A stretch of DNA of 55,976 bases, from the NCBI GenBank assembly GCA_028285415.1, contig JANQPF010000016.1, forward strand, positions 1 through 55,976, read 5' to 3'. Shown piece after piece: positions 1 through 55,976 of this stretch. How positions within the stretch are numbered: position 1 is the stretch's first letter; every line of letters starts with the position of its first letter. Below the pieces are notes generated by a model that had not been told where the DNA came from, did not search any database, and was given only the letters and a program-made list of their open reading frames with translations. This stretch comes from Pseudomonadales bacterium (GTDB lineage Bacteria; Pseudomonadota; Gammaproteobacteria; Pseudomonadales; Azotimanducaceae). The position numbers and the translations under genes are program-made.

Positions 1-189
1 GTTCAAAGTCCCGAAATCGATATAGGGATCGCGCGTGAACCCGAGACCGGTGACATAGAACATGCTGGCAATGGCCTGATCCGGCACCGTCAAGTTGACG
101 TGCTCGAGCATCTGCACGTTGCCGACATCCTCGAGGGATCTGTCATAAGTGTTCGTGGTTTCTGCCACCGTCGTCGCCCCGTCCTTCAT
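1..189 (-). CDS. VOC (glyoxalase-fold) protein, 3' part cut off by window edge
   Basis: Reading the minus strand from the ATG at 189 gives 63 codons that run off the left edge without a stop. The segment LEHVNLTVPD followed by FYVTGLGFTRDP is the usual opening beta-alpha-beta unit of the vicinal oxygen chelate superfamily (glyoxalase I, dioxygenases, fosfomycin-resistance-like proteins), with the His of LEHV in the place of the first metal ligand. Only the first repeat is visible, so the substrate cannot be named. It lies 75 bp downstream of the TPR gene on the same strand and may be cotranscribed with it. No strong Shine-Dalgarno sequence precedes the ATG, so the start is tentative. Confidence 0.65.
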   Translation of the reverse strand, partial: MKDGATTVAETTNTYDRSLEDVGNVQMLEHVNLTVPDQAIASMFYVTGLGFTRDPYIDFGTLN

Positions 190-264
190 CAGGTCGAACG
201 ATCGACTATACAAGAAAAGAGTTGTGGGCGCGGCGCTCGACCGGAAGTGTCGGGCAACGCCCGC

Positions 265-771
265 TCATGCAGCCTGGCAGAACACCACGAGGCAGGGCTG
301 GTAGTCAGCCTGGTGAGCGCGCCACCAGCGCCGCGCGCGTTGCACGAGGGAATCGCTGCCCGCGCACTGAGGGTTTACGCTTTCGAGATAGCGGCGGGTG
401 GCGCGGGCGTTGGACCATTCGTGGCGGCGGCGTTGTATTGCGATGCAGAGCTTCAGGGCCTCGACGCCGTTTGGATTCGTATGCAGGCAGGCCTGCACGG
501 CCCGGTAAGCGGCGTCGCTCTCACCGCGATGCAGGTAGATCTGCGCGAGCAGATAGTGTCCGGTGGGGTTGTGCGGGGCGCTTCGTACCAGCTGGCAGGC
601 GACGGCTTCCGCGGTGTCGAAGGCTTCGAGCTGCCACTTGCAGATCACCATGAGCGCCAGCGCCGTTTCGTCGTCCGGCGTTTCCGCCAGTGCCCCGTAG
701 AGGATGCCTGCCGCCGATGCCCACTGTCCGCAATGAATGAGGGATGTGGCGTGTTGGATGGGATCGGTCAT
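265..771 (-). CDS. TPR-repeat protein, 168 aa
   Basis: This is a predicted soluble helical repeat protein. Tetratricopeptide-like helices are visible (WASAAGILYGALAETPDDETA, then GHYLLAQIYLHRGESDAAYRAV, then EALKLCIAIQRRRHEW), typical of protein-protein interaction scaffolds. No signal peptide or membrane segment is seen. The open frame extends upstream to 966, but that part is low-complexity Arg/Pro/Ala sequence. The ATG at 771 has GAGAGAG about eight bases upstream and is preferred; the ATG at 780 is an alternative. The downstream minus-strand neighbour is the VOC gene. No specific function can be assigned. Confidence 0.7.
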   Translation of the reverse strand: MTDPIQHATSLIHCGQWASAAGILYGALAETPDDETALALMVICKWQLEAFDTAEAVACQLVRSAPHNPTGHYLLAQIYLHRGESDAAYRAVQACLHTNPNGVEALKLCIAIQRRRHEWSNARATRRYLESVNPQCAGSDSLVQRARRWWRAHQADYQPCLVVFCQAA

Positions 772-802
772 GACAGGCATCTCTCTCTCGGGTACCAATG
801 GG

Positions 803-931
803 TCACGAGCAGCGGGAGGTCGGTTCAAAAGCTTTTGCATGCAGCCGTTTGAGCCGTGTGCGGCGGGCCTCGCAGAGGGCGCGCGCCCGCTCGCGAGGAT
901 AGTCCTTGGATGTGGCGTAGAAGCGGAACAT
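803..931 (-). CDS. possible 42-aa basic small protein
   Basis: A short minus-strand frame begins with ATG at 931, with AGGA six bases upstream, and ends with TGA at 803-805. The product starts MFRFYATSKDYPRERARAL and is rich in Arg and Lys. It fills most of the gap between the TPR gene and the divergent hydrolase gene and sits just upstream of the TPR gene, so it could be cotranscribed with it. I recognise no family. The support is only a plausible ribosome-binding site and position, so it may be a chance frame. Confidence 0.3.
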   Translation of the reverse strand: MFRFYATSKDYPRERARALCEARRTRLKRLHAKAFEPTSRCS

Positions 932-958
932 GTGAATCCTGTTGCGTATTGCGTGTCT

Positions 959-972
959 TGACCCATGGGTCA
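959..972. promoter_or_regulatory. 14-bp perfect palindrome, possible operator
   Basis: TGACCCATGGGTCA reads the same on both strands and lies in the divergent intergenic region between the minus-strand genes and the hydrolase gene starting at 1031. The half ATGGGTCACG recurs as a direct copy at 798-807. Dyads of this size in a divergent promoter region commonly bind dimeric repressors. No regulator gene is adjacent, so the binding protein is unknown. Confidence 0.35.
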
Positions 973-1030
973 CGTCGAGCCGCGTTCAGGTTCATCGGGT
1001 ATAGTGTCCGGCCGAGGGAGGGTTTCTCAC

Positions 1031-2113
1031 ATGAGCGACACAGACGTTCTGCTGGACGCAACAACCGCGCTGATTCCGCCGCTGTTGACCGGCATTGAGG
1101 TCATGGGCCATGCCGGCCGGCACATGCACCCACCGAATATCCCCGCGCTGATTGGTGAAATTGAGCCGTACCGCGAGCCGCTGGTGACGGGGCTCGAAAC
1201 CTTTGCAACGGCCGACTGGCCCGAGCATCTGGCGGGATTTGCCGGTCAGGCGATCAAAAGCGCCGAGCAGCTCCTGCAGAGCTTCAACGAATTCCTGAGC
1301 GCGCCGAATCAGAGCAACCCGACCATGGGCGCCTACCGCGCGATGGGTTACACCACGAAGGCCACGGAAGCGATTTATCCGCTGTCGCTGATGCTGCCGC
1401 CGGTCAGCCGCTTTTTCCTCCACCCCGAGCAGCGTGAGGATGCAGCGCTGCTTGAGCGCCTCGATGCGGCGGATGCCAGTCGCGAGCACGTTGGCGTCAT
1501 GCACGCCAACAACGCCGGCGATGAGCGTGGCGGCTTTTCCATGTACGTCCCGGAGTACTACGACGGCGAAACCGTGCCGCTGGTCGTGGCCCTGCACGGC
1601 GGCAGCGGGCATGGGCGGAACTTTCTGTGGACGTGGCTGCGCACCGCGCGGTCGCGTAACTGCATTGTGATCAGCCCCACCTCGCGGGAAGGCACGTGGT
1701 CACTCATGGGCCCTGACGTCGATTCGGCCAATCTCGACGCGCTGGTGGGCTACGCCTGTGAAAACTGGGCAATCGACAGGGAGCGCATTCTCCTCACAGG
1801 CATGAGCGACGGCGGGACGTTCAGCTATGTTTCCGGCTTGCAGAGCGGCTCCCCGTTTACCCATCTGGCGCCAAGCTCCGCGTCGTTCCACCCGATGCTC
1901 GTGGAAGTTGCCGACGGCGAACGCCTCGACGGTCTGCCGATTTATCTGATGCACGGCGCCCTCGACTGGATGTTCCCGATTGACGTGGCCCGTACCGCGC
2001 GCGACGCGCTGAGTGCCGCCGGCGCTGAAGTCGAGTACCGCGAAATTGCCGATCTTTCGCACACGTATCCGACGGAAGAAAATCCGCGCATCATCGACTG
2101 GCTGATGAGCTAG
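1031..2113 (+). CDS. alpha/beta hydrolase (phospholipase/carboxylesterase-like), 360 aa
   Basis: This is a predicted serine hydrolase acting on an unknown ester or related substrate. The C-terminal two thirds hold the fold: an oxyanion-region LHGGSGHGRNF, the nucleophile elbow GMSDGG (Ser259), an acid in GALDWMFP (Asp312) and a His in LSHTYP (His344). The first 170 residues are helical and not recognised. The ATG at 1031 is preferred because GAGGGAGG lies nine bases upstream; the frame continues to 965 but crosses the palindrome. No signal peptide is seen, so it is probably cytoplasmic. The GNAT gene begins three bases after its stop, which suggests translational coupling. Confidence 0.85.
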   Translation: MSDTDVLLDATTALIPPLLTGIEVMGHAGRHMHPPNIPALIGEIEPYREPLVTGLETFATADWPEHLAGFAGQAIKSAEQLLQSFNEFLSAPNQSNPTMGAYRAMGYTTKATEAIYPLSLMLPPVSRFFLHPEQREDAALLERLDAADASREHVGVMHANNAGDERGGFSMYVPEYYDGETVPLVVALHGGSGHGRNFLWTWLRTARSRNCIVISPTSREGTWSLMGPDVDSANLDALVGYACENWAIDRERILLTGMSDGGTFSYVSGLQSGSPFTHLAPSSASFHPMLVEVADGERLDGLPIYLMHGALDWMFPIDVARTARDALSAAGAEVEYREIADLSHTYPTEENPRIIDWLMS

Positions 2114-2116
2114 CGG

Positions 2117-2587
2117 ATGGACGTGAGACTCATCACGTACGATCCGGCTTATGCCGGGGATTACGCCTCGCTGAACTACCAGTGGATTGAAGAATACTTC
2201 GTGATCGAAGACGAAGATCGGGCGGCGCTGGATGATCCGGTCGGCTATGCCATCGAGCCCGGCGGTGAGATCTTCTTTGTGCTGGAAGACGATCTGGCGG
2301 TCGGGTGCGTGGCCATGGTGCCCGCCAAGGGCGACGCCAACGGTGTGGTTTACGAGCTCGCCAAGATGGCCGTGCGGCCGGACCGCCGCGGTCGCGGCTA
2401 CAGTCAGCTCCTCATGCAGGCCTGCATCGAGTTTGCGCGCGGCAAAGACGCCGACGAGATCATGCTGGTCACCAACGACAACCTGGCACCTGCGCTTGGA
2501 TTGTACAAAAGTGCGGGATTCGAGGCGGTCACCTACAGCGACAGCCGCTACGAGCGCGGCAACCTGGAGATGCGCCTCAAGCTCTAG
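2117..2587 (+). CDS. GNAT-family N-acetyltransferase, 156 aa
   Basis: This is a predicted acetyl-CoA-dependent acetyltransferase of the GNAT fold. The pyrophosphate-binding motif A is seen as MAVRPDRRGRGYSQLLMQ around residues 90-107, after the strand FVLEDDLAVGCVAMVP. The C-terminal LYKSAGFEAVTYSDSRY is the usual motif B. The acceptor cannot be deduced. Its ATG follows the hydrolase stop by three bases, so the two are likely one transcription unit. The gene ends six bases before the convergent glutathione transferase gene. Confidence 0.9.
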   Translation: MDVRLITYDPAYAGDYASLNYQWIEEYFVIEDEDRAALDDPVGYAIEPGGEIFFVLEDDLAVGCVAMVPAKGDANGVVYELAKMAVRPDRRGRGYSQLLMQACIEFARGKDADEIMLVTNDNLAPALGLYKSAGFEAVTYSDSRYERGNLEMRLKL

Positions 2588-2593
2588 CTGCCG

Positions 2594-3232
2594 TCAGGCG
2601 CCGGGGCTGATGCTGAAGTTGAGCCTGGCGGCGGCCTGAAAAGCGGGACGCGCGGTGTGGGTTGCGGCGTAGTCGGTCAGACGCTGGCTGATCTCGACGC
2701 CGTAGGCTTCAGCCCAGGTCAGCACGCTGGTCATCATGAGATCCGCCGCCGTAAAGCGGTCTGCGATGAGATAGTCCGTATCCGCAAGCGCCGTGTCGGC
2801 CACGGCCACCTGTTTTTGAAATCCCGCTATCGCCGTCTCGATGGCGTTGGGGGCTTCGCCGTAGAGGGTCGCGAGATCGCGGTGTTTGCGCATGACGTAG
2901 AGCGTGTGCGCGTCGAGCTCCATCTGGATGAACGACAGCCACTGGTTGTAGAGCGCACGTTCGCGCGTAAACGGCGCCGGTACCAGGCCGCTGTCCGGGC
3001 CGTAGGTGTCGCCGAGGTAGGTGACGATGGCGGCACTCTCCGATAGCACCAGATCGCCGTCGACCATGACCGGGATCTTCTCTTTGGCGTTCAACGCGCG
3101 GAATGCATCAGTTTGCGTTTCGCCCGTGCGTGAGCCAATGAGCTTCGGCTCATAGTCGAGCTCGAGCTCGTGACACATCCAGTGCGGACGGATGGTACGC
3201 GCAGTGGCGCCGCCCCAGATGACCAGGCTCAT
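2594..3232 (-). CDS. glutathione S-transferase family protein, 212 aa
   Basis: A thioredoxin-fold N-terminal domain is followed by an all-helical C-terminal domain, as in cytosolic glutathione transferases. Visible marks are the start VIWGGATARTIRPHW, the cis-proline element EKIPVMVDGDLVLSESAAIVTYL that binds the gamma-glutamyl part of glutathione, and the helical part with DRFTAADLMMTSVLTWA. The length is normal for the family. It is the last gene of the operon starting at 6865: its ATG follows the stop of the ABM gene with one base between. A role in detoxifying electrophiles or oxidised products is likely; the substrate is unknown. Confidence 0.9.
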   Translation of the reverse strand: MSLVIWGGATARTIRPHWMCHELELDYEPKLIGSRTGETQTDAFRALNAKEKIPVMVDGDLVLSESAAIVTYLGDTYGPDSGLVPAPFTRERALYNQWLSFIQMELDAHTLYVMRKHRDLATLYGEAPNAIETAIAGFQKQVAVADTALADTDYLIADRFTAADLMMTSVLTWAEAYGVEISQRLTDYAATHTARPAFQAAARLNFSISPGA

Positions 3233-3233
3233 G

Positions 3234-3539
3234 TCAGCTGCCCGGCGGGCCGACTTCGGTCACCTCGTAGAACTTCGCCTCAACGCTTTCCGGCGGATTG
3301 GCTGCCATTGCAGCCTGGAAGTCCGCCATGTGCGGCATGCCGAAGTGCGCACCCAGGGCGTCCATGTTGTCCCACTTTTCGGTGATCCGCAGCGTTGTCG
3401 GATCGTTCAGCTCGACGCTGAAAGTGTAGTCGTGGCAGCCGGTTTCGGCGCGGCTCGCCGTTTCCATGGTGGCAATCGCTTCGCGCATCGCCTCAATGTT
3501 TTCAGCGGTGGTTTTGATGACGGCATTGACCACTATCAT
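3234..3539 (-). CDS. antibiotic biosynthesis monooxygenase (ABM, YgiN-like) domain protein, 101 aa
   Basis: This is a small ferredoxin-like dimeric alpha-beta barrel protein. Features are the opening strand MIVVNAVIKTTAENIEAMRE, the central GCHDYTFSVELNDPTTLRITEKW and the HFGMPHMADFQAAM helix, typical of the ABM/YgiN family of cofactor-free monooxygenases and quinol oxidases. The length of about 100 residues is standard. Its start overlaps the stop of the ATP-grasp gene by four bases (ATGA), and the glutathione transferase follows at once, so it is translated as part of this operon. It may help remove quinones or other reactive compounds together with the transferase; this is inference. Confidence 0.85.
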   Translation of the reverse strand: MIVVNAVIKTTAENIEAMREAIATMETASRAETGCHDYTFSVELNDPTTLRITEKWDNMDALGAHFGMPHMADFQAAMAANPPESVEAKFYEVTEVGPPGS

Positions 3540-4513
3540 GCAGTTCTCCCCAGGTTTCTGATGGTGTCGTGTGCAAAATTCTCCAAAGCGTAAGCCACCC
3601 GGTCTTCAATCGCCATCTTTCGCGTGTCCAGGCTTTCGACGTGGGTGAGGCGCGGCAGGAGCCCGGCGTTGTTGGCAATCTGGATGGACAGTCCAGGGCG
3701 TGCATTCAGCTCGAGAATCAGCGGTCCACGGCGCCGGTCGATGACAATGTCCGCGCCGAGATAGCCGAGGCCCGTCACCTCGTAGCAGCGTGCGGCAAGA
3801 TGCAGCAGCGCCTCCCAGTCAGGAATGGTGATGGCGCTGAGATCCGCGCCCGTATCCGGATGCTGGGTGACGAGATCGTTGTGCTGTACCGCCTGGATGG
3901 CGCGCCCCGTGCCGATATCGAGCCCCACGCCGATGGCGCCCTGGTGCAGATTGGCTTTGCCGTCCGATGATTTGGTGGCCAGGCGCAGCATCCCCATGAC
4001 GGGGAAGCCTTTGAAAACGATGAGACGGATGTCGGGGACACCTTCGTGGCTGAACTGATCGAAGTAGGGGCTGACCCGGACGAGCGTTTCCAGGAAGGCG
4101 ACATCCGTACGCCCGCCGAGCGAGTGCAGACCGGAGAGCGTATTCGTCAGATGCCGCTGGACAGCTTCGAGGCTGATCAGCTCGCCGCTTGCCTTCCGGT
4201 ACTGGTCCTCCTCCTGCCCGACGACCACCAGAATGCCTTTGCCGCCGCTGCCCTGCGCGGGCTTGGCGACAAACTCCTTGAGATCCTTGAGCTTGTCACG
4301 CACCTGGGCGATCTCGTGCTGGGTGCGGACGACGCCAATGAGATCCGGCACCGCAAGCCCGGCTTCGGCGGCAATCAGCTTCGTCGTGAGCTTGTTGTCG
4401 ACCAGCGGATACTTCTCGCGCTCGTTGTACCGGCCGATATAGACGACGTTGCGGCGGTTCATGCCGAGCACGCCCGTGCGCCGCAGCGACTTCGGCAGTA
4501 TCCAGCCGCTCAC
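3536..4513 (-). CDS. ATP-grasp ligase, alpha-L-glutamate ligase-like, 325 aa
   Basis: This is a predicted ATP-dependent carboxylate-amine ligase of the RimK-like ATP-grasp group. The N-terminal LGMNRRNVVYIGRYNEREKY and PLVDNKLTTK are typical of this subfamily. FVAKPAQGSGGKGILVV is the nucleotide-binding loop, and IVIDRRRGPLILELNARPGL holds the Mg-ATP acidic and Asn residues. I place the start at the GTG at 4513, which overlaps the TGA of the upstream 7TM gene by four bases (GTGA); the long open extension to 4756 lies inside that gene and has no family resemblance. It is the enzyme of the conserved trio with the transglutaminase-like membrane protein and the retropepsin-like lipoprotein. Confidence 0.9.
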   Translation of the reverse strand: MSGWILPKSLRRTGVLGMNRRNVVYIGRYNEREKYPLVDNKLTTKLIAAEAGLAVPDLIGVVRTQHEIAQVRDKLKDLKEFVAKPAQGSGGKGILVVVGQEEDQYRKASGELISLEAVQRHLTNTLSGLHSLGGRTDVAFLETLVRVSPYFDQFSHEGVPDIRLIVFKGFPVMGMLRLATKSSDGKANLHQGAIGVGLDIGTGRAIQAVQHNDLVTQHPDTGADLSAITIPDWEALLHLAARCYEVTGLGYLGADIVIDRRRGPLILELNARPGLSIQIANNAGLLPRLTHVESLDTRKMAIEDRVAYALENFAHDTIRNLGRTA

Positions 4514-6003
4514 GTCTTGAATGCGCCGAAGCGTTTCAGTTCGAGGAGGCGGTAGCCGGTGTAGCGGCCGACCAGGAGCATCACCGCCAGAAGCACCAGG
4601 TGCAGCTCGGGGAAGTTGAAAGCCAGGTGCTCGACGACTGATAGATCCATCAGCAGAAACGCGAGCACGGCCACGAAGAGGCTGCCACCACCCTGGATGA
4701 ACACCTCGCGCGGTCCTTCTTCTTCCCAGGTAATCGACATTCGTTCGATGGTCCACGCAAGGATGATCATCGGGAAGAAGGTGATGGTCAGTCCCTGAAT
4801 GAGCCCCAGCCGGTAACTGACGATGCTGAAAATAGAGATGATCATGATCACAATCACTACCAGAGTGGCAATTCGTGCAACCAGGAGCAGATTCAACGCG
4901 GATAAGTACGTGCGTATGAGCAGGCCAATGGCAACCACGATGATGAAGCTGGCGAGTCCCGGGACCAGTTCAGTCTGCAGAAAGGCCAGTGCAATCAACA
5001 CCGGCATGAAGGTGCCGGAGGTGCGAATCCCGATCAGCACCCTGAGGAGCACAACCACCAGCGCGCCGACCGGCAGCAGCATGATGAGTTTGAACATGCT
5101 CTGCTCGGCGATCGGCAGATTGTAGAGCGAGAGCGCCAGATCGTTTGCCTCCTCCTGCGCCAGGAGAAGCGCTGACCGGGTTTGCCCGATGATGGAAAAC
5201 GAAACCCGGCTGCTGGTGCCTCCGAGTACCTCCAGCACGCCGGGCGTGCCGGCCTGCCAGAGCAGCAGATTGTCCGCCCCGCTCACTTCGCCGTCGGTCG
5301 CGTGATATAGCTGCCAGCTTTCGCCGTTCCAGACCTGCAGGTATTCGGTCAGTCCCTGCCGGCGGCGTCCGTCTTCCAGCACGAGGACCTGCACCGATCG
5401 TGCCGGTATCTGCGCGGTTTGCAGCACCCGGGTCAGGAGATCCACGCGGCTGTACGCTGAGGCGAGCAGGGTCACGTTCTGATCGGCCGGCGTTCGACCC
5501 AGCGTCTGGATCAGCTGAGTCGTCAGGGTATGTGCATCCGCCGTAATCGGCATCACCGTATCCAGCAGATGACTGACCGCGGTTTGATAGGGCTCGTCCC
5601 AGATCATCGTTGGCGTCGTCTGCGGAGGTGCCATCGACCACGTGTCGTCGCCCGAGACGGCGATGTCGAGCTTGTAGAAGAGCACCTGGCGGCCGAGCGC
5701 TTCGCGCTGGGTCCAGTGGGCGCGGCGCTGCTCCTCACCCTGTTCTATGGAAAATCCCCAACCCGACGATGCGGCAGATTCGTTGACGACCGCAAAGCCT
5801 TTCTGATTTGGCGGCAGCGACAGATACACCTGGCTGGCGCCGCCGTCCGCGGTGAACTGAATGCGCGCTTCAACCTGCCAGATCTGGGTTTCCGTGCCAG
5901 GCATCCAGGGAATGCTGTAGGTGTGATGACGGAAGGTGGCGGCGCCGGCACCCGCAACCGCCAGCAGCAGCACCATAAAGAGAAAGGGTCCGCTCTGGTT
6001 CAT
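4510..6003 (-). CDS. inactive transglutaminase-like domain fused to membrane helices, 497 aa
   Basis: The protein has an N-terminal signal or anchor (FLFMVLLLAVAGAGA), then about 270 periplasmic residues with transglutaminase-like character (ARSVQVLVLEDGRRRQ, LTEYLQVWNGESW), then a C-terminal block of hydrophobic helices from about residue 305 to the end (LIMLLPVGALVVVLLRVL onward). This matches the family named inactive transglutaminase fused to seven transmembrane helices. The Cys expected of an active transglutaminase is not seen. It sits between the retropepsin-like lipoprotein gene (100-bp gap) and the ATP-grasp gene (four-base overlap). It probably binds rather than cleaves peptide or peptidoglycan-like material at the inner membrane. 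Confidence 0.88.
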   Translation of the reverse strand: MNQSGPFLFMVLLLAVAGAGAATFRHHTYSIPWMPGTETQIWQVEARIQFTADGGASQVYLSLPPNQKGFAVVNESAASSGWGFSIEQGEEQRRAHWTQREALGRQVLFYKLDIAVSGDDTWSMAPPQTTPTMIWDEPYQTAVSHLLDTVMPITADAHTLTTQLIQTLGRTPADQNVTLLASAYSRVDLLTRVLQTAQIPARSVQVLVLEDGRRRQGLTEYLQVWNGESWQLYHATDGEVSGADNLLLWQAGTPGVLEVLGGTSSRVSFSIIGQTRSALLLAQEEANDLALSLYNLPIAEQSMFKLIMLLPVGALVVVLLRVLIGIRTSGTFMPVLIALAFLQTELVPGLASFIIVVAIGLLIRTYLSALNLLLVARIATLVVIVIMIISIFSIVSYRLGLIQGLTITFFPMIILAWTIERMSITWEEEGPREVFIQGGGSLFVAVLAFLLMDLSVVEHLAFNFPELHLVLLAVMLLVGRYTGYRLLELKRFGAFKT

Positions 6004-6070
6004 CCGTGTGTGCGCTTATTTGTTGTTCTGCGTCCTTCGCTTTTCACCGCCGCCTGCTGCACAATCGCTT

Positions 6071-6099
6071 GACGTGCCGGCGCTTTCGTCGCCGGCGTC
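6071..6099 (-). other. GC-rich intercistronic hairpin
   Basis: GCCGGCG at 6076-6082 pairs perfectly with CGCCGGC at 6090-6096 across a seven-base loop, and the stem extends on both sides with one bulge (GACG/CGTC). It lies between the stop of the retropepsin-like gene (6104) and the start of the membrane gene (6003). There is no U-run after it on the transcribed strand, so it is more likely an mRNA processing or stability element, or a partial attenuator, than a full terminator. Confidence 0.4.
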
Positions 6100-6103
6100 A
6101 GTG

Positions 6104-6865
6104 TCATTGTTGTTCTTCTGGAGTAAAAGCAGGCTGAACGAATTGCTGACTGACGTCAACCAAGGCCATGTCGGTAAGAAAGTTGCGACCGAGAATCATG
6201 CCATGCTCGAGATGGCTGCGGTCGGCCAGGGTAAACTCGAACGTATCCTGCACGTCACCAATGCGCAGACGCAGCTCGACGACGGGTCTTCTCGACCCTT
6301 CGCGGTCTGCCTGCTGGAACACGCGCACGAATTTGACGACAGGCCGCTCGACGGTTGTGGCCTCGTCGTCACTGCTGATCTCGAATCTCACCCAGTCATC
6401 GCCATCGCGCTCGAAGGGCGTGATGTTGGATGCGTCGAGGGAGCTGGAGCTCGCTCCGGTATCCATGCGGGCGATCACGTGCGCACCGGGTGGGTCGATC
6501 CAGACGTGTTCCACCTCACCCAGCAGCATCTTGTTATCGTCTCCGGCGACGATAATGGTGGGTTCGCTGGACTCACACTGGGGCGTTGCAGCAGCGGGAC
6601 GCTGGCAAGCCTGCTGCAGCTTACGCTGCTGCTCAATGTCGGCCGCAAGGTCGCCGATGGACGTCTGCAGGGCTTCGAGGCGTTCGCTCATTGCGCTCTG
6701 ACCGGCGTTTTCCTGAGCCTTCAGAGAGGCAAGCTCCGAGCTCGACACCGCCAGCCCCGCCCTCACGGCCTGCAGCTCGGTCTGGACTTCCGTCAGCGCA
6801 TCTTCCTGCGGTACCACCTGAGCACAGCCGCCCAGCAGCACTAGACTGAAAATGATAAAACGCAT
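6104..6865 (-). CDS. retropepsin-like (ATP-dependent zinc protease, PF05618-type) lipoprotein, 253 aa
   Basis: The N-terminus is a lipoprotein signal with lipobox LLGGC (Cys14), so the protein is probably anchored to a membrane facing the periplasm. A coiled-coil stretch rich in Ala, Glu and Gln covers about residues 20-90, with two Cys near residues 87 and 98. The C-terminal domain is the family usually annotated as ATP-dependent zinc protease: VWIDPPGAHVIARMDTGASS carries the DTGA motif of aspartic retropepsins, and LEHGMILGRNFL is the second family signature. It is the promoter-proximal gene of the five-gene operon. The LexA box at 6924-6943 lies about 60 bp upstream and could affect this side as well. 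Confidence 0.85.
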   Translation of the reverse strand: MRFIIFSLVLLGGCAQVVPQEDALTEVQTELQAVRAGLAVSSSELASLKAQENAGQSAMSERLEALQTSIGDLAADIEQQRKLQQACQRPAAATPQCESSEPTIIVAGDDNKMLLGEVEHVWIDPPGAHVIARMDTGASSSSLDASNITPFERDGDDWVRFEISSDDEATTVERPVVKFVRVFQQADREGSRRPVVELRLRIGDVQDTFEFTLADRSHLEHGMILGRNFLTDMALVDVSQQFVQPAFTPEEQQ

Positions 6866-6923
6866 GGTCCCTATGTGTGTCCCCCAGGGGAGGCGTAGTC
6901 TACTTTCGCCTCATCCATCGTAG

Positions 6924-6943
6924 TACTGTACATAAATACAGTC
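6924..6943. promoter_or_regulatory. LexA (SOS) box
   Basis: CTGTACATAAATACAG at 6926-6941 fits the gammaproteobacterial LexA consensus CTGT-N8-ACAG exactly, with an AT-rich centre and flanking TA and TC. It lies 37 bp upstream of the ATG of the radical SAM gene and about 60 bp upstream of the divergent retropepsin-like gene. I recall that the Pseudomonas aeruginosa homologue PA0069 is a LexA-regulated gene, which fits. The site predicts DNA-damage induction of the radical SAM gene. Confidence 0.85.
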
Positions 6944-6979
6944 ATCAGATATGGTATCCGGCCGCTTTGGAGTTTTGCC

Positions 6980-8161
6980 ATGGCTGCGATCGATGAATCC
7001 GGTGCATCCGGTGAATCTGAAAAGGGCTTTGATGAACGTGATGCGTCAGAGTGCCATGACGAGGACTTCGAGCGGCAGGCCACCCAGCGGATTCGCAAAG
7101 GTCGCGGCAGTGTGAGCAATACCGCCAGCCGTTACCTCCCCACGCGCAGCGTCGCCGTGGACGACGGCTGGGAGAACAACTGGTACCTCGGCGACGAGCC
7201 TGATCCTGTGCGCACACGGTTCTATCCCGACAGAACGAAGCACCTGATTACCAGGAATAAGTCGCCGGACATCCCATTTGCCCATTCCATCAACGCGTTC
7301 AAAGGCTGCGAGCACGGCTGTATCTACTGCTTTGCAAGGCCGACACACGCGTTTCTAGACCTGTCACCCGGGCTCGACTTCGAGACCCGGCTCTTTTTCA
7401 AAACCGACGTGCGGGCGCACCTGCACAAAGAGCTTGCTCGCAAAGGCTACCGCTGCAGCACGCTGGCCATGGGCACCAACACCGACCCGTATCAGCCGCT
7501 CGAGAAGCGTAAGCGCGTTACCCGGGAAGTTCTGGAAACGCTGCTGCCGCTGCGCCACCCGATCAGCATCGTGACCAAAAGCGCGCTCATTCTGCGGGAT
7601 CTCGATCTCCTGGAGGAATTTGCGCGACAGCAGCTCGTCAGCGTGCACGTCAGCGTCACAACCCTCGACAATGCGCTGAAAACCAAGCTCGAACCGCGCA
7701 CCGCGGCACCTGCGGCGCGTCTCAGAACCATCGAAGCACTGAACGCGGCTGGCGTGCCGACGGGCGCCATGCTCGCGCCGATCATTCCCTTCATCAACGA
7801 CAACGAGCTCGAGGACATGGCCAGCGCCTGCGCCGACGCCGGGGCCCGCGCGCTGGGTTACATCCTGCTGCGGCTGCCGCTCGAGGTCAGTCCACTCTTT
7901 CAGGAATGGCTGCAGGCACATTATCCGTTGAAGGCGGAGCGTGTGATGGCGGCCGTGCGATCGACCCGTGGCGGGCGCGATTACAAAAGCGGCTGGCACA
8001 AGCGCATGGTCGGCGAAGGGGAAATCGCCGATCTTCTGCGCAAACGGTTTCACGCGGCAGTGCGCAGAGTAGGGCTCGAAGGCGCCGACATGCCGGAGCT
8101 GCGAACGGATCTGTTCGTCTCGCCGCAGGAGCTCGACAAAGCTCAGATGGAGTTGTTCTAG
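6980..8161 (+). CDS. PA0069-family radical SAM protein (spore photoproduct lyase-like), 393 aa
   Basis: This is a predicted [4Fe-4S]/S-adenosylmethionine radical enzyme. The cluster motif is KGCEHGCIYC with Cys110, Cys114 and Cys117 (C-x3-C-x2-C). YCFARPTHAFLDLSPGLDFE after it is typical of the PA0069/Rv2578c group, which is related to spore photoproduct lyase. The N-terminal 75 residues are polar and probably disordered. The start ATG at 6980 follows GGAG with moderate spacing. The LexA box in front supports a role in DNA repair, for example of a photoproduct or adduct, but the actual substrate of this group is not established to my knowledge. The symporter gene follows after 42 bp. Confidence 0.9.
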   Translation: MAAIDESGASGESEKGFDERDASECHDEDFERQATQRIRKGRGSVSNTASRYLPTRSVAVDDGWENNWYLGDEPDPVRTRFYPDRTKHLITRNKSPDIPFAHSINAFKGCEHGCIYCFARPTHAFLDLSPGLDFETRLFFKTDVRAHLHKELARKGYRCSTLAMGTNTDPYQPLEKRKRVTREVLETLLPLRHPISIVTKSALILRDLDLLEEFARQQLVSVHVSVTTLDNALKTKLEPRTAAPAARLRTIEALNAAGVPTGAMLAPIIPFINDNELEDMASACADAGARALGYILLRLPLEVSPLFQEWLQAHYPLKAERVMAAVRSTRGGRDYKSGWHKRMVGEGEIADLLRKRFHAAVRRVGLEGADMPELRTDLFVSPQELDKAQMELF

Positions 8162-8203
8162 ACCCCGGGTTAAGCTCAGCGGCTTTGGTCTGGGGAGAGT
8201 GGG

Positions 8204-9748
8204 ATGGACCTGACGGCATGGTCGTGGGTATTCATGTTGGGTTACATCGTCATGATGCTCACGTTCGGCGTGCTGGGGCAGCGCAAAGTAGCGAGCGCAG
8301 ACGACTTTGCGACGGCAAGGAACGCGTACGGTCCACTGTTTCTGGCTTTTGCCTTCGCAGCAACCACCGCCAGCGGGGCCACGTTCGTCGGTTTTCCGGG
8401 GATTGGCTACAACGCGGGCTTTGCTGCCATGTGGTCGGTGTTTCTATATCCCATCGGCGTCTATCTCGGGGTGCTGCTTTGTCTCAAGCTCGTCAGTAAC
8501 AGCGGCAACGAGTTCGGCAGTCGCTCGATCCCGGAATACCTCGGCCAGCGCTATCAGTCGGACTGGATCCGTATCCTCGTATCGCTGTTTTCGCTGTCTC
8601 TGTTCTTCTACCTGGCGGGGCAGCTGGTTTCGGGCATTGTTATGTTCGAAATCATGCTGGGCTTGTCCCCGGCCGTGGCGCTGGGGGTCACCGCTGCGGT
8701 TCTGATGATCTACGTGGTGCTTGGAGGCGCGCATGCAGACATTCTGACGGATGGCGTTCAGGGGTTCATCATGGTAGCCGTTGGTTTGCTTGTTGCGATC
8801 CTGTTCCTGCTCGGGTACGGCATCGATGGTGGATTTGGCGGCATGGTGGATGCGCTCAGAGCCAAAGATGAGGACCTGGTTTCGTGGATCAACAAGGACG
8901 ACGTCCTCTATCACTCCTGGTGGTCTGTGCTCGCCGTGCTGCTGGCGCATATTCCGCTTGGCATGCTGCCGCACATCGGCAACAAGCTGTGGGCGTTGAA
9001 AGATCCCAGGCAGCGCCGTTCGTTCATTCGGCTGGCGTTCACCTTCGGCATGATTCTCGGCATGCTGGGCCTCGGCGGGATCATGGCCCGGGTCATCCTT
9101 GGCGAAGGGGTGAACGGGAATCAGGCACTGGCGCTGCTCTTCATTGAGCTCTTCCCGAGCTGGCTGGCGGCGCTCCTGGGTGTCGGGATCCTGGCGGCGG
9201 TCATGTCGACGGCGGATGGGCTGGTGGTTTCCTCGTCGCAGATCATCGCCAACGATCTCTATCGTTTGACGTTCGTGCCGCGCTTCAGAGCGAACCTGTC
9301 GGCGCAGGAGGTCGAGCGGCGGGTGCTCAACATGAGCCGTATCGCCACCGTTGTGATCATGGTGCTCTGTACGGCGCTCGCCTGGTCCATGCTTGATATG
9401 AACGTCACCATCATCGTCTGGATCGGCACTGGCTGCATGATGGCTGCGTTTGCCGGCCCGCTGATTCTGGGCGCGGTATGGCGTGGCGTTACGCGGGCAG
9501 GAGCGTTTGCAGGTCTTTTGAGCGGCGGCGTGGTCTTCATTGTCACATTCAATGCGATGATCGATCCGGAGTGGTTTGGCCTTGGACTGATGCGGGACGC
9601 AGCATTGTGGCTCGAGCGCGAAGCGCCGAACCCCTGGTCGTGCGCTGCGATGGGAGAGCTGGTATCGGTCACGGTGACCGTGGTGGTATCCAAGCTCACG
9701 CAGCCGCTGCCGGCGGCGCACATGAAGCGGCTGTTTCCAGCGCAGTGA
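8204..9748 (+). CDS. sodium:solute symporter (SSS family), 514 aa
   Basis: This is an inner-membrane transporter with about 13 hydrophobic segments. Family marks are AFAFAATTASGATFVGFPGIGY near residues 48-70, the R-SIPEYLGQRY motif near residue 110 and MSTADGLVVSSSQIIANDLYR near residue 330, all typical of the SSS (PutP/PanF-like) family that uses sodium to import small solutes. A ribosome-binding site GGGGAGAG precedes the ATG. The substrate cannot be inferred; there is no catabolic gene next to it. It may be read through from the SOS-regulated gene 42 bp upstream, although no terminator or promoter is obvious in the gap. Confidence 0.9.
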   Translation: MDLTAWSWVFMLGYIVMMLTFGVLGQRKVASADDFATARNAYGPLFLAFAFAATTASGATFVGFPGIGYNAGFAAMWSVFLYPIGVYLGVLLCLKLVSNSGNEFGSRSIPEYLGQRYQSDWIRILVSLFSLSLFFYLAGQLVSGIVMFEIMLGLSPAVALGVTAAVLMIYVVLGGAHADILTDGVQGFIMVAVGLLVAILFLLGYGIDGGFGGMVDALRAKDEDLVSWINKDDVLYHSWWSVLAVLLAHIPLGMLPHIGNKLWALKDPRQRRSFIRLAFTFGMILGMLGLGGIMARVILGEGVNGNQALALLFIELFPSWLAALLGVGILAAVMSTADGLVVSSSQIIANDLYRLTFVPRFRANLSAQEVERRVLNMSRIATVVIMVLCTALAWSMLDMNVTIIVWIGTGCMMAAFAGPLILGAVWRGVTRAGAFAGLLSGGVVFIVTFNAMIDPEWFGLGLMRDAALWLEREAPNPWSCAAMGELVSVTVTVVVSKLTQPLPAAHMKRLFPAQ

Positions 9749-9774
9749 CGGACGGCTTCAGCGGCGCCGGATTG

Positions 9775-11130
9775 CTAGCCCGCACGCAGGCGGTGATGCA
9801 GCCACAGCATGCCGCCGAGCAGTGTCCAGATGACGATGGTCATCCATTCGTCCGGCCAGCTGAGCGCACTTTCGGACCAAGGTAAAAACGCCGACAAGAG
9901 TCCCAGTGCGAGCACTACCGCGCCGTAGCCCACCAGGTTCGGATGGCTCACCTTGAAAGGCCTTGGCATATCGGGCTCCGTGCGGCGCAGCACCAGAAAC
10001 GAGATGGCGACGAAAACGAAAGCGATGGTGACCGCGAAGCTGCCGCTGTTGATGAGCCAGACGAGAATCGTGCGGCCGAAGAGTGGCGCGAAGATGGACA
10101 GGATGCCGATCGTGAGAATCCCGACGTAGGGTGTTTGGTAGACAGGGTGCAGACGTGCAAAAGCGGCAGGGACAAAACCGGATTCGGCCAATGCGAACAG
10201 CACGCGGGAGGCGCCAACGATGAACGCATTCCAGCTGGTCAGGATACCGCCGATGCCACCCAGGACGAGAATGGTGCCGGCCCAGCTACCCTGCCAGAGA
10301 CTGGTTGCGGCATCCGCCGTTGCCATCTGTTGATTAGACAGGTTGGCCGCTGGGATACCAAGGCCAACCGCGAACGTAATGAAGATGTACCACGCTACTG
10401 CGCAGAAGACAGAGATGACGAGCAGCCGCCCGATACGATTGGCAGGGAGGTCAATCTCCTCGGCTGACTGCGGGATGACGTCGAAACCGACGAGCATGGC
10501 AGGCACCATGATGAGAACGGCCAGCATGCCGGTGGCGGGCGTTGCGATCCAGGGTTCGGCGTTGGCCATCTCGCCGTTGAACGCTGCGCCGGTAAGCAGC
10601 AGCACGCCGGCGCCGAGGATGAGCGCTGTGACGAGGGTCTGGACGAAGGCGGCGGTGCGGATGCCGACGTAGTTGACCCAGGTCACGAGAATCGTGCCGG
10701 CAGCCCCGACAATGACGAAGCCGATATCCACGTCGGAGCCGAGAACGTTCCAGAGCGTGCCCATGCGAATTTGCGGAAGCAGATACTCCACGGCCGTAGG
10801 CAGGGCAACCGACTCGAACAGGCAGACGTTGAGATAGGAAAACAAAAGCGCCCACGTGCAAACGAAGCTCCAGTCTGCGCCGAGCGCGCGGTGGGTGTAG
10901 ATGTGTTCGCCGCCGGCGCGAGGCATGGCAGCTGCCAGCTCGCTATAGGTCAAGCCAATCAGCGATATTGCCAACCCGCCGGCGGTGAACGCGATGAGGG
11001 TGCCGAGCGTTCCTGCTTCGGAGAGCCAGACTCCGGTCATGAGCACCCAGCTCCAGCCGATCATGGCGCCGAATGAAAGCGTCAGCACCTGCGGCGCTTT
11101 GAGCACTTTGGCAAACCTTTCCTGTGTCAC
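9775..11130 (-). CDS. APC-family amino acid permease, 451 aa
   Basis: This is an inner-membrane protein with about 12 hydrophobic helices. The first helix region LTLSFGAMIGWSWVLMTGVW corresponds to the unwound GA(M)IG substrate-binding segment of the amino acid-polyamine-organocation superfamily, and ELAAAMPRAGGEHIYTHRALG is the usual helix 2-3 motif. Later segments VPAMLVGFDVIPQSAEEI and GGIGGILTSWNAFIVGASRVLFAL are also family-typical. The start is a GTG at 11130 with AGGG upstream. It is convergent with the symporter gene and divergent from the small gene at 11227. Amino acids or related amines are the likely substrate. Confidence 0.9.
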   Translation of the reverse strand: MTQERFAKVLKAPQVLTLSFGAMIGWSWVLMTGVWLSEAGTLGTLIAFTAGGLAISLIGLTYSELAAAMPRAGGEHIYTHRALGADWSFVCTWALLFSYLNVCLFESVALPTAVEYLLPQIRMGTLWNVLGSDVDIGFVIVGAAGTILVTWVNYVGIRTAAFVQTLVTALILGAGVLLLTGAAFNGEMANAEPWIATPATGMLAVLIMVPAMLVGFDVIPQSAEEIDLPANRIGRLLVISVFCAVAWYIFITFAVGLGIPAANLSNQQMATADAATSLWQGSWAGTILVLGGIGGILTSWNAFIVGASRVLFALAESGFVPAAFARLHPVYQTPYVGILTIGILSIFAPLFGRTILVWLINSGSFAVTIAFVFVAISFLVLRRTEPDMPRPFKVSHPNLVGYGAVVLALGLLSAFLPWSESALSWPDEWMTIVIWTLLGGMLWLHHRLRAG

Positions 11131-11166
11131 TACCCAACCCTGTCTGCGTCGAACTGGTTGCCTAGC

Positions 11167-11195
11167 TTACTGGATATTCTCGCCCCTGTTAGAAT
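11167..11195 (+). promoter_or_regulatory. sigma70-type promoter for the small gene at 11227
   Basis: TTACTG at 11167-11172 and TAGAAT at 11190-11195 are separated by exactly 17 bases and each differs from consensus by two bases or fewer. Transcription would start near 11202, which leaves a leader of about 25 bases before the GTG at 11227. This position argues against the upstream TTG at 11158 being the real start. Confidence 0.6.
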
Positions 11196-11226
11196 CGAAA
11201 TTGCAGTCAACAAAGCGCGCAACATA

Positions 11227-11481
11227 GTGGGTTCCATCAAGTTTCAACACCGTCACAAACACCTCGAGCTCAAGCTGGACGAAGCGGGTACGTTCGAGCT
11301 TTACCTCGACAACTGTTTGCGGAAACGACGCCCGGCAACCGGTCGGGAACCGCAGTATCTATGGACGAACGTTGAGCTCGAGTGGGAAGAGCACCACTAC
11401 ATCGAAGCCCGTTATTGGGCCAGCAGCAATCGGGTTGAGGTCACCGTAAACGGTGCGGCGCTCGTTGAGGGTGAGTTTTAG
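11227..11481 (+). CDS. small conserved hypothetical protein, 84 aa
   Basis: The product begins [20 protein letters not shown] after a GTG start and contains [20 protein letters not shown] and a beta-strand end [15 protein letters not shown]. It is acidic, rich in aromatic residues and beta-strand-like, without signal or membrane segments. I believe similar small proteins occur in other gammaproteobacteria but know no function. The open frame runs back to a TTG at 11158, yet the promoter at 11167-11195 would then lie inside the gene, so the GTG is preferred. Its stop overlaps the convergent histidine kinase stop by four bases. Confidence 0.7.
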
Positions 11482-14147
11482 GTAGCCTGCACCGCTTCGA
11501 TGGCCGCAAGCAGCTGAGCCTGCTGCAGGGGTTTAGTGATGTACTCGTCCATGCCGGCGGCTCTTGCCCGTTCACGGTGTTCCGGGAGCGCATGTGCGGT
11601 CAGCGCGATGATAGGCAGGTCGGCCCGCGGCATGCCGCTGGTTCTGATTTTCTCCGTCGTCGAATAACCGTCCATTTCCGGCATTTCGCAGTCCATTAAT
11701 ATGAGGTCAATCTCGTCGCCGTTGGCGAGAAACTCACCCCACGCTTCGACGCCGTTGTTGGCGAAACGCACCATCGCGCCCCAGTTGGTCAAAACTTTTC
11801 CGGCGACGAGGCGATTGGTGGCGTTGTCCTCCGCGACAAGCACGGTCAGTCCGCTGAGGGGTGCCGGGGGATCCGGCGGCGCTTGCGCTGTCTCGTCAGT
11901 TTGATCGGTGGTTTCTTCGATTGTCGGAATGAAGCGACGCAGGATGGCAAAGGTCAACGGCAACCGCAGATCGTGCTGCAGACGCAGCGTGCGCAGCGCC
12001 GGACTTTCCGGCGCGGGTAGGTCCTCATCGATGATCAGCGTCGTGCCGGACTCTAGCTGATCGAGACGTCTGCGATCGACGCGTTCAAAATCGGCGCTCA
12101 TGCGACGTGACCACAGCGACAGGGAGTGGGCCAGGTCGTCGTCTTCACCCCAATAGGCTATGTCATTGCAGCGCTGCGCTCTGGGACCGGTGGTGTCGGC
12201 GGGAGCGTCGATGGTGAATATCATTTCAGTGCCGATTCCCGGCGTGCTGTAAGCCGTGATTGTCCCACCCATCAGTTCGACCAGCTTTTTACTGATGGCA
12301 AGGCCGAGGCCCGTACCGCCAAAACGTCTGGAGATTGATGCGTCTGCCTGTTGGAAGCGGGTAAAAAGGCTCTCGACGCCTTCCCGTTCCATGCCGATAC
12401 CCTCGTCCACCACGCGGAATTCGAGCACGTTGCCGGGATTGTCCTGCTGCGCAAGCGTGCGTACCTCAATGCGCACGGCACCCTCCTCCGTGAACTTGAT
12501 GGCGTTGCTGAGCAGGTTTGTCAGCACCTGCTTGAGGCGGGTGCTGTCTGCAACGATGCGCTCCGGCACCCCCGGATGCAGCCAGACATAAAGCTGCAGA
12601 TTGCGGCGGACGACGTCGTCACGATGCAGGAGAACAAGGTCATCGAGCAGCTCAACCAGGGCGAGCGGACGGGCTTCTATGGCCATGCGTCCCGCCTCTA
12701 CTTTGGAAAAGTCGAGAATGTCGTTCAGGATGTTCATCAACGCTTTGCCGGACCGTTGCAGGGTTTCGACGTATTGCTGTTGCTGTGTATCGAGCCTGGT
12801 GGCGTGCAGCAGGTCAGCCATGCCCAGCACGCCATTCATGGGCGTGCGTATCTCGTGACTCATGGTGGCGAGGAATGAAGATTTGGCCTGGTTCTCCTCG
12901 TCAGCAACCGCGGCTTTGAAGCTCGCCTCGCGCGCCTGGTATTTGGCAACGATGGCGGCGTGCTCTGCCTCGCGTTGTTTTATCGTCAGTGTTCGGATGC
13001 GATGGGCGAGTGCCACTGCGAGCGTGACGGCAACGGTGGCGCTACCGCCCAGGAGCGATATCTGGCTGTACGCCGCAGCCCATCCCTGATGCATGAGGCG
13101 TGCGACGATCAGAATACTCAGCGCAATCAGCAACGGGCTGAAGGCGAGCAGGTACTGGCGGGCGTTGACGTTGCCGCGCCATGCTTGAGGGACCACATGG
13201 AGCGCAAAGATCAAGAGCGTTGGCAACAGCGAGATCATTGCAACAACGATGAGCAGGTGCACATCTGCGATGACAGCGGCGGGGATCAACATGACGGTGA
13301 CGTAGACGACCGTCGCGTGCCAGAGTCTGCGTTGCCATCCATCATCGGCTGCGATGAGAAACGACCGGGTAAAGGCGAGGAGTGCAACCCCCGTCAGCAT
13401 CATCAGCGGTCCGATGAGGTGTTTCGTGATTGCCGGGGTTTCCGGCCACAGATAGTTTCCGGCAACCCCATGGAGCACCAGCTGCAGGAGCAGCATTGAG
13501 GCTAGAAACACGCCGAGGCGAAGATATGCGGGTTCCCGCGTGATGGCTGAAAAGAGCAGGTTGTATGCCGCCATGACAAGAAGCACGCCGAACATGATCC
13601 CCTGCGCGAGGCGCCAGTTGGCCAGCTTGTCTGCATAAGCTTGTGGTTCCCAGAGAGAGGTCTGCCAGCGCATGTCGTCAGGACTCACGACATGGACGTA
13701 GAGGTCCCGGGTAGCGCCCGCGGGGAGATGGAGCTTGAAAACTGGATAGCTGCTCGAGCGAAAACCGCTGGCGACCGGTGCGGTCAGACCCTGGATCTGG
13801 TGATCGACGAGCCTGTGCTGAGCATACACATGTAGGAGCGCAGTACGAATGTGTGGGTGCTGAATTTCGAGCAGACGGGTCAGCGGCTGTTCGTTTGCGT
13901 TGGTGATACGTAGCTTGAACCAGTAGCTTCCGCCGTATTCGTCGAATGCTGCGGGCCGTGGCGCGACCGGCTGATATCCCGTCGCGGGGGGAGCGTAGCC
14001 GGTGTCAGAATTTTGACTCTGCTGGACCTGCCAATCCAGCGACACGTCAATGTGGTGTAGAGAGTCGTCGATGGTGACGTCGGCAGCGGCGGTAAAACTC
14101 AATACCGCTGCGGCCAAGCCAACGATGAGTCGGTTGGCGCCGGACAT
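11478..14147 (-). CDS. hybrid sensor histidine kinase with 7TMR-DISM sensor, 889 aa
   Basis: The domain order is: signal peptide; periplasmic sensor of the 7TMR-DISM extracellular type (about 25-170, with [16 protein letters not shown] and [17 protein letters not shown]); seven hydrophobic helices (about 180-380); HisKA with [16 protein letters not shown] (His431); a GHKL ATPase with N-box [12 protein letters not shown] and [12 protein letters not shown]; a degenerate spacer; and a receiver ending the protein, with phospho-acceptor Asp819 in [12 protein letters not shown] and Lys in YITKPL. No Hpt domain is present, so phosphotransfer needs another protein. It is divergent from a second hybrid kinase, and no response regulator gene is adjacent. 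The signal sensed is unknown; the DISM domain is often linked to carbohydrate binding. Confidence 0.93.
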
Positions 14148-14271
14148 TCTCTCAGTGTAGCCGTGAATACCACCTTACGTTCCGCTAAGTGTCGATTGCA
14201 GCACGATTTTTCCGGTCGCGCCGCGTTCGCGGCGACTAAGCTGAAAACTGGAGCTCTGTATCGAGATTTGA

Positions 14272-17694
<3,423 letters not shown>

Positions 17695-17704
17695 CGCGGC
17701 GCGC

Positions 17705-18736
17705 CTAGTCCTGCCAGGGTTCTACGACTACTTTAGCGAAGCGTTCGGGATCGCGCAGCGCGTCGAACGTTGCCGCGACGTCGTCGAGCGGTATGCGGTG
17801 GGACACGAGATCTGCCACGTCGAACCTGCCGTCTGCAATGAACCGCAGACTGTCGGCAAACTCCTGTAGCGAGTAACCGAGCACAAACTGCATGGAGAGC
17901 TCTTTGTTGATTGCAATGAGCGGTCTGAAGTGATCGGTCTGCAGACAGACACCGACAATCACAATGCGCGTGTCCCGGGGCACTTTGAGGCAGATGTCGT
18001 CGATGACACCCGGCACGCCGACGCACTCGAACACGATGAGCTCGCCGGGTTTTACCGGAGTGAGGCTGAACGGATCCTCGTCCGCTGGATCGCAGACGTG
18101 GTCTGCCCCCTGGCCGGCAGCAAATTCGCGGCGCCCGTGGGAAAAGTCGGCGGCAATGATCTTTTTGACACCCCGAGCACGGAGCGCCGTGATGACGGCC
18201 AGCCCCACGGGACCGGCACCGATGACCAGGGCGGTCTCGTTGCCGCTGAGGTTGGCTTTGTTGACCGAGTGGTAGCCTACCGCCAGCGGCTCGGTCAGTG
18301 CCGCGGCGGTGGCCGGCGTACCCGCGGGTACGGGCAGCAGGAACTGTTCCGATAGCACCATGTATTCGGCGAAACCGCCGGGCAGCTCGGCGCTGTATCC
18401 AACCGCCTCGGCGTTGCCCCGCATCACCATCGGGACGGAGCAGACCAGCTGACCGGGATTATGCTCAGCCCGGCAGTTTGCGCCGTATTCGACGATTTCC
18501 GCACAGAACTCATGGCCAAGCACAACGGGATCGTAGGTCGTGAGCTTGAACGCACCGCCGGCTTCGCGACTGGTTTCGACAAACGCTTCGGTATGCTGCG
18601 CGGCGTGTAGATCGGAGCCGCAGATCCCGCAGGCGCGGCTTTTGACGAGTACTTCTCCGGCGCCCGGCACGGGTACCGGGACGCGATCGACCCAGACTTT
18701 GCCGCGTTCCATCAATACAGCGCGCATGTCTGCCAT
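17705..18736 (-). CDS. zinc-dependent alcohol dehydrogenase (MDR family), 343 aa
   Basis: This is a medium-chain dehydrogenase/reductase. Zinc-ligand motifs are seen: CGICGSDLH near residue 37 for the catalytic Cys, GHEFCAE for the His-Glu pair, and the Rossmann loop LVIGAGPVGLAVI near residue 175. The structural-zinc Cys cluster of classical enzymes is not complete. The open frame extends to 18979, but the ATG at 18736, with CAGGG upstream and the typical start MRAVLMERGK, is the real one. It is transcribed divergently from an aldehyde dehydrogenase with 73 bp between, which suggests successive oxidation of an alcohol to an acid. The substrate is not known. Confidence 0.9.
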   Translation of the reverse strand: MADMRAVLMERGKVWVDRVPVPVPGAGEVLVKSRACGICGSDLHAAQHTEAFVETSREAGGAFKLTTYDPVVLGHEFCAEIVEYGANCRAEHNPGQLVCSVPMVMRGNAEAVGYSAELPGGFAEYMVLSEQFLLPVPAGTPATAAALTEPLAVGYHSVNKANLSGNETALVIGAGPVGLAVITALRARGVKKIIAADFSHGRREFAAGQGADHVCDPADEDPFSLTPVKPGELIVFECVGVPGVIDDICLKVPRDTRIVIVGVCLQTDHFRPLIAINKELSMQFVLGYSLQEFADSLRFIADGRFDVADLVSHRIPLDDVAATFDALRDPERFAKVVVEPWQD

Positions 18737-18809
18737 TGTTTTACCCTGCCTGGACTTTGTTCCCAGATTCCCGACAATGATGAAGTTAAATCGAACGATG
18801 GGGAAGACC

Positions 18810-20255
18810 ATGTCAGAACACATAGAAGAAACCTCACGCGAGGACATGCAGGCCCTCCTGGACCGGCAGCGCCAGGCGTATCTGGCGGAAGGTGTCGTCT
18901 CCACCGCGACGCGCAAAGACAGAATTGAACGTGCGATCAAGGTGCTCAAGGACAACGAAACGCGGTTTGTCGAAGCCATGTCTGCCGACTTTGGGCATCG
19001 AAGCGAGCATCAGTCGCTCTTTACCGACATTGCGTCGTGCATCGGGCCGCTGCGCCACGCCCAGGCGAACATCGACAAGTGGCGCAAACCCGAGAAGCGC
19101 AAGGTTGGCCCGTTCCCCCTGAATCTCCTCGGCGCGAAGGCACGCGTCGAGTATCAGCCGCTGGGCGTGGTGGGTGTCATCAGTCCGTGGAACTTCCCGG
19201 TCAATCTCACGTTTACGCCGCTGGCCGGTATCCTCGGTGCCGGGAACCGCTGCATGATCAAACCCAGTGAGTACACGCCTGAAACTTCCGCCGCGATGGC
19301 CGAGGCGATCGCGGCTGAGTTCAGCGAAGAGGAGATTGCTGTGTTCACCGGCGGGCCGCAGACGGGCGCAGACTTCTCGGGATTGCCGTTCGACCATCTA
19401 CTTTTTACCGGTGCAACCTCCATTGCCAAGCACGTCATGCGGGCGGCATCGGAAAACCTCGTCCCGGTGACTTTGGAGCTCGGCGGTAAATCACCCGTTG
19501 TCATTGGCCGCAGCGCCGATATGGACAAGACCGCTGATGCGATCATGGCGGGCAAAATGATGAACGCCGGCCAGATCTGCCTCGCGCCGGACTACGTGTT
19601 CGTGCCGACGGAACGCATGCGCGACTTTGTCGAATCTTCAAAGCGGGCGGTGGCGAAAATGTTCCCGACGCTGCTCGATAACCCGGACTACACATCGGTT
19701 GTGAACGAACGTCACTTCGAGCGCATCAACAACTACCTTGCCGAAGCTCGGGAAAGAGGCGCCGAGGTTGTCGAAATCAATCCCGCCAACGAAGATTTCC
19801 GGCAGCAGCCGAACCACAAAATACCGCCGACCCTGGTCATCGATCCGGGCGAGGACACGGCCATCATGCAGGAAGAGATTTTCGGGCCGGTGATGCCGGT
19901 CAAGCCTTATGATCAGGTGGACGACAGCATCTCCTACATCAACGATCACGATCGTCCGCTTGGTCTCTACTATTTCGGCACGGACGACAATGAAGAAGAG
20001 CGCGTGCTCAGCCACACCACCTCGGGTGGTGTGACCGTCAATGACGTCATCATGCATATCTCTCAGGAAGACCTGCCTTTTGGTGGCGTAGGTCCGTCCG
20101 GTATGGGCTCGTACCATGGCTTTGACGGTTTCAAGACCTTCAGCCATGCCAAGGCGGTTTTCAAACAAACGAAAGTGAACGTTGCGGAGATGGCTGGTCT
20201 AAGACCGCCATACGGCGAAAAGCTGATCAAGGCTGTACGCCAGCAGATGCGTTGA
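18810..20255 (+). CDS. aldehyde dehydrogenase, coniferyl aldehyde dehydrogenase type, 481 aa
   Basis: This is an NAD(P)-dependent aldehyde dehydrogenase. The catalytic Cys257 lies in NAGQICLAPDYV and the general base Glu223 in VTLELGGKSPVV; VISPWNFPVNLT is the conserved Asn region. The short form (about 480 residues) with IHRR-free N-terminus and GVGPSGMGSYHGFDGFKTFS near the end is typical of the CalB-like coniferyl aldehyde and medium-chain aldehyde group. The ATG at 18810 has GGGGAAG upstream; the frame open back to 18540 lies over the divergent dehydrogenase gene and is not used. It is followed by a PhyH gene after 15 bp, probably in one transcript. Confidence 0.9.
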   Translation: MSEHIEETSREDMQALLDRQRQAYLAEGVVSTATRKDRIERAIKVLKDNETRFVEAMSADFGHRSEHQSLFTDIASCIGPLRHAQANIDKWRKPEKRKVGPFPLNLLGAKARVEYQPLGVVGVISPWNFPVNLTFTPLAGILGAGNRCMIKPSEYTPETSAAMAEAIAAEFSEEEIAVFTGGPQTGADFSGLPFDHLLFTGATSIAKHVMRAASENLVPVTLELGGKSPVVIGRSADMDKTADAIMAGKMMNAGQICLAPDYVFVPTERMRDFVESSKRAVAKMFPTLLDNPDYTSVVNERHFERINNYLAEARERGAEVVEINPANEDFRQQPNHKIPPTLVIDPGEDTAIMQEEIFGPVMPVKPYDQVDDSISYINDHDRPLGLYYFGTDDNEEERVLSHTTSGGVTVNDVIMHISQEDLPFGGVGPSGMGSYHGFDGFKTFSHAKAVFKQTKVNVAEMAGLRPPYGEKLIKAVRQQMR

Positions 20256-20270
20256 TGCAGTAGCAATCTC

Positions 20271-21041
20271 ATGAACAACTCAGTGCAAGATAACGAGCAC
20301 GCCCGAGCTGCGTTTGCGCGGGATGGCTTCATTGTGTTGCGTAACGTGCTCGACCTCGCGCAGTGTGAGGTCCTGCGCGCGCAGCTCAGCGCCGCGCTCG
20401 ACCCGCTGGTTGGACCGGCAGAATTTGAAGCCGACACCGGCTATCCCGGGGCGCCCGTGCATCGTGATGCGCCGGGCGGTGCAACCCCGCGACGGCTGCT
20501 TCACGCATACGCGCGGGCACCCGAGCTGCGTGAGATAGCCTGTCATGATGTTGTTGGCAGGCAGCTCGAGGCGCTCCTTGGCGCACCGCCGCTCCTGTCG
20601 CAGTGTCATCACAACTGCGTAATGACCAAACATCCCGGATTCAGCAGCGCAACGCTCTGGCACCAGGACATCCGCTACTGGTCGTTTGACCGTCCCGAGC
20701 TGATTTCTGCCTGGTTTGCGCTTGGTGAAGAATCGGTTGCCAACGGCGCGCTGCAGGTGATCCCGGGGACCCACGTGATGGCGTTTGATCGGGGCCGGCT
20801 GGACCGCGATCTCTTTCTACGGCCGGAGCTCGAGGAGAATCAATCGCTCATCGAGCGAGCGGCACCGGTGCTTCTACGCCCGGGTGACGTTCTGCTTTTC
20901 CACTGCCGGCTGTTTCATGCCGCGGGACGCAATACGACGCCGACCGTCAAGCTGTCGCCCGTATTCACCTATCACACGGCAGACAACCATCCCATTCCTG
21001 GAACGCGGTCTGCGGCCTACCCCAGCATCGAAGCGCGCTGA
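20271..21041 (+). CDS. phytanoyl-CoA dioxygenase (PhyH) family protein, 256 aa
   Basis: This is a predicted Fe(II)/2-oxoglutarate-dependent hydroxylase. The facial triad is visible: His131 and Asp133 in LWHQDIRYW, and His216 in CRLFHAAGRN. NGALQVIPGTHV and FARDGFIVLRNVLD are typical of the family. The substrate is not predictable; many bacterial PhyH proteins act on small molecules rather than phytanoyl-CoA. The gene lies 15 bp after the aldehyde dehydrogenase gene and 3 bp before the Smr gene, and all three are likely cotranscribed. No strong Shine-Dalgarno sequence is seen. Confidence 0.88.
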   Translation: MNNSVQDNEHARAAFARDGFIVLRNVLDLAQCEVLRAQLSAALDPLVGPAEFEADTGYPGAPVHRDAPGGATPRRLLHAYARAPELREIACHDVVGRQLEALLGAPPLLSQCHHNCVMTKHPGFSSATLWHQDIRYWSFDRPELISAWFALGEESVANGALQVIPGTHVMAFDRGRLDRDLFLRPELEENQSLIERAAPVLLRPGDVLLFHCRLFHAAGRNTTPTVKLSPVFTYHTADNHPIPGTRSAAYPSIEAR

Positions 21042-21044
21042 CCG

Positions 21045-21650
21045 GTGGCGGACGAAACGGACGAAGAAAGGCTCTTTGCTGACGCCATGCAGGACGTGGC
21101 GCCGCTGGATAAAGGTAAACGCGTGGAGCGGCGGGTTACGGTAGAATCCGGCGAGACCCACCGTATCCGGCGCGATGCGGCGCTTGGCCTCACGGATGAC
21201 CGCGCCGATCCCAATTTTCTGACCCTGGGCGAAGTCCCCCCGCGCCAGCCGCTCGAGCATCTCGAGTGGAAGAAGGACGGCGTGCAGAATGCGGTGTTCG
21301 ACAAGCTGCGGCGCGGTGAGTATGCCCCGCAGGGCAGCCTCGATCTGCACGGCAGAACGATCAAAGAGGCGCGGGCAGAGATGTTTGCCTTCCTGAACCG
21401 TGCGAGCGCGAGTAACTGGCGGAACCTGGTGGTTGCACACGGCAAAGGTGAGCGCAGCGAGACGCCGGGGCGCATGAAAAGTTACGTGGCCGCATGGCTC
21501 GAAGCGCACCCGGAGGTCATTGCGTTCTGCTCAGCGCTGCGTCAGCACGGCGGCGTTGGCGCGGTCTACGTGCTGGTACGGAAATCCCCGGCAAGCAAAG
21601 AGGAAAACCGCGAGCAGCACGGACTCAAGAGCGATCCGGATATCGAGTGA
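21045..21650 (+). CDS. Smr-domain protein (SmrA/SmrB-like endonuclease family), 201 aa
   Basis: The C-terminal Smr domain is clear: LDLHGRTIKEARAEMFAFL near residue 100 and VVAHGKGERSETPGRMK near residue 130, corresponding to the LDLHG and HGxG motifs of the MutS2-type nuclease domain. The N-terminal part is charged and includes a positively charged stretch. In Escherichia coli a family member (SmrB) cleaves mRNA at collided ribosomes; whether this one does is inference. The start is a GTG at 21045, three bases after the PhyH stop. It converges with the small lipoprotein gene. Confidence 0.9.
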   Translation: MADETDEERLFADAMQDVAPLDKGKRVERRVTVESGETHRIRRDAALGLTDDRADPNFLTLGEVPPRQPLEHLEWKKDGVQNAVFDKLRRGEYAPQGSLDLHGRTIKEARAEMFAFLNRASASNWRNLVVAHGKGERSETPGRMKSYVAAWLEAHPEVIAFCSALRQHGGVGAVYVLVRKSPASKEENREQHGLKSDPDIE

Positions 21651-21672
21651 CCGCTGGCGGGAGCGTTTCCTA

Positions 21673-21981
21673 TCATTCGCAGCGGTACGCGCGAAAGCGC
21701 TGCTGACCGTTCTCGGGCTCTCCGATGGGCACAATGGCGTTCGCGCCAAGCCCCGCCGCTTCGTTGCGCGCGAGCACCAGTAGTTCCTCGCGAACTTTTG
21801 CATTGCCTCGGTTGACCACAACCTTCGAGCGCGTCTGGCTCGAGACCTCACCCACTTCCGAGCAGTTGGCAATGTCTGCGGGCTCCATTTGTGCAACTCC
21901 GTGGCCGGCATCGCTCAGCTGGACGAAGCTGCATGCGCCAAGCAGGGTGAAGAGCGGGAGTAGGGCAAGGCGTTTGTTCAT
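21673..21981 (-). CDS. DUF4156-type small lipoprotein, 102 aa
   Basis: The signal peptide ends in lipobox LLGAC (Cys17). The mature part contains ADIANCSEVGEVS, VREELLVLARNEAAGLGANAIVP and a final RAYRC, a pattern I know from the DUF4156 family of small envelope lipoproteins with two further Cys residues. Function is unknown. GGAGA lies seven bases before the ATG at 21981, which decides the start over the long open frame to 22362 inside the acyl-CoA dehydrogenase gene. It is probably cotranscribed with that upstream gene (49-bp gap) or has its own promoter there. Confidence 0.8.
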   Translation of the reverse strand: MNKRLALLPLFTLLGACSFVQLSDAGHGVAQMEPADIANCSEVGEVSSQTRSKVVVNRGNAKVREELLVLARNEAAGLGANAIVPIGEPENGQQRFRAYRCE

Positions 21982-22030
21982 GTGAATCTCCGGCGGTAGC
22001 GCGCGCAGTATACACGCGCGCGAGCTGCGT

Positions 22031-23137
22031 TCAGATACGTCCTTTGCCGAGCTCGAGCTTGCCGCGGCCGACGTTGAGGCGCAGCACGTCGCTCGCGCCT
22101 TCGGCAAGACGCCACGCCCGTACCTTGCGGTAGAGATCCGCAAGCGGATGGTCCTCCACGAGCGCGGCGCCGCCGACGAGCTGAATCGCGGTGTCGACGA
22201 CTTCCCCCACGGTTTCGGTCGTGAATACTTTGCTTGCCATGGCCTCATTGACGATGTTCTCTCCCGCATCCGCCAGTCGTGCCGTTCGGTAAACCATGCT
22301 GCGCGCGGCGTACGCTTTGATGCGCAGGTCCGCGTAGCGCCAGCGCACGACGTCTTTCTCACCGCGCGGCGCTCCGGATTTATCGGGCGCCTGCAGGTGT
22401 TCGGTCAGTAGATCCAGCACCCACATCATGTAGCCGCTTGCCTGCGCGGCGAAGAGCAGGCGGGTGTCACCGATCTGTCGCATGGCCCGCGGCAGCCCTT
22501 TGCCGGGCTCGCCGATGACGTTGGTGAGCGGGACGTGCACATCGGTGAAGCTGAAGGCCGCGTGATGCGAACCATCCAGGGAGCTGAACTTCTGTGTGAG
22601 CGCAACGCCGGAAGTATCCGTGTCGATGACCACCATGGAAGGCCCGCGCTCACCTACGTGCACGAGCGTGTTGATGAAATCGGCGTCTGCGCCGCCGGTA
22701 ACGTATGACTTCTGACCGTTGACGACGAGCACGTCTCCCGCAACCGTCCCGCTCGTCGGGGTGGCATCGTCGGGCTCGGTAAAGCCAAAACTCGAACGCT
22801 TGCTCCCGTCGATGAGCGGCTGCAGGTGCGAGGATTTGAGCGGCTCTCCGACGCTGCCCAGGACACCGGGGCTTGGTCCGAACACGGCATCCATAAAAGG
22901 CGGGTTGTGGCTGGCGAGGGTCTCACGCGCGACGCACAGCGCAAGCTGGCTTGCCGCACTGCCGCCGTACTCCTCCGGCTGTGTCATCCCGAACAGCCCC
23001 GCAGCTTTGGCTGCTTCGCGTACCGCGGTCCGGGCGGCTGCCGCATCGCCTTGGTCAGCCATCAGAAGCGTTCCGCGGGCGAAACGATGACACGTTGCTG
23101 CCAGCTCCTCGAGTTCGGGGGTCAGGGATTCGGGCAT
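22031..23137 (-). CDS. acyl-CoA dehydrogenase, 368 aa
   Basis: This is an FAD flavoenzyme that forms the alpha-beta double bond in acyl-CoA thioesters. The order is an N-terminal helical domain, a middle beta domain (GFTEPDDATPTSGTV, then FSSLDGSHHAAFSFTDVHVP) and a C-terminal helical bundle ending LAEGASDVLRLNVGR, where the Glu of AEG is in the place of the catalytic base. The chain is slightly short for the family. It is monocistronic or paired with the small lipoprotein gene downstream. The electron acceptor would be ETF. The substrate chain is unknown. Confidence 0.88.
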   Translation of the reverse strand: MPESLTPELEELAATCHRFARGTLLMADQGDAAAARTAVREAAKAAGLFGMTQPEEYGGSAASQLALCVARETLASHNPPFMDAVFGPSPGVLGSVGEPLKSSHLQPLIDGSKRSSFGFTEPDDATPTSGTVAGDVLVVNGQKSYVTGGADADFINTLVHVGERGPSMVVIDTDTSGVALTQKFSSLDGSHHAAFSFTDVHVPLTNVIGEPGKGLPRAMRQIGDTRLLFAAQASGYMMWVLDLLTEHLQAPDKSGAPRGEKDVVRWRYADLRIKAYAARSMVYRTARLADAGENIVNEAMASKVFTTETVGEVVDTAIQLVGGAALVEDHPLADLYRKVRAWRLAEGASDVLRLNVGRGKLELGKGRI

Positions 23138-23169
23138 GAGATTCCTAGGCGTTTACTTGCTTGAAAAGG

Positions 23170-23541
23170 TTACATGTTCGGCGCAATGGTCAGCACCACA
23201 ATGACGAGCATCGCCAGGACCATGGTACCGAAGGCATAGAGGAGGAGACTCTCGCGCTTGGCGTACTTGGCGAGGAGTGCCTCGGTCTCTTCAGGTGTCC
23301 GCGTCGACGCGCTTGTGGTGATGCGGTAGCGGGTGATGCCGTCCCGCTTGGGCAGCTTCACGAAAAGCTCCGGCGTGGCGTCCAGACGGCGCGCGACCTC
23401 GGCAAAGCTGATGCCCGTGCGTTTGGCTATCTGCGTCGGGTGCAGCGCAACGTTGCCTTCCTCCAGAAAGCAGTAGTAGATGTCCAGGATGCGGCGCACT
23501 TTGCCGCGAAAGCGGAAGTTGAACGGGATGATGCCAAACAT
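23170..23541 (-). CDS. hypothetical protein with helix-turn-helix-like N-part and C-terminal membrane anchor, 123 aa
   Basis: Residues 10-75 look like a winged-helix domain (VRRILDIYYCFLEEGNVALH, then IAKRTGISFAEVARRLDATP, then FVKLPKRDGITRYRIT). The last 25 residues form one hydrophobic helix (LLYAFGTMVLAMLVIVVLTI). It would be a C-tail-anchored inner-membrane protein with a DNA- or RNA-binding-like head, but no family is recognised and no target can be given. It lies 60 bp downstream of cmoB on the same strand. Confidence 0.6.
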   Translation of the reverse strand: MFGIIPFNFRFRGKVRRILDIYYCFLEEGNVALHPTQIAKRTGISFAEVARRLDATPELFVKLPKRDGITRYRITTSASTRTPEETEALLAKYAKRESLLLYAFGTMVLAMLVIVVLTIAPNM

Positions 23542-23601
23542 CTTCAGGACCCGGTTGAACGAGCGATTACGTTACGTGAACCGGGGATCTAAGCAAAGTC
23601 C

Positions 23602-24516
23602 TCAACGTCGGGCAATCAGTACCGCCCGGCAGGGCGCCGGGTGACCTTCTATCGTGAGGGTCGGGTCGTTCGGATCCAACGACTCGGATAACGACTCGAA
23701 GTGCATCCAGGAGGTGCTGCGCTGCTCTTCTGTGGTGGTTACGTCGACGCTGACGACTTCGATGTCGCGTAAACCGGCGTTCTGCAGCCAGCCGTGCATG
23801 GTGGCTATCGTGGGCACGCACCAGACGTTGCGCATCCGCGCATAGCGGCTCTCCGGGACCAGGCTTTCGTCTGCTTCGACGATGAGCGATTCCAGCACCA
23901 CCCGGCCGCCGGGGCGGGTGAGTGCGGCGAGCTTGTCGACGTGTGCCTGCGCATCGCGGCGGTGGTAGACGACGCCCATGCTCAGCACCAGATCGAACGT
24001 GACATCGAGCGGGACGTCATCGATGCCAAGCGGCAGCACCCAGTTGCGGATGTCCCGGGTGTAGTGCTGTATTGCCAGATGCTGCATGCAGAAGAGCAGC
24101 GTCGGATCGATGCCGATAACCTCGCTCGCGCCTGCTTCCAGCATGCGCCAGCCGAAGTAACCGTTTCCGCAGCCGATGTCGAGTACGCGTCCTCCCGTGA
24201 GGTTGCCGACGGCGGGTGCCACGCGCCGCCATTTCCAGTCCGAACGCCATTCGGTGTCGATGCGCACTCCGCCAATTTGAAACGGGCCTTTGCGCCACGG
24301 GTGCAACGCCATGAGACATTCGCCCAGTCGTGTTGTGTCGACGTCTCCGTCAACGGTGACGGTGTCGCCGTATGCAGACCTTGCATCGTTGATGCCTGGC
24401 AGGCTGGCCAATGCTTCCGCCCAGCGCGGGTAGTCGCCATGATGCTCGGCGGCATATCGATTTGCCGCGAGGTCCAGCGGCCAGCCGGGCAGATCCGGCG
24501 GATCGATGAGACTCAC
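23602..24516 (-). CDS. cmoB: tRNA U34 carboxymethyltransferase CmoB, 304 aa
   Basis: CmoB transfers the carboxymethyl group of carboxy-S-adenosylmethionine to 5-hydroxyuridine at tRNA position 34, giving 5-carboxymethoxyuridine and wider codon reading. Diagnostic segments are LHPWRKGPFQIGGVRIDTEW, RSDWKW, the SAM loop LDIGCGNGYFGWRMLEAG, SMGVVYHRR and VDVTTTEEQRSTSWM, all closely like the Escherichia coli protein. I use the GTG at 24516, which overlaps the cmoA stop by four bases (GTGA); a GTG at 24558 is possible and would make the length nearer to the Escherichia coli protein (about 320). The partner cmoA lies directly upstream. Confidence 0.95.
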   Translation of the reverse strand: MSLIDPPDLPGWPLDLAANRYAAEHHGDYPRWAEALASLPGINDARSAYGDTVTVDGDVDTTRLGECLMALHPWRKGPFQIGGVRIDTEWRSDWKWRRVAPAVGNLTGGRVLDIGCGNGYFGWRMLEAGASEVIGIDPTLLFCMQHLAIQHYTRDIRNWVLPLGIDDVPLDVTFDLVLSMGVVYHRRDAQAHVDKLAALTRPGGRVVLESLIVEADESLVPESRYARMRNVWCVPTIATMHGWLQNAGLRDIEVVSVDVTTTEEQRSTSWMHFESLSESLDPNDPTLTIEGHPAPCRAVLIARR

Positions 24517-25220
24517 GGTCGTACCATGAACGATGCCCAGTTGAGACAACGAAACCACTGTTCCGCAAAACTGAAACCTGCCGCGGCAAAGCGCTCCAGG
24601 TGGGCTTCTTCCGTATCGATTCGCATCACGTTTTCGAGCGCGGTGCGCTTCTGGCTGACCTCGAGATCGCTGTAACCGTTGGCGCGTTTCCAGGCCAGGT
24701 GTGTGTCGTCGTAGTAGGTGTGCAGCGCGGGACCGTCGTGGCGCACTTTTTCCGTGATGAGCAGGAGTCCGTCTTCGCGCATCGACTGGCGGATCCGCGT
24801 GAGTGCCGGCAGACGCGACTCCGGCTCGATGAACTGCAGCACCAGATTCAGAACGACCACGCTCGCACCGTGCAGATCCACGTCGCGAAAATCGGCTTCA
24901 ACGAAGCTTGCACGCGGATCGGTGATGTTGGCACGAGCACCTTCGATCATGGGGCCAGATGTGTCGACGCCAATCACACGCACGTCCTCGGCGTCGTTCT
25001 GCGTCAGTATCGCAAGCGTCGTCGCGCCCAGGGAACAGCCGAGATCGAAAGCCACGCCGTCCGCTCCCAAGTGCCGCGCGGCCATCAGCCCGGTCATGGG
25101 AATGATCGTTTCATAGCCCGGGACGGAACGTCGGATCATGTCGGGAAACACGGCCGCAACCTCGGCCGTGAAGGCGAAATCGACAATTTGCCGATCGTTG
25201 CGGTAAACCTCGTCTCGCAT
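24513..25220 (-). CDS. cmoA: carboxy-S-adenosyl-L-methionine synthase CmoA, 235 aa
   Basis: CmoA converts SAM and prephenate to carboxy-SAM, the donor used by CmoB. The protein shows VAAVFPDMIRRSVPGYETII, the SAM-binding DLGCSLGATTLAIL, VVLNLVLQFIEPESRLPAL and KRANGYSDLEVSQKRTALEN, all typical. I choose the ATG at 25220 because AGGAG lies six bases before it; the ATG at 25226 directly abuts the AGGAG. cmoB follows with a four-base overlap, so the pair is translationally coupled. The ppk1 gene is divergent 139 bp away. Confidence 0.95.
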   Translation of the reverse strand: MRDEVYRNDRQIVDFAFTAEVAAVFPDMIRRSVPGYETIIPMTGLMAARHLGADGVAFDLGCSLGATTLAILTQNDAEDVRVIGVDTSGPMIEGARANITDPRASFVEADFRDVDLHGASVVVLNLVLQFIEPESRLPALTRIRQSMREDGLLLITEKVRHDGPALHTYYDDTHLAWKRANGYSDLEVSQKRTALENVMRIDTEEAHLERFAAAGFSFAEQWFRCLNWASFMVRP

Positions 25221-25359
25221 GCTCATCTCCTGCCTTACTTCAGTGTACGAGACCCGCGGCGCTGGCGTGTCAGGCATTCACGCTTTCGTAACATTTGCAG
25301 CGGGGGGCGCATGCTACCATTCCAGCGTTTCCTGGAAAGGTATGTAAAAGCGCCGGATC

Positions 25360-27438
25360 ATGGGTGATATCGAGCTGAACAGCCCCGAACTTTTCATCAA
25401 TCGCGAGCTCTCTCAGCTCGAGTTCGTGCGGCGCGTGGTGGCTCAGGCCAAAGACGATACGGTACCGCTCCTCGAGCGGCTGCGCTTTGTCTGCATCGCA
25501 AGCTCCGTGCTGGACGAGTTTTTCGAGATACGCGTGGCTGGTCTGCGTCAGCAGGAGGCTTACGGCAGCATGCAGCGCGGTCCCGACAACATGTCACCGA
25601 CGGATCAGCTCCAGCGTATTTCTCCAGTTGTCCAGGAGATTGTGACTGAGCAATATCAGATCCTGAACGATGAACTCATCCCGCGCCTCGATAAACAGGG
25701 CATCCGCTTTCTGCGCGAAGAAGACTGGAACGCTAAGCAGAAGACCTGGCTGAAACGCTACTTCAACCGCGAGCTGCAGCCCATCATCAGCCCGGTAGGG
25801 CTCGACCCGGCGCATCCCTTTCCGGAACCTCTCAACAAGAGCCTGGCGTTTATCGTCACGCTGGAAGGTAAGGACGCCTTTGGACGCAGCAGCGGTAAAG
25901 CCATTGTGCAGGCACCCCGATCGCTGCCCAGGGTCGTGCGCCTGCCCGAAGAGTCCTCCACCGGTCCCAACGAGTTTGTGCTTCTGTCATCCATTGTGTC
26001 GGCGCACGTCTCGTCGCTGTTCCCGGGCATGCGCGCGAGCGGGTGTTACCAGTTCCGCGTGACCCGCAACAGTGACCTGTTCGTGGATGAGGAAGAGGTA
26101 GACGATCTTCTGCGCGCGCTGGAAGGTGAGCTGTCGTCACGCCGCTTTGGCGACGCGGTGCGTCTGGAGGTCGACGATGATAGTCCCGAGGAGCTGACAC
26201 GCTTTCTCGCCGCGCAGTTCCGCCTCAACCCGGACAGCGTCATTCGCTGTGACGGTCCGGTGAATCTGATGCGCCTGGCTGCCGTGCCCGATCTGGTTGA
26301 GCGCCCGGATCTCAAGTATCCGGGCTTCACGCCTTCCATCCCGGAGAAAGTGCGCAACGCGGACGCCATGTTCGATGCCATCCGCAGTGGAGACATCCTG
26401 CTGCATCACCCGTTCGAGTCCTTTGCGCCGTTTGTGGATTTTCTACGTCAGGCCGCCCGTGATCCGAACGTGCTGTCCATCCGACAGACCCTCTATCGCA
26501 CGGGCACCGATTCAGCCGTGGTGGAGGCGCTCATCGATGCGGCAACCCGCGGCAAAGAGGTGCTCGTGGTGATTGAGCTCAGGGCACGGTTCGATGAGGC
26601 GGCGAACATTGAGCTTGCCAACAAGCTCCAGTCGGTGGGTGCGCAGGTGGTCTACGGCGTGGTTGGACACAAAACGCATGCAAAAATGTGTCTGGTGATC
26701 CGTCGTGAAGGCCGCAGTCTCAGCCGTTATGTGCACCTGGGTACGGGTAACTACCATACCCGTACCGCCCGCCTGTACACGGACTACGGCTACTTCTCCT
26801 GCGACCCCGAGCTCAGCGACGACGTGCAGAAAGTGTTTCAGCAGCTCACCGCGATGAGCAAAGAAGGCAAGCTCAAGAAGATACTGCAGGCTCCCTTCAC
26901 CCTACACTCCACCGTGCTGGAGCTCATCGACCAGGAAATTGCCAACGCCAAGGCCAAGAAGCCTGCCGCTATCTACGCGAAGATGAATTCGCTGGTGGAA
27001 CCGCAAATCATTCAGGCGCTGTATCGGGCATCCCAGGCAGGGGTAAAGGTTGAGCTCATCGTGCGGGGTATCTGTGCGCTGCGACCGCGTGTCAAAGGCG
27101 TATCCGACAACATTCGCGTGCGTTCCATTGTCGGCCGATTCCTGGAGCATACGCGGGTCTTCTGTTTCGAGAACGGTGGCGACCGCAAGGTTTATCTTTC
27201 GAGTGCGGACTGGATGGGTAGGAACTTCTTTTCACGTGTGGAAACCTGTTTTCCGATTACGGAAAAGCGTATGAAGCAGCGGGTGTTCCGGGAAACCATA
27301 GAAGCTTATCTGGCGGACAACGCCCAATCCTGGGAACTGAACGCTGACGGAAGTTATACGCCCAAGCAGACGAAGCAGAATCGTAAATCCGCGCAGGAAA
27401 ACCTGCTCGAAAGTCTCGCCGAAGCGTCCGCTGGCTGA
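25360..27438 (+). CDS. ppk1: polyphosphate kinase 1, 692 aa
   Basis: This enzyme reversibly polymerises the ATP gamma-phosphate into inorganic polyphosphate. The N-domain begins FINRELSQLEFVRRVVAQA, followed by LDEFFEIRVAGLRQQ. The phosphorylated His is His440 in GHKTHAKMCLVIRREG, and the second catalytic His is in YVHLGTGNYHTRTARLYTDY, as in PPK1 (a phospholipase D-like fold). The length fits the family (about 690). Start ATG at 25360. The gene converges with ppx, with only eight bases between stop codons, so the two transcripts must overlap at their ends. Confidence 0.96.
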   Translation: MGDIELNSPELFINRELSQLEFVRRVVAQAKDDTVPLLERLRFVCIASSVLDEFFEIRVAGLRQQEAYGSMQRGPDNMSPTDQLQRISPVVQEIVTEQYQILNDELIPRLDKQGIRFLREEDWNAKQKTWLKRYFNRELQPIISPVGLDPAHPFPEPLNKSLAFIVTLEGKDAFGRSSGKAIVQAPRSLPRVVRLPEESSTGPNEFVLLSSIVSAHVSSLFPGMRASGCYQFRVTRNSDLFVDEEEVDDLLRALEGELSSRRFGDAVRLEVDDDSPEELTRFLAAQFRLNPDSVIRCDGPVNLMRLAAVPDLVERPDLKYPGFTPSIPEKVRNADAMFDAIRSGDILLHHPFESFAPFVDFLRQAARDPNVLSIRQTLYRTGTDSAVVEALIDAATRGKEVLVVIELRARFDEAANIELANKLQSVGAQVVYGVVGHKTHAKMCLVIRREGRSLSRYVHLGTGNYHTRTARLYTDYGYFSCDPELSDDVQKVFQQLTAMSKEGKLKKILQAPFTLHSTVLELIDQEIANAKAKKPAAIYAKMNSLVEPQIIQALYRASQAGVKVELIVRGICALRPRVKGVSDNIRVRSIVGRFLEHTRVFCFENGGDRKVYLSSADWMGRNFFSRVETCFPITEKRMKQRVFRETIEAYLADNAQSWELNADGSYTPKQTKQNRKSAQENLLESLAEASAG

Positions 27439-27446
27439 GCTGCTTC

Positions 27447-28967
27447 CTAGTGTTTTTTGACGTTGAGCTTCAGATTCAACGCGCTTAGATAGCCTGCTTC
27501 GACATTGAGATCTTCGGTAGTGAGCGGATGGTCCGCGACCCAGGTTTTTGGCAGCGACAGCGTCAGACTGTCTTCACCTACTTTGGCCTGCACGTGCGGC
27601 AACGGCTCGTGGCTGCGATTGCGATGCAACACGGTGGCAATCCGCAGGAGCGCGCATATGCGCATGATCTCGGTATTCACTTCCTCGAGCCAGTCCGGAG
27701 TGAACTTGCGCCGGTGCGCCCGTACGAGCGTTGCCAGCTGATGCTGTTCGTGTCTCGAGAACCCCGGCATGTCCATATGTTCGAGCAGGTAGCTGCCGTG
27801 CTTGTGATACCCCGAATGAGAGATATCCATACCGATTTCATGCAGATCGGCAGCCCAGCTCAGAATCTGCTTGTGATGGGCGGCGGTCAGTGACCAGCCC
27901 ATGGCAACCTGAGACAAGAGCGCAATGGCTGTTTCCCGCACCTGACGCGCGTGCTGGTCATCGATGCGATAGCGTTGCATCAGGCTCTTCACCGTATGAT
28001 CCCGGGCATCGTCCTCGTGCTGGCGGCCGAGGAGGTCGTAAATGAGCCCTTCGCGGAGCGCGCTTTGCGCGGGCTCCATCTCTTCGATGTTCAGCGCCTC
28101 GAAAATGGCGGAAAGAATGGCGAGGCCGCCGGGAAATACGGCTTTGCGCTCGTCGGCAAGGCCCGCAAGCTCGAGCTTGTCAGTCGAGCTCGCGGCAACC
28201 ACGCGCTTGCGCAGCTCAGCAAGCGCGGCTGGCGTTATGTTCTTGCCAAGCTCGTTGGCAACGATGACTTCGGCAATGGCGGTCACGGTACCGGATGCGC
28301 CGACGGTACTTTCCCAACCCTTGGACACGTAGTCCTGTGCGATGGGTTCCAGCTCGACGAGGGCGTCTTTGACGGCGCGTTGCATCGATTTGCTGTTGAT
28401 GACGCCGTCTGGAAAGCGACGTCGGGACATGGACACGCATCCCATGTGCAGGCTTTCGAGCGTTTCAGGGGTTGTGCGGCGTCCGAGAATGAGCTCGGTG
28501 CTACCGCCGCCGATGTCGACCACAAGGCGGCTGGTGTCCTCCGGTCCGAGATCGTGGCAGACCCCGAGATAAATCAGGCGCGCTTCCTCGCGTCCGGAGA
28601 TGATCTCGATACGGTGGCCGAGCACCTTTTCCGCTTTGGCAATGAACGCATCGGAGTCCGCGGCTTTGCGCAGCGTGTTGGTGCCAACAACCCGGACGTT
28701 GTCCGGATCCACCGTGCGCAGCCGTTGTGCGAATCGTTCCAGACAATCGAGCGCACGTTCAATGACCGGCTCGGCCAGCTGATTGGTATCATCGAGGCCT
28801 TCCGCCAGCCGCACCATCTCTTTGTGCTTGTCGAGCACCTGAATGCGGCCATGTGCTTCCTGGGCAATGAGGAGGTGAAAACTGTTGGAGCCGAGATCGA
28901 GCGCGCCGAGCTGCTTGCCGCGCGCTGCAAATGGAAGTACCTGTCCAGGAGATTCTGTCTGGGTCAC
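27447..28967 (-). CDS. ppx: exopolyphosphatase (Ppx/GppA family), 506 aa
   Basis: This is the enzyme that removes terminal phosphates from polyphosphate. The actin-like ATPase-fold phosphate loops are visible as LGALDLGSNSFHLLIAQ near residue 17 and VVDIGGGSTELILGRR near residue 145. A C-terminal HD-like helical domain (LSWAADLHEIGMDISHSGYHKHG) gives the length of about 500 typical of Ppx rather than shorter actinobacterial forms. GppA-type pppGpp hydrolysis is an alternative activity of the family. Convergent pairing with ppk1 supports Ppx. The M48 gene upstream on the same strand begins transcription farther away. Confidence 0.93.
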   Translation of the reverse strand: MTQTESPGQVLPFAARGKQLGALDLGSNSFHLLIAQEAHGRIQVLDKHKEMVRLAEGLDDTNQLAEPVIERALDCLERFAQRLRTVDPDNVRVVGTNTLRKAADSDAFIAKAEKVLGHRIEIISGREEARLIYLGVCHDLGPEDTSRLVVDIGGGSTELILGRRTTPETLESLHMGCVSMSRRRFPDGVINSKSMQRAVKDALVELEPIAQDYVSKGWESTVGASGTVTAIAEVIVANELGKNITPAALAELRKRVVAASSTDKLELAGLADERKAVFPGGLAILSAIFEALNIEEMEPAQSALREGLIYDLLGRQHEDDARDHTVKSLMQRYRIDDQHARQVRETAIALLSQVAMGWSLTAAHHKQILSWAADLHEIGMDISHSGYHKHGSYLLEHMDMPGFSRHEQHQLATLVRAHRRKFTPDWLEEVNTEIMRICALLRIATVLHRNRSHEPLPHVQAKVGEDSLTLSLPKTWVADHPLTTEDLNVEAGYLSALNLKLNVKKH

Positions 28968-29012
28968 TGAAACTGCTGCAGCGGGAAAGCGATAGTCTAC
29001 CTGACACTCGTG

Positions 29013-30899
29013 TCAGTGAGTAGGCTGCGCGAAGATGCCCGGCGGCAGCGGGCAATCGAGCGTTGCGGCAATGCCCTGCAGCAATGCCCCTTCGTCGACG
29101 CTGACATGGCCGTCGGCAAGAATGGTGGCGGCGCACGCTTTGATCAGGGCCGGCTTCTGCAGCGGCTTGAGCTTGCGCAGGCTCGCCAGCGTATCGTTCA
29201 TGCGCTTGTAATCGAAGCGCTCCTGCTTGGCGAATGGTTTGTCAATGCCAAGCTCGCTGATGCCGGCCTGGTACGCTTCGAGCTGAGCGTCGAGGTTGGC
29301 GTGGCCCTGGCTTGCCAGAATTGACAGCAGCTTGCCTGCGTCGTCAGCCAGCTTTGCGATGTTGCCGATGCGGCCATGGTAGTTCTGCGGACCTTCGAAG
29401 TGCGGATAAAGCTCCTTGGTCAAGAGGCGGTGCAGCACCCATTCGAAGATATCAACCTCCGCATCGGCGGTAATGAGCTGGGCCGCGTTCTGCGTGAAAC
29501 GCCGGTACTGCGGATGGCTGAGCTCCTTGAGAGCCGGCATGGACATCTCCAGCAGCGTCAAGAGGTGGGCCGCATCGCTCGCCCGTACCTCGGGCAGCAG
29601 GCGCTCGGTGTGGGCAAGGACGCCGCGCTCGGCGTGGCTGTCCAGATGGGCAATCTGAGCGCGGGCGACCTCGGGGTCGCGGCTCAAGAGCATGGCATAG
29701 ACGAGGGCGCGGGCCTCGTACGGGTCGTGCGCGGCGTCTCTCAGAATTTCGGCGTTGTCCTCGATGAGATGGCGCGCGGTGGCGAGACTGCCGGCGTCGG
29801 GGGCGCCAACCATGTCGACGATTGCTTCGGGGGTGGCAGCAACCGCACCGCTGAAGCCCGCCGCAAGCATGTGCGGTTGCGTGCTGACAGCCGTGCCGTC
29901 GACCTGGGGAAAGTCACCATCCCAGTGCGGCTCAATTGCGAGAATGCGTTTCGTGAGCGGCGGATGCGTCGCCATGAGACTGCCGCTGAATTTGCGCGCC
30001 GCCGCGCCGAAGAACATGTGGCTCGCTTCTTCCGCGTTCTTGTTGACGATGGTCGAGCCTGCGCTCAAGCCGCCGATCTTTTTCAGCGCTTCTGCGATAC
30101 CGCCAGGGTTGCGGGTGAACTGCACGGCCGAGGCGTCCGCCAGGTATTCCCGCTGGCGGCTGACGGCCGCTTTAATGAGGTTGCCGAAAAACGTACCACC
30201 ATAACCGATCAGCATGAGCCCGGCGCCAACGGCAAAAAGCGGCAGACCGTTGCGGCGGGAATAGCCGCCAGCCCGCAGGAGCCCGTACCCGATCATGCCG
30301 ACGAAGAGAATGCCGTGCAGGATCGCAATCAGGCGCAGGTTGATGTTCGTGTCGCCGTTCAGGATGTGGCTGAACTCGTGGGCAACAACGCCCTGCAGTT
30401 CCTCACGATTGAGATGTTCCAGCGTGCCCTGATTGATGCCGATGACGGCGTCGTCGGGGCTGAAACCGGCGGCAAAGGCGTTGATGCTCTGCTCGGGAAT
30501 GAGATAAACCGGCGGGACCGGCACGCCGGATGCAATCGCCATTTCCTCGACGACGTTGAGGAGCCTGCGTTGCAACGGATCGGTGGTGCTCTGATGGATG
30601 AGGTGACCGCCGAGCGCCTCGGCAATGGTACGACCGCCGCCCTGGATGCTCAGGTATTTGTAGAGGCTGGCGGCACCGACCACGCCAACGACGCCGATGC
30701 TGATCCAGATCCAGCTGTCTGCGGGTATCTCCGCAATGGCTTGACTGAACGTCATCCCCACCTGCTGCCCGCCCCAGCCGAAGGCGACGGCAACCAGCAG
30801 ATTGGTCAAGACGATCAGCGTCAGCACGGCAGCGCCGAACATCGCGGCAAGCTGCCAGGTTTTACGCCGGGCCTGGTCCTGGGCCTGGTAGAAGTTCAC
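29013..30899 (-). CDS. M48-family (HtpX-like) membrane metallopeptidase with TerB-like C-terminal extension, 628 aa
   Basis: Two N-terminal membrane helices (about 15-42 and 63-82) precede the peptidase domain with the zinc motif HEFSH (His174, Glu175, His178) and third ligand Glu251 in REYLADASAVQF. Two more hydrophobic segments lie between them (about 190-235). The C-terminal half (about 330-628) is not part of classical HtpX; its end DGHVSVDEGALLQGIAATLD resembles a TerB-like helical domain. Membrane protein quality control is the usual role. The gene follows lemA by 17 bp, and the pair sits behind a sigma32-like promoter. Confidence 0.9.
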   Translation of the reverse strand: MNFYQAQDQARRKTWQLAAMFGAAVLTLIVLTNLLVAVAFGWGGQQVGMTFSQAIAEIPADSWIWISIGVVGVVGAASLYKYLSIQGGGRTIAEALGGHLIHQSTTDPLQRRLLNVVEEMAIASGVPVPPVYLIPEQSINAFAAGFSPDDAVIGINQGTLEHLNREELQGVVAHEFSHILNGDTNINLRLIAILHGILFVGMIGYGLLRAGGYSRRNGLPLFAVGAGLMLIGYGGTFFGNLIKAAVSRQREYLADASAVQFTRNPGGIAEALKKIGGLSAGSTIVNKNAEEASHMFFGAAARKFSGSLMATHPPLTKRILAIEPHWDGDFPQVDGTAVSTQPHMLAAGFSGAVAATPEAIVDMVGAPDAGSLATARHLIEDNAEILRDAAHDPYEARALVYAMLLSRDPEVARAQIAHLDSHAERGVLAHTERLLPEVRASDAAHLLTLLEMSMPALKELSHPQYRRFTQNAAQLITADAEVDIFEWVLHRLLTKELYPHFEGPQNYHGRIGNIAKLADDAGKLLSILASQGHANLDAQLEAYQAGISELGIDKPFAKQERFDYKRMNDTLASLRKLKPLQKPALIKACAATILADGHVSVDEGALLQGIAATLDCPLPPGIFAQPTH

Positions 30900-30916
30900 T
30901 GCTCAGGCGGCTGGTA

Positions 30917-31510
30917 TCAGTTGAAGGAAACCTGCGGTGCTGCCTGGATCTCGGCAGAGTCTTCAAACTCCAGCAGTTCGCCGTCCGTGGGATGTCCGAA
31001 CATGGCAGCGAACATGGTTGCCGGGAATGACTGACGATAGGTGTTGTAGTCGGTCACCTGATCGTTGTACGCCTGACGTGAGAAGGCCACCTTGTTTTCG
31101 GTGGTCGTCAGCTCCTCGGAAAGCTGCATCATGTTCTCGTTGGCTTTGAGATCGGGATAGGCTTCCATTACCACGTTGAGGCGACCGAGTGCGCCGCCGA
31201 GCATGCCTTCGGCGCTGGCGAGCTCCTTGATGGCCGCTGCGTTGCCGGGATCGGCCGCCGCTGCCTGCAGGCCTGCCATCGCCTGGTTCCGTGCGTTGAT
31301 GACCGCTTCGAGCGTTTCGCGCTCGTGGCTCATATAGCCTTTGGCGGTTTCGACAAGATTTGGTATGAGATCGTAGCGGCGCTTCAGCTGCACTTCGATC
31401 TGGGCAAAGCCGTTCTGATAGCGATTTTTGAACGCCACCAGCTTGTTGTAGATGCTGATGAGCCAGAAGCCCAGCGCGGCGGCAATGACGAGGAGAATGA
31501 TCAATTCCAT
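30917..31510 (-). CDS. lemA: LemA family protein, 197 aa
   Basis: One N-terminal membrane helix (ELIILLVIAAALGFWLISI) is followed by the LemA helical bundle: NGFAQIEVQLKRRYDLIPNL, VETAKGYMSHERETLEAVI and YPDLKANENMMQLSEELTTT are family hallmarks. LemA and M48 peptidase genes are often paired in bacteria, as here, and probably act together at the membrane; the mechanism is not known. AGGA lies eight bases before the ATG at 31510. Expression is likely driven by the sigma32-like promoter at 31546-31573. Confidence 0.92.
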   Translation of the reverse strand: MELIILLVIAAALGFWLISIYNKLVAFKNRYQNGFAQIEVQLKRRYDLIPNLVETAKGYMSHERETLEAVINARNQAMAGLQAAAADPGNAAAIKELASAEGMLGGALGRLNVVMEAYPDLKANENMMQLSEELTTTENKVAFSRQAYNDQVTDYNTYRQSFPATMFAAMFGHPTDGELLEFEDSAEIQAAPQVSFN

Positions 31511-31545
31511 GTATCAGGTCCTGGTTGAAGGAGACGACACCCTGA

Positions 31546-31573
31546 ATATTGGGGCAAATGTTTTAAATTTCAA
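31546..31573 (-). promoter_or_regulatory. sigma32 (heat-shock) type promoter for lemA-M48
   Basis: On the minus strand TTGAAA (31573-31568) is followed after 13 bases by CCCCAATAT (31554-31546). This fits the RpoH pattern of TTGAAA, a 13-15 base spacer and CCCCATnT with one inserted or changed base. It lies 36 bp upstream of the lemA ATG. HtpX is a heat-shock protein in Escherichia coli, so the site makes sense for this LemA/M48 pair. Confidence 0.6.
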
Positions 31574-31631
31574 TGATTTACGTCGCATCCGGAGCGATCG
31601 AGTCGACCGCTGTCAGGCTAGTTAACTTAAA

Positions 31632-33206
31632 TCAGTCGTAGGCGATGTCGTGGCGGTCAAAGAGACGCTTCACGTCGCCGAGGTGCGACTCGTATTTTTT
31701 CCACCGTGCGACGGCTCGTCTGTAGATGGGCTCCCGGACCTGCATGGTGCTCGCGGTCGCAACCGCGCCTGGATTGTCGTGGAAATAGAGGCACGCCGGA
31801 TCCCAGGGCAGGCCAGCGTAGTCGAGGAGCGCCCGCGTTTCCTGTTCCGCCGCTCCGGTGAGCGTTTCGTACGACACGTTGTGGATGCGCGCCCCGAACA
31901 GTTCCTGCCAGTGCGCCATCAGCTTGTGGAACTGCACGTAGTAGAGCGCCGTATCCATGAGATCGTAGTGGTAGTTGTAGTAGGAAAAGTGGATGGCAAA
32001 AAGCTGGCGGAAGTTACTCATGACGGTGTCGAGCGGATTGCGTCTCAGCACCACAACTTTTGCCGCCGGCAGCGCTCGCAGGATGTAGCCGATGTAGAGG
32101 AAATTGAGGGGCATCTTGTCGATGAATCTGCCGCCGGCATGTCCGCGCGCTCGAACCGCCTGCAGGTAGTCCGAGGCGATGGCCTTCGCGTCGGCGTTGG
32201 GCGCGGCCAGGATGACATCCTCATCGAGCATCACTCGTGAGCTGGTTTGTGAAGCGCGTTTGACGGCCGCGGCGAACGCCTGCAGCTCACCCAGAGAACT
32301 TGCTTCGGGGTGGCTGTCGAGGATCCGCTCGATGAGCGTGGTCCCGGTTCGCGGCATGCCCGTGACAAAAATAGCTTCACCCCCCGTGCCCGACACGGGG
32401 TAGTCGGCCGTTACTGGAAACGCCCGTTTAATCGCTTCGAAGAGCCGTTCGTCCGTCTGGGCGGAATAGGTGATCTGTTCCGTGCGTCGCCGCTTGGCCA
32501 GTTCCAGCACGTTGAATGCCTTGTCATACTCGTCTGCTTTCTCGTACTCGGTTGCCAGCGCGTGGGCGAGATACAGCTGATCGTCGGCGCCGAGGCCGGG
32601 TGTAGCAAGCTGCGCTTCGAGAGGCGCGGGATCCCGAGGCGTGCGGTCGTTCTTGCCGAGCTCAGCCCGCGCCCAGTAGGCACGGTAAAACCGTGGCTCG
32701 AGACGAATGGCTTCCTCGTAGTGATCGGCCGCATCGGCGGCCCTGCCGAGAAACTGTTCGGCGGATGCGAGATTGAAGTGAAACTGCGCGTTGTCGGGTG
32801 CCGCCGCCACCGCTCGTTCCAGCAGCGGTACCGCGTCGGCGTAGGCGCCGATTTTGCTGTAAACGACACCGATGGTATCCATGGTGAGCGCATTGTCCGG
32901 CGCCGCGGCGTCGGCGCGATCGGCGGCCTCGCGTGCCGCGTCGGTCTGGTCAAGCAGCGCGTGGAGTTTGGCTTTCTGCGCCAGGTATTCCGCATCATCG
33001 GGCTTGAGCTCAATGGCCTGATCGACCAGCTCGAGCGCTTTGCTGATCCGGAAATTCGCGGCTGCCACCATACCCATCAGAAACCAGCCGTCGGCATTGC
33101 GCGGTTCGGCCAGCAGGAGTTTCTGCAGGCGTTCTGCCGCCTCCTCATAGGCGCCGCGGTTCAGTGCGGCAACGGCATCCCGCTTAAGGTGTGTGGTATC
33201 GGACAT
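31632..33206 (-). CDS. TPR-containing sulfotransferase, 524 aa
   Basis: The N-terminal 270 residues are a series of tetratricopeptide repeats (for example ALNRGAYEEAAERLQKLLLA, DAVPLLERAVAAAPDNAQFH). The C-terminal domain is a PAPS-dependent sulfotransferase: the phosphosulfate loop FVTGMPRTGTTLIERILDSH near residue 278 and the 3'-phosphate motif VVVLRRNPLDTVMSNFRQLF near residue 390. The acceptor is unknown; such fused proteins are common in marine proteobacteria. The ATG at 33206 has no clear Shine-Dalgarno sequence. It follows the TonB receptor gene by 67 bp, with a strong hairpin between. Confidence 0.9.
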   Translation of the reverse strand: MSDTTHLKRDAVAALNRGAYEEAAERLQKLLLAEPRNADGWFLMGMVAAANFRISKALELVDQAIELKPDDAEYLAQKAKLHALLDQTDAAREAADRADAAAPDNALTMDTIGVVYSKIGAYADAVPLLERAVAAAPDNAQFHFNLASAEQFLGRAADAADHYEEAIRLEPRFYRAYWARAELGKNDRTPRDPAPLEAQLATPGLGADDQLYLAHALATEYEKADEYDKAFNVLELAKRRRTEQITYSAQTDERLFEAIKRAFPVTADYPVSGTGGEAIFVTGMPRTGTTLIERILDSHPEASSLGELQAFAAAVKRASQTSSRVMLDEDVILAAPNADAKAIASDYLQAVRARGHAGGRFIDKMPLNFLYIGYILRALPAAKVVVLRRNPLDTVMSNFRQLFAIHFSYYNYHYDLMDTALYYVQFHKLMAHWQELFGARIHNVSYETLTGAAEQETRALLDYAGLPWDPACLYFHDNPGAVATASTMQVREPIYRRAVARWKKYESHLGDVKRLFDRHDIAYD

Positions 33207-33221
33207 GAGGGGACGATAGAT

Positions 33222-33259
33222 CAGGCGGCGGGCGCCGGTCCAGTGACGCCCACCGCCTG
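33222..33259 (-). terminator. strong intercistronic hairpin after the TonB receptor gene
   Basis: CAGGCGG-C-GGGCG (33222-33234) pairs with CGCCC-A-CCGCCTG (33247-33259) across a 12-base loop, with a single mismatch. It lies between the receptor stop and the sulfotransferase ATG. No U-run follows on the minus-strand transcript, so it may be a partial terminator or an mRNA-end stabiliser that lowers expression of the downstream gene. Confidence 0.4.
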
Positions 33260-33273
33260 TTGTTCAGCTGCGG

Positions 33274-35748
33274 TCAGGCTCCGCCGAAGCTGTAGCTGAA
33301 GCGCACGCCGATATTGCGCGGCATGCCGACATAGTTGCCGTAAGTACGCAGGTTGAAGCCGTTGATCGAATTACCGGGACCGGTTTGTTCGTTCTGCAGG
33401 AACCGCCGCGTGGTGCGGGTACCCGTCACGTAGAACTCATCCCAGATGTTGTCGATGAAGGCCTGTACGCGCCAGCGATCCTTGCTGAAGGTGGCCGACA
33501 GATGATGGATGTCGTAGCTGTCGATGGCTTCTCCGCCGCGGTCGCCCGGGAGCCCCATGTCGTCGACCAACGGATCTTCGTCACCGCCGGGGATGTTGAA
33601 CACATCGCCCGAATAGACGACGCCGTAGTTGATGTCGACTTCGATGTCGTCCATGACGTACGTGCTGTAGGTGACGTTGAAGGTGCCCTGGTGTTCAGCA
33701 TGACCGGGTAACCGCGCCCCGGATTCAGCGGTGAACGGTCCGACGAGTCCAGGCGCGTCCTTGGTCAGCTCGGCGTTGGTGTACGCGTAGGTCCAGGAGA
33801 ACTGCCAGTTCTCGTTCATGATCCAGCGGCCCGACATTTCGATGCCTTTGCTCTCCGCGGCACTGCCGTTGCCGGTAATCGGCAGGCTGCCGTTGACCGT
33901 GGTTTCCGCAACCTGCAGGTCTTCCCAGTCGATGAAGTACGCTGCAAGGTTCAGCGACAGCGTGTTGTCGAGCATCAGACCTTTGAACCCGACCTCGTAG
34001 CTGTCGATGGTGTCGGGATCGATGAGGATCTCGTCCGCCAGTGCGCACAGCTGCTGCTGGGTGCTGGCAATCTGCTCGGGCGTACACAGCGGGACCGAGT
34101 TGACGCCGCCGTTGCGGTAACCTTCAGCATATGTGGCGTACAGAAGCCCGACGTCCTGAACGTCGTACGACACGTTGAACTTGAAGAGTTCACCGTCGTC
34201 GGAGCCCTGGTTGGGATCGCCGAGGTCAACCGGAATGGCGTCCTGGGGGGCGCCGAGGAAAACGGTTTCGAAGAGCGGCAGACCAAATCCAGCCGTGGTA
34301 TCAGCTTTGAACTCATAGCTTCGGTAGCCAACGGTAAAGTCGAGGTTTTCGCCGACCGTGTAGGTCAACTCACCGTAGAGTGCCGACTCTTCTTCGAGCT
34401 CATCGGTGATCTGGATGTATTCCAGGCTGTCCGGACGCAGCTGCACGCCACCAAAATTGTCGACCGCAAACTGGTCGAAGCCGGGCGTGAACTCTTCACT
34501 GGTGGCGAAGCTCGACAGCTCGGTTTCGAAGTAGCCGACGACCCAGGAGATTGGCCCCTGGTGCTGTGAGGCGAGACGAAGTTCCAGCGTCTTGGTCTCT
34601 TCGTCGACGATTTCGCGGGTAAACGAGGAAAACGTCGGGAAAAACTCGTAGCCGTACTCAAAGTTGAGGAGCAGGTCCGTCTGGTCCCGCTGCCCCAGCT
34701 CGCTGTATTCGGTTTCGCCGTAGACGGCGGTTGCCTTGACCCAATTGAAGTCGGCGGTGACCTCAATGGCCTGCAGCTCGTTCTCGTAGTCGTTGGGCTC
34801 TTCGTAACGCAGTCCGGATTCGAAGTCGCCGGTCCCGAAGGCAAGCTCGTGCGACAGCTGACGGCCTTCGGTGTCGTTCTCCTGTTTCAGGTACCAGAGG
34901 TTGACGTCGAAGATCTCGTTGGGCTGCCAGCGCAGATTGACCCGGGTGGAGGTGGCTTCCTCGCCGTTGGCGTCATCCACGCTCCTTAGATTGGCGCGTA
35001 CGTCCGCTGGATCGCTGAAGTCCGGCTGGGGATTGGAAACGCCGGACTGTCTGACCACGAACGGGTAGTCGATGAAACCTTCGTCATCGAGCTGATCCAC
35101 GTTGGCGCGGATGGCCAGCACGTCTTCGATCAGCGGTACGTTGACGGTCAAGCCCACATCGTAGCTGACGCCATCGCTTTCGGAGTTCTGAAACGTCTCT
35201 GCGCGTACGTCCGCGCTGAAACCCTGGAAGTCGGCCTTTTTGGGGATGTAGCGAATGGCCCCGCCGAGGGTGCCCTGGCCGTACAGCGTTCCCTGCGGCC
35301 CGATCAGCACTTCCACGCGTTCCATATCGATGGGCTTGAAGTCGACTTCCAGCGGCATTTCGCTGAAATAGATGGCCACCGTATCACTTTCGAATCCCGG
35401 GCCGAGGCCCGTGGTGTTCAAGCCGCGTACCAGTAAGTCGGGCTTCTCGTCGCGGGGTCCACGATCGACGACGCTCAAACCAGGCACGTAACGGGCTATT
35501 TCTGCGATGCCGTCGAGGCGCAGCTCTTCGATCATCGTGTCGTTGACGGCGGTGATGTTGATCGGGATGTCGCGCACACTCTCTTCGCGGCGCGACGCGG
35601 TGACCACCACCTCTTCGATGGTGGCTTCTTCGTTGGCGGCCCAGGCCTGCTGCACAGGCACGGCAACGAGCGGCAATGACGCCAGAGATACCGAACGAGC
35701 AAGCAGGGATCGCTTGAACGGCACTGGCGCAGGTGTGTCGTAATTCAT
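33274..35748 (-). CDS. TonB-dependent outer-membrane receptor, 824 aa
   Basis: This is an outer-membrane beta-barrel importer. A signal peptide (SLLARSVSLASLPLVAVPVQ, then AWA) is followed by a TonB-box-like IEEVVVTASRREES and the plug domain (RDIPINITAVNDTMIEE, then LYGQGTLGGAIRYIPK). The barrel strands run to the C-terminal IGVRFSYSFGGA. The protein is of the FecA/CirA-like group that in marine bacteria also takes up organic substrates; the ligand cannot be read. I use the ATG at 35748, with GGAG nine bases before it, rather than the TTG at 35763. No regulator or partner transporter gene adjoins it. Confidence 0.93.
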   Translation of the reverse strand: MNYDTPAPVPFKRSLLARSVSLASLPLVAVPVQQAWAANEEATIEEVVVTASRREESVRDIPINITAVNDTMIEELRLDGIAEIARYVPGLSVVDRGPRDEKPDLLVRGLNTTGLGPGFESDTVAIYFSEMPLEVDFKPIDMERVEVLIGPQGTLYGQGTLGGAIRYIPKKADFQGFSADVRAETFQNSESDGVSYDVGLTVNVPLIEDVLAIRANVDQLDDEGFIDYPFVVRQSGVSNPQPDFSDPADVRANLRSVDDANGEEATSTRVNLRWQPNEIFDVNLWYLKQENDTEGRQLSHELAFGTGDFESGLRYEEPNDYENELQAIEVTADFNWVKATAVYGETEYSELGQRDQTDLLLNFEYGYEFFPTFSSFTREIVDEETKTLELRLASQHQGPISWVVGYFETELSSFATSEEFTPGFDQFAVDNFGGVQLRPDSLEYIQITDELEEESALYGELTYTVGENLDFTVGYRSYEFKADTTAGFGLPLFETVFLGAPQDAIPVDLGDPNQGSDDGELFKFNVSYDVQDVGLLYATYAEGYRNGGVNSVPLCTPEQIASTQQQLCALADEILIDPDTIDSYEVGFKGLMLDNTLSLNLAAYFIDWEDLQVAETTVNGSLPITGNGSAAESKGIEMSGRWIMNENWQFSWTYAYTNAELTKDAPGLVGPFTAESGARLPGHAEHQGTFNVTYSTYVMDDIEVDINYGVVYSGDVFNIPGGDEDPLVDDMGLPGDRGGEAIDSYDIHHLSATFSKDRWRVQAFIDNIWDEFYVTGTRTTRRFLQNEQTGPGNSINGFNLRTYGNYVGMPRNIGVRFSYSFGGA

Positions 35749-35953
35749 AGTGTTATTCTCCAATGAGTACGTGAGCGCATAAGGCAGCTTTTTTTACGGT
35801 ACTGCTCGACGCTCACCGGTATTCAACTCCTTTGTAACGCATTCAGCAAGGCGCAGATCTAGCGTTGTCGCACACGAAGGGTTATCGTCAATGGAGCCGG
35901 CAAGGCCGCAAGCCCACTCAGCCGGGTGCGTTTTTTCGCACGCTCATAACCAG

Positions 35954-35978
35954 AAACGCCCTCTATCGAGGGCGTTTT
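35954..35978. terminator. rho-independent terminator-like hairpin
   Basis: ACGCCCTC and GAGGGCGT form a perfect 8-bp stem around a TATC loop. On the plus strand it is followed by TTTT and on the minus strand by TTTCT, so it can be read both ways. On the minus strand it lies 23 bp after the stop of the acyl-CoA dehydrogenase gene (36001) and is the natural terminator of that gene, protecting the TonB receptor promoter region. The rest of 35764-36000 holds no gene that I can see. Confidence 0.65.
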
Positions 35979-36000
35979 TCGTGGCGGGAGGAAGCGACGC

Positions 36001-37194
36001 CTAATCAGGCAGACCCAGCACCCGTTTGGCAATGACGTTCAGCTGCACCTCGGAGGTGCCGCCTTCGATGGAGTTCGCCTTCGAGCGCAACCACTGGCGG
36101 GTGGTGCCGATTTCCCTGGCAGTGAACGTTTCTCCCGCCCACCCGGCAGCCTGCGTGCCCATCAGCTTCAGCAGCTGTTCGTATTTCCTTTTGTTCTGCT
36201 CGGTGCCGTAGTACTTGAACATCGATGCGAGATTGCCGTCGGCACGCCCCGCTTTGGCTTCTTCACCGCTGCGCGAAAGTGTCAGCTGAAAGGCTCTGTC
36301 GTTCATGCGATGGGCAGTAACATCGGCGCGCAGTGCGGGATCCGAAATGCGGCCATCCGTCTCACCAACGTAGTTTTTCGCAACGTCCTCGAGCGCCGTG
36401 CCGCTGCCGCCGAGGGCAGAATTGCCGCCAATGCCCGAGACCATCTGGCGCTCGTGCTGGAGCAGACGTTTGGCGATGGTCCAGCCTTTGTTGAGCTCAC
36501 CGACGAGCTGGCCTTTCGGCACTTTGACGTTGTCGAAGAACGTCTGGCAGAAGGGAGAAGCACCGCTGATGAGCTGGATCGGCGAGGTGGTCACACCTTC
36601 GCTTTCCATGTCGAAGAGCAGGAAGCTGATCCCTTCATGCTTGGGCGCGTCACCGTCCGTGCGCACCAGACAGAAGATCCAGTCTGCCATGTCCGCGTAA
36701 GAGGTCCAGATTTTGGCGCCGTTGACGAGATAGTAGTCACCGTGGTCCTCGGCCTTGGTCTGCAGACCCGCGAGATCCGACCCGTAGCCGGGCTCCGAAT
36801 AGCCCTGACACCAGCGGATTTCGCCGCGCGCAATCTGCGGCAGGTAGTGGCGCTTCTGCTCTTCCGAGGCAAATTCCAGGAGCGCCGGCCCCAGCATCCA
36901 GATGCCGAAGCTCTGCAGCGGCGAGCGGGCGTTGATGTTGCGCAGCTCCTCCTGCAGGATTTTGTCTTCGTCGGCAGAAAGGCCGCCGCCGCCGTACTCC
37001 GTGGGCCAGCGGGGCACGGTCCAGCCGCGTTCGGCCATGCGGTCCATCCAGACTTTGGAATCGGGATTGGCCCATTCCTGCCTGCGGCCGCCCCAAACCA
37101 CCTCCTCTTCCGGGGTGGCGGTGCGCATCGAGGCGGGACAGTTGTCCTCCAGCCAGGCGCGGCACTCGTCGCGAAATTGAGCTAAGTCGGTCAT
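36001..37194 (-). CDS. acyl-CoA dehydrogenase, 397 aa
   Basis: This is a flavoprotein dehydrogenase of acyl-CoA thioesters. Marks are WPTEYGGGGLSADEDKILQ in the N-domain, WCQGYSEPGYGSDLAGLQTK in the middle, FFDNVKVPKGQLVGELNKGW in the flavin region and the C-terminal SIEGGTSEVQLNVIAKRVLG, where the Glu of IEGGT can act as base. The pattern fits the large group of proteobacterial dehydrogenases used in fatty acid, steroid-side-chain or terpenoid breakdown. It is monocistronic: the terminator at 35954 follows, and the divergent flavin reductase gene starts 155 bp away. Confidence 0.9.
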   Translation of the reverse strand: MTDLAQFRDECRAWLEDNCPASMRTATPEEEVVWGGRRQEWANPDSKVWMDRMAERGWTVPRWPTEYGGGGLSADEDKILQEELRNINARSPLQSFGIWMLGPALLEFASEEQKRHYLPQIARGEIRWCQGYSEPGYGSDLAGLQTKAEDHGDYYLVNGAKIWTSYADMADWIFCLVRTDGDAPKHEGISFLLFDMESEGVTTSPIQLISGASPFCQTFFDNVKVPKGQLVGELNKGWTIAKRLLQHERQMVSGIGGNSALGGSGTALEDVAKNYVGETDGRISDPALRADVTAHRMNDRAFQLTLSRSGEEAKAGRADGNLASMFKYYGTEQNKRKYEQLLKLMGTQAAGWAGETFTAREIGTTRQWLRSKANSIEGGTSEVQLNVIAKRVLGLPD

Positions 37195-37244
37195 GGATGG
37201 CTGCTTCCGTCAAAAAATTCGAGCCACGCATTTAAGCAAACCCG

Positions 37245-37276
37245 ATTGAGCAAACCAAGTTTCTAGACGGTATAGT
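37245..37276 (+). promoter_or_regulatory. possible sigma70 promoter for the flavin reductase gene
   Basis: TATAGT at 37271-37276 is a good -10 element. The best -35 is TTGAGC at 37245-37250, but the spacer is 19 bases, longer than the optimum. The site lies in the divergent region between the acyl-CoA dehydrogenase and flavin reductase genes, 74 bp before the ATG at 37350. Confidence 0.35.
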
Positions 37277-37349
37277 CAGACGCGGCGGCGATCGTCCGAA
37301 CCAGGCATTCGGAACAATGATAAGACCGCCGTTGCAACAGGGGGAGCAT

Positions 37350-37835
37350 ATGACGGATTTCGACGAGCGCACGTTTCGCAACGCCATGGGTAACTTCTGC
37401 ACGGGTGTCGTGATTGCCACCGGAACGCAGGATGGTGCACCGGCGGGATTTGCCGCTCAGTCTTTCGTCTCACTTTCGCTGGATCCGCCGCTCGTTGCGC
37501 TGTGTCCGGGGAAAAACTCTTCGAGCTGGCCGAAGCTCAGGGACAGTGGCAGCTTCTGTATCAATATCCTCAGCGCCGAGCAGAAGTCCGTGTGCGATCA
37601 GATGGCCCGCTCAGGGGGCGACAAGTTTGCTGATTTGGAGTGGCGTTCCGGCCAGACGGGTTCGCCCATTCTTGCCGGCGTTGTGGGTTACATCGACTGT
37701 GATCTGGAGGCGGAGCACGATGCCGGCGATCACACGATAGCGGTTGGCCGGGTGCGCGATTTTACCATTCTCGATGCGGAGGCTGAGCCGCTGCTGTTCT
37801 TTCGTGGGGCATACGGCGCGTTCGAGGCGCGCTGA
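37350..37835 (+). CDS. flavin reductase family protein (HpaC-like), 161 aa
   Basis: This is a split-barrel FMN-binding protein that likely reduces free flavin with NAD(P)H for a partner monooxygenase. Family marks are FRNAMGNFCTGVVIATG at the start, GFAAQSFVSLSLDPPLVALC near residue 40, SGSFCINILS and HTIAVGRVRDF. GGGGAG just before the ATG at 37350 decides the start; the frame open to 37317 is unlikely to be used. The acyl-CoA dehydrogenase is divergent. The LLM-type oxidoreductase 0.5 kb downstream could use flavin, but a link is speculative. Confidence 0.9.
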   Translation: MTDFDERTFRNAMGNFCTGVVIATGTQDGAPAGFAAQSFVSLSLDPPLVALCPGKNSSSWPKLRDSGSFCINILSAEQKSVCDQMARSGGDKFADLEWRSGQTGSPILAGVVGYIDCDLEAEHDAGDHTIAVGRVRDFTILDAEAEPLLFFRGAYGAFEAR

Positions 37836-37955
37836 TCATACACATCGCTGAGTGGTTGTAGGACAGATTCCGAAAGTGCGTTAAATCTTTGTTAATCGCT
37901 TGTCAGGCGAGCGCGGATCGTGGGTAAATGCCGCTACGAGTGCAAAGGATGGCCA

Positions 37956-38342
37956 GTGATCCAGACGGAAGCAGTTCCCTATACCGTCGAGTGTGTTGAT
38001 GACATGTGGTTCATCGAGCTGCGCGACGGAATCACCGTTGAGACCGTCAAGCAGATGATTGTCGATATGGCCGATGCCGAGATCCGCTATCGACTCTGGC
38101 TCATTCCGACCCCGATCGATCTAGCCGTTGATCTCGTACAGGGGCTATCCATGTTCTCCAACAGTCAGGGCTTTCGTTCGCAGGTCTGCGCGGTGGTGTG
38201 TCCGCACGACTTGACCTTCGGTATCGGTCGCATGTTCGAAAATCTTGCCGAAGCAGATGGACGCCGGGTGCGCGTTTTCCGTGAGCGGGACGACGCGTTT
38301 GCCTGGCTGAAATCGGCGCGTCAAAAAGACGAGGGCACCTGA
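37956..38342 (+). CDS. STAS/SpoIIAA-like domain protein, 128 aa
   Basis: The product resembles the SpoIIAA-like group of small alpha/beta proteins: strand VECVDDMWFIELRDGIT, a helix, strand RYRLWLIPTPIDLAV, then QVCAVVCPHDLTFGIGRMFE near residue 85 and a final RVFRERDDAFAWL. No membrane or signal segment is seen. I use the GTG at 37956, because AAGGA lies six bases before it, rather than the GTG at 37920. Function is unknown; such proteins may bind lipids or act in partner switching. It ends 29 bp before the convergent LLM gene. Confidence 0.6.
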   Translation: MIQTEAVPYTVECVDDMWFIELRDGITVETVKQMIVDMADAEIRYRLWLIPTPIDLAVDLVQGLSMFSNSQGFRSQVCAVVCPHDLTFGIGRMFENLAEADGRRVRVFRERDDAFAWLKSARQKDEGT

Positions 38343-38371
38343 ACGGCGCCCTTGTCGAATCCCATGGCAGC

Positions 38372-39241
38372 TCAGGGGGCGAGCGCTTCGAGCGCCTCCC
38401 AGTGCAGGTCGCCGAATACGCCGTTCGGGTTCACCGGCTGCAGGCAGACGTGGGTTGCACCGGCGTCAAAGTGCTCGTCGATACGCGCCCGGATGGCGTC
38501 GGCATCTCCCCAGGCGAACGTCGTGTCGATGAACCGGTCGGAGAGCGTGTCGATGTCCGTATCGGTCAACCCCATTCTGAGCCAGTTGTTGCGATAGTTG
38601 GGTAGCGAGCTGTAAATCTGCGCCACGGGTCTGGCGAGTTCCCGCGCTTTGGCCGGATCGCTTTCAAGAATCACTTTCTGCTCGACGCAAAGCCATGCGT
38701 CCGCGCCCATGATGTCCCGGGCCATCCGGGTATGTTCCGGGGATGAGAAATAGGGGTGAGCCCCCGTGCACTGATTCGCCGCAAGCTCGAGCATTTTCGG
38801 TCCGAGCGCGGCAATCACGGTGGGCGGTGCCTGGGCCGGCTCCACGGCTGTGTAGGGTGCTGCGGCCATGCGCTCGAGATACGTCCGCATGGTGGCTACC
38901 GGTGGGCCGTACTCGAGCCCGCGCACGCCTTCGACCAGGGGTTTGTGAGAAACGCCCATGCCCAGCAGGAATCTTCCGCCTGACTGCTCAGCCAGGGATT
39001 TCTGCGCCGCCATCGTGACGCCGGGTTCCCGGTGGTAAATATTGACGATGCCGGTGGCCAGATTGAGCGTGTTGGTATTTGCGAGCAGCCATGAGGCCAG
39101 CACCATGGGATTGCGACCCACGGTTTCCGGTATCCAGAGCGTGCCGTAGCCGAGCGCTTCGATGCGCTTGGCCTGTTCCGCTGCCGCCTGTGCCGGTAGC
39201 TGATCGAAAAAGTACCAGACGCCGAGTTTGCCAGTGTCCAA
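38372..39241 (-). CDS. LLM-class (F420-dependent type) flavin oxidoreductase, 289 aa
   Basis: This is a TIM-barrel luciferase-like oxidoreductase. Marks are GVWYFFDQLPAQAAAEQAKR at the start, ALGYGTLWIPETVGRNPM near residue 30, LATGIVNIYHREPGVTMA near residue 60, RFLLGMGVSHKPLVEGVRG near residue 90 and VIAALGPKMLELAA near residue 145. This pattern is that of subgroups annotated as F420-dependent in actinobacteria; in a gammaproteobacterium FMN is as likely. The start is a TTG at 39241 with a strong GGGGGA five bases before it. The substrate is unknown. Confidence 0.88.
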   Translation of the reverse strand: MDTGKLGVWYFFDQLPAQAAAEQAKRIEALGYGTLWIPETVGRNPMVLASWLLANTNTLNLATGIVNIYHREPGVTMAAQKSLAEQSGGRFLLGMGVSHKPLVEGVRGLEYGPPVATMRTYLERMAAAPYTAVEPAQAPPTVIAALGPKMLELAANQCTGAHPYFSSPEHTRMARDIMGADAWLCVEQKVILESDPAKARELARPVAQIYSSLPNYRNNWLRMGLTDTDIDTLSDRFIDTTFAWGDADAIRARIDEHFDAGATHVCLQPVNPNGVFGDLHWEALEALAP

Positions 39242-39360
39242 TGTGTATCCCCCAGTTGTTTGAATCTGAATTCGCGGTCGGAAACGGTGTGCCAGAAGTT
39301 AGCTGTGTGTTTTACGACCCGTCACCGGTAGAATCGACCGTTCGCCGATGATCTTCTCAG

Positions 39361-39381
39361 CCCGCAGGGCTCTCCTGCGGG
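39361..39381. other. hairpin in the leader of the MATE gene
   Basis: CCCGCAGG and CCTGCGGG form a perfect 8-bp stem around GCTCT. It lies 28 bp before the GTG start of the MATE gene, within the 167-bp gap after the divergent LLM gene. No U-run follows, so it is not a standard terminator; it might affect translation or mark the mRNA 5' end. Confidence 0.35.
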
Positions 39382-39408
39382 AAGCAAATTGAGCGCGCGA
39401 TCTTAACA

Positions 39409-40857
39409 GTGAACGCCGGGCAAGCCCACGGCCGCGGCGGACGTGGTTCGACAACAAGCAAAACAACTTTGACGACAGAAACCGACAGCGCCGACAACGA
39501 CGCGGACCTGATCCCTGAGGCCGCGGAAACCGCCAGGCCCGGCATCTGGGAGCTGGCTCTGCCATCCATTCTGGGCAACCTGTCGTATACCGTCGTTGGT
39601 CTCGTGCAGTCGAAGTTCATTGCGGCGCTCGGTACTGAGGGTCTGGCTGCGGTCGGGACGGGACAGCGCATCTTCTTTGCGATGCAGGCGATCATGATGG
39701 CCGTCAGCGCCGGCACGACAGCCCTGGTTGCGCGGGCCTGGGGCGCTGGTGACTATACCGAGGCCAGCCGTGTCACGATGGCATCGTTGGCGCTGGGTGG
39801 GGCCATGGCGCTGGTCATCGCCGTCATCGGGATTGTCTTTGCCTCGCCCGTGGCAGGGGTATTCGGGCTTGATGAACGCACCCTCGAGATGGCCGCCGAG
39901 AACATCCGCTGGCTCTCGGCGTTCAACGTCGTCTTTGCCGCGATGTTCATTTTGAGCGCAGCGCTCAGAGCCTCGGGCGATGCCTGGACGCCGCTGTGGA
40001 TGAGCGTTGGCGTGAACATCCTCAATATCCCGCTCCTCTATGCGTTTATTTTCGGTCACTGGGGTATGCCACAGATGGGCGTCGCCGGTGCGGCCATTGC
40101 AGCCGGAATCTCATTCAGCATTGGCGTTGGCGTCCTCCTGGTCATGTGGGTCAAGCAGAAGTTTCGCGTCAAACACGTCAAAGGCGGCTGGTGGCGGCGC
40201 GATCGGCTGCGGCGCCTGCTCGATATCGGTTACCCCGCGGCGCTGGAGCAGGGTGTCTTCCAGATCGGCTTCTTCATTTTTCTCATGCTGATTGGCATTT
40301 ACTACGGCACCGAGGCGTTTGCCGCTTACAACATCGGCGTCAACATTCTCGCGGTGTGCATGACCGTGGGCTTCGGCTTCTCGATTGCGGGCTCAACCCT
40401 GGTGGGGCAGAACCTGGGTGCTGAAGACCCTGCGGGCGCGACGCGCTCGGGCTGGCGCGCGTTGGGCCTGGCCATCGTGTCGATGGGCAGCCTCGGCCTG
40501 CTCATCATCATATTCGCCGAGCAAATTGCCGTATTTTTCCTCGACGACGAGGTTGTCACAATTCAACGCACGGTTGAGTTCACCTACATTCTCGGCGCCT
40601 GTATGCCGCTGCTTGCCGTGGAGTTCACCATAGGTGGTGCGCTCCGGGGCGCGGGTGATACCCGCTTCCCGCTGATGGCAACGATCCTCGGGCTCATGGT
40701 CATGCGCTGCGGTCTGGCGGCTGTTGCAACCTACCTCGGTCTCGACGTGGTCTGGGTATACGCAGCCCTCATCGGCGACTACGTCGTGAAAGGTGTCATG
40801 TTGTTGTGGCGCTTTCATCGTGGAAAATGGAAAACTGTGGTGAAGATGCCGGAGTGA
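39409..40857 (+). CDS. MATE-family efflux transporter, 482 aa
   Basis: This is an inner-membrane exporter with 12 hydrophobic helices driven by sodium or proton gradients. WELALPSILGNLSYTVVGLV opens the first helix, AAVGTGQRIFFAMQAIMMAV the second, and the second half repeats the pattern (NIGVNILAVCMTVGFGFSIA). Its first 40 residues are polar and acidic, longer than usual, so the GTG at 39409 is uncertain; a TTG at 39469 is another start and neither has a clear Shine-Dalgarno sequence. Drug or metabolite export is likely. The DNA glycosylase gene follows nine bases later. Confidence 0.88.
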   Translation: MNAGQAHGRGGRGSTTSKTTLTTETDSADNDADLIPEAAETARPGIWELALPSILGNLSYTVVGLVQSKFIAALGTEGLAAVGTGQRIFFAMQAIMMAVSAGTTALVARAWGAGDYTEASRVTMASLALGGAMALVIAVIGIVFASPVAGVFGLDERTLEMAAENIRWLSAFNVVFAAMFILSAALRASGDAWTPLWMSVGVNILNIPLLYAFIFGHWGMPQMGVAGAAIAAGISFSIGVGVLLVMWVKQKFRVKHVKGGWWRRDRLRRLLDIGYPAALEQGVFQIGFFIFLMLIGIYYGTEAFAAYNIGVNILAVCMTVGFGFSIAGSTLVGQNLGAEDPAGATRSGWRALGLAIVSMGSLGLLIIIFAEQIAVFFLDDEVVTIQRTVEFTYILGACMPLLAVEFTIGGALRGAGDTRFPLMATILGLMVMRCGLAAVATYLGLDVVWVYAALIGDYVVKGVMLLWRFHRGKWKTVVKMPE

Positions 40858-40866
40858 GGAGGGCGC

Positions 40867-41757
40867 GTGCCCGAGTTGCCCGACCTGACCGTCTATGTTG
40901 AAGCCCTGGAAGCGCGGATTGTCGGCAGTACGCTGGATAGCGTGCAGCTGGCCTCGCCGTTTCTTCTGCGCACCGTGTCTCCGGGTATCGACGACATCAC
41001 CGGCCGGCGGATAGTCGGCTGCTCGCGACTGGCCAAGCAGCTCGTCTTCGCGCTCGAGGACAGCTATTTCTTTGTCATTCATCTCATGATCTCGGGGCGG
41101 TTGCAGTGGTCGGAGACGAAAAAATCGCCGCCCAAGCGTAACGGCCTTGCGGCGTTTCACTTCAGCACCGGCACGCTGCTCTTTACCGAAGCGAGTAAAA
41201 AGAAGCGGGCATCTCTGCGGATTGTGCAGGGTGAGGATGCGCTTGCCGAGCTCAACCCGGGAGGAATGGAGGTGTTGGGGGCGTCCCGCCAGGCGTTTGG
41301 CGAGCGCCTGCGACAAACGCACCATACGCTGAAGCGGGCGCTGACGGACCAGCGGATTTTTGCCGGGATCGGCAACGCCTACTCGGACGAAATTCTCCTG
41401 CGCGCAAAGCTTTCGCCTTTCAAACAGGCGCCGAAGCTCGCTGACGAGGAAATCGAGCGGCTCTACGATGCGTGTCAGACGGTGCTCGACGGGTGGGTGT
41501 CGTTGCTGCGCGACAAAGCGGGTGACAAGTTCCCTACGAAGGTCACGGCGTTCCATGACGAGATGCTTGCCCACGGCAAATACAAAACGCCGTGCGGTAT
41601 CTGCGGAGCGCCTATCCAGCGCATCGTCTATGCGGAAAACGAAGCCAACTACTGTGCGAAGTGCCAGACCGGGGGGCGTCTCCTTGCGGACCGCTCGCTT
41701 TCCAGACTTCTGAAAGACAGCTGGCCCAAACGTTTAGAGGATCTCGAGAACCTTTAA
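40867..41757 (+). CDS. Fpg/Nei-family DNA glycosylase, 296 aa
   Basis: This is a predicted bifunctional glycosylase/AP lyase for oxidised bases. The start MPELPDLTVYVEALEARI gives the catalytic Pro2 and Glu3 after Met removal. FFVIHLMISGRLQW holds the HLM-SG motif with the usual Lys region upstream (KQLVF). A zinc finger CGICGAPIQRIVYAENEANY followed by CAKC gives four Cys (C-x2-C-x16-C-x2-C). The tail continues about 30 residues after the finger (QTGGRLLADRSLSRLLKD), which is longer than in standard MutM, so a Nei-like or unnamed subgroup is likely. GGAGG precedes the GTG start. It is probably cotranscribed with the MATE gene. Confidence 0.9.
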   Translation: MPELPDLTVYVEALEARIVGSTLDSVQLASPFLLRTVSPGIDDITGRRIVGCSRLAKQLVFALEDSYFFVIHLMISGRLQWSETKKSPPKRNGLAAFHFSTGTLLFTEASKKKRASLRIVQGEDALAELNPGGMEVLGASRQAFGERLRQTHHTLKRALTDQRIFAGIGNAYSDEILLRAKLSPFKQAPKLADEEIERLYDACQTVLDGWVSLLRDKAGDKFPTKVTAFHDEMLAHGKYKTPCGICGAPIQRIVYAENEANYCAKCQTGGRLLADRSLSRLLKDSWPKRLEDLENL

Positions 41758-41821
41758 ACGAGTGGGCCAGCGGAGAGTTGGCAGAGAGGATAGCCAGGAA
41801 AGATGAAGGCTGCGTGAAGGT

Positions 41822-42904
41822 CTAATCCGTTCTCTGGCGAATTGCCGTCGACGAGGTGTCGTTGCGGTACGCGGTCTCCGGCACCGCACTCGAGACCTGC
41901 GCAAGCGTTGCAGGCAGACTGAGGTCGTCCAGCGTGGTGAAGTGGCCATCCATGAGACGACCGAACACCAGGAAGTGCACGGCACAGTCATGGAAGGTTT
42001 GCAAAGCCCGTTCCAGCAGATCCACGTGATTACGATAGAACCGCAGCTCGCTGATGCGCTGCATGGTGTCCACGCCGAGCACGAACGTGGCGCCCGGAAA
42101 CAGCCGCGCTTTCTCTTCGAACGTGGGTGTGTTTGTCAGCCAGACAGGCGTATCCCCCAGGCCGTCGATGCGCTCCTGGATGGTGAGGAAATCGAGGCTC
42201 GGCTTGTCGGCGTTGCGGACCGCAAGCTCGAACGCGCCGGGCATCCCGGTCCGGTCTTCCGCTACGGCCAGCATCTCCTTGTGTCCGTCGTGCAGCGGAT
42301 TGAACGAGCCGGGTAGAATGAGCCGGCCGTTATGTACGCCCACGCAGTGTCGGGCCGGGGCAGGCTCAAGCAGCCGGCTGAGCTCGGGCGTAGCCTTGGC
42401 GTGAAGCTCGATGACGTGTTCGCCAACGTCAGTATTGTGTGAGATGAGGCAATGGAGGAGCGCATGCCAGATGCCCTCCAGCAGCGTCGCTTCCTCCTCT
42501 TCCCGCGTGCCGTCGAAGGTGGCGCTGAAGGTAAACGTGTCGTTGGCCGTCTGGATAGCCCAGTGAGCGCGGTGCGCGCCCTTTTTCACCCGGTTGGTTG
42601 CCAGGCTGGCCGTGCAGCCGAAGCCGAACAACGGCGCGTCGTTGTCGGCGAGCACCTGCGCACGCTCGTACGCTGCCATAGCAAGCTGACGTGCGGTGGT
42701 GGCTGAGGTCGCCTGCTCCGGTGCGCGTCGCAGCACGTCAGCCAGTGCCGAGGTTGCGTACGGCACGGTGGCTTCGAGCACCGTGCCCGAAGCGCCTGGG
42801 GTGTTCAGGAGCTCTGCCAGCAAGCTCACGCCGCCGCCCGTCACATGGAACACCCCCATCCAGGGGCTTTCGTGGAGCGTGTGGGCGCGAATGCTGTAGC
42901 TCAC
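41822..42904 (-). CDS. fusion of CinA-like domain and cytidylyltransferase-like (NMN adenylyltransferase-like) domain, 360 aa
   Basis: Residues 1 to about 175 resemble the CinA C-terminal (PncC, NMN deamidase) fold: FHVTGGGVSLLAELLNTPGA, a central FGFGCTASLATNR and TFSATFDGTREEEE. The Ser of the usual SCTGG active site is replaced by His (FHVTGGG), so deamidase activity is doubtful. Residues from about 190 form a nucleotidyltransferase with the HxGH motif LILPGSFNPLHDGHKEML and a later RISELRFYR, as in NadD/NMNAT proteins. The GTG start lies two bases after the hydrolase stop. A role in NAD or pyridine nucleotide metabolism is inference. Confidence 0.8.
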   Translation of the reverse strand: MSYSIRAHTLHESPWMGVFHVTGGGVSLLAELLNTPGASGTVLEATVPYATSALADVLRRAPEQATSATTARQLAMAAYERAQVLADNDAPLFGFGCTASLATNRVKKGAHRAHWAIQTANDTFTFSATFDGTREEEEATLLEGIWHALLHCLISHNTDVGEHVIELHAKATPELSRLLEPAPARHCVGVHNGRLILPGSFNPLHDGHKEMLAVAEDRTGMPGAFELAVRNADKPSLDFLTIQERIDGLGDTPVWLTNTPTFEEKARLFPGATFVLGVDTMQRISELRFYRNHVDLLERALQTFHDCAVHFLVFGRLMDGHFTTLDDLSLPATLAQVSSAVPETAYRNDTSSTAIRQRTD

Positions 42905-42906
42905 CG

Positions 42907-43785
42907 TCAGTCGGCCAGGAATTGGCGCACGCGGGCGACAAATCCGTCGAGCTGGTCGTGATGCACCCAGTGGCCCGCATCGGCGAACGCTTCGACTTCG
43001 AGCGGACAGTTGAAGTGTTTCGTGCGCCCGTCGGCGATCGGATCGCTGGCCCAGGATTCGAGTCCCCGCACCAGCAGCGTGGGGCAGGTGATCTGGCCGA
43101 ACATGTTCCAGGTTTCCTCGAATGGGATCCCGATCGGAGCAAACGCACGGACGTAGTTATCGAACTTCCACGAGTAGGTGCCGTCCTCGTTCTGATTGCT
43201 GCCGTGAATCGTCAGATGGCGCGCCTGATCCTCCGACAGATGCGGGTTTTCCGCCTGCATCCGTTGGAACGCTTCTTCCAGCATGGGGTACTTGCGCGGC
43301 AGGCGCCCCGAGAGCTTGCGCAGATCTTTCATCCATTCGTGGATGCGGTGCTCAGTGGGCTTGTTCAGCCGCTCTTCCACCATCGCGGGTGGCGGCCCCA
43401 TACCTTCGATGGAGACGAGTTTTTTGACGTTGTCCGGAAAGAGTGCCGTGTAGAGCAACGATATCGAACCGCCGAGCGAGTGTCCGATCACGGTGACAGG
43501 CGCCATCTGCTTCTGATCCAGAAGCTGCGCAATGTCATAGACGTAGTCGATCTGGTTGTAGGAGCCGCCCTTCATCCACTGGCTGTCACCGTGGCCTCTG
43601 AGATCCGGCGCAATGATGTGGTAGTCGTCGCGGAACTGCTCGGCAACCCAGTCCCAGTTGCGGCAGTGGTCTCGCCCGCCGTGGATCATGATCATGGGCG
43701 GCGCATCCGGGTTACCCCAATCGACATAGTGCAGGCGCAGGCGCTGCGAAAAGTAGCTGTGCGAAGTTGGCCCGATCATGGACAC
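42907..43785 (-). CDS. alpha/beta-fold hydrolase, 292 aa
   Basis: The oxyanion region MIMIHGGRDHCRNWDWVAEQ, the second motif HIIAPDLRGHGDSQW and the nucleophile elbow TVIGHSLGGSISLLY (Ser near residue 105) show a single-domain serine hydrolase of the epoxide-hydrolase/esterase group. The catalytic His is in AFADAGHWVHHDQLD near the end. I use the GTG at 43785, with GGAGG six bases before it; the ATG at 43779 is an alternative with a longer spacer. The gene lies 42 bp after the amidohydrolase gene in the same operon. The substrate is unknown. Confidence 0.88.
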   Translation of the reverse strand: MSMIGPTSHSYFSQRLRLHYVDWGNPDAPPMIMIHGGRDHCRNWDWVAEQFRDDYHIIAPDLRGHGDSQWMKGGSYNQIDYVYDIAQLLDQKQMAPVTVIGHSLGGSISLLYTALFPDNVKKLVSIEGMGPPPAMVEERLNKPTEHRIHEWMKDLRKLSGRLPRKYPMLEEAFQRMQAENPHLSEDQARHLTIHGSNQNEDGTYSWKFDNYVRAFAPIGIPFEETWNMFGQITCPTLLVRGLESWASDPIADGRTKHFNCPLEVEAFADAGHWVHHDQLDGFVARVRQFLAD

Positions 43786-43827
43786 ACGACTCCTCCGGAA
43801 TTCTGAAAGCCGGGGATTATAGCGCCG

Positions 43828-45510
43828 CTAGCGTGGGTAAATCTGCACGCCGTGTGAGTAGGTCGCCTCCACGCCGAGGCGGAGCAGATCCTCAACGGGT
43901 ATGTTCAGCGGGTTTTCGGAAAGCACCGCAATGTCCGCGAGCTTACCGATCTCGAGCGAACCTTTGCTGTCCTCTTCGAAGTTCTGGTACGCACCATAGA
44001 GCGTCATGGCGCGCAGCGCGTCGTATGTCGACAGGCGTTGCTCCGCGCCGAGGATCTGATCTGAACGCGTGCGGCGATTGGTGCTTGCCCACAGCAGTCG
44101 GATGGTGTCCGGCGGTACGACCGGCGCATCGTTGTGCACGGTGAATATCATGCCGCGCTCCCGGGTCGACGCCATTGGGCTGATACGGCTGCCGCGCTCC
44201 GGACCCAGCACCGAGTCACGATGCCAGTCACCCCAGTAAAACGTATGCGCCGAAAAATACGACGGCACCATATTCAGGGTTTTCATGCGTGTGATCTGAT
44301 CTTCGCGCAGCGTCTGGGCGTGGATCATGACGGTGCGGTGGTCGTGTTTCGGATCAGCAGCCGCAACTGCGTCGATCAGCATGTCAGCTGCGGCGTCACC
44401 GTTGGCGTGGGCGAGAATGGGAATACGGGCATCGAGATAGGCTTTGACCAGCGCGTCGACCGCAGGCTGGGGGATGGTGGGGTAGCCCCTGTAGCTCGCC
44501 GCCTGGCCATGGGGTGGCACGTGATACGGCTTTGTCAGATACGCGGTCTTACCCTGGGGTGAGCCGTCCAGGAAAAGCTTGATGCCACCGATTTTAAGAC
44601 GGTGCTCGTAACTGCCGAACGCATGGTCCCGGGCCACCCGGGCGGGCTCCACCATGCCCACGGGATAGGCCACGACGTCCATGACGAGCGCGCCGGCCTG
44701 TCCCGCCTGTTCGAGTACGCGGACGAGTTCCGGATTGGCGGCGCCGTCCTGGGCGGTCGTGAGCCCGAAGCTGGCATAAATATCCAGGGCGGCGCCCACG
44801 GCCGCAATCGGATCTTTGTTCACGGTATTGGCAAACCCGCGCAGCGGCGCCATGGCGGTTTCCTCCAGCACGCCGTCAGGCTCGCGGCTGCCGGGACGCC
44901 GGCGAATGATCCCGCCGAGCGGATCCTCGCTTTCCGCCGTGATCCCGCCCCTCGCCAGCGCCCGGCTGTTTGCCGCCATGAGATGGCCGGAAACGTGAAT
45001 GAGCGCGATGGGGTGCTCGGCGGATACCGCGTCGAGATCGTCGCGGTCAGGATGGCGCTGCTCGGCGATGAGTGAGTCGTCGTAGCCACGGCCGATCACC
45101 CACTCACCGGCTGGGATCGCTTCGTCCTTGATGTAGGCGCGAAGGGTATTCTGCAGATCCTCGATCGTATTCACCGGCCCCACTGGCGGTGAGGCTACGT
45201 TGGCGAGCGTCGCGTACATCCCGACGCCGACAATGTGGCCGTGAGCGTCGATGAACCCCGGCAGAATCGCCTTGTCGCCATAGTCGATTCGTTGGGTCTC
45301 TTCGCCCGCGTGCGCGGCAGCATCCGCGTGGGATCCCATCCAGACGATACGGCCGTCTTTGATCGCAATTGCCAGCGGCTCCGCCGGTTCCGGCCGATGA
45401 GACGCCATGCGGAGCACGTGGTTGCTCTTAAGAATGAGATCCGCGGGCTCGGCAAGCGCGGGCGCGGGCAGCAGGCAAACCAGGAGGCTAAGACAGATAC
45501 TTCTCTTCAT
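43828..45510 (-). CDS. secreted amidohydrolase (YtcJ-like, amidohydrolase_3 type), 560 aa
   Basis: A signal peptide (ICLSLLVCLLPAPALA) shows export to the periplasm. The metal-dependent amidohydrolase barrel has HGHIVGVG near residue 90, GGIKLFLDGSPQGKTAYL with the carboxylatable Lys region near residue 310, HANGDAAAD near residue 370, VMIHAQTL and FTVHNDAPVVPP for the last Asp. The length fits the YtcJ-like group, which cleaves N-acyl, carbamoyl or cyclic amide bonds. Its start overlaps the symporter gene end by 23 bases. Together with the alanine/glycine symporter this suggests release and uptake of an amino acid from an amide; that is inference. Confidence 0.9.
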   Translation of the reverse strand: MKRSICLSLLVCLLPAPALAEPADLILKSNHVLRMASHRPEPAEPLAIAIKDGRIVWMGSHADAAAHAGEETQRIDYGDKAILPGFIDAHGHIVGVGMYATLANVASPPVGPVNTIEDLQNTLRAYIKDEAIPAGEWVIGRGYDDSLIAEQRHPDRDDLDAVSAEHPIALIHVSGHLMAANSRALARGGITAESEDPLGGIIRRRPGSREPDGVLEETAMAPLRGFANTVNKDPIAAVGAALDIYASFGLTTAQDGAANPELVRVLEQAGQAGALVMDVVAYPVGMVEPARVARDHAFGSYEHRLKIGGIKLFLDGSPQGKTAYLTKPYHVPPHGQAASYRGYPTIPQPAVDALVKAYLDARIPILAHANGDAAADMLIDAVAAADPKHDHRTVMIHAQTLREDQITRMKTLNMVPSYFSAHTFYWGDWHRDSVLGPERGSRISPMASTRERGMIFTVHNDAPVVPPDTIRLLWASTNRRTRSDQILGAEQRLSTYDALRAMTLYGAYQNFEEDSKGSLEIGKLADIAVLSENPLNIPVEDLLRLGVEATYSHGVQIYPR

Positions 45511-46936
45511 AGGCTGAAAGCTCGCGTTTGATGAGAGGTGCCATCAGGTACAGACCCAGAAGGTTCGGAATGGCGACAATGAAAACGATGGCGTCGGATA
45601 GATCGATCAGCGCAGAGAGCTCAATTGCACTCCCCAGGACCACAAATGACAAGAAGAAGAGCTTAAAGCCGATGTCCGCGATCTTGTAGTCGCCGACGAG
45701 ATAGGTAAACGCCTTGAGCCCGTAGTACGACCAGGCAATCATCGTTGAATAGGCGAAGAGTATGGCCGCCAGCGAGAGCGGTACCGGCGACCAGGAAAGC
45801 GTGCTGGCAAATGCGCGGGTGGTGAGCTCGATGCCGGCAACCGACTGACCGGCGAGCGCGGGGTCGTAGACCGTGGTGATGATGACGAGCGCGGTGATCG
45901 TGCAGATGACCACGGTATCGATGAACGGTTCCAGGAGCGCGACAAATCCTTCGCTGACCGGTTCTTTTGTGCGTGCCGTGGCATGCGCAATCGCCGCTGA
46001 CCCCAGCCCGGCTTCGTTCGAAAATACCGCTCGGCGGAAACCGATGATCATGACGCCGATAATGCCGCCGCTGATGCCCTGCGGGTTGAAGGCACCGTTC
46101 CAGATAGCCACAAATGCGCCGGGGATCTTCTCGTAGTTCATGCCGATCACAAGGAGCGCGGTCAAGACGTACAGCAGCGCCATACCGGGTACGAGTCGGG
46201 AAGTGGTTGCAGCGATAGAGGTGATACCGCCGATGATCACTACCCCCACCGCAACCGCAAGTATGAGGCCAATGGCCCAGCTGGCGCCGGCAAAAAGGCT
46301 GTCGGCTCCGCCGGTGACGTCGATCAATATCGCCGCCGCCTGATTGGACTGAAACATGTTGCCGATGCCAAGGCACCCGATGACCATGCTGGCGGCATAG
46401 AACACGCCGAGGCTTTTACCGAGCCTCGGCCAGTTTCTGAGCGCAAGCCCCTTTTCGAGGTAGTACATGGGCCCGCCGGACACGACGCCGCCTTCGTACT
46501 TGCGGAACATCACCCCCAGCGTGCACTCGGCGAGCTTCGTCGACATGCCGAGGAGACCGGCGACAATGAGCCAGAAGGTGGCACCGGGACCACCGATTGA
46601 GATTGCAACCGCGACGCCGGCGATGTTGCCAATCCCGACCGTGCCGGAGACGGCGGTGGAGAGCGCTTGGAACTGGGTGATCTGACCGGGATCGTCGTGG
46701 TTGAGGTATTTGCCCCGGATGATGTCCACAGCATGGCGGAAACCGCGAAAGTTGATGAAGCGCAGATACACCGTGAAAAAGACGCCGCCGCAGATGAGCC
46801 ACAGCACAATCAGCGGAACCTCGACGCCCAGAAGTTCGATGGAATAGAAGATGAAGCTCGAAGCGGCGTCCGCTACCGGACGCATGGTGCCGTCGATCAG
46901 CGCGTCGAGTCCGCCCGCTTGTGATTCTGCCCCCAT
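45488..46936 (-). CDS. alanine/glycine:cation symporter (AGCS family), 482 aa
   Basis: This is an inner-membrane sodium-coupled carrier with about 11 hydrophobic helices. Family signatures are clear: FQALSTAVSGTVGIGNIAGV near residue 95, PGATFWLIVAGLLGMSTKLAE, the segment VSGGPMYYLEKGL near residue 150, and FRRAVFSNEAGLGSAAIAHA near residue 310. Alanine, glycine or a related D-amino acid is the expected substrate. It is the first gene of the four-gene minus-strand operon and is divergent from the SirB2 gene with 45 bp between. Confidence 0.93.
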   Translation of the reverse strand: MGAESQAGGLDALIDGTMRPVADAASSFIFYSIELLGVEVPLIVLWLICGGVFFTVYLRFINFRGFRHAVDIIRGKYLNHDDPGQITQFQALSTAVSGTVGIGNIAGVAVAISIGGPGATFWLIVAGLLGMSTKLAECTLGVMFRKYEGGVVSGGPMYYLEKGLALRNWPRLGKSLGVFYAASMVIGCLGIGNMFQSNQAAAILIDVTGGADSLFAGASWAIGLILAVAVGVVIIGGITSIAATTSRLVPGMALLYVLTALLVIGMNYEKIPGAFVAIWNGAFNPQGISGGIIGVMIIGFRRAVFSNEAGLGSAAIAHATARTKEPVSEGFVALLEPFIDTVVICTITALVIITTVYDPALAGQSVAGIELTTRAFASTLSWSPVPLSLAAILFAYSTMIAWSYYGLKAFTYLVGDYKIADIGFKLFFLSFVVLGSAIELSALIDLSDAIVFIVAIPNLLGLYLMAPLIKRELSAYEEKYLS

Positions 46937-46981
46937 GGCGCGCTATAGTGCGGCTTTGCCGGATAAAATGCACGTCAGCCC

Positions 46982-47338
46982 ATGATCAAGGTCCTCCACT
47001 TCAGCCTCGCCTTTCTCACCGCCTCGAGCTTCGTCATTCGTCTGGGTTGGTCTTATGTTGCGCCGGATCTCCTCCAGGAGAAGTGGGTACGAATTGCGCC
47101 GCATGTCATCGACACGCTGCTGCTCATCTTGGGTCTGTGGCTTGCGAGTCAGCTGGCCGGGGGCATCTGGCAGGGCTGGCTGATTGCGAAGATGGTGGGC
47201 CTTCTGGCGTACATCGGTTTCGGGGTGCTGGCGCTGCGCGGCTCTGGTGCCGTGAAAACGCTGGGTGCGGTGGGGGCGCTGTTGTCGGTGACCTATATCT
47301 TTCTGGTGGCGTTCACCCGGCAGGTGCTGCCGGTTTAA
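46982..47338 (+). CDS. SirB2-type membrane protein, 118 aa
   Basis: Four hydrophobic helices fill the whole protein (VLHFSLAFLTASSFVIRLGW, IDTLLLILGLWLASQL, LIAKMVGLLAYIGFGVLALR, AVGALLSVTYIFLVAFTRQ), a pattern typical of SirB2. SirB was named in Salmonella for effects on invasion gene expression, but the function of SirB2 itself is not settled. Its stop codon overlaps the convergent hypothetical gene stop. No strong Shine-Dalgarno sequence precedes the ATG. Confidence 0.8.
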   Translation: MIKVLHFSLAFLTASSFVIRLGWSYVAPDLLQEKWVRIAPHVIDTLLLILGLWLASQLAGGIWQGWLIAKMVGLLAYIGFGVLALRGSGAVKTLGAVGALLSVTYIFLVAFTRQVLPV

Positions 47339-48378
47339 CCCGGCGGCGCCGCGCGTGCCGCCAGCGCGCGCACCAGTTCCAGACGATTCTCCACGTCTGC
47401 GACGATGCCGCGGCTCACGACGCCGCGGAGCAGGCGGTTCAGCTTGCCATCGAAGCTCAGATGCTCGACGAGCACAAAGTAACGACCCGGAACGCCTAGC
47501 GCGTCCTCTTCCAGCAGCGCACCGAAACTCGCGCGGCCGCCGAAGTAGTGGTTCGCGTAAATGGTTTTTATCGCAAATAGATACTGCAGCTGCGGGTTAT
47601 CGGGTCGAATCGACAACGCATGGTTGACCGTCAGCGTGGGCCGGTGTCCGAAGTCCAGCACGGACCAGAACATGAAGTCAGCCAGGGCGCCCTCGGGAGG
47701 CGGTGCCGGGTATTCCTGCAGATAACGTATGACCTCGGGTACCAGCTGCGGCGCTGATGAAATGCTCTGCAACGCAGTCTGATAACCCGTAGCCGCGTGT
47801 AACGCATCTGCCTTGTCGCGATAGACCCAGAGTGCGTCGTCTCCCCGCTCACGGTAGCTGCTTACCATATCAACGAGGGCTGAACGGTAGGTGCGCGAAA
47901 ACGTTTCCGCATGATCCGGCCACCGGTAAGGCAGGGCCGTCAGGGTGTTGATGAGATGGACCGGCAGTTTCATGCGGCATTTGTCGAGCTTGCAGCTGCG
48001 CAGCGCCTTTTGTTGCGTTTTGGTCAGCTTGAGCCGTGCGAACGTGGTCTCATCTGGTGGGTCTGGGATGAGCGACAGGTTACGCACGCTTGCCGGAAGC
48101 AGTGCCTGCGGGATGTCGTCGATGTTGGCAGCCGCGAGGTGCAACGCCCGCGGCGTGGTTTCCATGCGAACCACGCCGATGATTGCAAGATTGCGGGAGC
48201 GATCCGCTACCGGCAGCTCTTTTGCCAGCACGGCATTGCCGAGACGGGCCAGGTCACTCTGTTTGATGTCCGACTCGGTGCGCAGAAGATTGGCGAGCTC
48301 ACCGGCGCCGTAGGCTGCAGCGCTCATCTGCAGAGTGACCAGCGCCACCACGAAGAGACAAGGAACGTGTTTGTTCAA
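47335..48378 (-). CDS. hypothetical exported protein, 347 aa
   Basis: I recognise no family. A signal-peptide-like start (HVPCLFVVALVTLQMSAAAYG) is followed by a soluble alpha/beta chain with two Cys near SCKLDKC, and repeated helix-rich segments (AETFSRTYRSALVDMVSSY, ALWVYRDKADALHAATGYQ) up to EHLSFDGKLNRLLRGVVSRG. It probably acts in the periplasm or at the outer membrane. I start it at the TTG at 48378, which overlaps the stop of the small gene by four bases (TTGA); an ATG just upstream of SAAAYG is the alternative. Both small genes and the YceI gene may form one transcript. Confidence 0.6.
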   Translation of the reverse strand: MNKHVPCLFVVALVTLQMSAAAYGAGELANLLRTESDIKQSDLARLGNAVLAKELPVADRSRNLAIIGVVRMETTPRALHLAAANIDDIPQALLPASVRNLSLIPDPPDETTFARLKLTKTQQKALRSCKLDKCRMKLPVHLINTLTALPYRWPDHAETFSRTYRSALVDMVSSYRERGDDALWVYRDKADALHAATGYQTALQSISSAPQLVPEVIRYLQEYPAPPPEGALADFMFWSVLDFGHRPTLTVNHALSIRPDNPQLQYLFAIKTIYANHYFGGRASFGALLEEDALGVPGRYFVLVEHLSFDGKLNRLLRGVVSRGIVADVENRLELVRALAARAAPPG

Positions 48379-48584
48379 ACGTCCTTCTTGAGCGCATCGA
48401 GCGCGGCGAGCAGCTCGTCGCTGTGCATGTCGATCTGACCCTGGGCAAACCAGGTGGCCTGCTCTGCGTTGTTGAAACGATTGTTTGCCGCCTGGCGTTT
48501 GATCACGCCGGCGCGCGGGCTGCTGATGACGAGCACGCCGTCCACGAGCTCCCACAGATAGTCACCGTGCTGGCCGGCGTACAT
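48375..48584 (-). CDS. small hypothetical protein, 69 aa
   Basis: The short soluble product starts MYAGQHGDYLWELVDGVLVI and ends SDELLAALDALKKD. No family is recognised. Its ATG shares one base with the YceI stop (TAATG) and its stop overlaps the TTG start of the next gene, so it is tightly coupled on both sides. The coupling is the main reason to believe it is real. Confidence 0.55.
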   Translation of the reverse strand: MYAGQHGDYLWELVDGVLVISSPRAGVIKRQAANNRFNNAEQATWFAQGQIDMHSDELLAALDALKKDV

Positions 48585-49174
48585 TACTCGCTGCGGCTGA
48601 ACGTCAGTACAAACGAAACCGGGACGGCCTGGCTGATGTTCGAAAGGCCTGCAAGCTCGCGCAGCTTCTCAACGCCCGCGCCGAGACCCACCGCGGCTGC
48701 GGTCAGCACGATCGGCCGTGTGGACGTGACAATCAGCGTCTCCTCGTCCAGGCGCGCCGCCACCACCTGCGCCGCTATGGGAACCGCTTTGTCCTTGATG
48801 GTGAGAATGGCGTCTACGTCCAGCTGACGGGTGGCGCCCTGGCTGAGCCCCGCCAGATCCTGCGGATTCAGTGCGGCGTTGATGGTTGCCCTCGGGAAGA
48901 GGTTCGTTTCGAACAGGAATTCCTGCATGCGTTCGTTGCGAATGGGAATCAGCGTTTCCACAGAGGCGAGGTTGATGTCCACCTGGAATGCGCCGCCGCT
49001 GCTGATTGTGCCTTCGAGCTGGCCGAAGGTATGCGTTTCCGCGATGTCGGTCGCTTTGATGGAGATGAAACTCAGCTCTGAACGATCGTTGTCCAGCGCC
49101 CAGTTGGCGAGAGCGGCTGGAGCCAGAAAGATCGATAACAAGATAGCTAACGAGGCTGACGTACGTTCGCGCAT
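48584..49174 (-). CDS. YceI-family periplasmic protein, 196 aa
   Basis: A signal peptide (SASLAILLSIFLAPAALA) leads into the lipocalin-like YceI fold: NDRSELSFISIKATDIAETH, TFGQLEGTISSGGAFQVDIN, RMQEFLFETNLFPRATINA and LTIKDKAVPIAAQVVA. YceI proteins bind isoprenoid quinones or other lipids in the periplasm. AAGGGA lies about eight bases before the ATG at 49174; the frame open to 49375 is untranslated leader. It is the first gene of a coupled trio with the 69- and 347-residue proteins. Confidence 0.85.
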   Translation of the reverse strand: MRERTSASLAILLSIFLAPAALANWALDNDRSELSFISIKATDIAETHTFGQLEGTISSGGAFQVDINLASVETLIPIRNERMQEFLFETNLFPRATINAALNPQDLAGLSQGATRQLDVDAILTIKDKAVPIAAQVVAARLDEETLIVTSTRPIVLTAAAVGLGAGVEKLRELAGLSNISQAVPVSFVLTFSRSE

Positions 49175-49272
49175 GTCGACGTCCCTTGGTTGTCCGTGCG
49201 GCGAGTATATACGCCGCCATCCGCGCTCACTACGTATCCGCTGTTCCAGGATGGTGCATGTCCAACGATCGA

Positions 49273-49289
49273 TGCGCCGTTCTGGCGCA
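49273..49289. promoter_or_regulatory. inverted repeat, possible enhancer-binding-protein site
   Basis: TGCGCC and GGCGCA flank a five-base spacer and form a perfect dyad. Its centre lies about 97 bp upstream of the predicted sigma54 start, the usual position for an upstream activating site. The protein that would bind it is not encoded in the window. Confidence 0.4.
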
Positions 49290-49321
49290 GCGTGACATGG
49301 ACGGTCAGCGCTGAGGGCCGT

Positions 49322-49334
49322 TAAGTCATTGATT
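49322..49334 (-). promoter_or_regulatory. IHF-site match
   Basis: The minus strand reads AATCAATGACTTA, an exact fit to the IHF consensus WATCAA-N4-TTR. It lies between the upstream dyad and the sigma54 promoter, where DNA bending would bring the activator to the polymerase. A 13-base degenerate match alone is weak; the position gives it weight. Confidence 0.5.
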
Positions 49335-49351
49335 TTCGGGTGCAAAGGATG

Positions 49352-49368
49352 TTGGCACGGCAGTTGCA
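49352..49368 (+). promoter_or_regulatory. sigma54 (RpoN) -24/-12 promoter for the acyltransferase gene
   Basis: TTGGCACGGCAGTTGCA matches the RpoN consensus YTGGCACG-N4-TTGCW at every defined base, with the GG and GC pairs correctly spaced. Transcription would start near 49378, giving a leader of about 70 bases before the ATG at 49450. An IHF match and a dyad lie upstream, completing the classical arrangement. Confidence 0.85.
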
Positions 49369-49449
49369 CCCACACCGGTCAAGAGACGTAACGACAACGG
49401 CGTGGTGAGGGGCCACAACAGACAGGTTAATCAACGAGCAGGAAGCAAC

Positions 49450-50235
49450 ATGACTATCGTGAATCTGACAGAGGCGCCTGCCGCACCGCGGCAGAAGATT
49501 GTCCCGAAGCTATATGAGACGGACAGCGACAAGTATGCGGGTCCGCATCGCTGGCAGATTCAACCCTGGGCGAAGCTCATACGCAGAGCCTGGCGCCACC
49601 GTGCGTATACACGCTGGACCGAAGCAGCCTGTGAACGTATTGACGTTGCGGGGCTCGAGCACCTCAATGACCTCAGCGGCCCCGCCGTGTTCGTTGCCAA
49701 TCACCAGAGTCATCTCGACACGCTGATCACTCAGGCGGCGTTGCCTGAATCCGTCAAACGCAAACTCTTCTACGGCGCAGCGCAGGACCGCTGGTTCGTG
49801 AAAGGGAAAAAGAAGCTGGTCCTCAAACCCTGGTACCAGTCCCTTGCGCTTGGCACGTTTCCCATTATTCGGGGTGGCGGCAAAGATGCGCTGAGCTACG
49901 CGCACTGGCTACTGCAGCGCGGTCAGCACGTCTTCCTCTTCCCCGAAGGCACACGCGCCACCGGTGATGATCTGGGTGCCTTCAAGCACGGAGCGACGCT
50001 GCTTGCCATCGAGAATGCCGTCCCGATCGTGCCGATTTACCTGGGTGGGCTCAAAAAGATGCGGCCGAAAGGCACTCAGGACGTCGTGCGCGGAGTCGCG
50101 TCTCTGGAAGTTCTGCCCCCCATCGAGTTTTCAACCGGGAGTGACGTGGCAGCGGCGACCGAGACGATTCGGCGTCGACTGAACCGCGTTCACTCGCGTC
50201 GTCAACAGGAGAAGATTTTCCGAGAGGCTGCATAG
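49450..50235 (+). CDS. 1-acyl-sn-glycerol-3-phosphate acyltransferase (PlsC) family protein, 261 aa
   Basis: This is a predicted acyl-CoA or acyl-ACP dependent lipid acyltransferase. Block I is NHQSHLD (His85, Asp90, the HX4D catalytic pair), block II lies in IIRGGGKDALSY, and block III is FLFPEGTRATGDD near residue 160. Block IV is VPIVPIYLGGL. No clear membrane helix is visible, so it is peripheral or soluble. AGGAAG precedes the ATG at 49450, which is preferred over the GTG at 49402. It is a single-gene unit with its own sigma54 promoter and a terminator at 50344. The lipid acceptor is unknown. Confidence 0.9.
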   Translation: MTIVNLTEAPAAPRQKIVPKLYETDSDKYAGPHRWQIQPWAKLIRRAWRHRAYTRWTEAACERIDVAGLEHLNDLSGPAVFVANHQSHLDTLITQAALPESVKRKLFYGAAQDRWFVKGKKKLVLKPWYQSLALGTFPIIRGGGKDALSYAHWLLQRGQHVFLFPEGTRATGDDLGAFKHGATLLAIENAVPIVPIYLGGLKKMRPKGTQDVVRGVASLEVLPPIEFSTGSDVAAATETIRRRLNRVHSRRQQEKIFREAA

Positions 50236-50343
50236 ACCGACAGGTTGCGCGCCATAACGCGGCCGTAGACTGTTGCAACTCCAATTGTTCCTCTCTCCAG
50301 ATAGGCTCCCTTAACAGAGAGCCGGGCCACTCGGAAAACTCAG

Positions 50344-50377
50344 CGCCCCCTTTCGTCAGATCGGGGGCGTTTTTTTT
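50344..50377 (+). terminator. rho-independent terminator of the acyltransferase gene
   Basis: CGCCCCC (50344-50350) pairs with GGGGGCG (50363-50369), followed by eight T residues on the plus strand. It lies 108 bp after the acyltransferase stop and nine bases before the convergent acyl-CoA dehydrogenase stop. The C-rich arm with only a few A residues on the other side makes it mainly a plus-strand terminator. Confidence 0.85.
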
Positions 50378-50385
50378 GCGTGGAC

Positions 50386-51549
50386 TCAGCCGTCCAGCGT
50401 GCGGCTGATGAGTTCTTTCATGATCTCGTTGGTGCCGCCGTAGATTTTCTGCACGCGCGCATCTTTGTACATCCGCGAGATGGGATACTCGTCCATATAG
50501 CCGGCGCCGCCGTGCAGTTGCAGGCACTCGTCGACAATTTCGCACTGCTTCTGGGTGGTCCAGTACTTCGCCATGGAGGCGGTTGCGGCATCGAGCTCAC
50601 CGTTGACGTGCTTGATCAGACACTGGTCGACGAACGTGCGTGCAATGAGTGCTTCAGTCTTGCACTCAGCCAGCTTGAATTTGGTGTTCTGAAAATCGAG
50701 CACGCGCTGACCGAATGCCTGACGCTCCTTGACGAAATCGAGGGTGTAGCCGAGCGCGCGTTCCATCTCGACCACGGCTGCCTGGGCAATGTTCAGCCGC
50801 TCCTGGGGCAGCTGCTGCATGAGCTGAATGAAACCGCGGCCTTCCTCCTCGCCCAGGCGGTTGGCCTGTGGGACGCGGCAGTCTTCGAAAAAGAGCTCGG
50901 ACGTATCTGCGGCGTGCTGGCCGAGCTTCTTGAGATTCCGCCCGCGCTTGAAACCCGGGGTGTCCGCCTCGACCACAATCAGGCTGATGCCTTTGCCGCC
51001 AAGACCGGGGTCCGTTTTGGCAACGACAATCACCAGCCCGCAGTTCTGGCCGTTGCTGATGTAGGTTTTCGAGCCGTTGATGACGTAGTCGTCGCCGTCT
51101 TTGATGGCGGTGGTGCGCACCGCCTGCAGATCGGAGCCGGTGTCTGGCTCCGTCATGGCAATGGCGCCGACCGTCTCTCCCGTCGCCATCGTCGGCAGCC
51201 AGCGCTGCTTCTGCGCTTCGCTACCGTAGTTGAGGATGTAGGGAGCGACAATCTGGCTGTGCACCTGGTTGCCGAGGCCAAGAACCCCGGCGCGCAGCTG
51301 CTCTTCCGTGATCACCGTTTCGTGCAGGTACGAGCCGCCACCGCCGCCGTACTCGACGGGCATCTCAGCGCACAGGAATCCGGCGGCGCCGGCTTTGCGC
51401 CAGGCCTCCAGCGGCACGACGCCGGCTTCGTCCCAGGCGTCGTTGTGCGGCTGCATCTCCGTGGTAAAAAACTTGCGCGCTGCGTCCTGCAGCATCGTCA
51501 GCTCTTCGGTCAGCCAGGGGGATTCGTAGTTCTCGAAAATTGCGGTCAT
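50386..51549 (-). CDS. acyl-CoA dehydrogenase, long-chain type, 387 aa
   Basis: This is an FAD-dependent acyl-CoA dehydrogenase. AIAMTEPDTGSDLQAVRTTA and ELFFEDCRVPQANRLGEE are the usual middle-domain motifs. The C-terminal QKIYGGTNEIMKELISRT has Gly where MCAD/SCAD carry the catalytic Glu (IYEGT); instead LPQERLNIAQAAV has a Glu at the place of the base in LCAD, so a long- or branched-chain type enzyme is likely. AGAGGA decides the ATG at 51549. It follows the SMP-30 gene on the same strand after 20 bp. Confidence 0.9.
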   Translation of the reverse strand: MTAIFENYESPWLTEELTMLQDAARKFFTTEMQPHNDAWDEAGVVPLEAWRKAGAAGFLCAEMPVEYGGGGGSYLHETVITEEQLRAGVLGLGNQVHSQIVAPYILNYGSEAQKQRWLPTMATGETVGAIAMTEPDTGSDLQAVRTTAIKDGDDYVINGSKTYISNGQNCGLVIVVAKTDPGLGGKGISLIVVEADTPGFKRGRNLKKLGQHAADTSELFFEDCRVPQANRLGEEEGRGFIQLMQQLPQERLNIAQAAVVEMERALGYTLDFVKERQAFGQRVLDFQNTKFKLAECKTEALIARTFVDQCLIKHVNGELDAATASMAKYWTTQKQCEIVDECLQLHGGAGYMDEYPISRMYKDARVQKIYGGTNEIMKELISRTLDG

Positions 51550-51569
51550 CGGAAGTCCTCTGTGGATTG

Positions 51570-52421
51570 CTATGGCCAACCGGCTTTCGGATAGGGCGCG
51601 TCGAAGACTTCAACGCGGGCGTCCCGGTTGGCGCGGCATTCGGGTGGATTGGACGAAGTGGATGTCAGCACATACAGCTTGTCGTCCCCGTTCGGGGCGC
51701 GCCCAATCATACAGGCAAAAGCGCCTCTCGAGAGTGGGATCCGGTGGGTGACCTCTCCACCTTCCACCTGGCGGATACATTCGTTGCTGGTGGGCGAGGC
51801 GCTCCAGATGCCGCCGTTGGTGTCGAGACAGATACCGTCCGGTACGGCACCCTCAGGCAGCTCAGCCCAGACACGTTTGTGATTCAAGGTGCCGTCAGCT
51901 GCGATATCGAATGCGCTCAGCCGACCGCCGAAGCTCTCGCCCACAATCAGCGTACGGCCGTCAGCCGTGATCACGGTGCCGTTCGGAAACATCAGATCGT
52001 CGTCCTCTACGTGGATACTGCCGTCGGCATCGACGCGGATGAGCTCCGCGGGGCGGGGTTTCCCGCCCTGGTGCAGATCGAAGCCGAAGTTGCCCACGTA
52101 GGCGCGGCCGGCGTCGTCGACGACCATGTCATTGCAATACCAGCTGGCGTGCGCGCTGAGGTCGGCGTGCACGGTCAGGTCTGAGCCGTCGAAGCGAAGC
52201 AGCTGTCGTTTGGTCATGCCGACAATGAGAAGATCGCCGTCGGGCAGCCATCCCAGACCCGAAGGCTGGTCGTCGGGCAGCGCCACGACAACCGTGGCAT
52301 CGCCCTCGGGCGTGACCTTCAGCACCTCCTGAGCGTGCATATCGGACAGGAACAACGCATCGTCGCGCCAGCGTGGGCCTTCGCCGAAACATAGACCGTC
52401 TATGAGAATCTGTTCTGTCAT
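51570..52421 (-). CDS. SMP-30/gluconolactonase/LRE family protein, 283 aa
   Basis: This is a six-bladed beta-propeller hydrolase of the lactonase group. FGEGPRWRDDALFLSDMHAQ gives the first metal-binding Glu, PSGLGWLPDGDLLIVGM is a blade signature, WYCNDMVVDDAGRAYVGNFG has the Asn-Asp pair for the metal, and FPNGTVITADGRTLIVGESF follows. Lactone or sugar-lactone hydrolysis is the family role. GGGAGG four bases before the ATG at 52421 supports the start. It is the first gene of a two-gene unit with the acyl-CoA dehydrogenase. Confidence 0.9.
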   Translation of the reverse strand: MTEQILIDGLCFGEGPRWRDDALFLSDMHAQEVLKVTPEGDATVVVALPDDQPSGLGWLPDGDLLIVGMTKRQLLRFDGSDLTVHADLSAHASWYCNDMVVDDAGRAYVGNFGFDLHQGGKPRPAELIRVDADGSIHVEDDDLMFPNGTVITADGRTLIVGESFGGRLSAFDIAADGTLNHKRVWAELPEGAVPDGICLDTNGGIWSASPTSNECIRQVEGGEVTHRIPLSRGAFACMIGRAPNGDDKLYVLTSTSSNPPECRANRDARVEVFDAPYPKAGWP

Positions 52422-52489
52422 ATCGCCTCCCTTGCGGGGTTAGTGTAGGGGATTTTTACCGGTCTTTTACTAACGGAAGTAGCTTGCTA

Positions 52490-52519
52490 TTGGTGTTGTA
52501 TGGCGCAGCAGCCTATAGT
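52490..52519 (+). promoter_or_regulatory. possible sigma70 promoter of the repeat lipoprotein gene
   Basis: TATAGT at 52514-52519 is a good -10 element; TTGGTG at 52490-52495 is a weak -35 with an 18-base spacer. The start would lie near 52527, giving a short leader with AAGGAGA before the ATG at 52563. The gap from 52422 holds this and little else. Confidence 0.4.
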
Positions 52520-52562
52520 TTGCCGACCAGTTCAGGCTGGACCATTAGATAAGGAGAATGAA

Positions 52563-52946
52563 ATGGCGCTGATTAAGAATTTGACGTGGCTGTTGGTATT
52601 GGTGGGGGTCGTTGCATGTGGGCAATCCAATGACGGCGGCATGTCGGATGCGGTGGATGAAGCGGGTGAGGCAGGCAGCGGTCTGATGGACAGCGCCAGC
52701 GATGCCATGAACGAAGCCGGCAACATGCTCGATGACGCGGTTGATGGCGCATCGGACATGGCTGACGATGCGGTTGATGCGGCACAGGATATGGCTGACG
52801 ACGCGGTTGATGCGGCTCAGGACATGGCTGATGACGTCCAGGATGCCGGCAGCGAAATGCTGCAGGACGCTGAAGACGCCGTCAATGACGGCATGGACGA
52901 CGCCACAGGTGAGCTGGACGATGCGCTGGAAGGATTCAAGAAGTAA
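52563..52946 (+). CDS. acidic lipoprotein with 11-residue repeats, 127 aa
   Basis: The signal peptide ends VVAC, with the lipid-attached Cys at residue 19. The mature part is extremely acidic, rich in Ala, Asp and Met, and from residue 55 consists of 11-residue units (MLDDAVDGASD, MADDAVDAAQD twice, MADDVQDAGSE, MLQDAEDAVND). Such hendecads favour long amphipathic helices, as in LEA-like and apolipoprotein-like proteins. AAGGAGA lies six bases before the ATG at 52563, which decides the start. A terminator follows at 52986. It is probably an abundant small envelope protein of unknown function. Confidence 0.75.
   Translation: MALIKNLTWLLVLVGVVACGQSNDGGMSDAVDEAGEAGSGLMDSASDAMNEAGNMLDDAVDGASDMADDAVDAAQDMADDAVDAAQDMADDVQDAGSEMLQDAEDAVNDGMDDATGELDDALEGFKK
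52725..52889 (+). repeat. five tandem 33-bp coding repeats
   Basis: Five in-frame 33-bp units at 52725, 52758, 52791, 52824 and 52857 encode the hendecads of the lipoprotein. Units two and three encode the same 11 residues with a few silent changes. Copy number may vary between strains. Confidence 0.8.
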
Positions 52947-52985
52947 CGCGCGGCAATTTGCTCAAATAACTCTCTTGCAAGAAAA

Positions 52986-53010
52986 GGGCGCCTCTGAGGC
53001 GCCCTTTTTT
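52986..53010 (+). terminator. rho-independent terminator of the repeat lipoprotein gene
   Basis: GGGCGCC and GGCGCCC form a perfect 7-bp stem around TCTGA, followed by six T residues. Four A residues precede the stem, so it can also end minus-strand transcripts from the glutathione peroxidase gene, whose stop is at 53027. Confidence 0.9.
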
Positions 53011-53026
53011 GTTGCGGCAGATGCCA

Positions 53027-53506
53027 CTACAGATGGTCGGCAAGTCCTGCGCCGATCTCCTCCGGTGTCGTCGGGGGTGCAAACCGAGCCAGCACCGTGC
53101 CGTCGCGTCCGACCAGGAACTTGGTGAAGTTCCACGGGATGTCCGCGTTACCCTCATCGTCTGCCTTGGCGGATTTCAACAGGTTGTAAAGATCGCAGGC
53201 GCCGTCGCCGTTCACTTCGATCTTTGCAAACATTGGAAAGTTGACGTCGTAGTTCGACGTCGCAAATTCCAGGATCTCCTCGTTGCTGCCGGGCTCCTGT
53301 GCGCCGAACTGGTTACATGGGAAAGCCAGCACGGTGAAGCCCTGGTCACTGAATTGTTCCTGCAGAGTACGCAACCCGGCGTACTGGGGAGTGAGGCCTC
53401 AGCGGCTGGCGACGTTGACGACCAGACAGAGCTGGTCCCGGTAGGTCGAAAAATCGACGGCGTTGCCGTTGATGTCAGCCATCGTGAGGTCGTGAAATTG
53501 AGTCAT
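53027..53506 (-). CDS. selenocysteine-containing glutathione peroxidase, 159 aa with in-frame TGA at codon 36
   Basis: The enzyme reduces hydrogen peroxide or organic peroxides with a thiol donor. The frame from the ATG at 53506 (GAGGGAG seven bases upstream) reads LCLVVNVASR, then TGA at 53401-53399, then GLTPQYAGLRTLQEQF in the same frame to a stop at 53027. The TGA sits exactly where glutathione peroxidases have Cys or selenocysteine. The other catalytic residues are present: Gln70 in CNQFGAQEPG and Trp125-Asn126 in IPWNFTKFLVG. A SECIS-like hairpin follows the TGA. Automated callers would split it into two fragments. The length of about 160 is normal. No sel genes are in the window. Confidence 0.88.
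53366..53385 (-). promoter_or_regulatory. bacterial SECIS-like hairpin downstream of the TGA
   Basis: On the coding strand AGTACGC and GCGTACT form a perfect 7-bp stem around CGGGTT. The stem begins 13 bases after the TGA, so the loop lies 21-26 bases after it, within the range known for bacterial SECIS elements, and a G is near the 5' side of the loop as usual. It would bind SelB and direct selenocysteine insertion. Confidence 0.65.
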
Positions 53507-53553
53507 TTTGCGGCTCCCTCTCGTGATGTGGTGGTCCGTTAGCGGCCGGGGTT

Positions 53554-53588
53554 GATAGTAGCGCCGTTCCCGGGATCTGGGTACTATC
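53554..53588. promoter_or_regulatory. symmetric dyad between the peroxidase and thiolase genes
   Basis: GATAGTA (53554-53560) and TACTATC (53582-53588) are inverted arms centred on the palindrome TCCCGGGA (53568-53575). It lies 48 bp upstream of the peroxidase ATG and could be an operator. TACTAT on the minus strand is also a possible -10 element. Confidence 0.35.
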
Positions 53589-53671
53589 CGCAGGGTCTGG
53601 GGATCATCAATACCACGTTTGGAACCGCGAACTGCGGTGTGGCGACTTTGCGCGTCGACGCGCGCGACCAC

Positions 53672-53716
53672 GATCTTCACACGATCTTCATACAGAAGAG
53701 ATCTTCACACAGAAGA
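53672..53716 (+). repeat. three tandem GATCTTCAyAC repeats in the thiolase leader
   Basis: GATCTTCACAC (53672), GATCTTCATACAGAAGA (53683) and GATCTTCACACAGAAGA (53700) are head-to-tail copies ending 30 bp before the thiolase ATG. They could be repeated regulator sites or a slippage-derived leader. The rest of 53589-53671 shows no gene. Confidence 0.55.
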
Positions 53717-53745
53717 AAAGACGTTAAGCAAATGAGGAGAACGCA

Positions 53746-54930
53746 ATGCGCGACGTAGTCATTGTTGACAGTGTAAGAACCGGGCTGGCGAAGGCTTTCC
53801 GCGGCAGCTTCAACCTAACCCGCTCGGACGACATGCTGGCTCACTGCATAGACAGCCTGATCGACCGCAACGACAAAGTCAGCCCTGACGAAGTTGAGGA
53901 CGTTGTCGTCGGTGCGGCAAGCCATGCTGGTGAACAGGACGGCAACCTGGCGCGTCTGGCCGTCATTCTGTCCAAGCTGCCGGTCACGAGCGCGGGTGTC
54001 ACCATCAACCGCTTCTGCTCTTCGGGCCTGCAGTCCATTGCCATTGCGGCCAACCAGATTGCCTCCGGACAAACCCAGGTGGCCATTGCCGGTGGGGTAG
54101 ATTCGATTTCCATGCGCACGCGCCAGGAACCTGGCAAAGCCGCCCAGAACCAGCGCCTGCTCGACGAAAAGCCCGACATTTTCATGGCCATGGGCAACAC
54201 GGCAGAAGTGGTGGCGCGCCGCTATCAGGTCACCCGTGAAATGCAGGACGAGTACGCGCTGCAGAGTCAGCAACGCTATGCGGCTGCGGTCGAGGCGGGC
54301 AAAATTGCTGAAGAGATTGTGCCGATGCAGGCGACCATGCTGAAGGTCGACAAAGAAACGGGTGAAGAAAGTCACGTGGAAGTGACGGTGGACAAAGACG
54401 AATGTAACCGTCCGACCACAACCCTCGAAGGCCTGGCATCGCTGCCGCCGGCATTCGAAGATGACGGCTCCGTGACCGCGGGTAATGCCTCGCAGCTTTC
54501 CGATGGTGCGTCGATGACAATGCTGATGAGCGCGGAGCGCGCGGCACAGCTCGGCATCGAACCGCTGGGCATTTACCGTGGCTTCACGATTGCCGGCTGT
54601 GAGCCGGACGAAATGGGCATTGGCCCGGTCTTTGCCATTCCACGGCTCCTGGAGAACGCAGGTCTCAGTCAGGACGATATTGATCTCTGGGAGCTCAACG
54701 AAGCGTTTGCCTCACAGTGTCTGTACTGTCGTGATGCGCTGGATCTGCCGAACGAGAACTACAACGTCCTCGGCGGCAGCATCTCCATCGGCCATCCGTT
54801 TGGTATGACCGGCTCCCGTCAAGTTGGACTCGTGCTGCGTGAGCTGCAGCGCCGCAAGCAGAAGTACGGCGTAGTGACGATGTGCATCGGCGGTGGCCAG
54901 GGCGCTGCGGGGCTTTTCGAAGCCGCCTGA
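53746..54930 (+). CDS. acetyl-CoA C-acyltransferase (thiolase), 394 aa
   Basis: This enzyme splits 3-ketoacyl-CoA with CoA in beta-oxidation, or the reverse. The nucleophilic Cys91 lies in [18 protein letters not shown], the His in [19 protein letters not shown] and the C-terminal Cys in [14 protein letters not shown]. Length and motifs fit the FadA-like group. GAGGAG precedes the ATG. No fadB-type gene is adjacent, so it may be the thiolase of a specialised pathway or work with partners elsewhere. It ends before two strong inverted repeats. Confidence 0.94.
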
Positions 54931-54946
54931 GCGACTGAAACAAATT

Positions 54947-54981
54947 GATACGCTTGGGAAATTTTGAAGTAACAGCGTATC
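54947..54981. other. inverted repeat after the thiolase gene
   Basis: GATACGCT and AGCGTATC are perfect 8-bp arms separated by 19 bases. The spacing makes a hairpin possible but an operator for a dimer also. It lies 17 bp after the thiolase stop. Confidence 0.4.
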
Positions 54982-54991
54982 CGCAGAATGT

Positions 54992-55015
54992 CGTCGCGCG
55001 GTGATCCGCGCGACG
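54992..55015 (+). terminator. very stable hairpin downstream of thiolase
   Basis: CGTCGCGCGG and CCGCGCGACG form a perfect 10-bp stem around TGAT. It has no U-run after it, so it is a weak rho-independent terminator candidate; it may end the thiolase transcript with Rho or stabilise its 3' end. Confidence 0.5.
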
Positions 55016-55075
55016 TCCGCTGCGCGACGGTCCCTGCGGAAATCGGCTACAATTCTGGCAGGCCTGCAGGGCGCC

Positions 55076-55699
55076 ATGCTCTGCAGAGGAGCAAAAGTTT
55101 ACAGGCGGAAAGTCTACGGGCGGAAAGTCGACAAAAGGGTCGGAACGATCGAGCATTCGAGCACCAACAGAATCCTTGACGGCAACGCCGGCATGCTTGC
55201 CATGCTTGGCGCCGGGTTGCTCTGCGCGCTGTTGGTGCCCACCCTCGCGCAGGCAGCTACCGCGGAAGCGCCTCAGAGCATCGATCCTGTGGCCCAGGCG
55301 CCCATTCCCGCTTCTTTTAGCGCAGCTGATCTTGCGGCGCGCTCCGACGTTGAACTGACCGCGCTGACGGCCCGCTGGGCGGAACTCGATCCAGGCCAGC
55401 GCCGCGCGCTGCTGGCTGAGGTGCGCAGCCGCATGGTGCGCAACACACAGACCCCCCAACCCAGGGTCTCCATCCGGGTGCAGCGCAAATACGGCCGCGT
55501 CGTACGCAAGCCTGACGGTTCGGTGGTGCTGGAAACCCGCGTGGTGGAAATGCGTCCGCGGGAAAACCCGGATGTGACGCGAGGCACCTTTGGCGTTGGC
55601 TTCGAGCAGCGTTCGAAACGCAGCCAGGAAACTCAGGCTCAGCAGGCCCAGGGCGAACAGCCCGCGGTCACTGTCAGCCAGCAACCCATCAAACCCTGA
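55076..55699 (+). CDS. hypothetical exported protein, about 207 aa, start uncertain
   Basis: No family is recognised. A hydrophobic signal-like stretch (MLAMLGAGLLCALLVPTLAQ) is followed by a helix-rich region (FSAADLAARSDVELTALTAR, then QRRALLAEVRSRM), a basic strand-like RVSIRVQRKYGRVVRKPDGS and a Gln-rich tail. The ATG at 55076 has AGGG upstream and a TACAAT box at 55048-55053, but gives a long positively charged N-part with three tandem 15-bp repeats; the ATG at 55193 would begin the signal peptide directly but has no ribosome-binding site. Its stop overlaps the response regulator start by one base, so the two genes are coupled. Confidence 0.5.
   Translation: MLCRGAKVYRRKVYGRKVDKRVGTIEHSSTNRILDGNAGMLAMLGAGLLCALLVPTLAQAATAEAPQSIDPVAQAPIPASFSAADLAARSDVELTALTARWAELDPGQRRALLAEVRSRMVRNTQTPQPRVSIRVQRKYGRVVRKPDGSVVLETRVVEMRPRENPDVTRGTFGVGFEQRSKRSQETQAQQAQGEQPAVTVSQQPIKP
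55094..55138 (+). repeat. three tandem 15-bp units
   Basis: AAAGTTTACAGGCGG, AAAGTCTACGGGCGG and AAAGTCGACAAAAGG lie head to tail. If translated from 55076 they encode KVYRR, KVYGR and KVDKR; otherwise they are part of the leader of the downstream signal peptide. Confidence 0.55.
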
Positions 55700-55976
55700 T
55701 GGATGCCGAAAGCGGCAATATCCTGGTCGTCGATGACGATCCCGAACTGCGTGAGCTCATTCAGGCATATCTCGAGCAGCAGGGCTTCCATGTTGCGTGC
55801 GTGGAGTCCGGCGAAGGTATGGATGCGCACCTTGCGGATCATGCGGTTGACCTCCTGATTCTCGATCTCATGCTGCCCGGTGAGCACGGTCTGGCCATTG
55901 CCCAGCGCCTTAAAAAACACTCCGAACTGCCGATTATCATCGTGTCTGCTCAGGGCGAGGACGTGGATCGTATTGT
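55699..55976 (+). CDS. response regulator, receiver domain only visible, cut off by window edge
   Basis: From ATG at 55699 the frame runs 92 codons off the right edge. NILVVDDDPELRELIQAYLE opens the receiver with the acidic pocket, LLILDLMLPGEHGL holds the phospho-acceptor Asp56 and LPIIIVSAQGEDVDRIV the switch Ser. The ELR and LMLPGE features are common in OmpR-type regulators, so a winged-helix output domain is likely beyond the edge. It is coupled to the hypothetical exported protein by a one-base overlap (TGATG); a histidine kinase may follow outside the window. Confidence 0.88.
   Translation, partial: MDAESGNILVVDDDPELRELIQAYLEQQGFHVACVESGEGMDAHLADHAVDLLILDLMLPGEHGLAIAQRLKKHSELPIIIVSAQGEDVDRI

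Follow-up and report, generated by a model that had tools for sequence, protein, structure and literature searches.

An in-frame UGA very probably read as selenocysteine in a glutathione peroxidase gene of a Pseudomonadales bacterium

A glutathione peroxidase (GPx) gene in the window (the whole stretch of DNA analysed here, 55,976 nucleotides) very probably encodes a selenoprotein, most likely a one-selenol peroxidase, in which the UGA at codon 36 is read as selenocysteine (Sec). Judging by sequence comparison, the gene most likely yields a working, peroxide-destroying selenium enzyme, and Sec GPx looks to be the usual form in the family to which the window organism belongs. The first-pass annotation had proposed that this TGA is decoded as Sec, and the proposal is supported both by Sec machinery in the assembly and by a TGA and hairpin that are kept in relatives. 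The window is the entire contig C29 of an assembly of 5.97 Mb in 34 contigs (99.03% complete, 3.19% contaminated). Its features around the GPx gene are as follows.

53027-53506, minus strand: putative Sec GPx gene, ATG to TAG, 159 residues including Sec36; the TGA form also occurs in 57 relatives
53399-53401, minus strand: in-frame TGA (UGA in the mRNA), codon 36, probably read as Sec; a Cys codon is aligned there in 79 Cys-type homologues
53366-53385, minus strand: SECIS-like hairpin with a 7-pair stem (6 pairs conserved), loop CGGGUU at 53378-53373, 20 bases from UGA to loop
53514-53522, minus strand: plausible ribosome-binding site, purine-rich GAGAGGGAG, 7 bases upstream of the GPx ATG, read by eye
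52982-53004, minus strand: terminator-like hairpin GGGCGCCT-CAG-AGGCGCCC followed by TTTT, 3' of the GPx stop codon, read by eye

Reading frame, catalytic residues and hairpin

The frame 53506-53027 (minus strand) had been described as open but for a TGA at the catalytic codon, which was confirmed from the sequence: the TGA at codon 36 is its sole internal stop (159 codons counting the TGA, with a terminal TAG), and with the TGA read as Cys the product matched Pfam GSHPx (PF00255) at 143.5 bits against a cut-off of 27. Among PDB sequences, 41 distinct ones matched the same read-through product at E <=0.001, the best at 1.1e-42, and almost all carry the name glutathione peroxidase. The catalytic tetrad that defines GPx consists of Sec or Cys, Gln, Trp and Asn. 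Its positions are occupied here by UGA36, Gln70, Trp125 and Asn126, the last three being intact as earlier claimed and invariant in 57 Sec-type and 79 Cys-type relatives. If the TGA is taken as a stop, the gene is split in two, with frames of 115 and 93 residues, so a gene caller unaware of Sec would break it, just as the first-pass annotation had expected of standard callers.

The 45 bases around the terminator-like hairpin fold at -24.5 kcal/mol; a pattern scan for terminators did not list this hairpin 3' of the GPx stop, and a promoter scan of the sequence found nothing. On the far side of the hairpin, and convergent with the GPx gene, 52500-52946 on the plus strand encodes a small protein that begins like a lipoprotein and contains repeats of DDAVDAAQDMA.

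The geometry previously reported for the hairpin 3' of the UGA, a perfect 7-bp stem with a six-base loop starting 13 bases after the TGA, was borne out (AGTACGC-CGGGTT-GCGTACT, 53385-53366, minus strand). The bacterial SECIS model as set out in a passage of PMC13188914 has a loop of 3-9 nt, a stem of 4-16 bp, a G in the first two loop positions, a distance of 16-37 nt from the UGA and an MFE of <=-7.5 kcal/mol; the window hairpin agrees at every point (6 nt, 7 bp, G at loop position 2, 20 nt, -9.1 kcal/mol). The description of the hairpin as SECIS-like thus stands as regards geometry and agreement with the published model, but the fold stability of the single hairpin is no evidence for it: the 39-base stretch folds at -9.1 kcal/mol, the mean of its shuffles being -9.36 (z 0.11), and 103 of 200 shuffles were equally good. 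Above-chance stability in a single sequence is no part of the published SECIS definition, and the z of 0.11 does not exclude the gene from the bacterial selenoproteins, because conservation among relatives carries the case. A search of the whole window with Rfam at gathering score gave no matches, and a search of 53200-53506 at E <=10 returned one chance-level lncRNA model on the other strand.

The UGA codon, the hairpin and the resolving cysteine among relatives

Codon 36 was TGA in 27 and TGC or TGT in 53 of the stretches retained from a scan of our collection (the best 80 of 578 confirmed GPx stretches). A draw of 194 genomes from the order gave a GPx match in 160 and an inside TGA in 4 among the matches listed, namely the own genome, two of the same genus and G003; all four fall within the 26 of 194 genomes that carry a tRNA-Sec of at least 63 bits. 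In a draw of 61 genomes from the family, 51 had a GPx match and 41 an inside-TGA match (the own genome, two of the same genus and 38 others), a count that rests on a one-TGA tag, with the codon itself checked in 30 of the 41. The earlier statement that most bacterial homologues use Cys therefore holds for the order draw but not for the organism's own family, where TGA is commoner. Likewise, close relatives with a Cys codon and no hairpin, which had been named as a test of the Sec reading, are not the rule, given the TGA in 41 of 61 family genomes and at least 5 of the 7 hairpin pairs in 58/58 Sec genes.

A tRNA-Sec of at least 59 bits was missing in six of the 41 TGA family genomes, and selB was over its cut-off in three of these six; the other three (91, 85 and 73% complete) had neither a tRNA-Sec at that score nor selB over cut-off. 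A tRNA-Sec of at least 59 bits is likewise present in 16 of the 20 family genomes that lack a TGA match, so co-occurrence within the family is weak evidence and Sec decoding in the family is independent of the GPx gene.

The codon alignment comprised 137 loci, among them the window's own gene (L104) and 57 TGA relatives representing 52 distinct proteins. Codon 36 was TGA in 58 loci (window's own included), Cys in 79 and no other codon in any, proportions that are not frequencies because the loci were picked by similarity. In comparisons of the window gene with each relative, pN was lower than pS in 57/57 downstream of codon 36 (means 0.19 and 0.74) and in 56/57 upstream, all values being proportions rather than rates because synonymous sites are saturated in many pairs.

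The hairpin was compared between the 58 Sec genes (window's own included) and the 79 Cys genes, with pairs counted over 50 distinct 42-base rows. At most 4 pairs form in 77 of the 79 Cys genes, the exceptions being L096 and L124 with 5 and 7 of 7. Among the Sec genes two pairs are altered on both sides, a compensatory change: pair 21-30 is G-C in 46 rows and A-U in 4, and pair 20-31 is C-G in 49 and U-A in 1. Pairs 17-34 and 22-29 are invariant, pair 18-33 is U-A in 42 rows and U-G in 8, and pair 19-32 is non-standard in 4. The conserved stem has six pairs, because the outermost one (A-U in the window gene) forms in 12 of the 50 rows. When one arm was slid by 1-3 bases, pairing fell from 88.0% to 0.9-63.7%. 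Across codons 41-46 the Sec genes hardly vary while the Cys genes do so more freely: CAG encodes Gln41 in 57/57 Sec genes versus 34 of 77 Gln-bearing Cys genes, Gly44 in the 57 Sec relatives is GGT (45) or GGG (12) and nothing else, and Arg46 occurs in 50/57 Sec proteins and 0/79 Cys proteins. The near-frozen synonymous sites together with the compensatory changes indicate that the hairpin is under selection as RNA.

SECIS loops in the 58 Sec genes (loci L024-L052, L104-L107, L134-L160) are AGGUCU in 45, CGGGUU in 12 and CGGGCU in 1. The window gene has the rarer CGGGUU, which differs from AGGUCU at 3 of 6 bases; all three differences are synonymous (GCA GGT CTG vs GCC GGG TTG), and CGGGCU is an intermediate. 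Because E. coli fdhF has GCAGGTCTGC with the loop AGGUCU after its UGA, the commoner loop, that of the 45 of 58 Sec GPx genes, is the fdhF apex, whereas the window gene has GCCGGGTTGC. On the GPx tree at least 6 changes of loop type are needed, with many forks weakly supported.

This tree was built from 90 rows, the 58 Sec genes (window included) and a thinned 32 of the 79 Cys genes, with codons 36 and 41-47 omitted. The Sec rows and four Cys rows lie on one side of a branch with an SH-aLRT of 89, below the star level of 95, and Sec and Cys labels change 4 times, versus 26.4 in shuffles, with 2 of the changes forced by starred branches. Within the Sec clade the window row belongs to no starred set, and its nearest row, L134, is from another genus of the family. 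The window protein is 76% identical to that of another family genus and 70 and 68% identical to those of its own; being nearer to the other genus, the gene may have moved within the family. Pseudomonadales and other Gammaproteobacteria contribute Sec rows, as do Actinomycetota (10 rows, mostly Acidimicrobiales), and MAGs labelled Myxococcales and Alphaproteobacteria contribute one each; these single MAGs could be misbinned. Within the gammaproteobacterial Sec rows, eight of the 10 Actinomycetota rows form a group (support 85), and an Acidimicrobiaceae row, L042, is basal, an arrangement that suggests transfer of Sec GPx between Gammaproteobacteria and Actinomycetota in either direction. The row of family genome G217 is identical to that of OM182 bacterium MED-G24 (L035).

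The Sec-type proteins also differ from the Cys-type ones at position 82, which aligns with a Cys in EEIAQFCQLNYG of PDB chain 3cmi (Peroxiredoxin HYR1) that we take to be the resolving cysteine. Resolving cysteines of GPx, bacterial ones included, are treated in a passage of PMC8614756, according to which bacterial enzymes can use thioredoxin and glutathione. Cys82 is present in 75/79 Cys-type versus 0/57 Sec-type proteins (Fisher p 5e-34, kinship uncorrected); in two Sec-type proteins, L041 and L043, position 88 is Cys instead. The four Cys-type proteins that lack it (L034, L108, L109 and L110) all branch within the Sec clade; a Cys stands at 79 in L109 and L110, and L034 retains the loop letters AGGTCT in a decayed 4-pair hairpin. 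SECIS-like remnants after Cys codons are mentioned for other families in part of PMC1794560. We consider these four genes likely to be Sec-to-Cys reversions.

Selenocysteine machinery and other readings of the UGA

The first-pass annotation had made the Sec reading depend on selA, selB, selC and selD, all of which are present in the same assembly. In a profile search of the assembly, contig C4 gave selA (523.4 bits, cut-off 267.9), selB (408.8 bits, cut-off 242.25) and tRNA-Sec (73.6 bits, cut-off 47; the runner-up tRNA match scored 45.2), in that order on one strand, and ARAGORN also called this tRNA as Sec with anticodon tca. Next to it on C4, 80 bases 3' of the tRNA-Sec (3568-3660), lies a phage-type integrase gene (Pfam; L021:2229-3488, minus strand), as if an integrative element had used selC as its target; C4 ends about 2.2 kb beyond. 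The selD domain was found on contig C21 (271 bits, cut-off 125) as half of a fusion protein.

L022:4016-6178, contig C21, minus strand: SelD fusion of 720 residues, the N-terminal half a pyridine nucleotide-disulfide oxidoreductase domain (Nterm_to_SelD) and the C-terminal half SelD

Over the SelD half, identity to E. coli SelD is 36%, the GCGxK segment is aligned, and the active site reads CGGC. The Ndh-SelD fusion scored 454 bits against NCBIfam fusion_not_SelD, below that model's cut-off of 700, and against TIGR00476 selD it scored above that model's own cut-off. A passage of PMC2398784 describes Ndh-SelD fusions of the Cys type as common in marine samples.

Tetranucleotide distances to the window were 0.125 for C4 and 0.111 for the C21 stretch; the 22 own-genome loci, these two included, ranged over 0.11-0.26, and eight loci from other genomes over 0.30-0.54. 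SelA of C4 is 65% identical to that of the same-genus genome G179 and 44.5-49.5% to five others, and SelB is 54% and 50% identical to those of two same-genus genomes and 38-44% to four others.

Other genes of the genome also carry a TGA within the frame. Seven of its 19 matches to PF00578 (AhpC-TSA) have a single inside TGA (loci L188-L194; G000:C24, C34, C2, C5, C23), each at an apparent thioredoxin-fold active site (SGUTIEC, GHWUPAC, VDWUPFC, ADWUPFC, ASWUGC twice, GLWUPPC). Two of the seven matched NCBIfam WAxxUGC_long, a model with Sec in its name, at 252.6 and 270.1 bits with U read as C, below its cut-off of 300. GPx and these seven genes likely make up a selenoproteome of at least eight. 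Three COX1 matches in the same genome (545, 389 and 227 bits) suggest that the organism respires oxygen; the COX1 family also includes related oxidases and reductases. A passage of PMC5029168 counts organisms with at least 6 selenoproteins as selenoprotein-rich and 78.3% of such organisms as anaerobes. Matches to the molybdopterin family, the expected place of a Sec formate dehydrogenase, numbered 8 across the genome, and all were free of internal stops. When the window was scanned for frames interrupted by TGA, 13 candidates overlapped ordinary frames by <50%. The GPx gene was not listed, being covered by a 177-codon antisense frame, and the scan is therefore of little value for judging whether the window has other selenoprotein genes.

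Could the TGA be a recent nonsense mutation of TGC or TGT that has turned a Cys GPx into a pseudogene? It lies one base from either codon, and the hairpin taken singly is not unusually stable (z 0.11), but the same TGA stands in 57 relatives with 52 distinct proteins, pN remains below pS downstream of it in 57/57 comparisons, synonymous sites are frozen in the hairpin, the resolving Cys is absent and Sec machinery is found in the assembly. Because the TGA and the hairpin are conserved among relatives, such a mutation is for practical purposes excluded, and we would hold it extremely improbable. Near-cognate tRNA readthrough or a genome-wide reassignment of UGA would also keep the GPx frame open. 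However, 3 of 9 window frames checked end in TGA, including that of the neighbouring thiolase-like gene at 53746-54930 (the gene name is our own reading), so UGA is not reassigned as a whole. The TGA is at the redox residue in all eight genes examined, the hairpin is under RNA-level selection, and tRNA-Sec, selA, selB and selD are present, all of which argue against either mode of reading and make both together very unlikely.

The remaining alternative places the Sec genes on contaminant contigs and leaves the window organism unable to decode UGA. An estimated contamination of 3.19%, an assembly about twice the size of two same-genus genomes and the shortness of C4 (just 14,452 bases) would be in keeping with this, whereas the tetranucleotide composition of C4 and of the C21 stretch agrees with that of the window, SelA and SelB have their nearest homologues in same-genus genomes, and both same-genus genomes own a tRNA-Sec and a TGA-type GPx. 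We find contamination scarcely credible as an explanation, and the reading of UGA36 as Sec by the organism's own machinery is preferred.

Proposed enzyme cycle and relation to known systems

If UGA36 is read as Sec, SelB with GTP and Sec-tRNA-Sec would bind the hairpin at its apical loop when the ribosome arrives at the codon, and insertion of Sec would give the full 159-residue enzyme, in which Sec36 with Gln70, Trp125 and Asn126 would reduce hydroperoxides. Animal GPX4, which has Sec and no resolving Cys, runs a one-selenol cycle. With Cys82 missing from the window protein, an external thiol, for example glutathione, most likely reduces the oxidised selenium, unlike in Cys-type GPx with a resolving Cys, where an internal disulfide can form. 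We infer a one-selenol cycle for the Sec GPx, dependent on glutathione or some other external thiol.

A wider picture can be drawn tentatively, and as a whole we give it slightly less than even credence. The family would be selenoprotein-rich and oxygen-respiring, with Sec GPx as its inherited default; the gene would have passed together with its SECIS between Pseudomonadales and Acidimicrobiia and reverted to Cys several times without regaining the usual resolving Cys, and the block switch between AGGUCU and CGGGUU through synonymous codons would reflect a changed acceptance by SelB.

Published accounts of bacterial Sec GPx go back to 2005, and the window gene joins a known group. A 2005 table (PMC1088965) has 5 unique sequences from the Sargasso Sea, the GPx row of a 2008 GOS table has 40 under a column whose header lies outside the excerpt (PMC2398784), Gpx of Treponema denticola is in a 2006 selenoprotein table (PMC1794560), and a 2026 review has an entry (PMC13188914). 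The window gene resembles these in carrying a bacterial hairpin immediately 3' of the UGA and, as we read it, Sec as the catalytic residue. It differs in that the passages on them do not name the window lineage, while the form was followed here in whole genomes and was the commoner one in the family draw (41/61). The earlier view of the Sec form as uncommon can be kept, but the form had already been described (PMC1088965, PMC2398784, PMC1794560). In the passages of the open-licence PMC literature that were consulted, no description was found of the family as selenoprotein-rich or of Sec GPx in Acidimicrobiia.

Animal GPX4 is of similar length and of the same fold family, and PDB chains so named match the window protein at E 2.2e-38 and weaker (8q8n_A). 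The window hairpin, however, lies in the coding region by the UGA, whereas eukaryotic SECIS elements are placed in 3' UTRs in the relevant parts of PMC13188914 and PMC1088965. Cys-type bacterial GPx (Pseudomonas and others) is 49-61% identical over 79 loci with the rest of the tetrad the same, and differs in having Cys36, a resolving Cys82 in 75/79 and no kept hairpin in 77/79.

Sec GPx, earlier known largely from metagenome reads, is thereby given a whole-genome context in which the Sec form appears to prevail in one bacterial family. Sec genes with either loop and the likely Cys revertants form a natural series for testing both Sec-to-Cys exchange and loop recognition by SelB. Gene callers unaware of Sec would likewise break the seven other TGA-bearing genes of the genome. 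Its assembly (G000) measures 5.97 Mb, versus 2.8 and 3.0 Mb for the two same-genus genomes.
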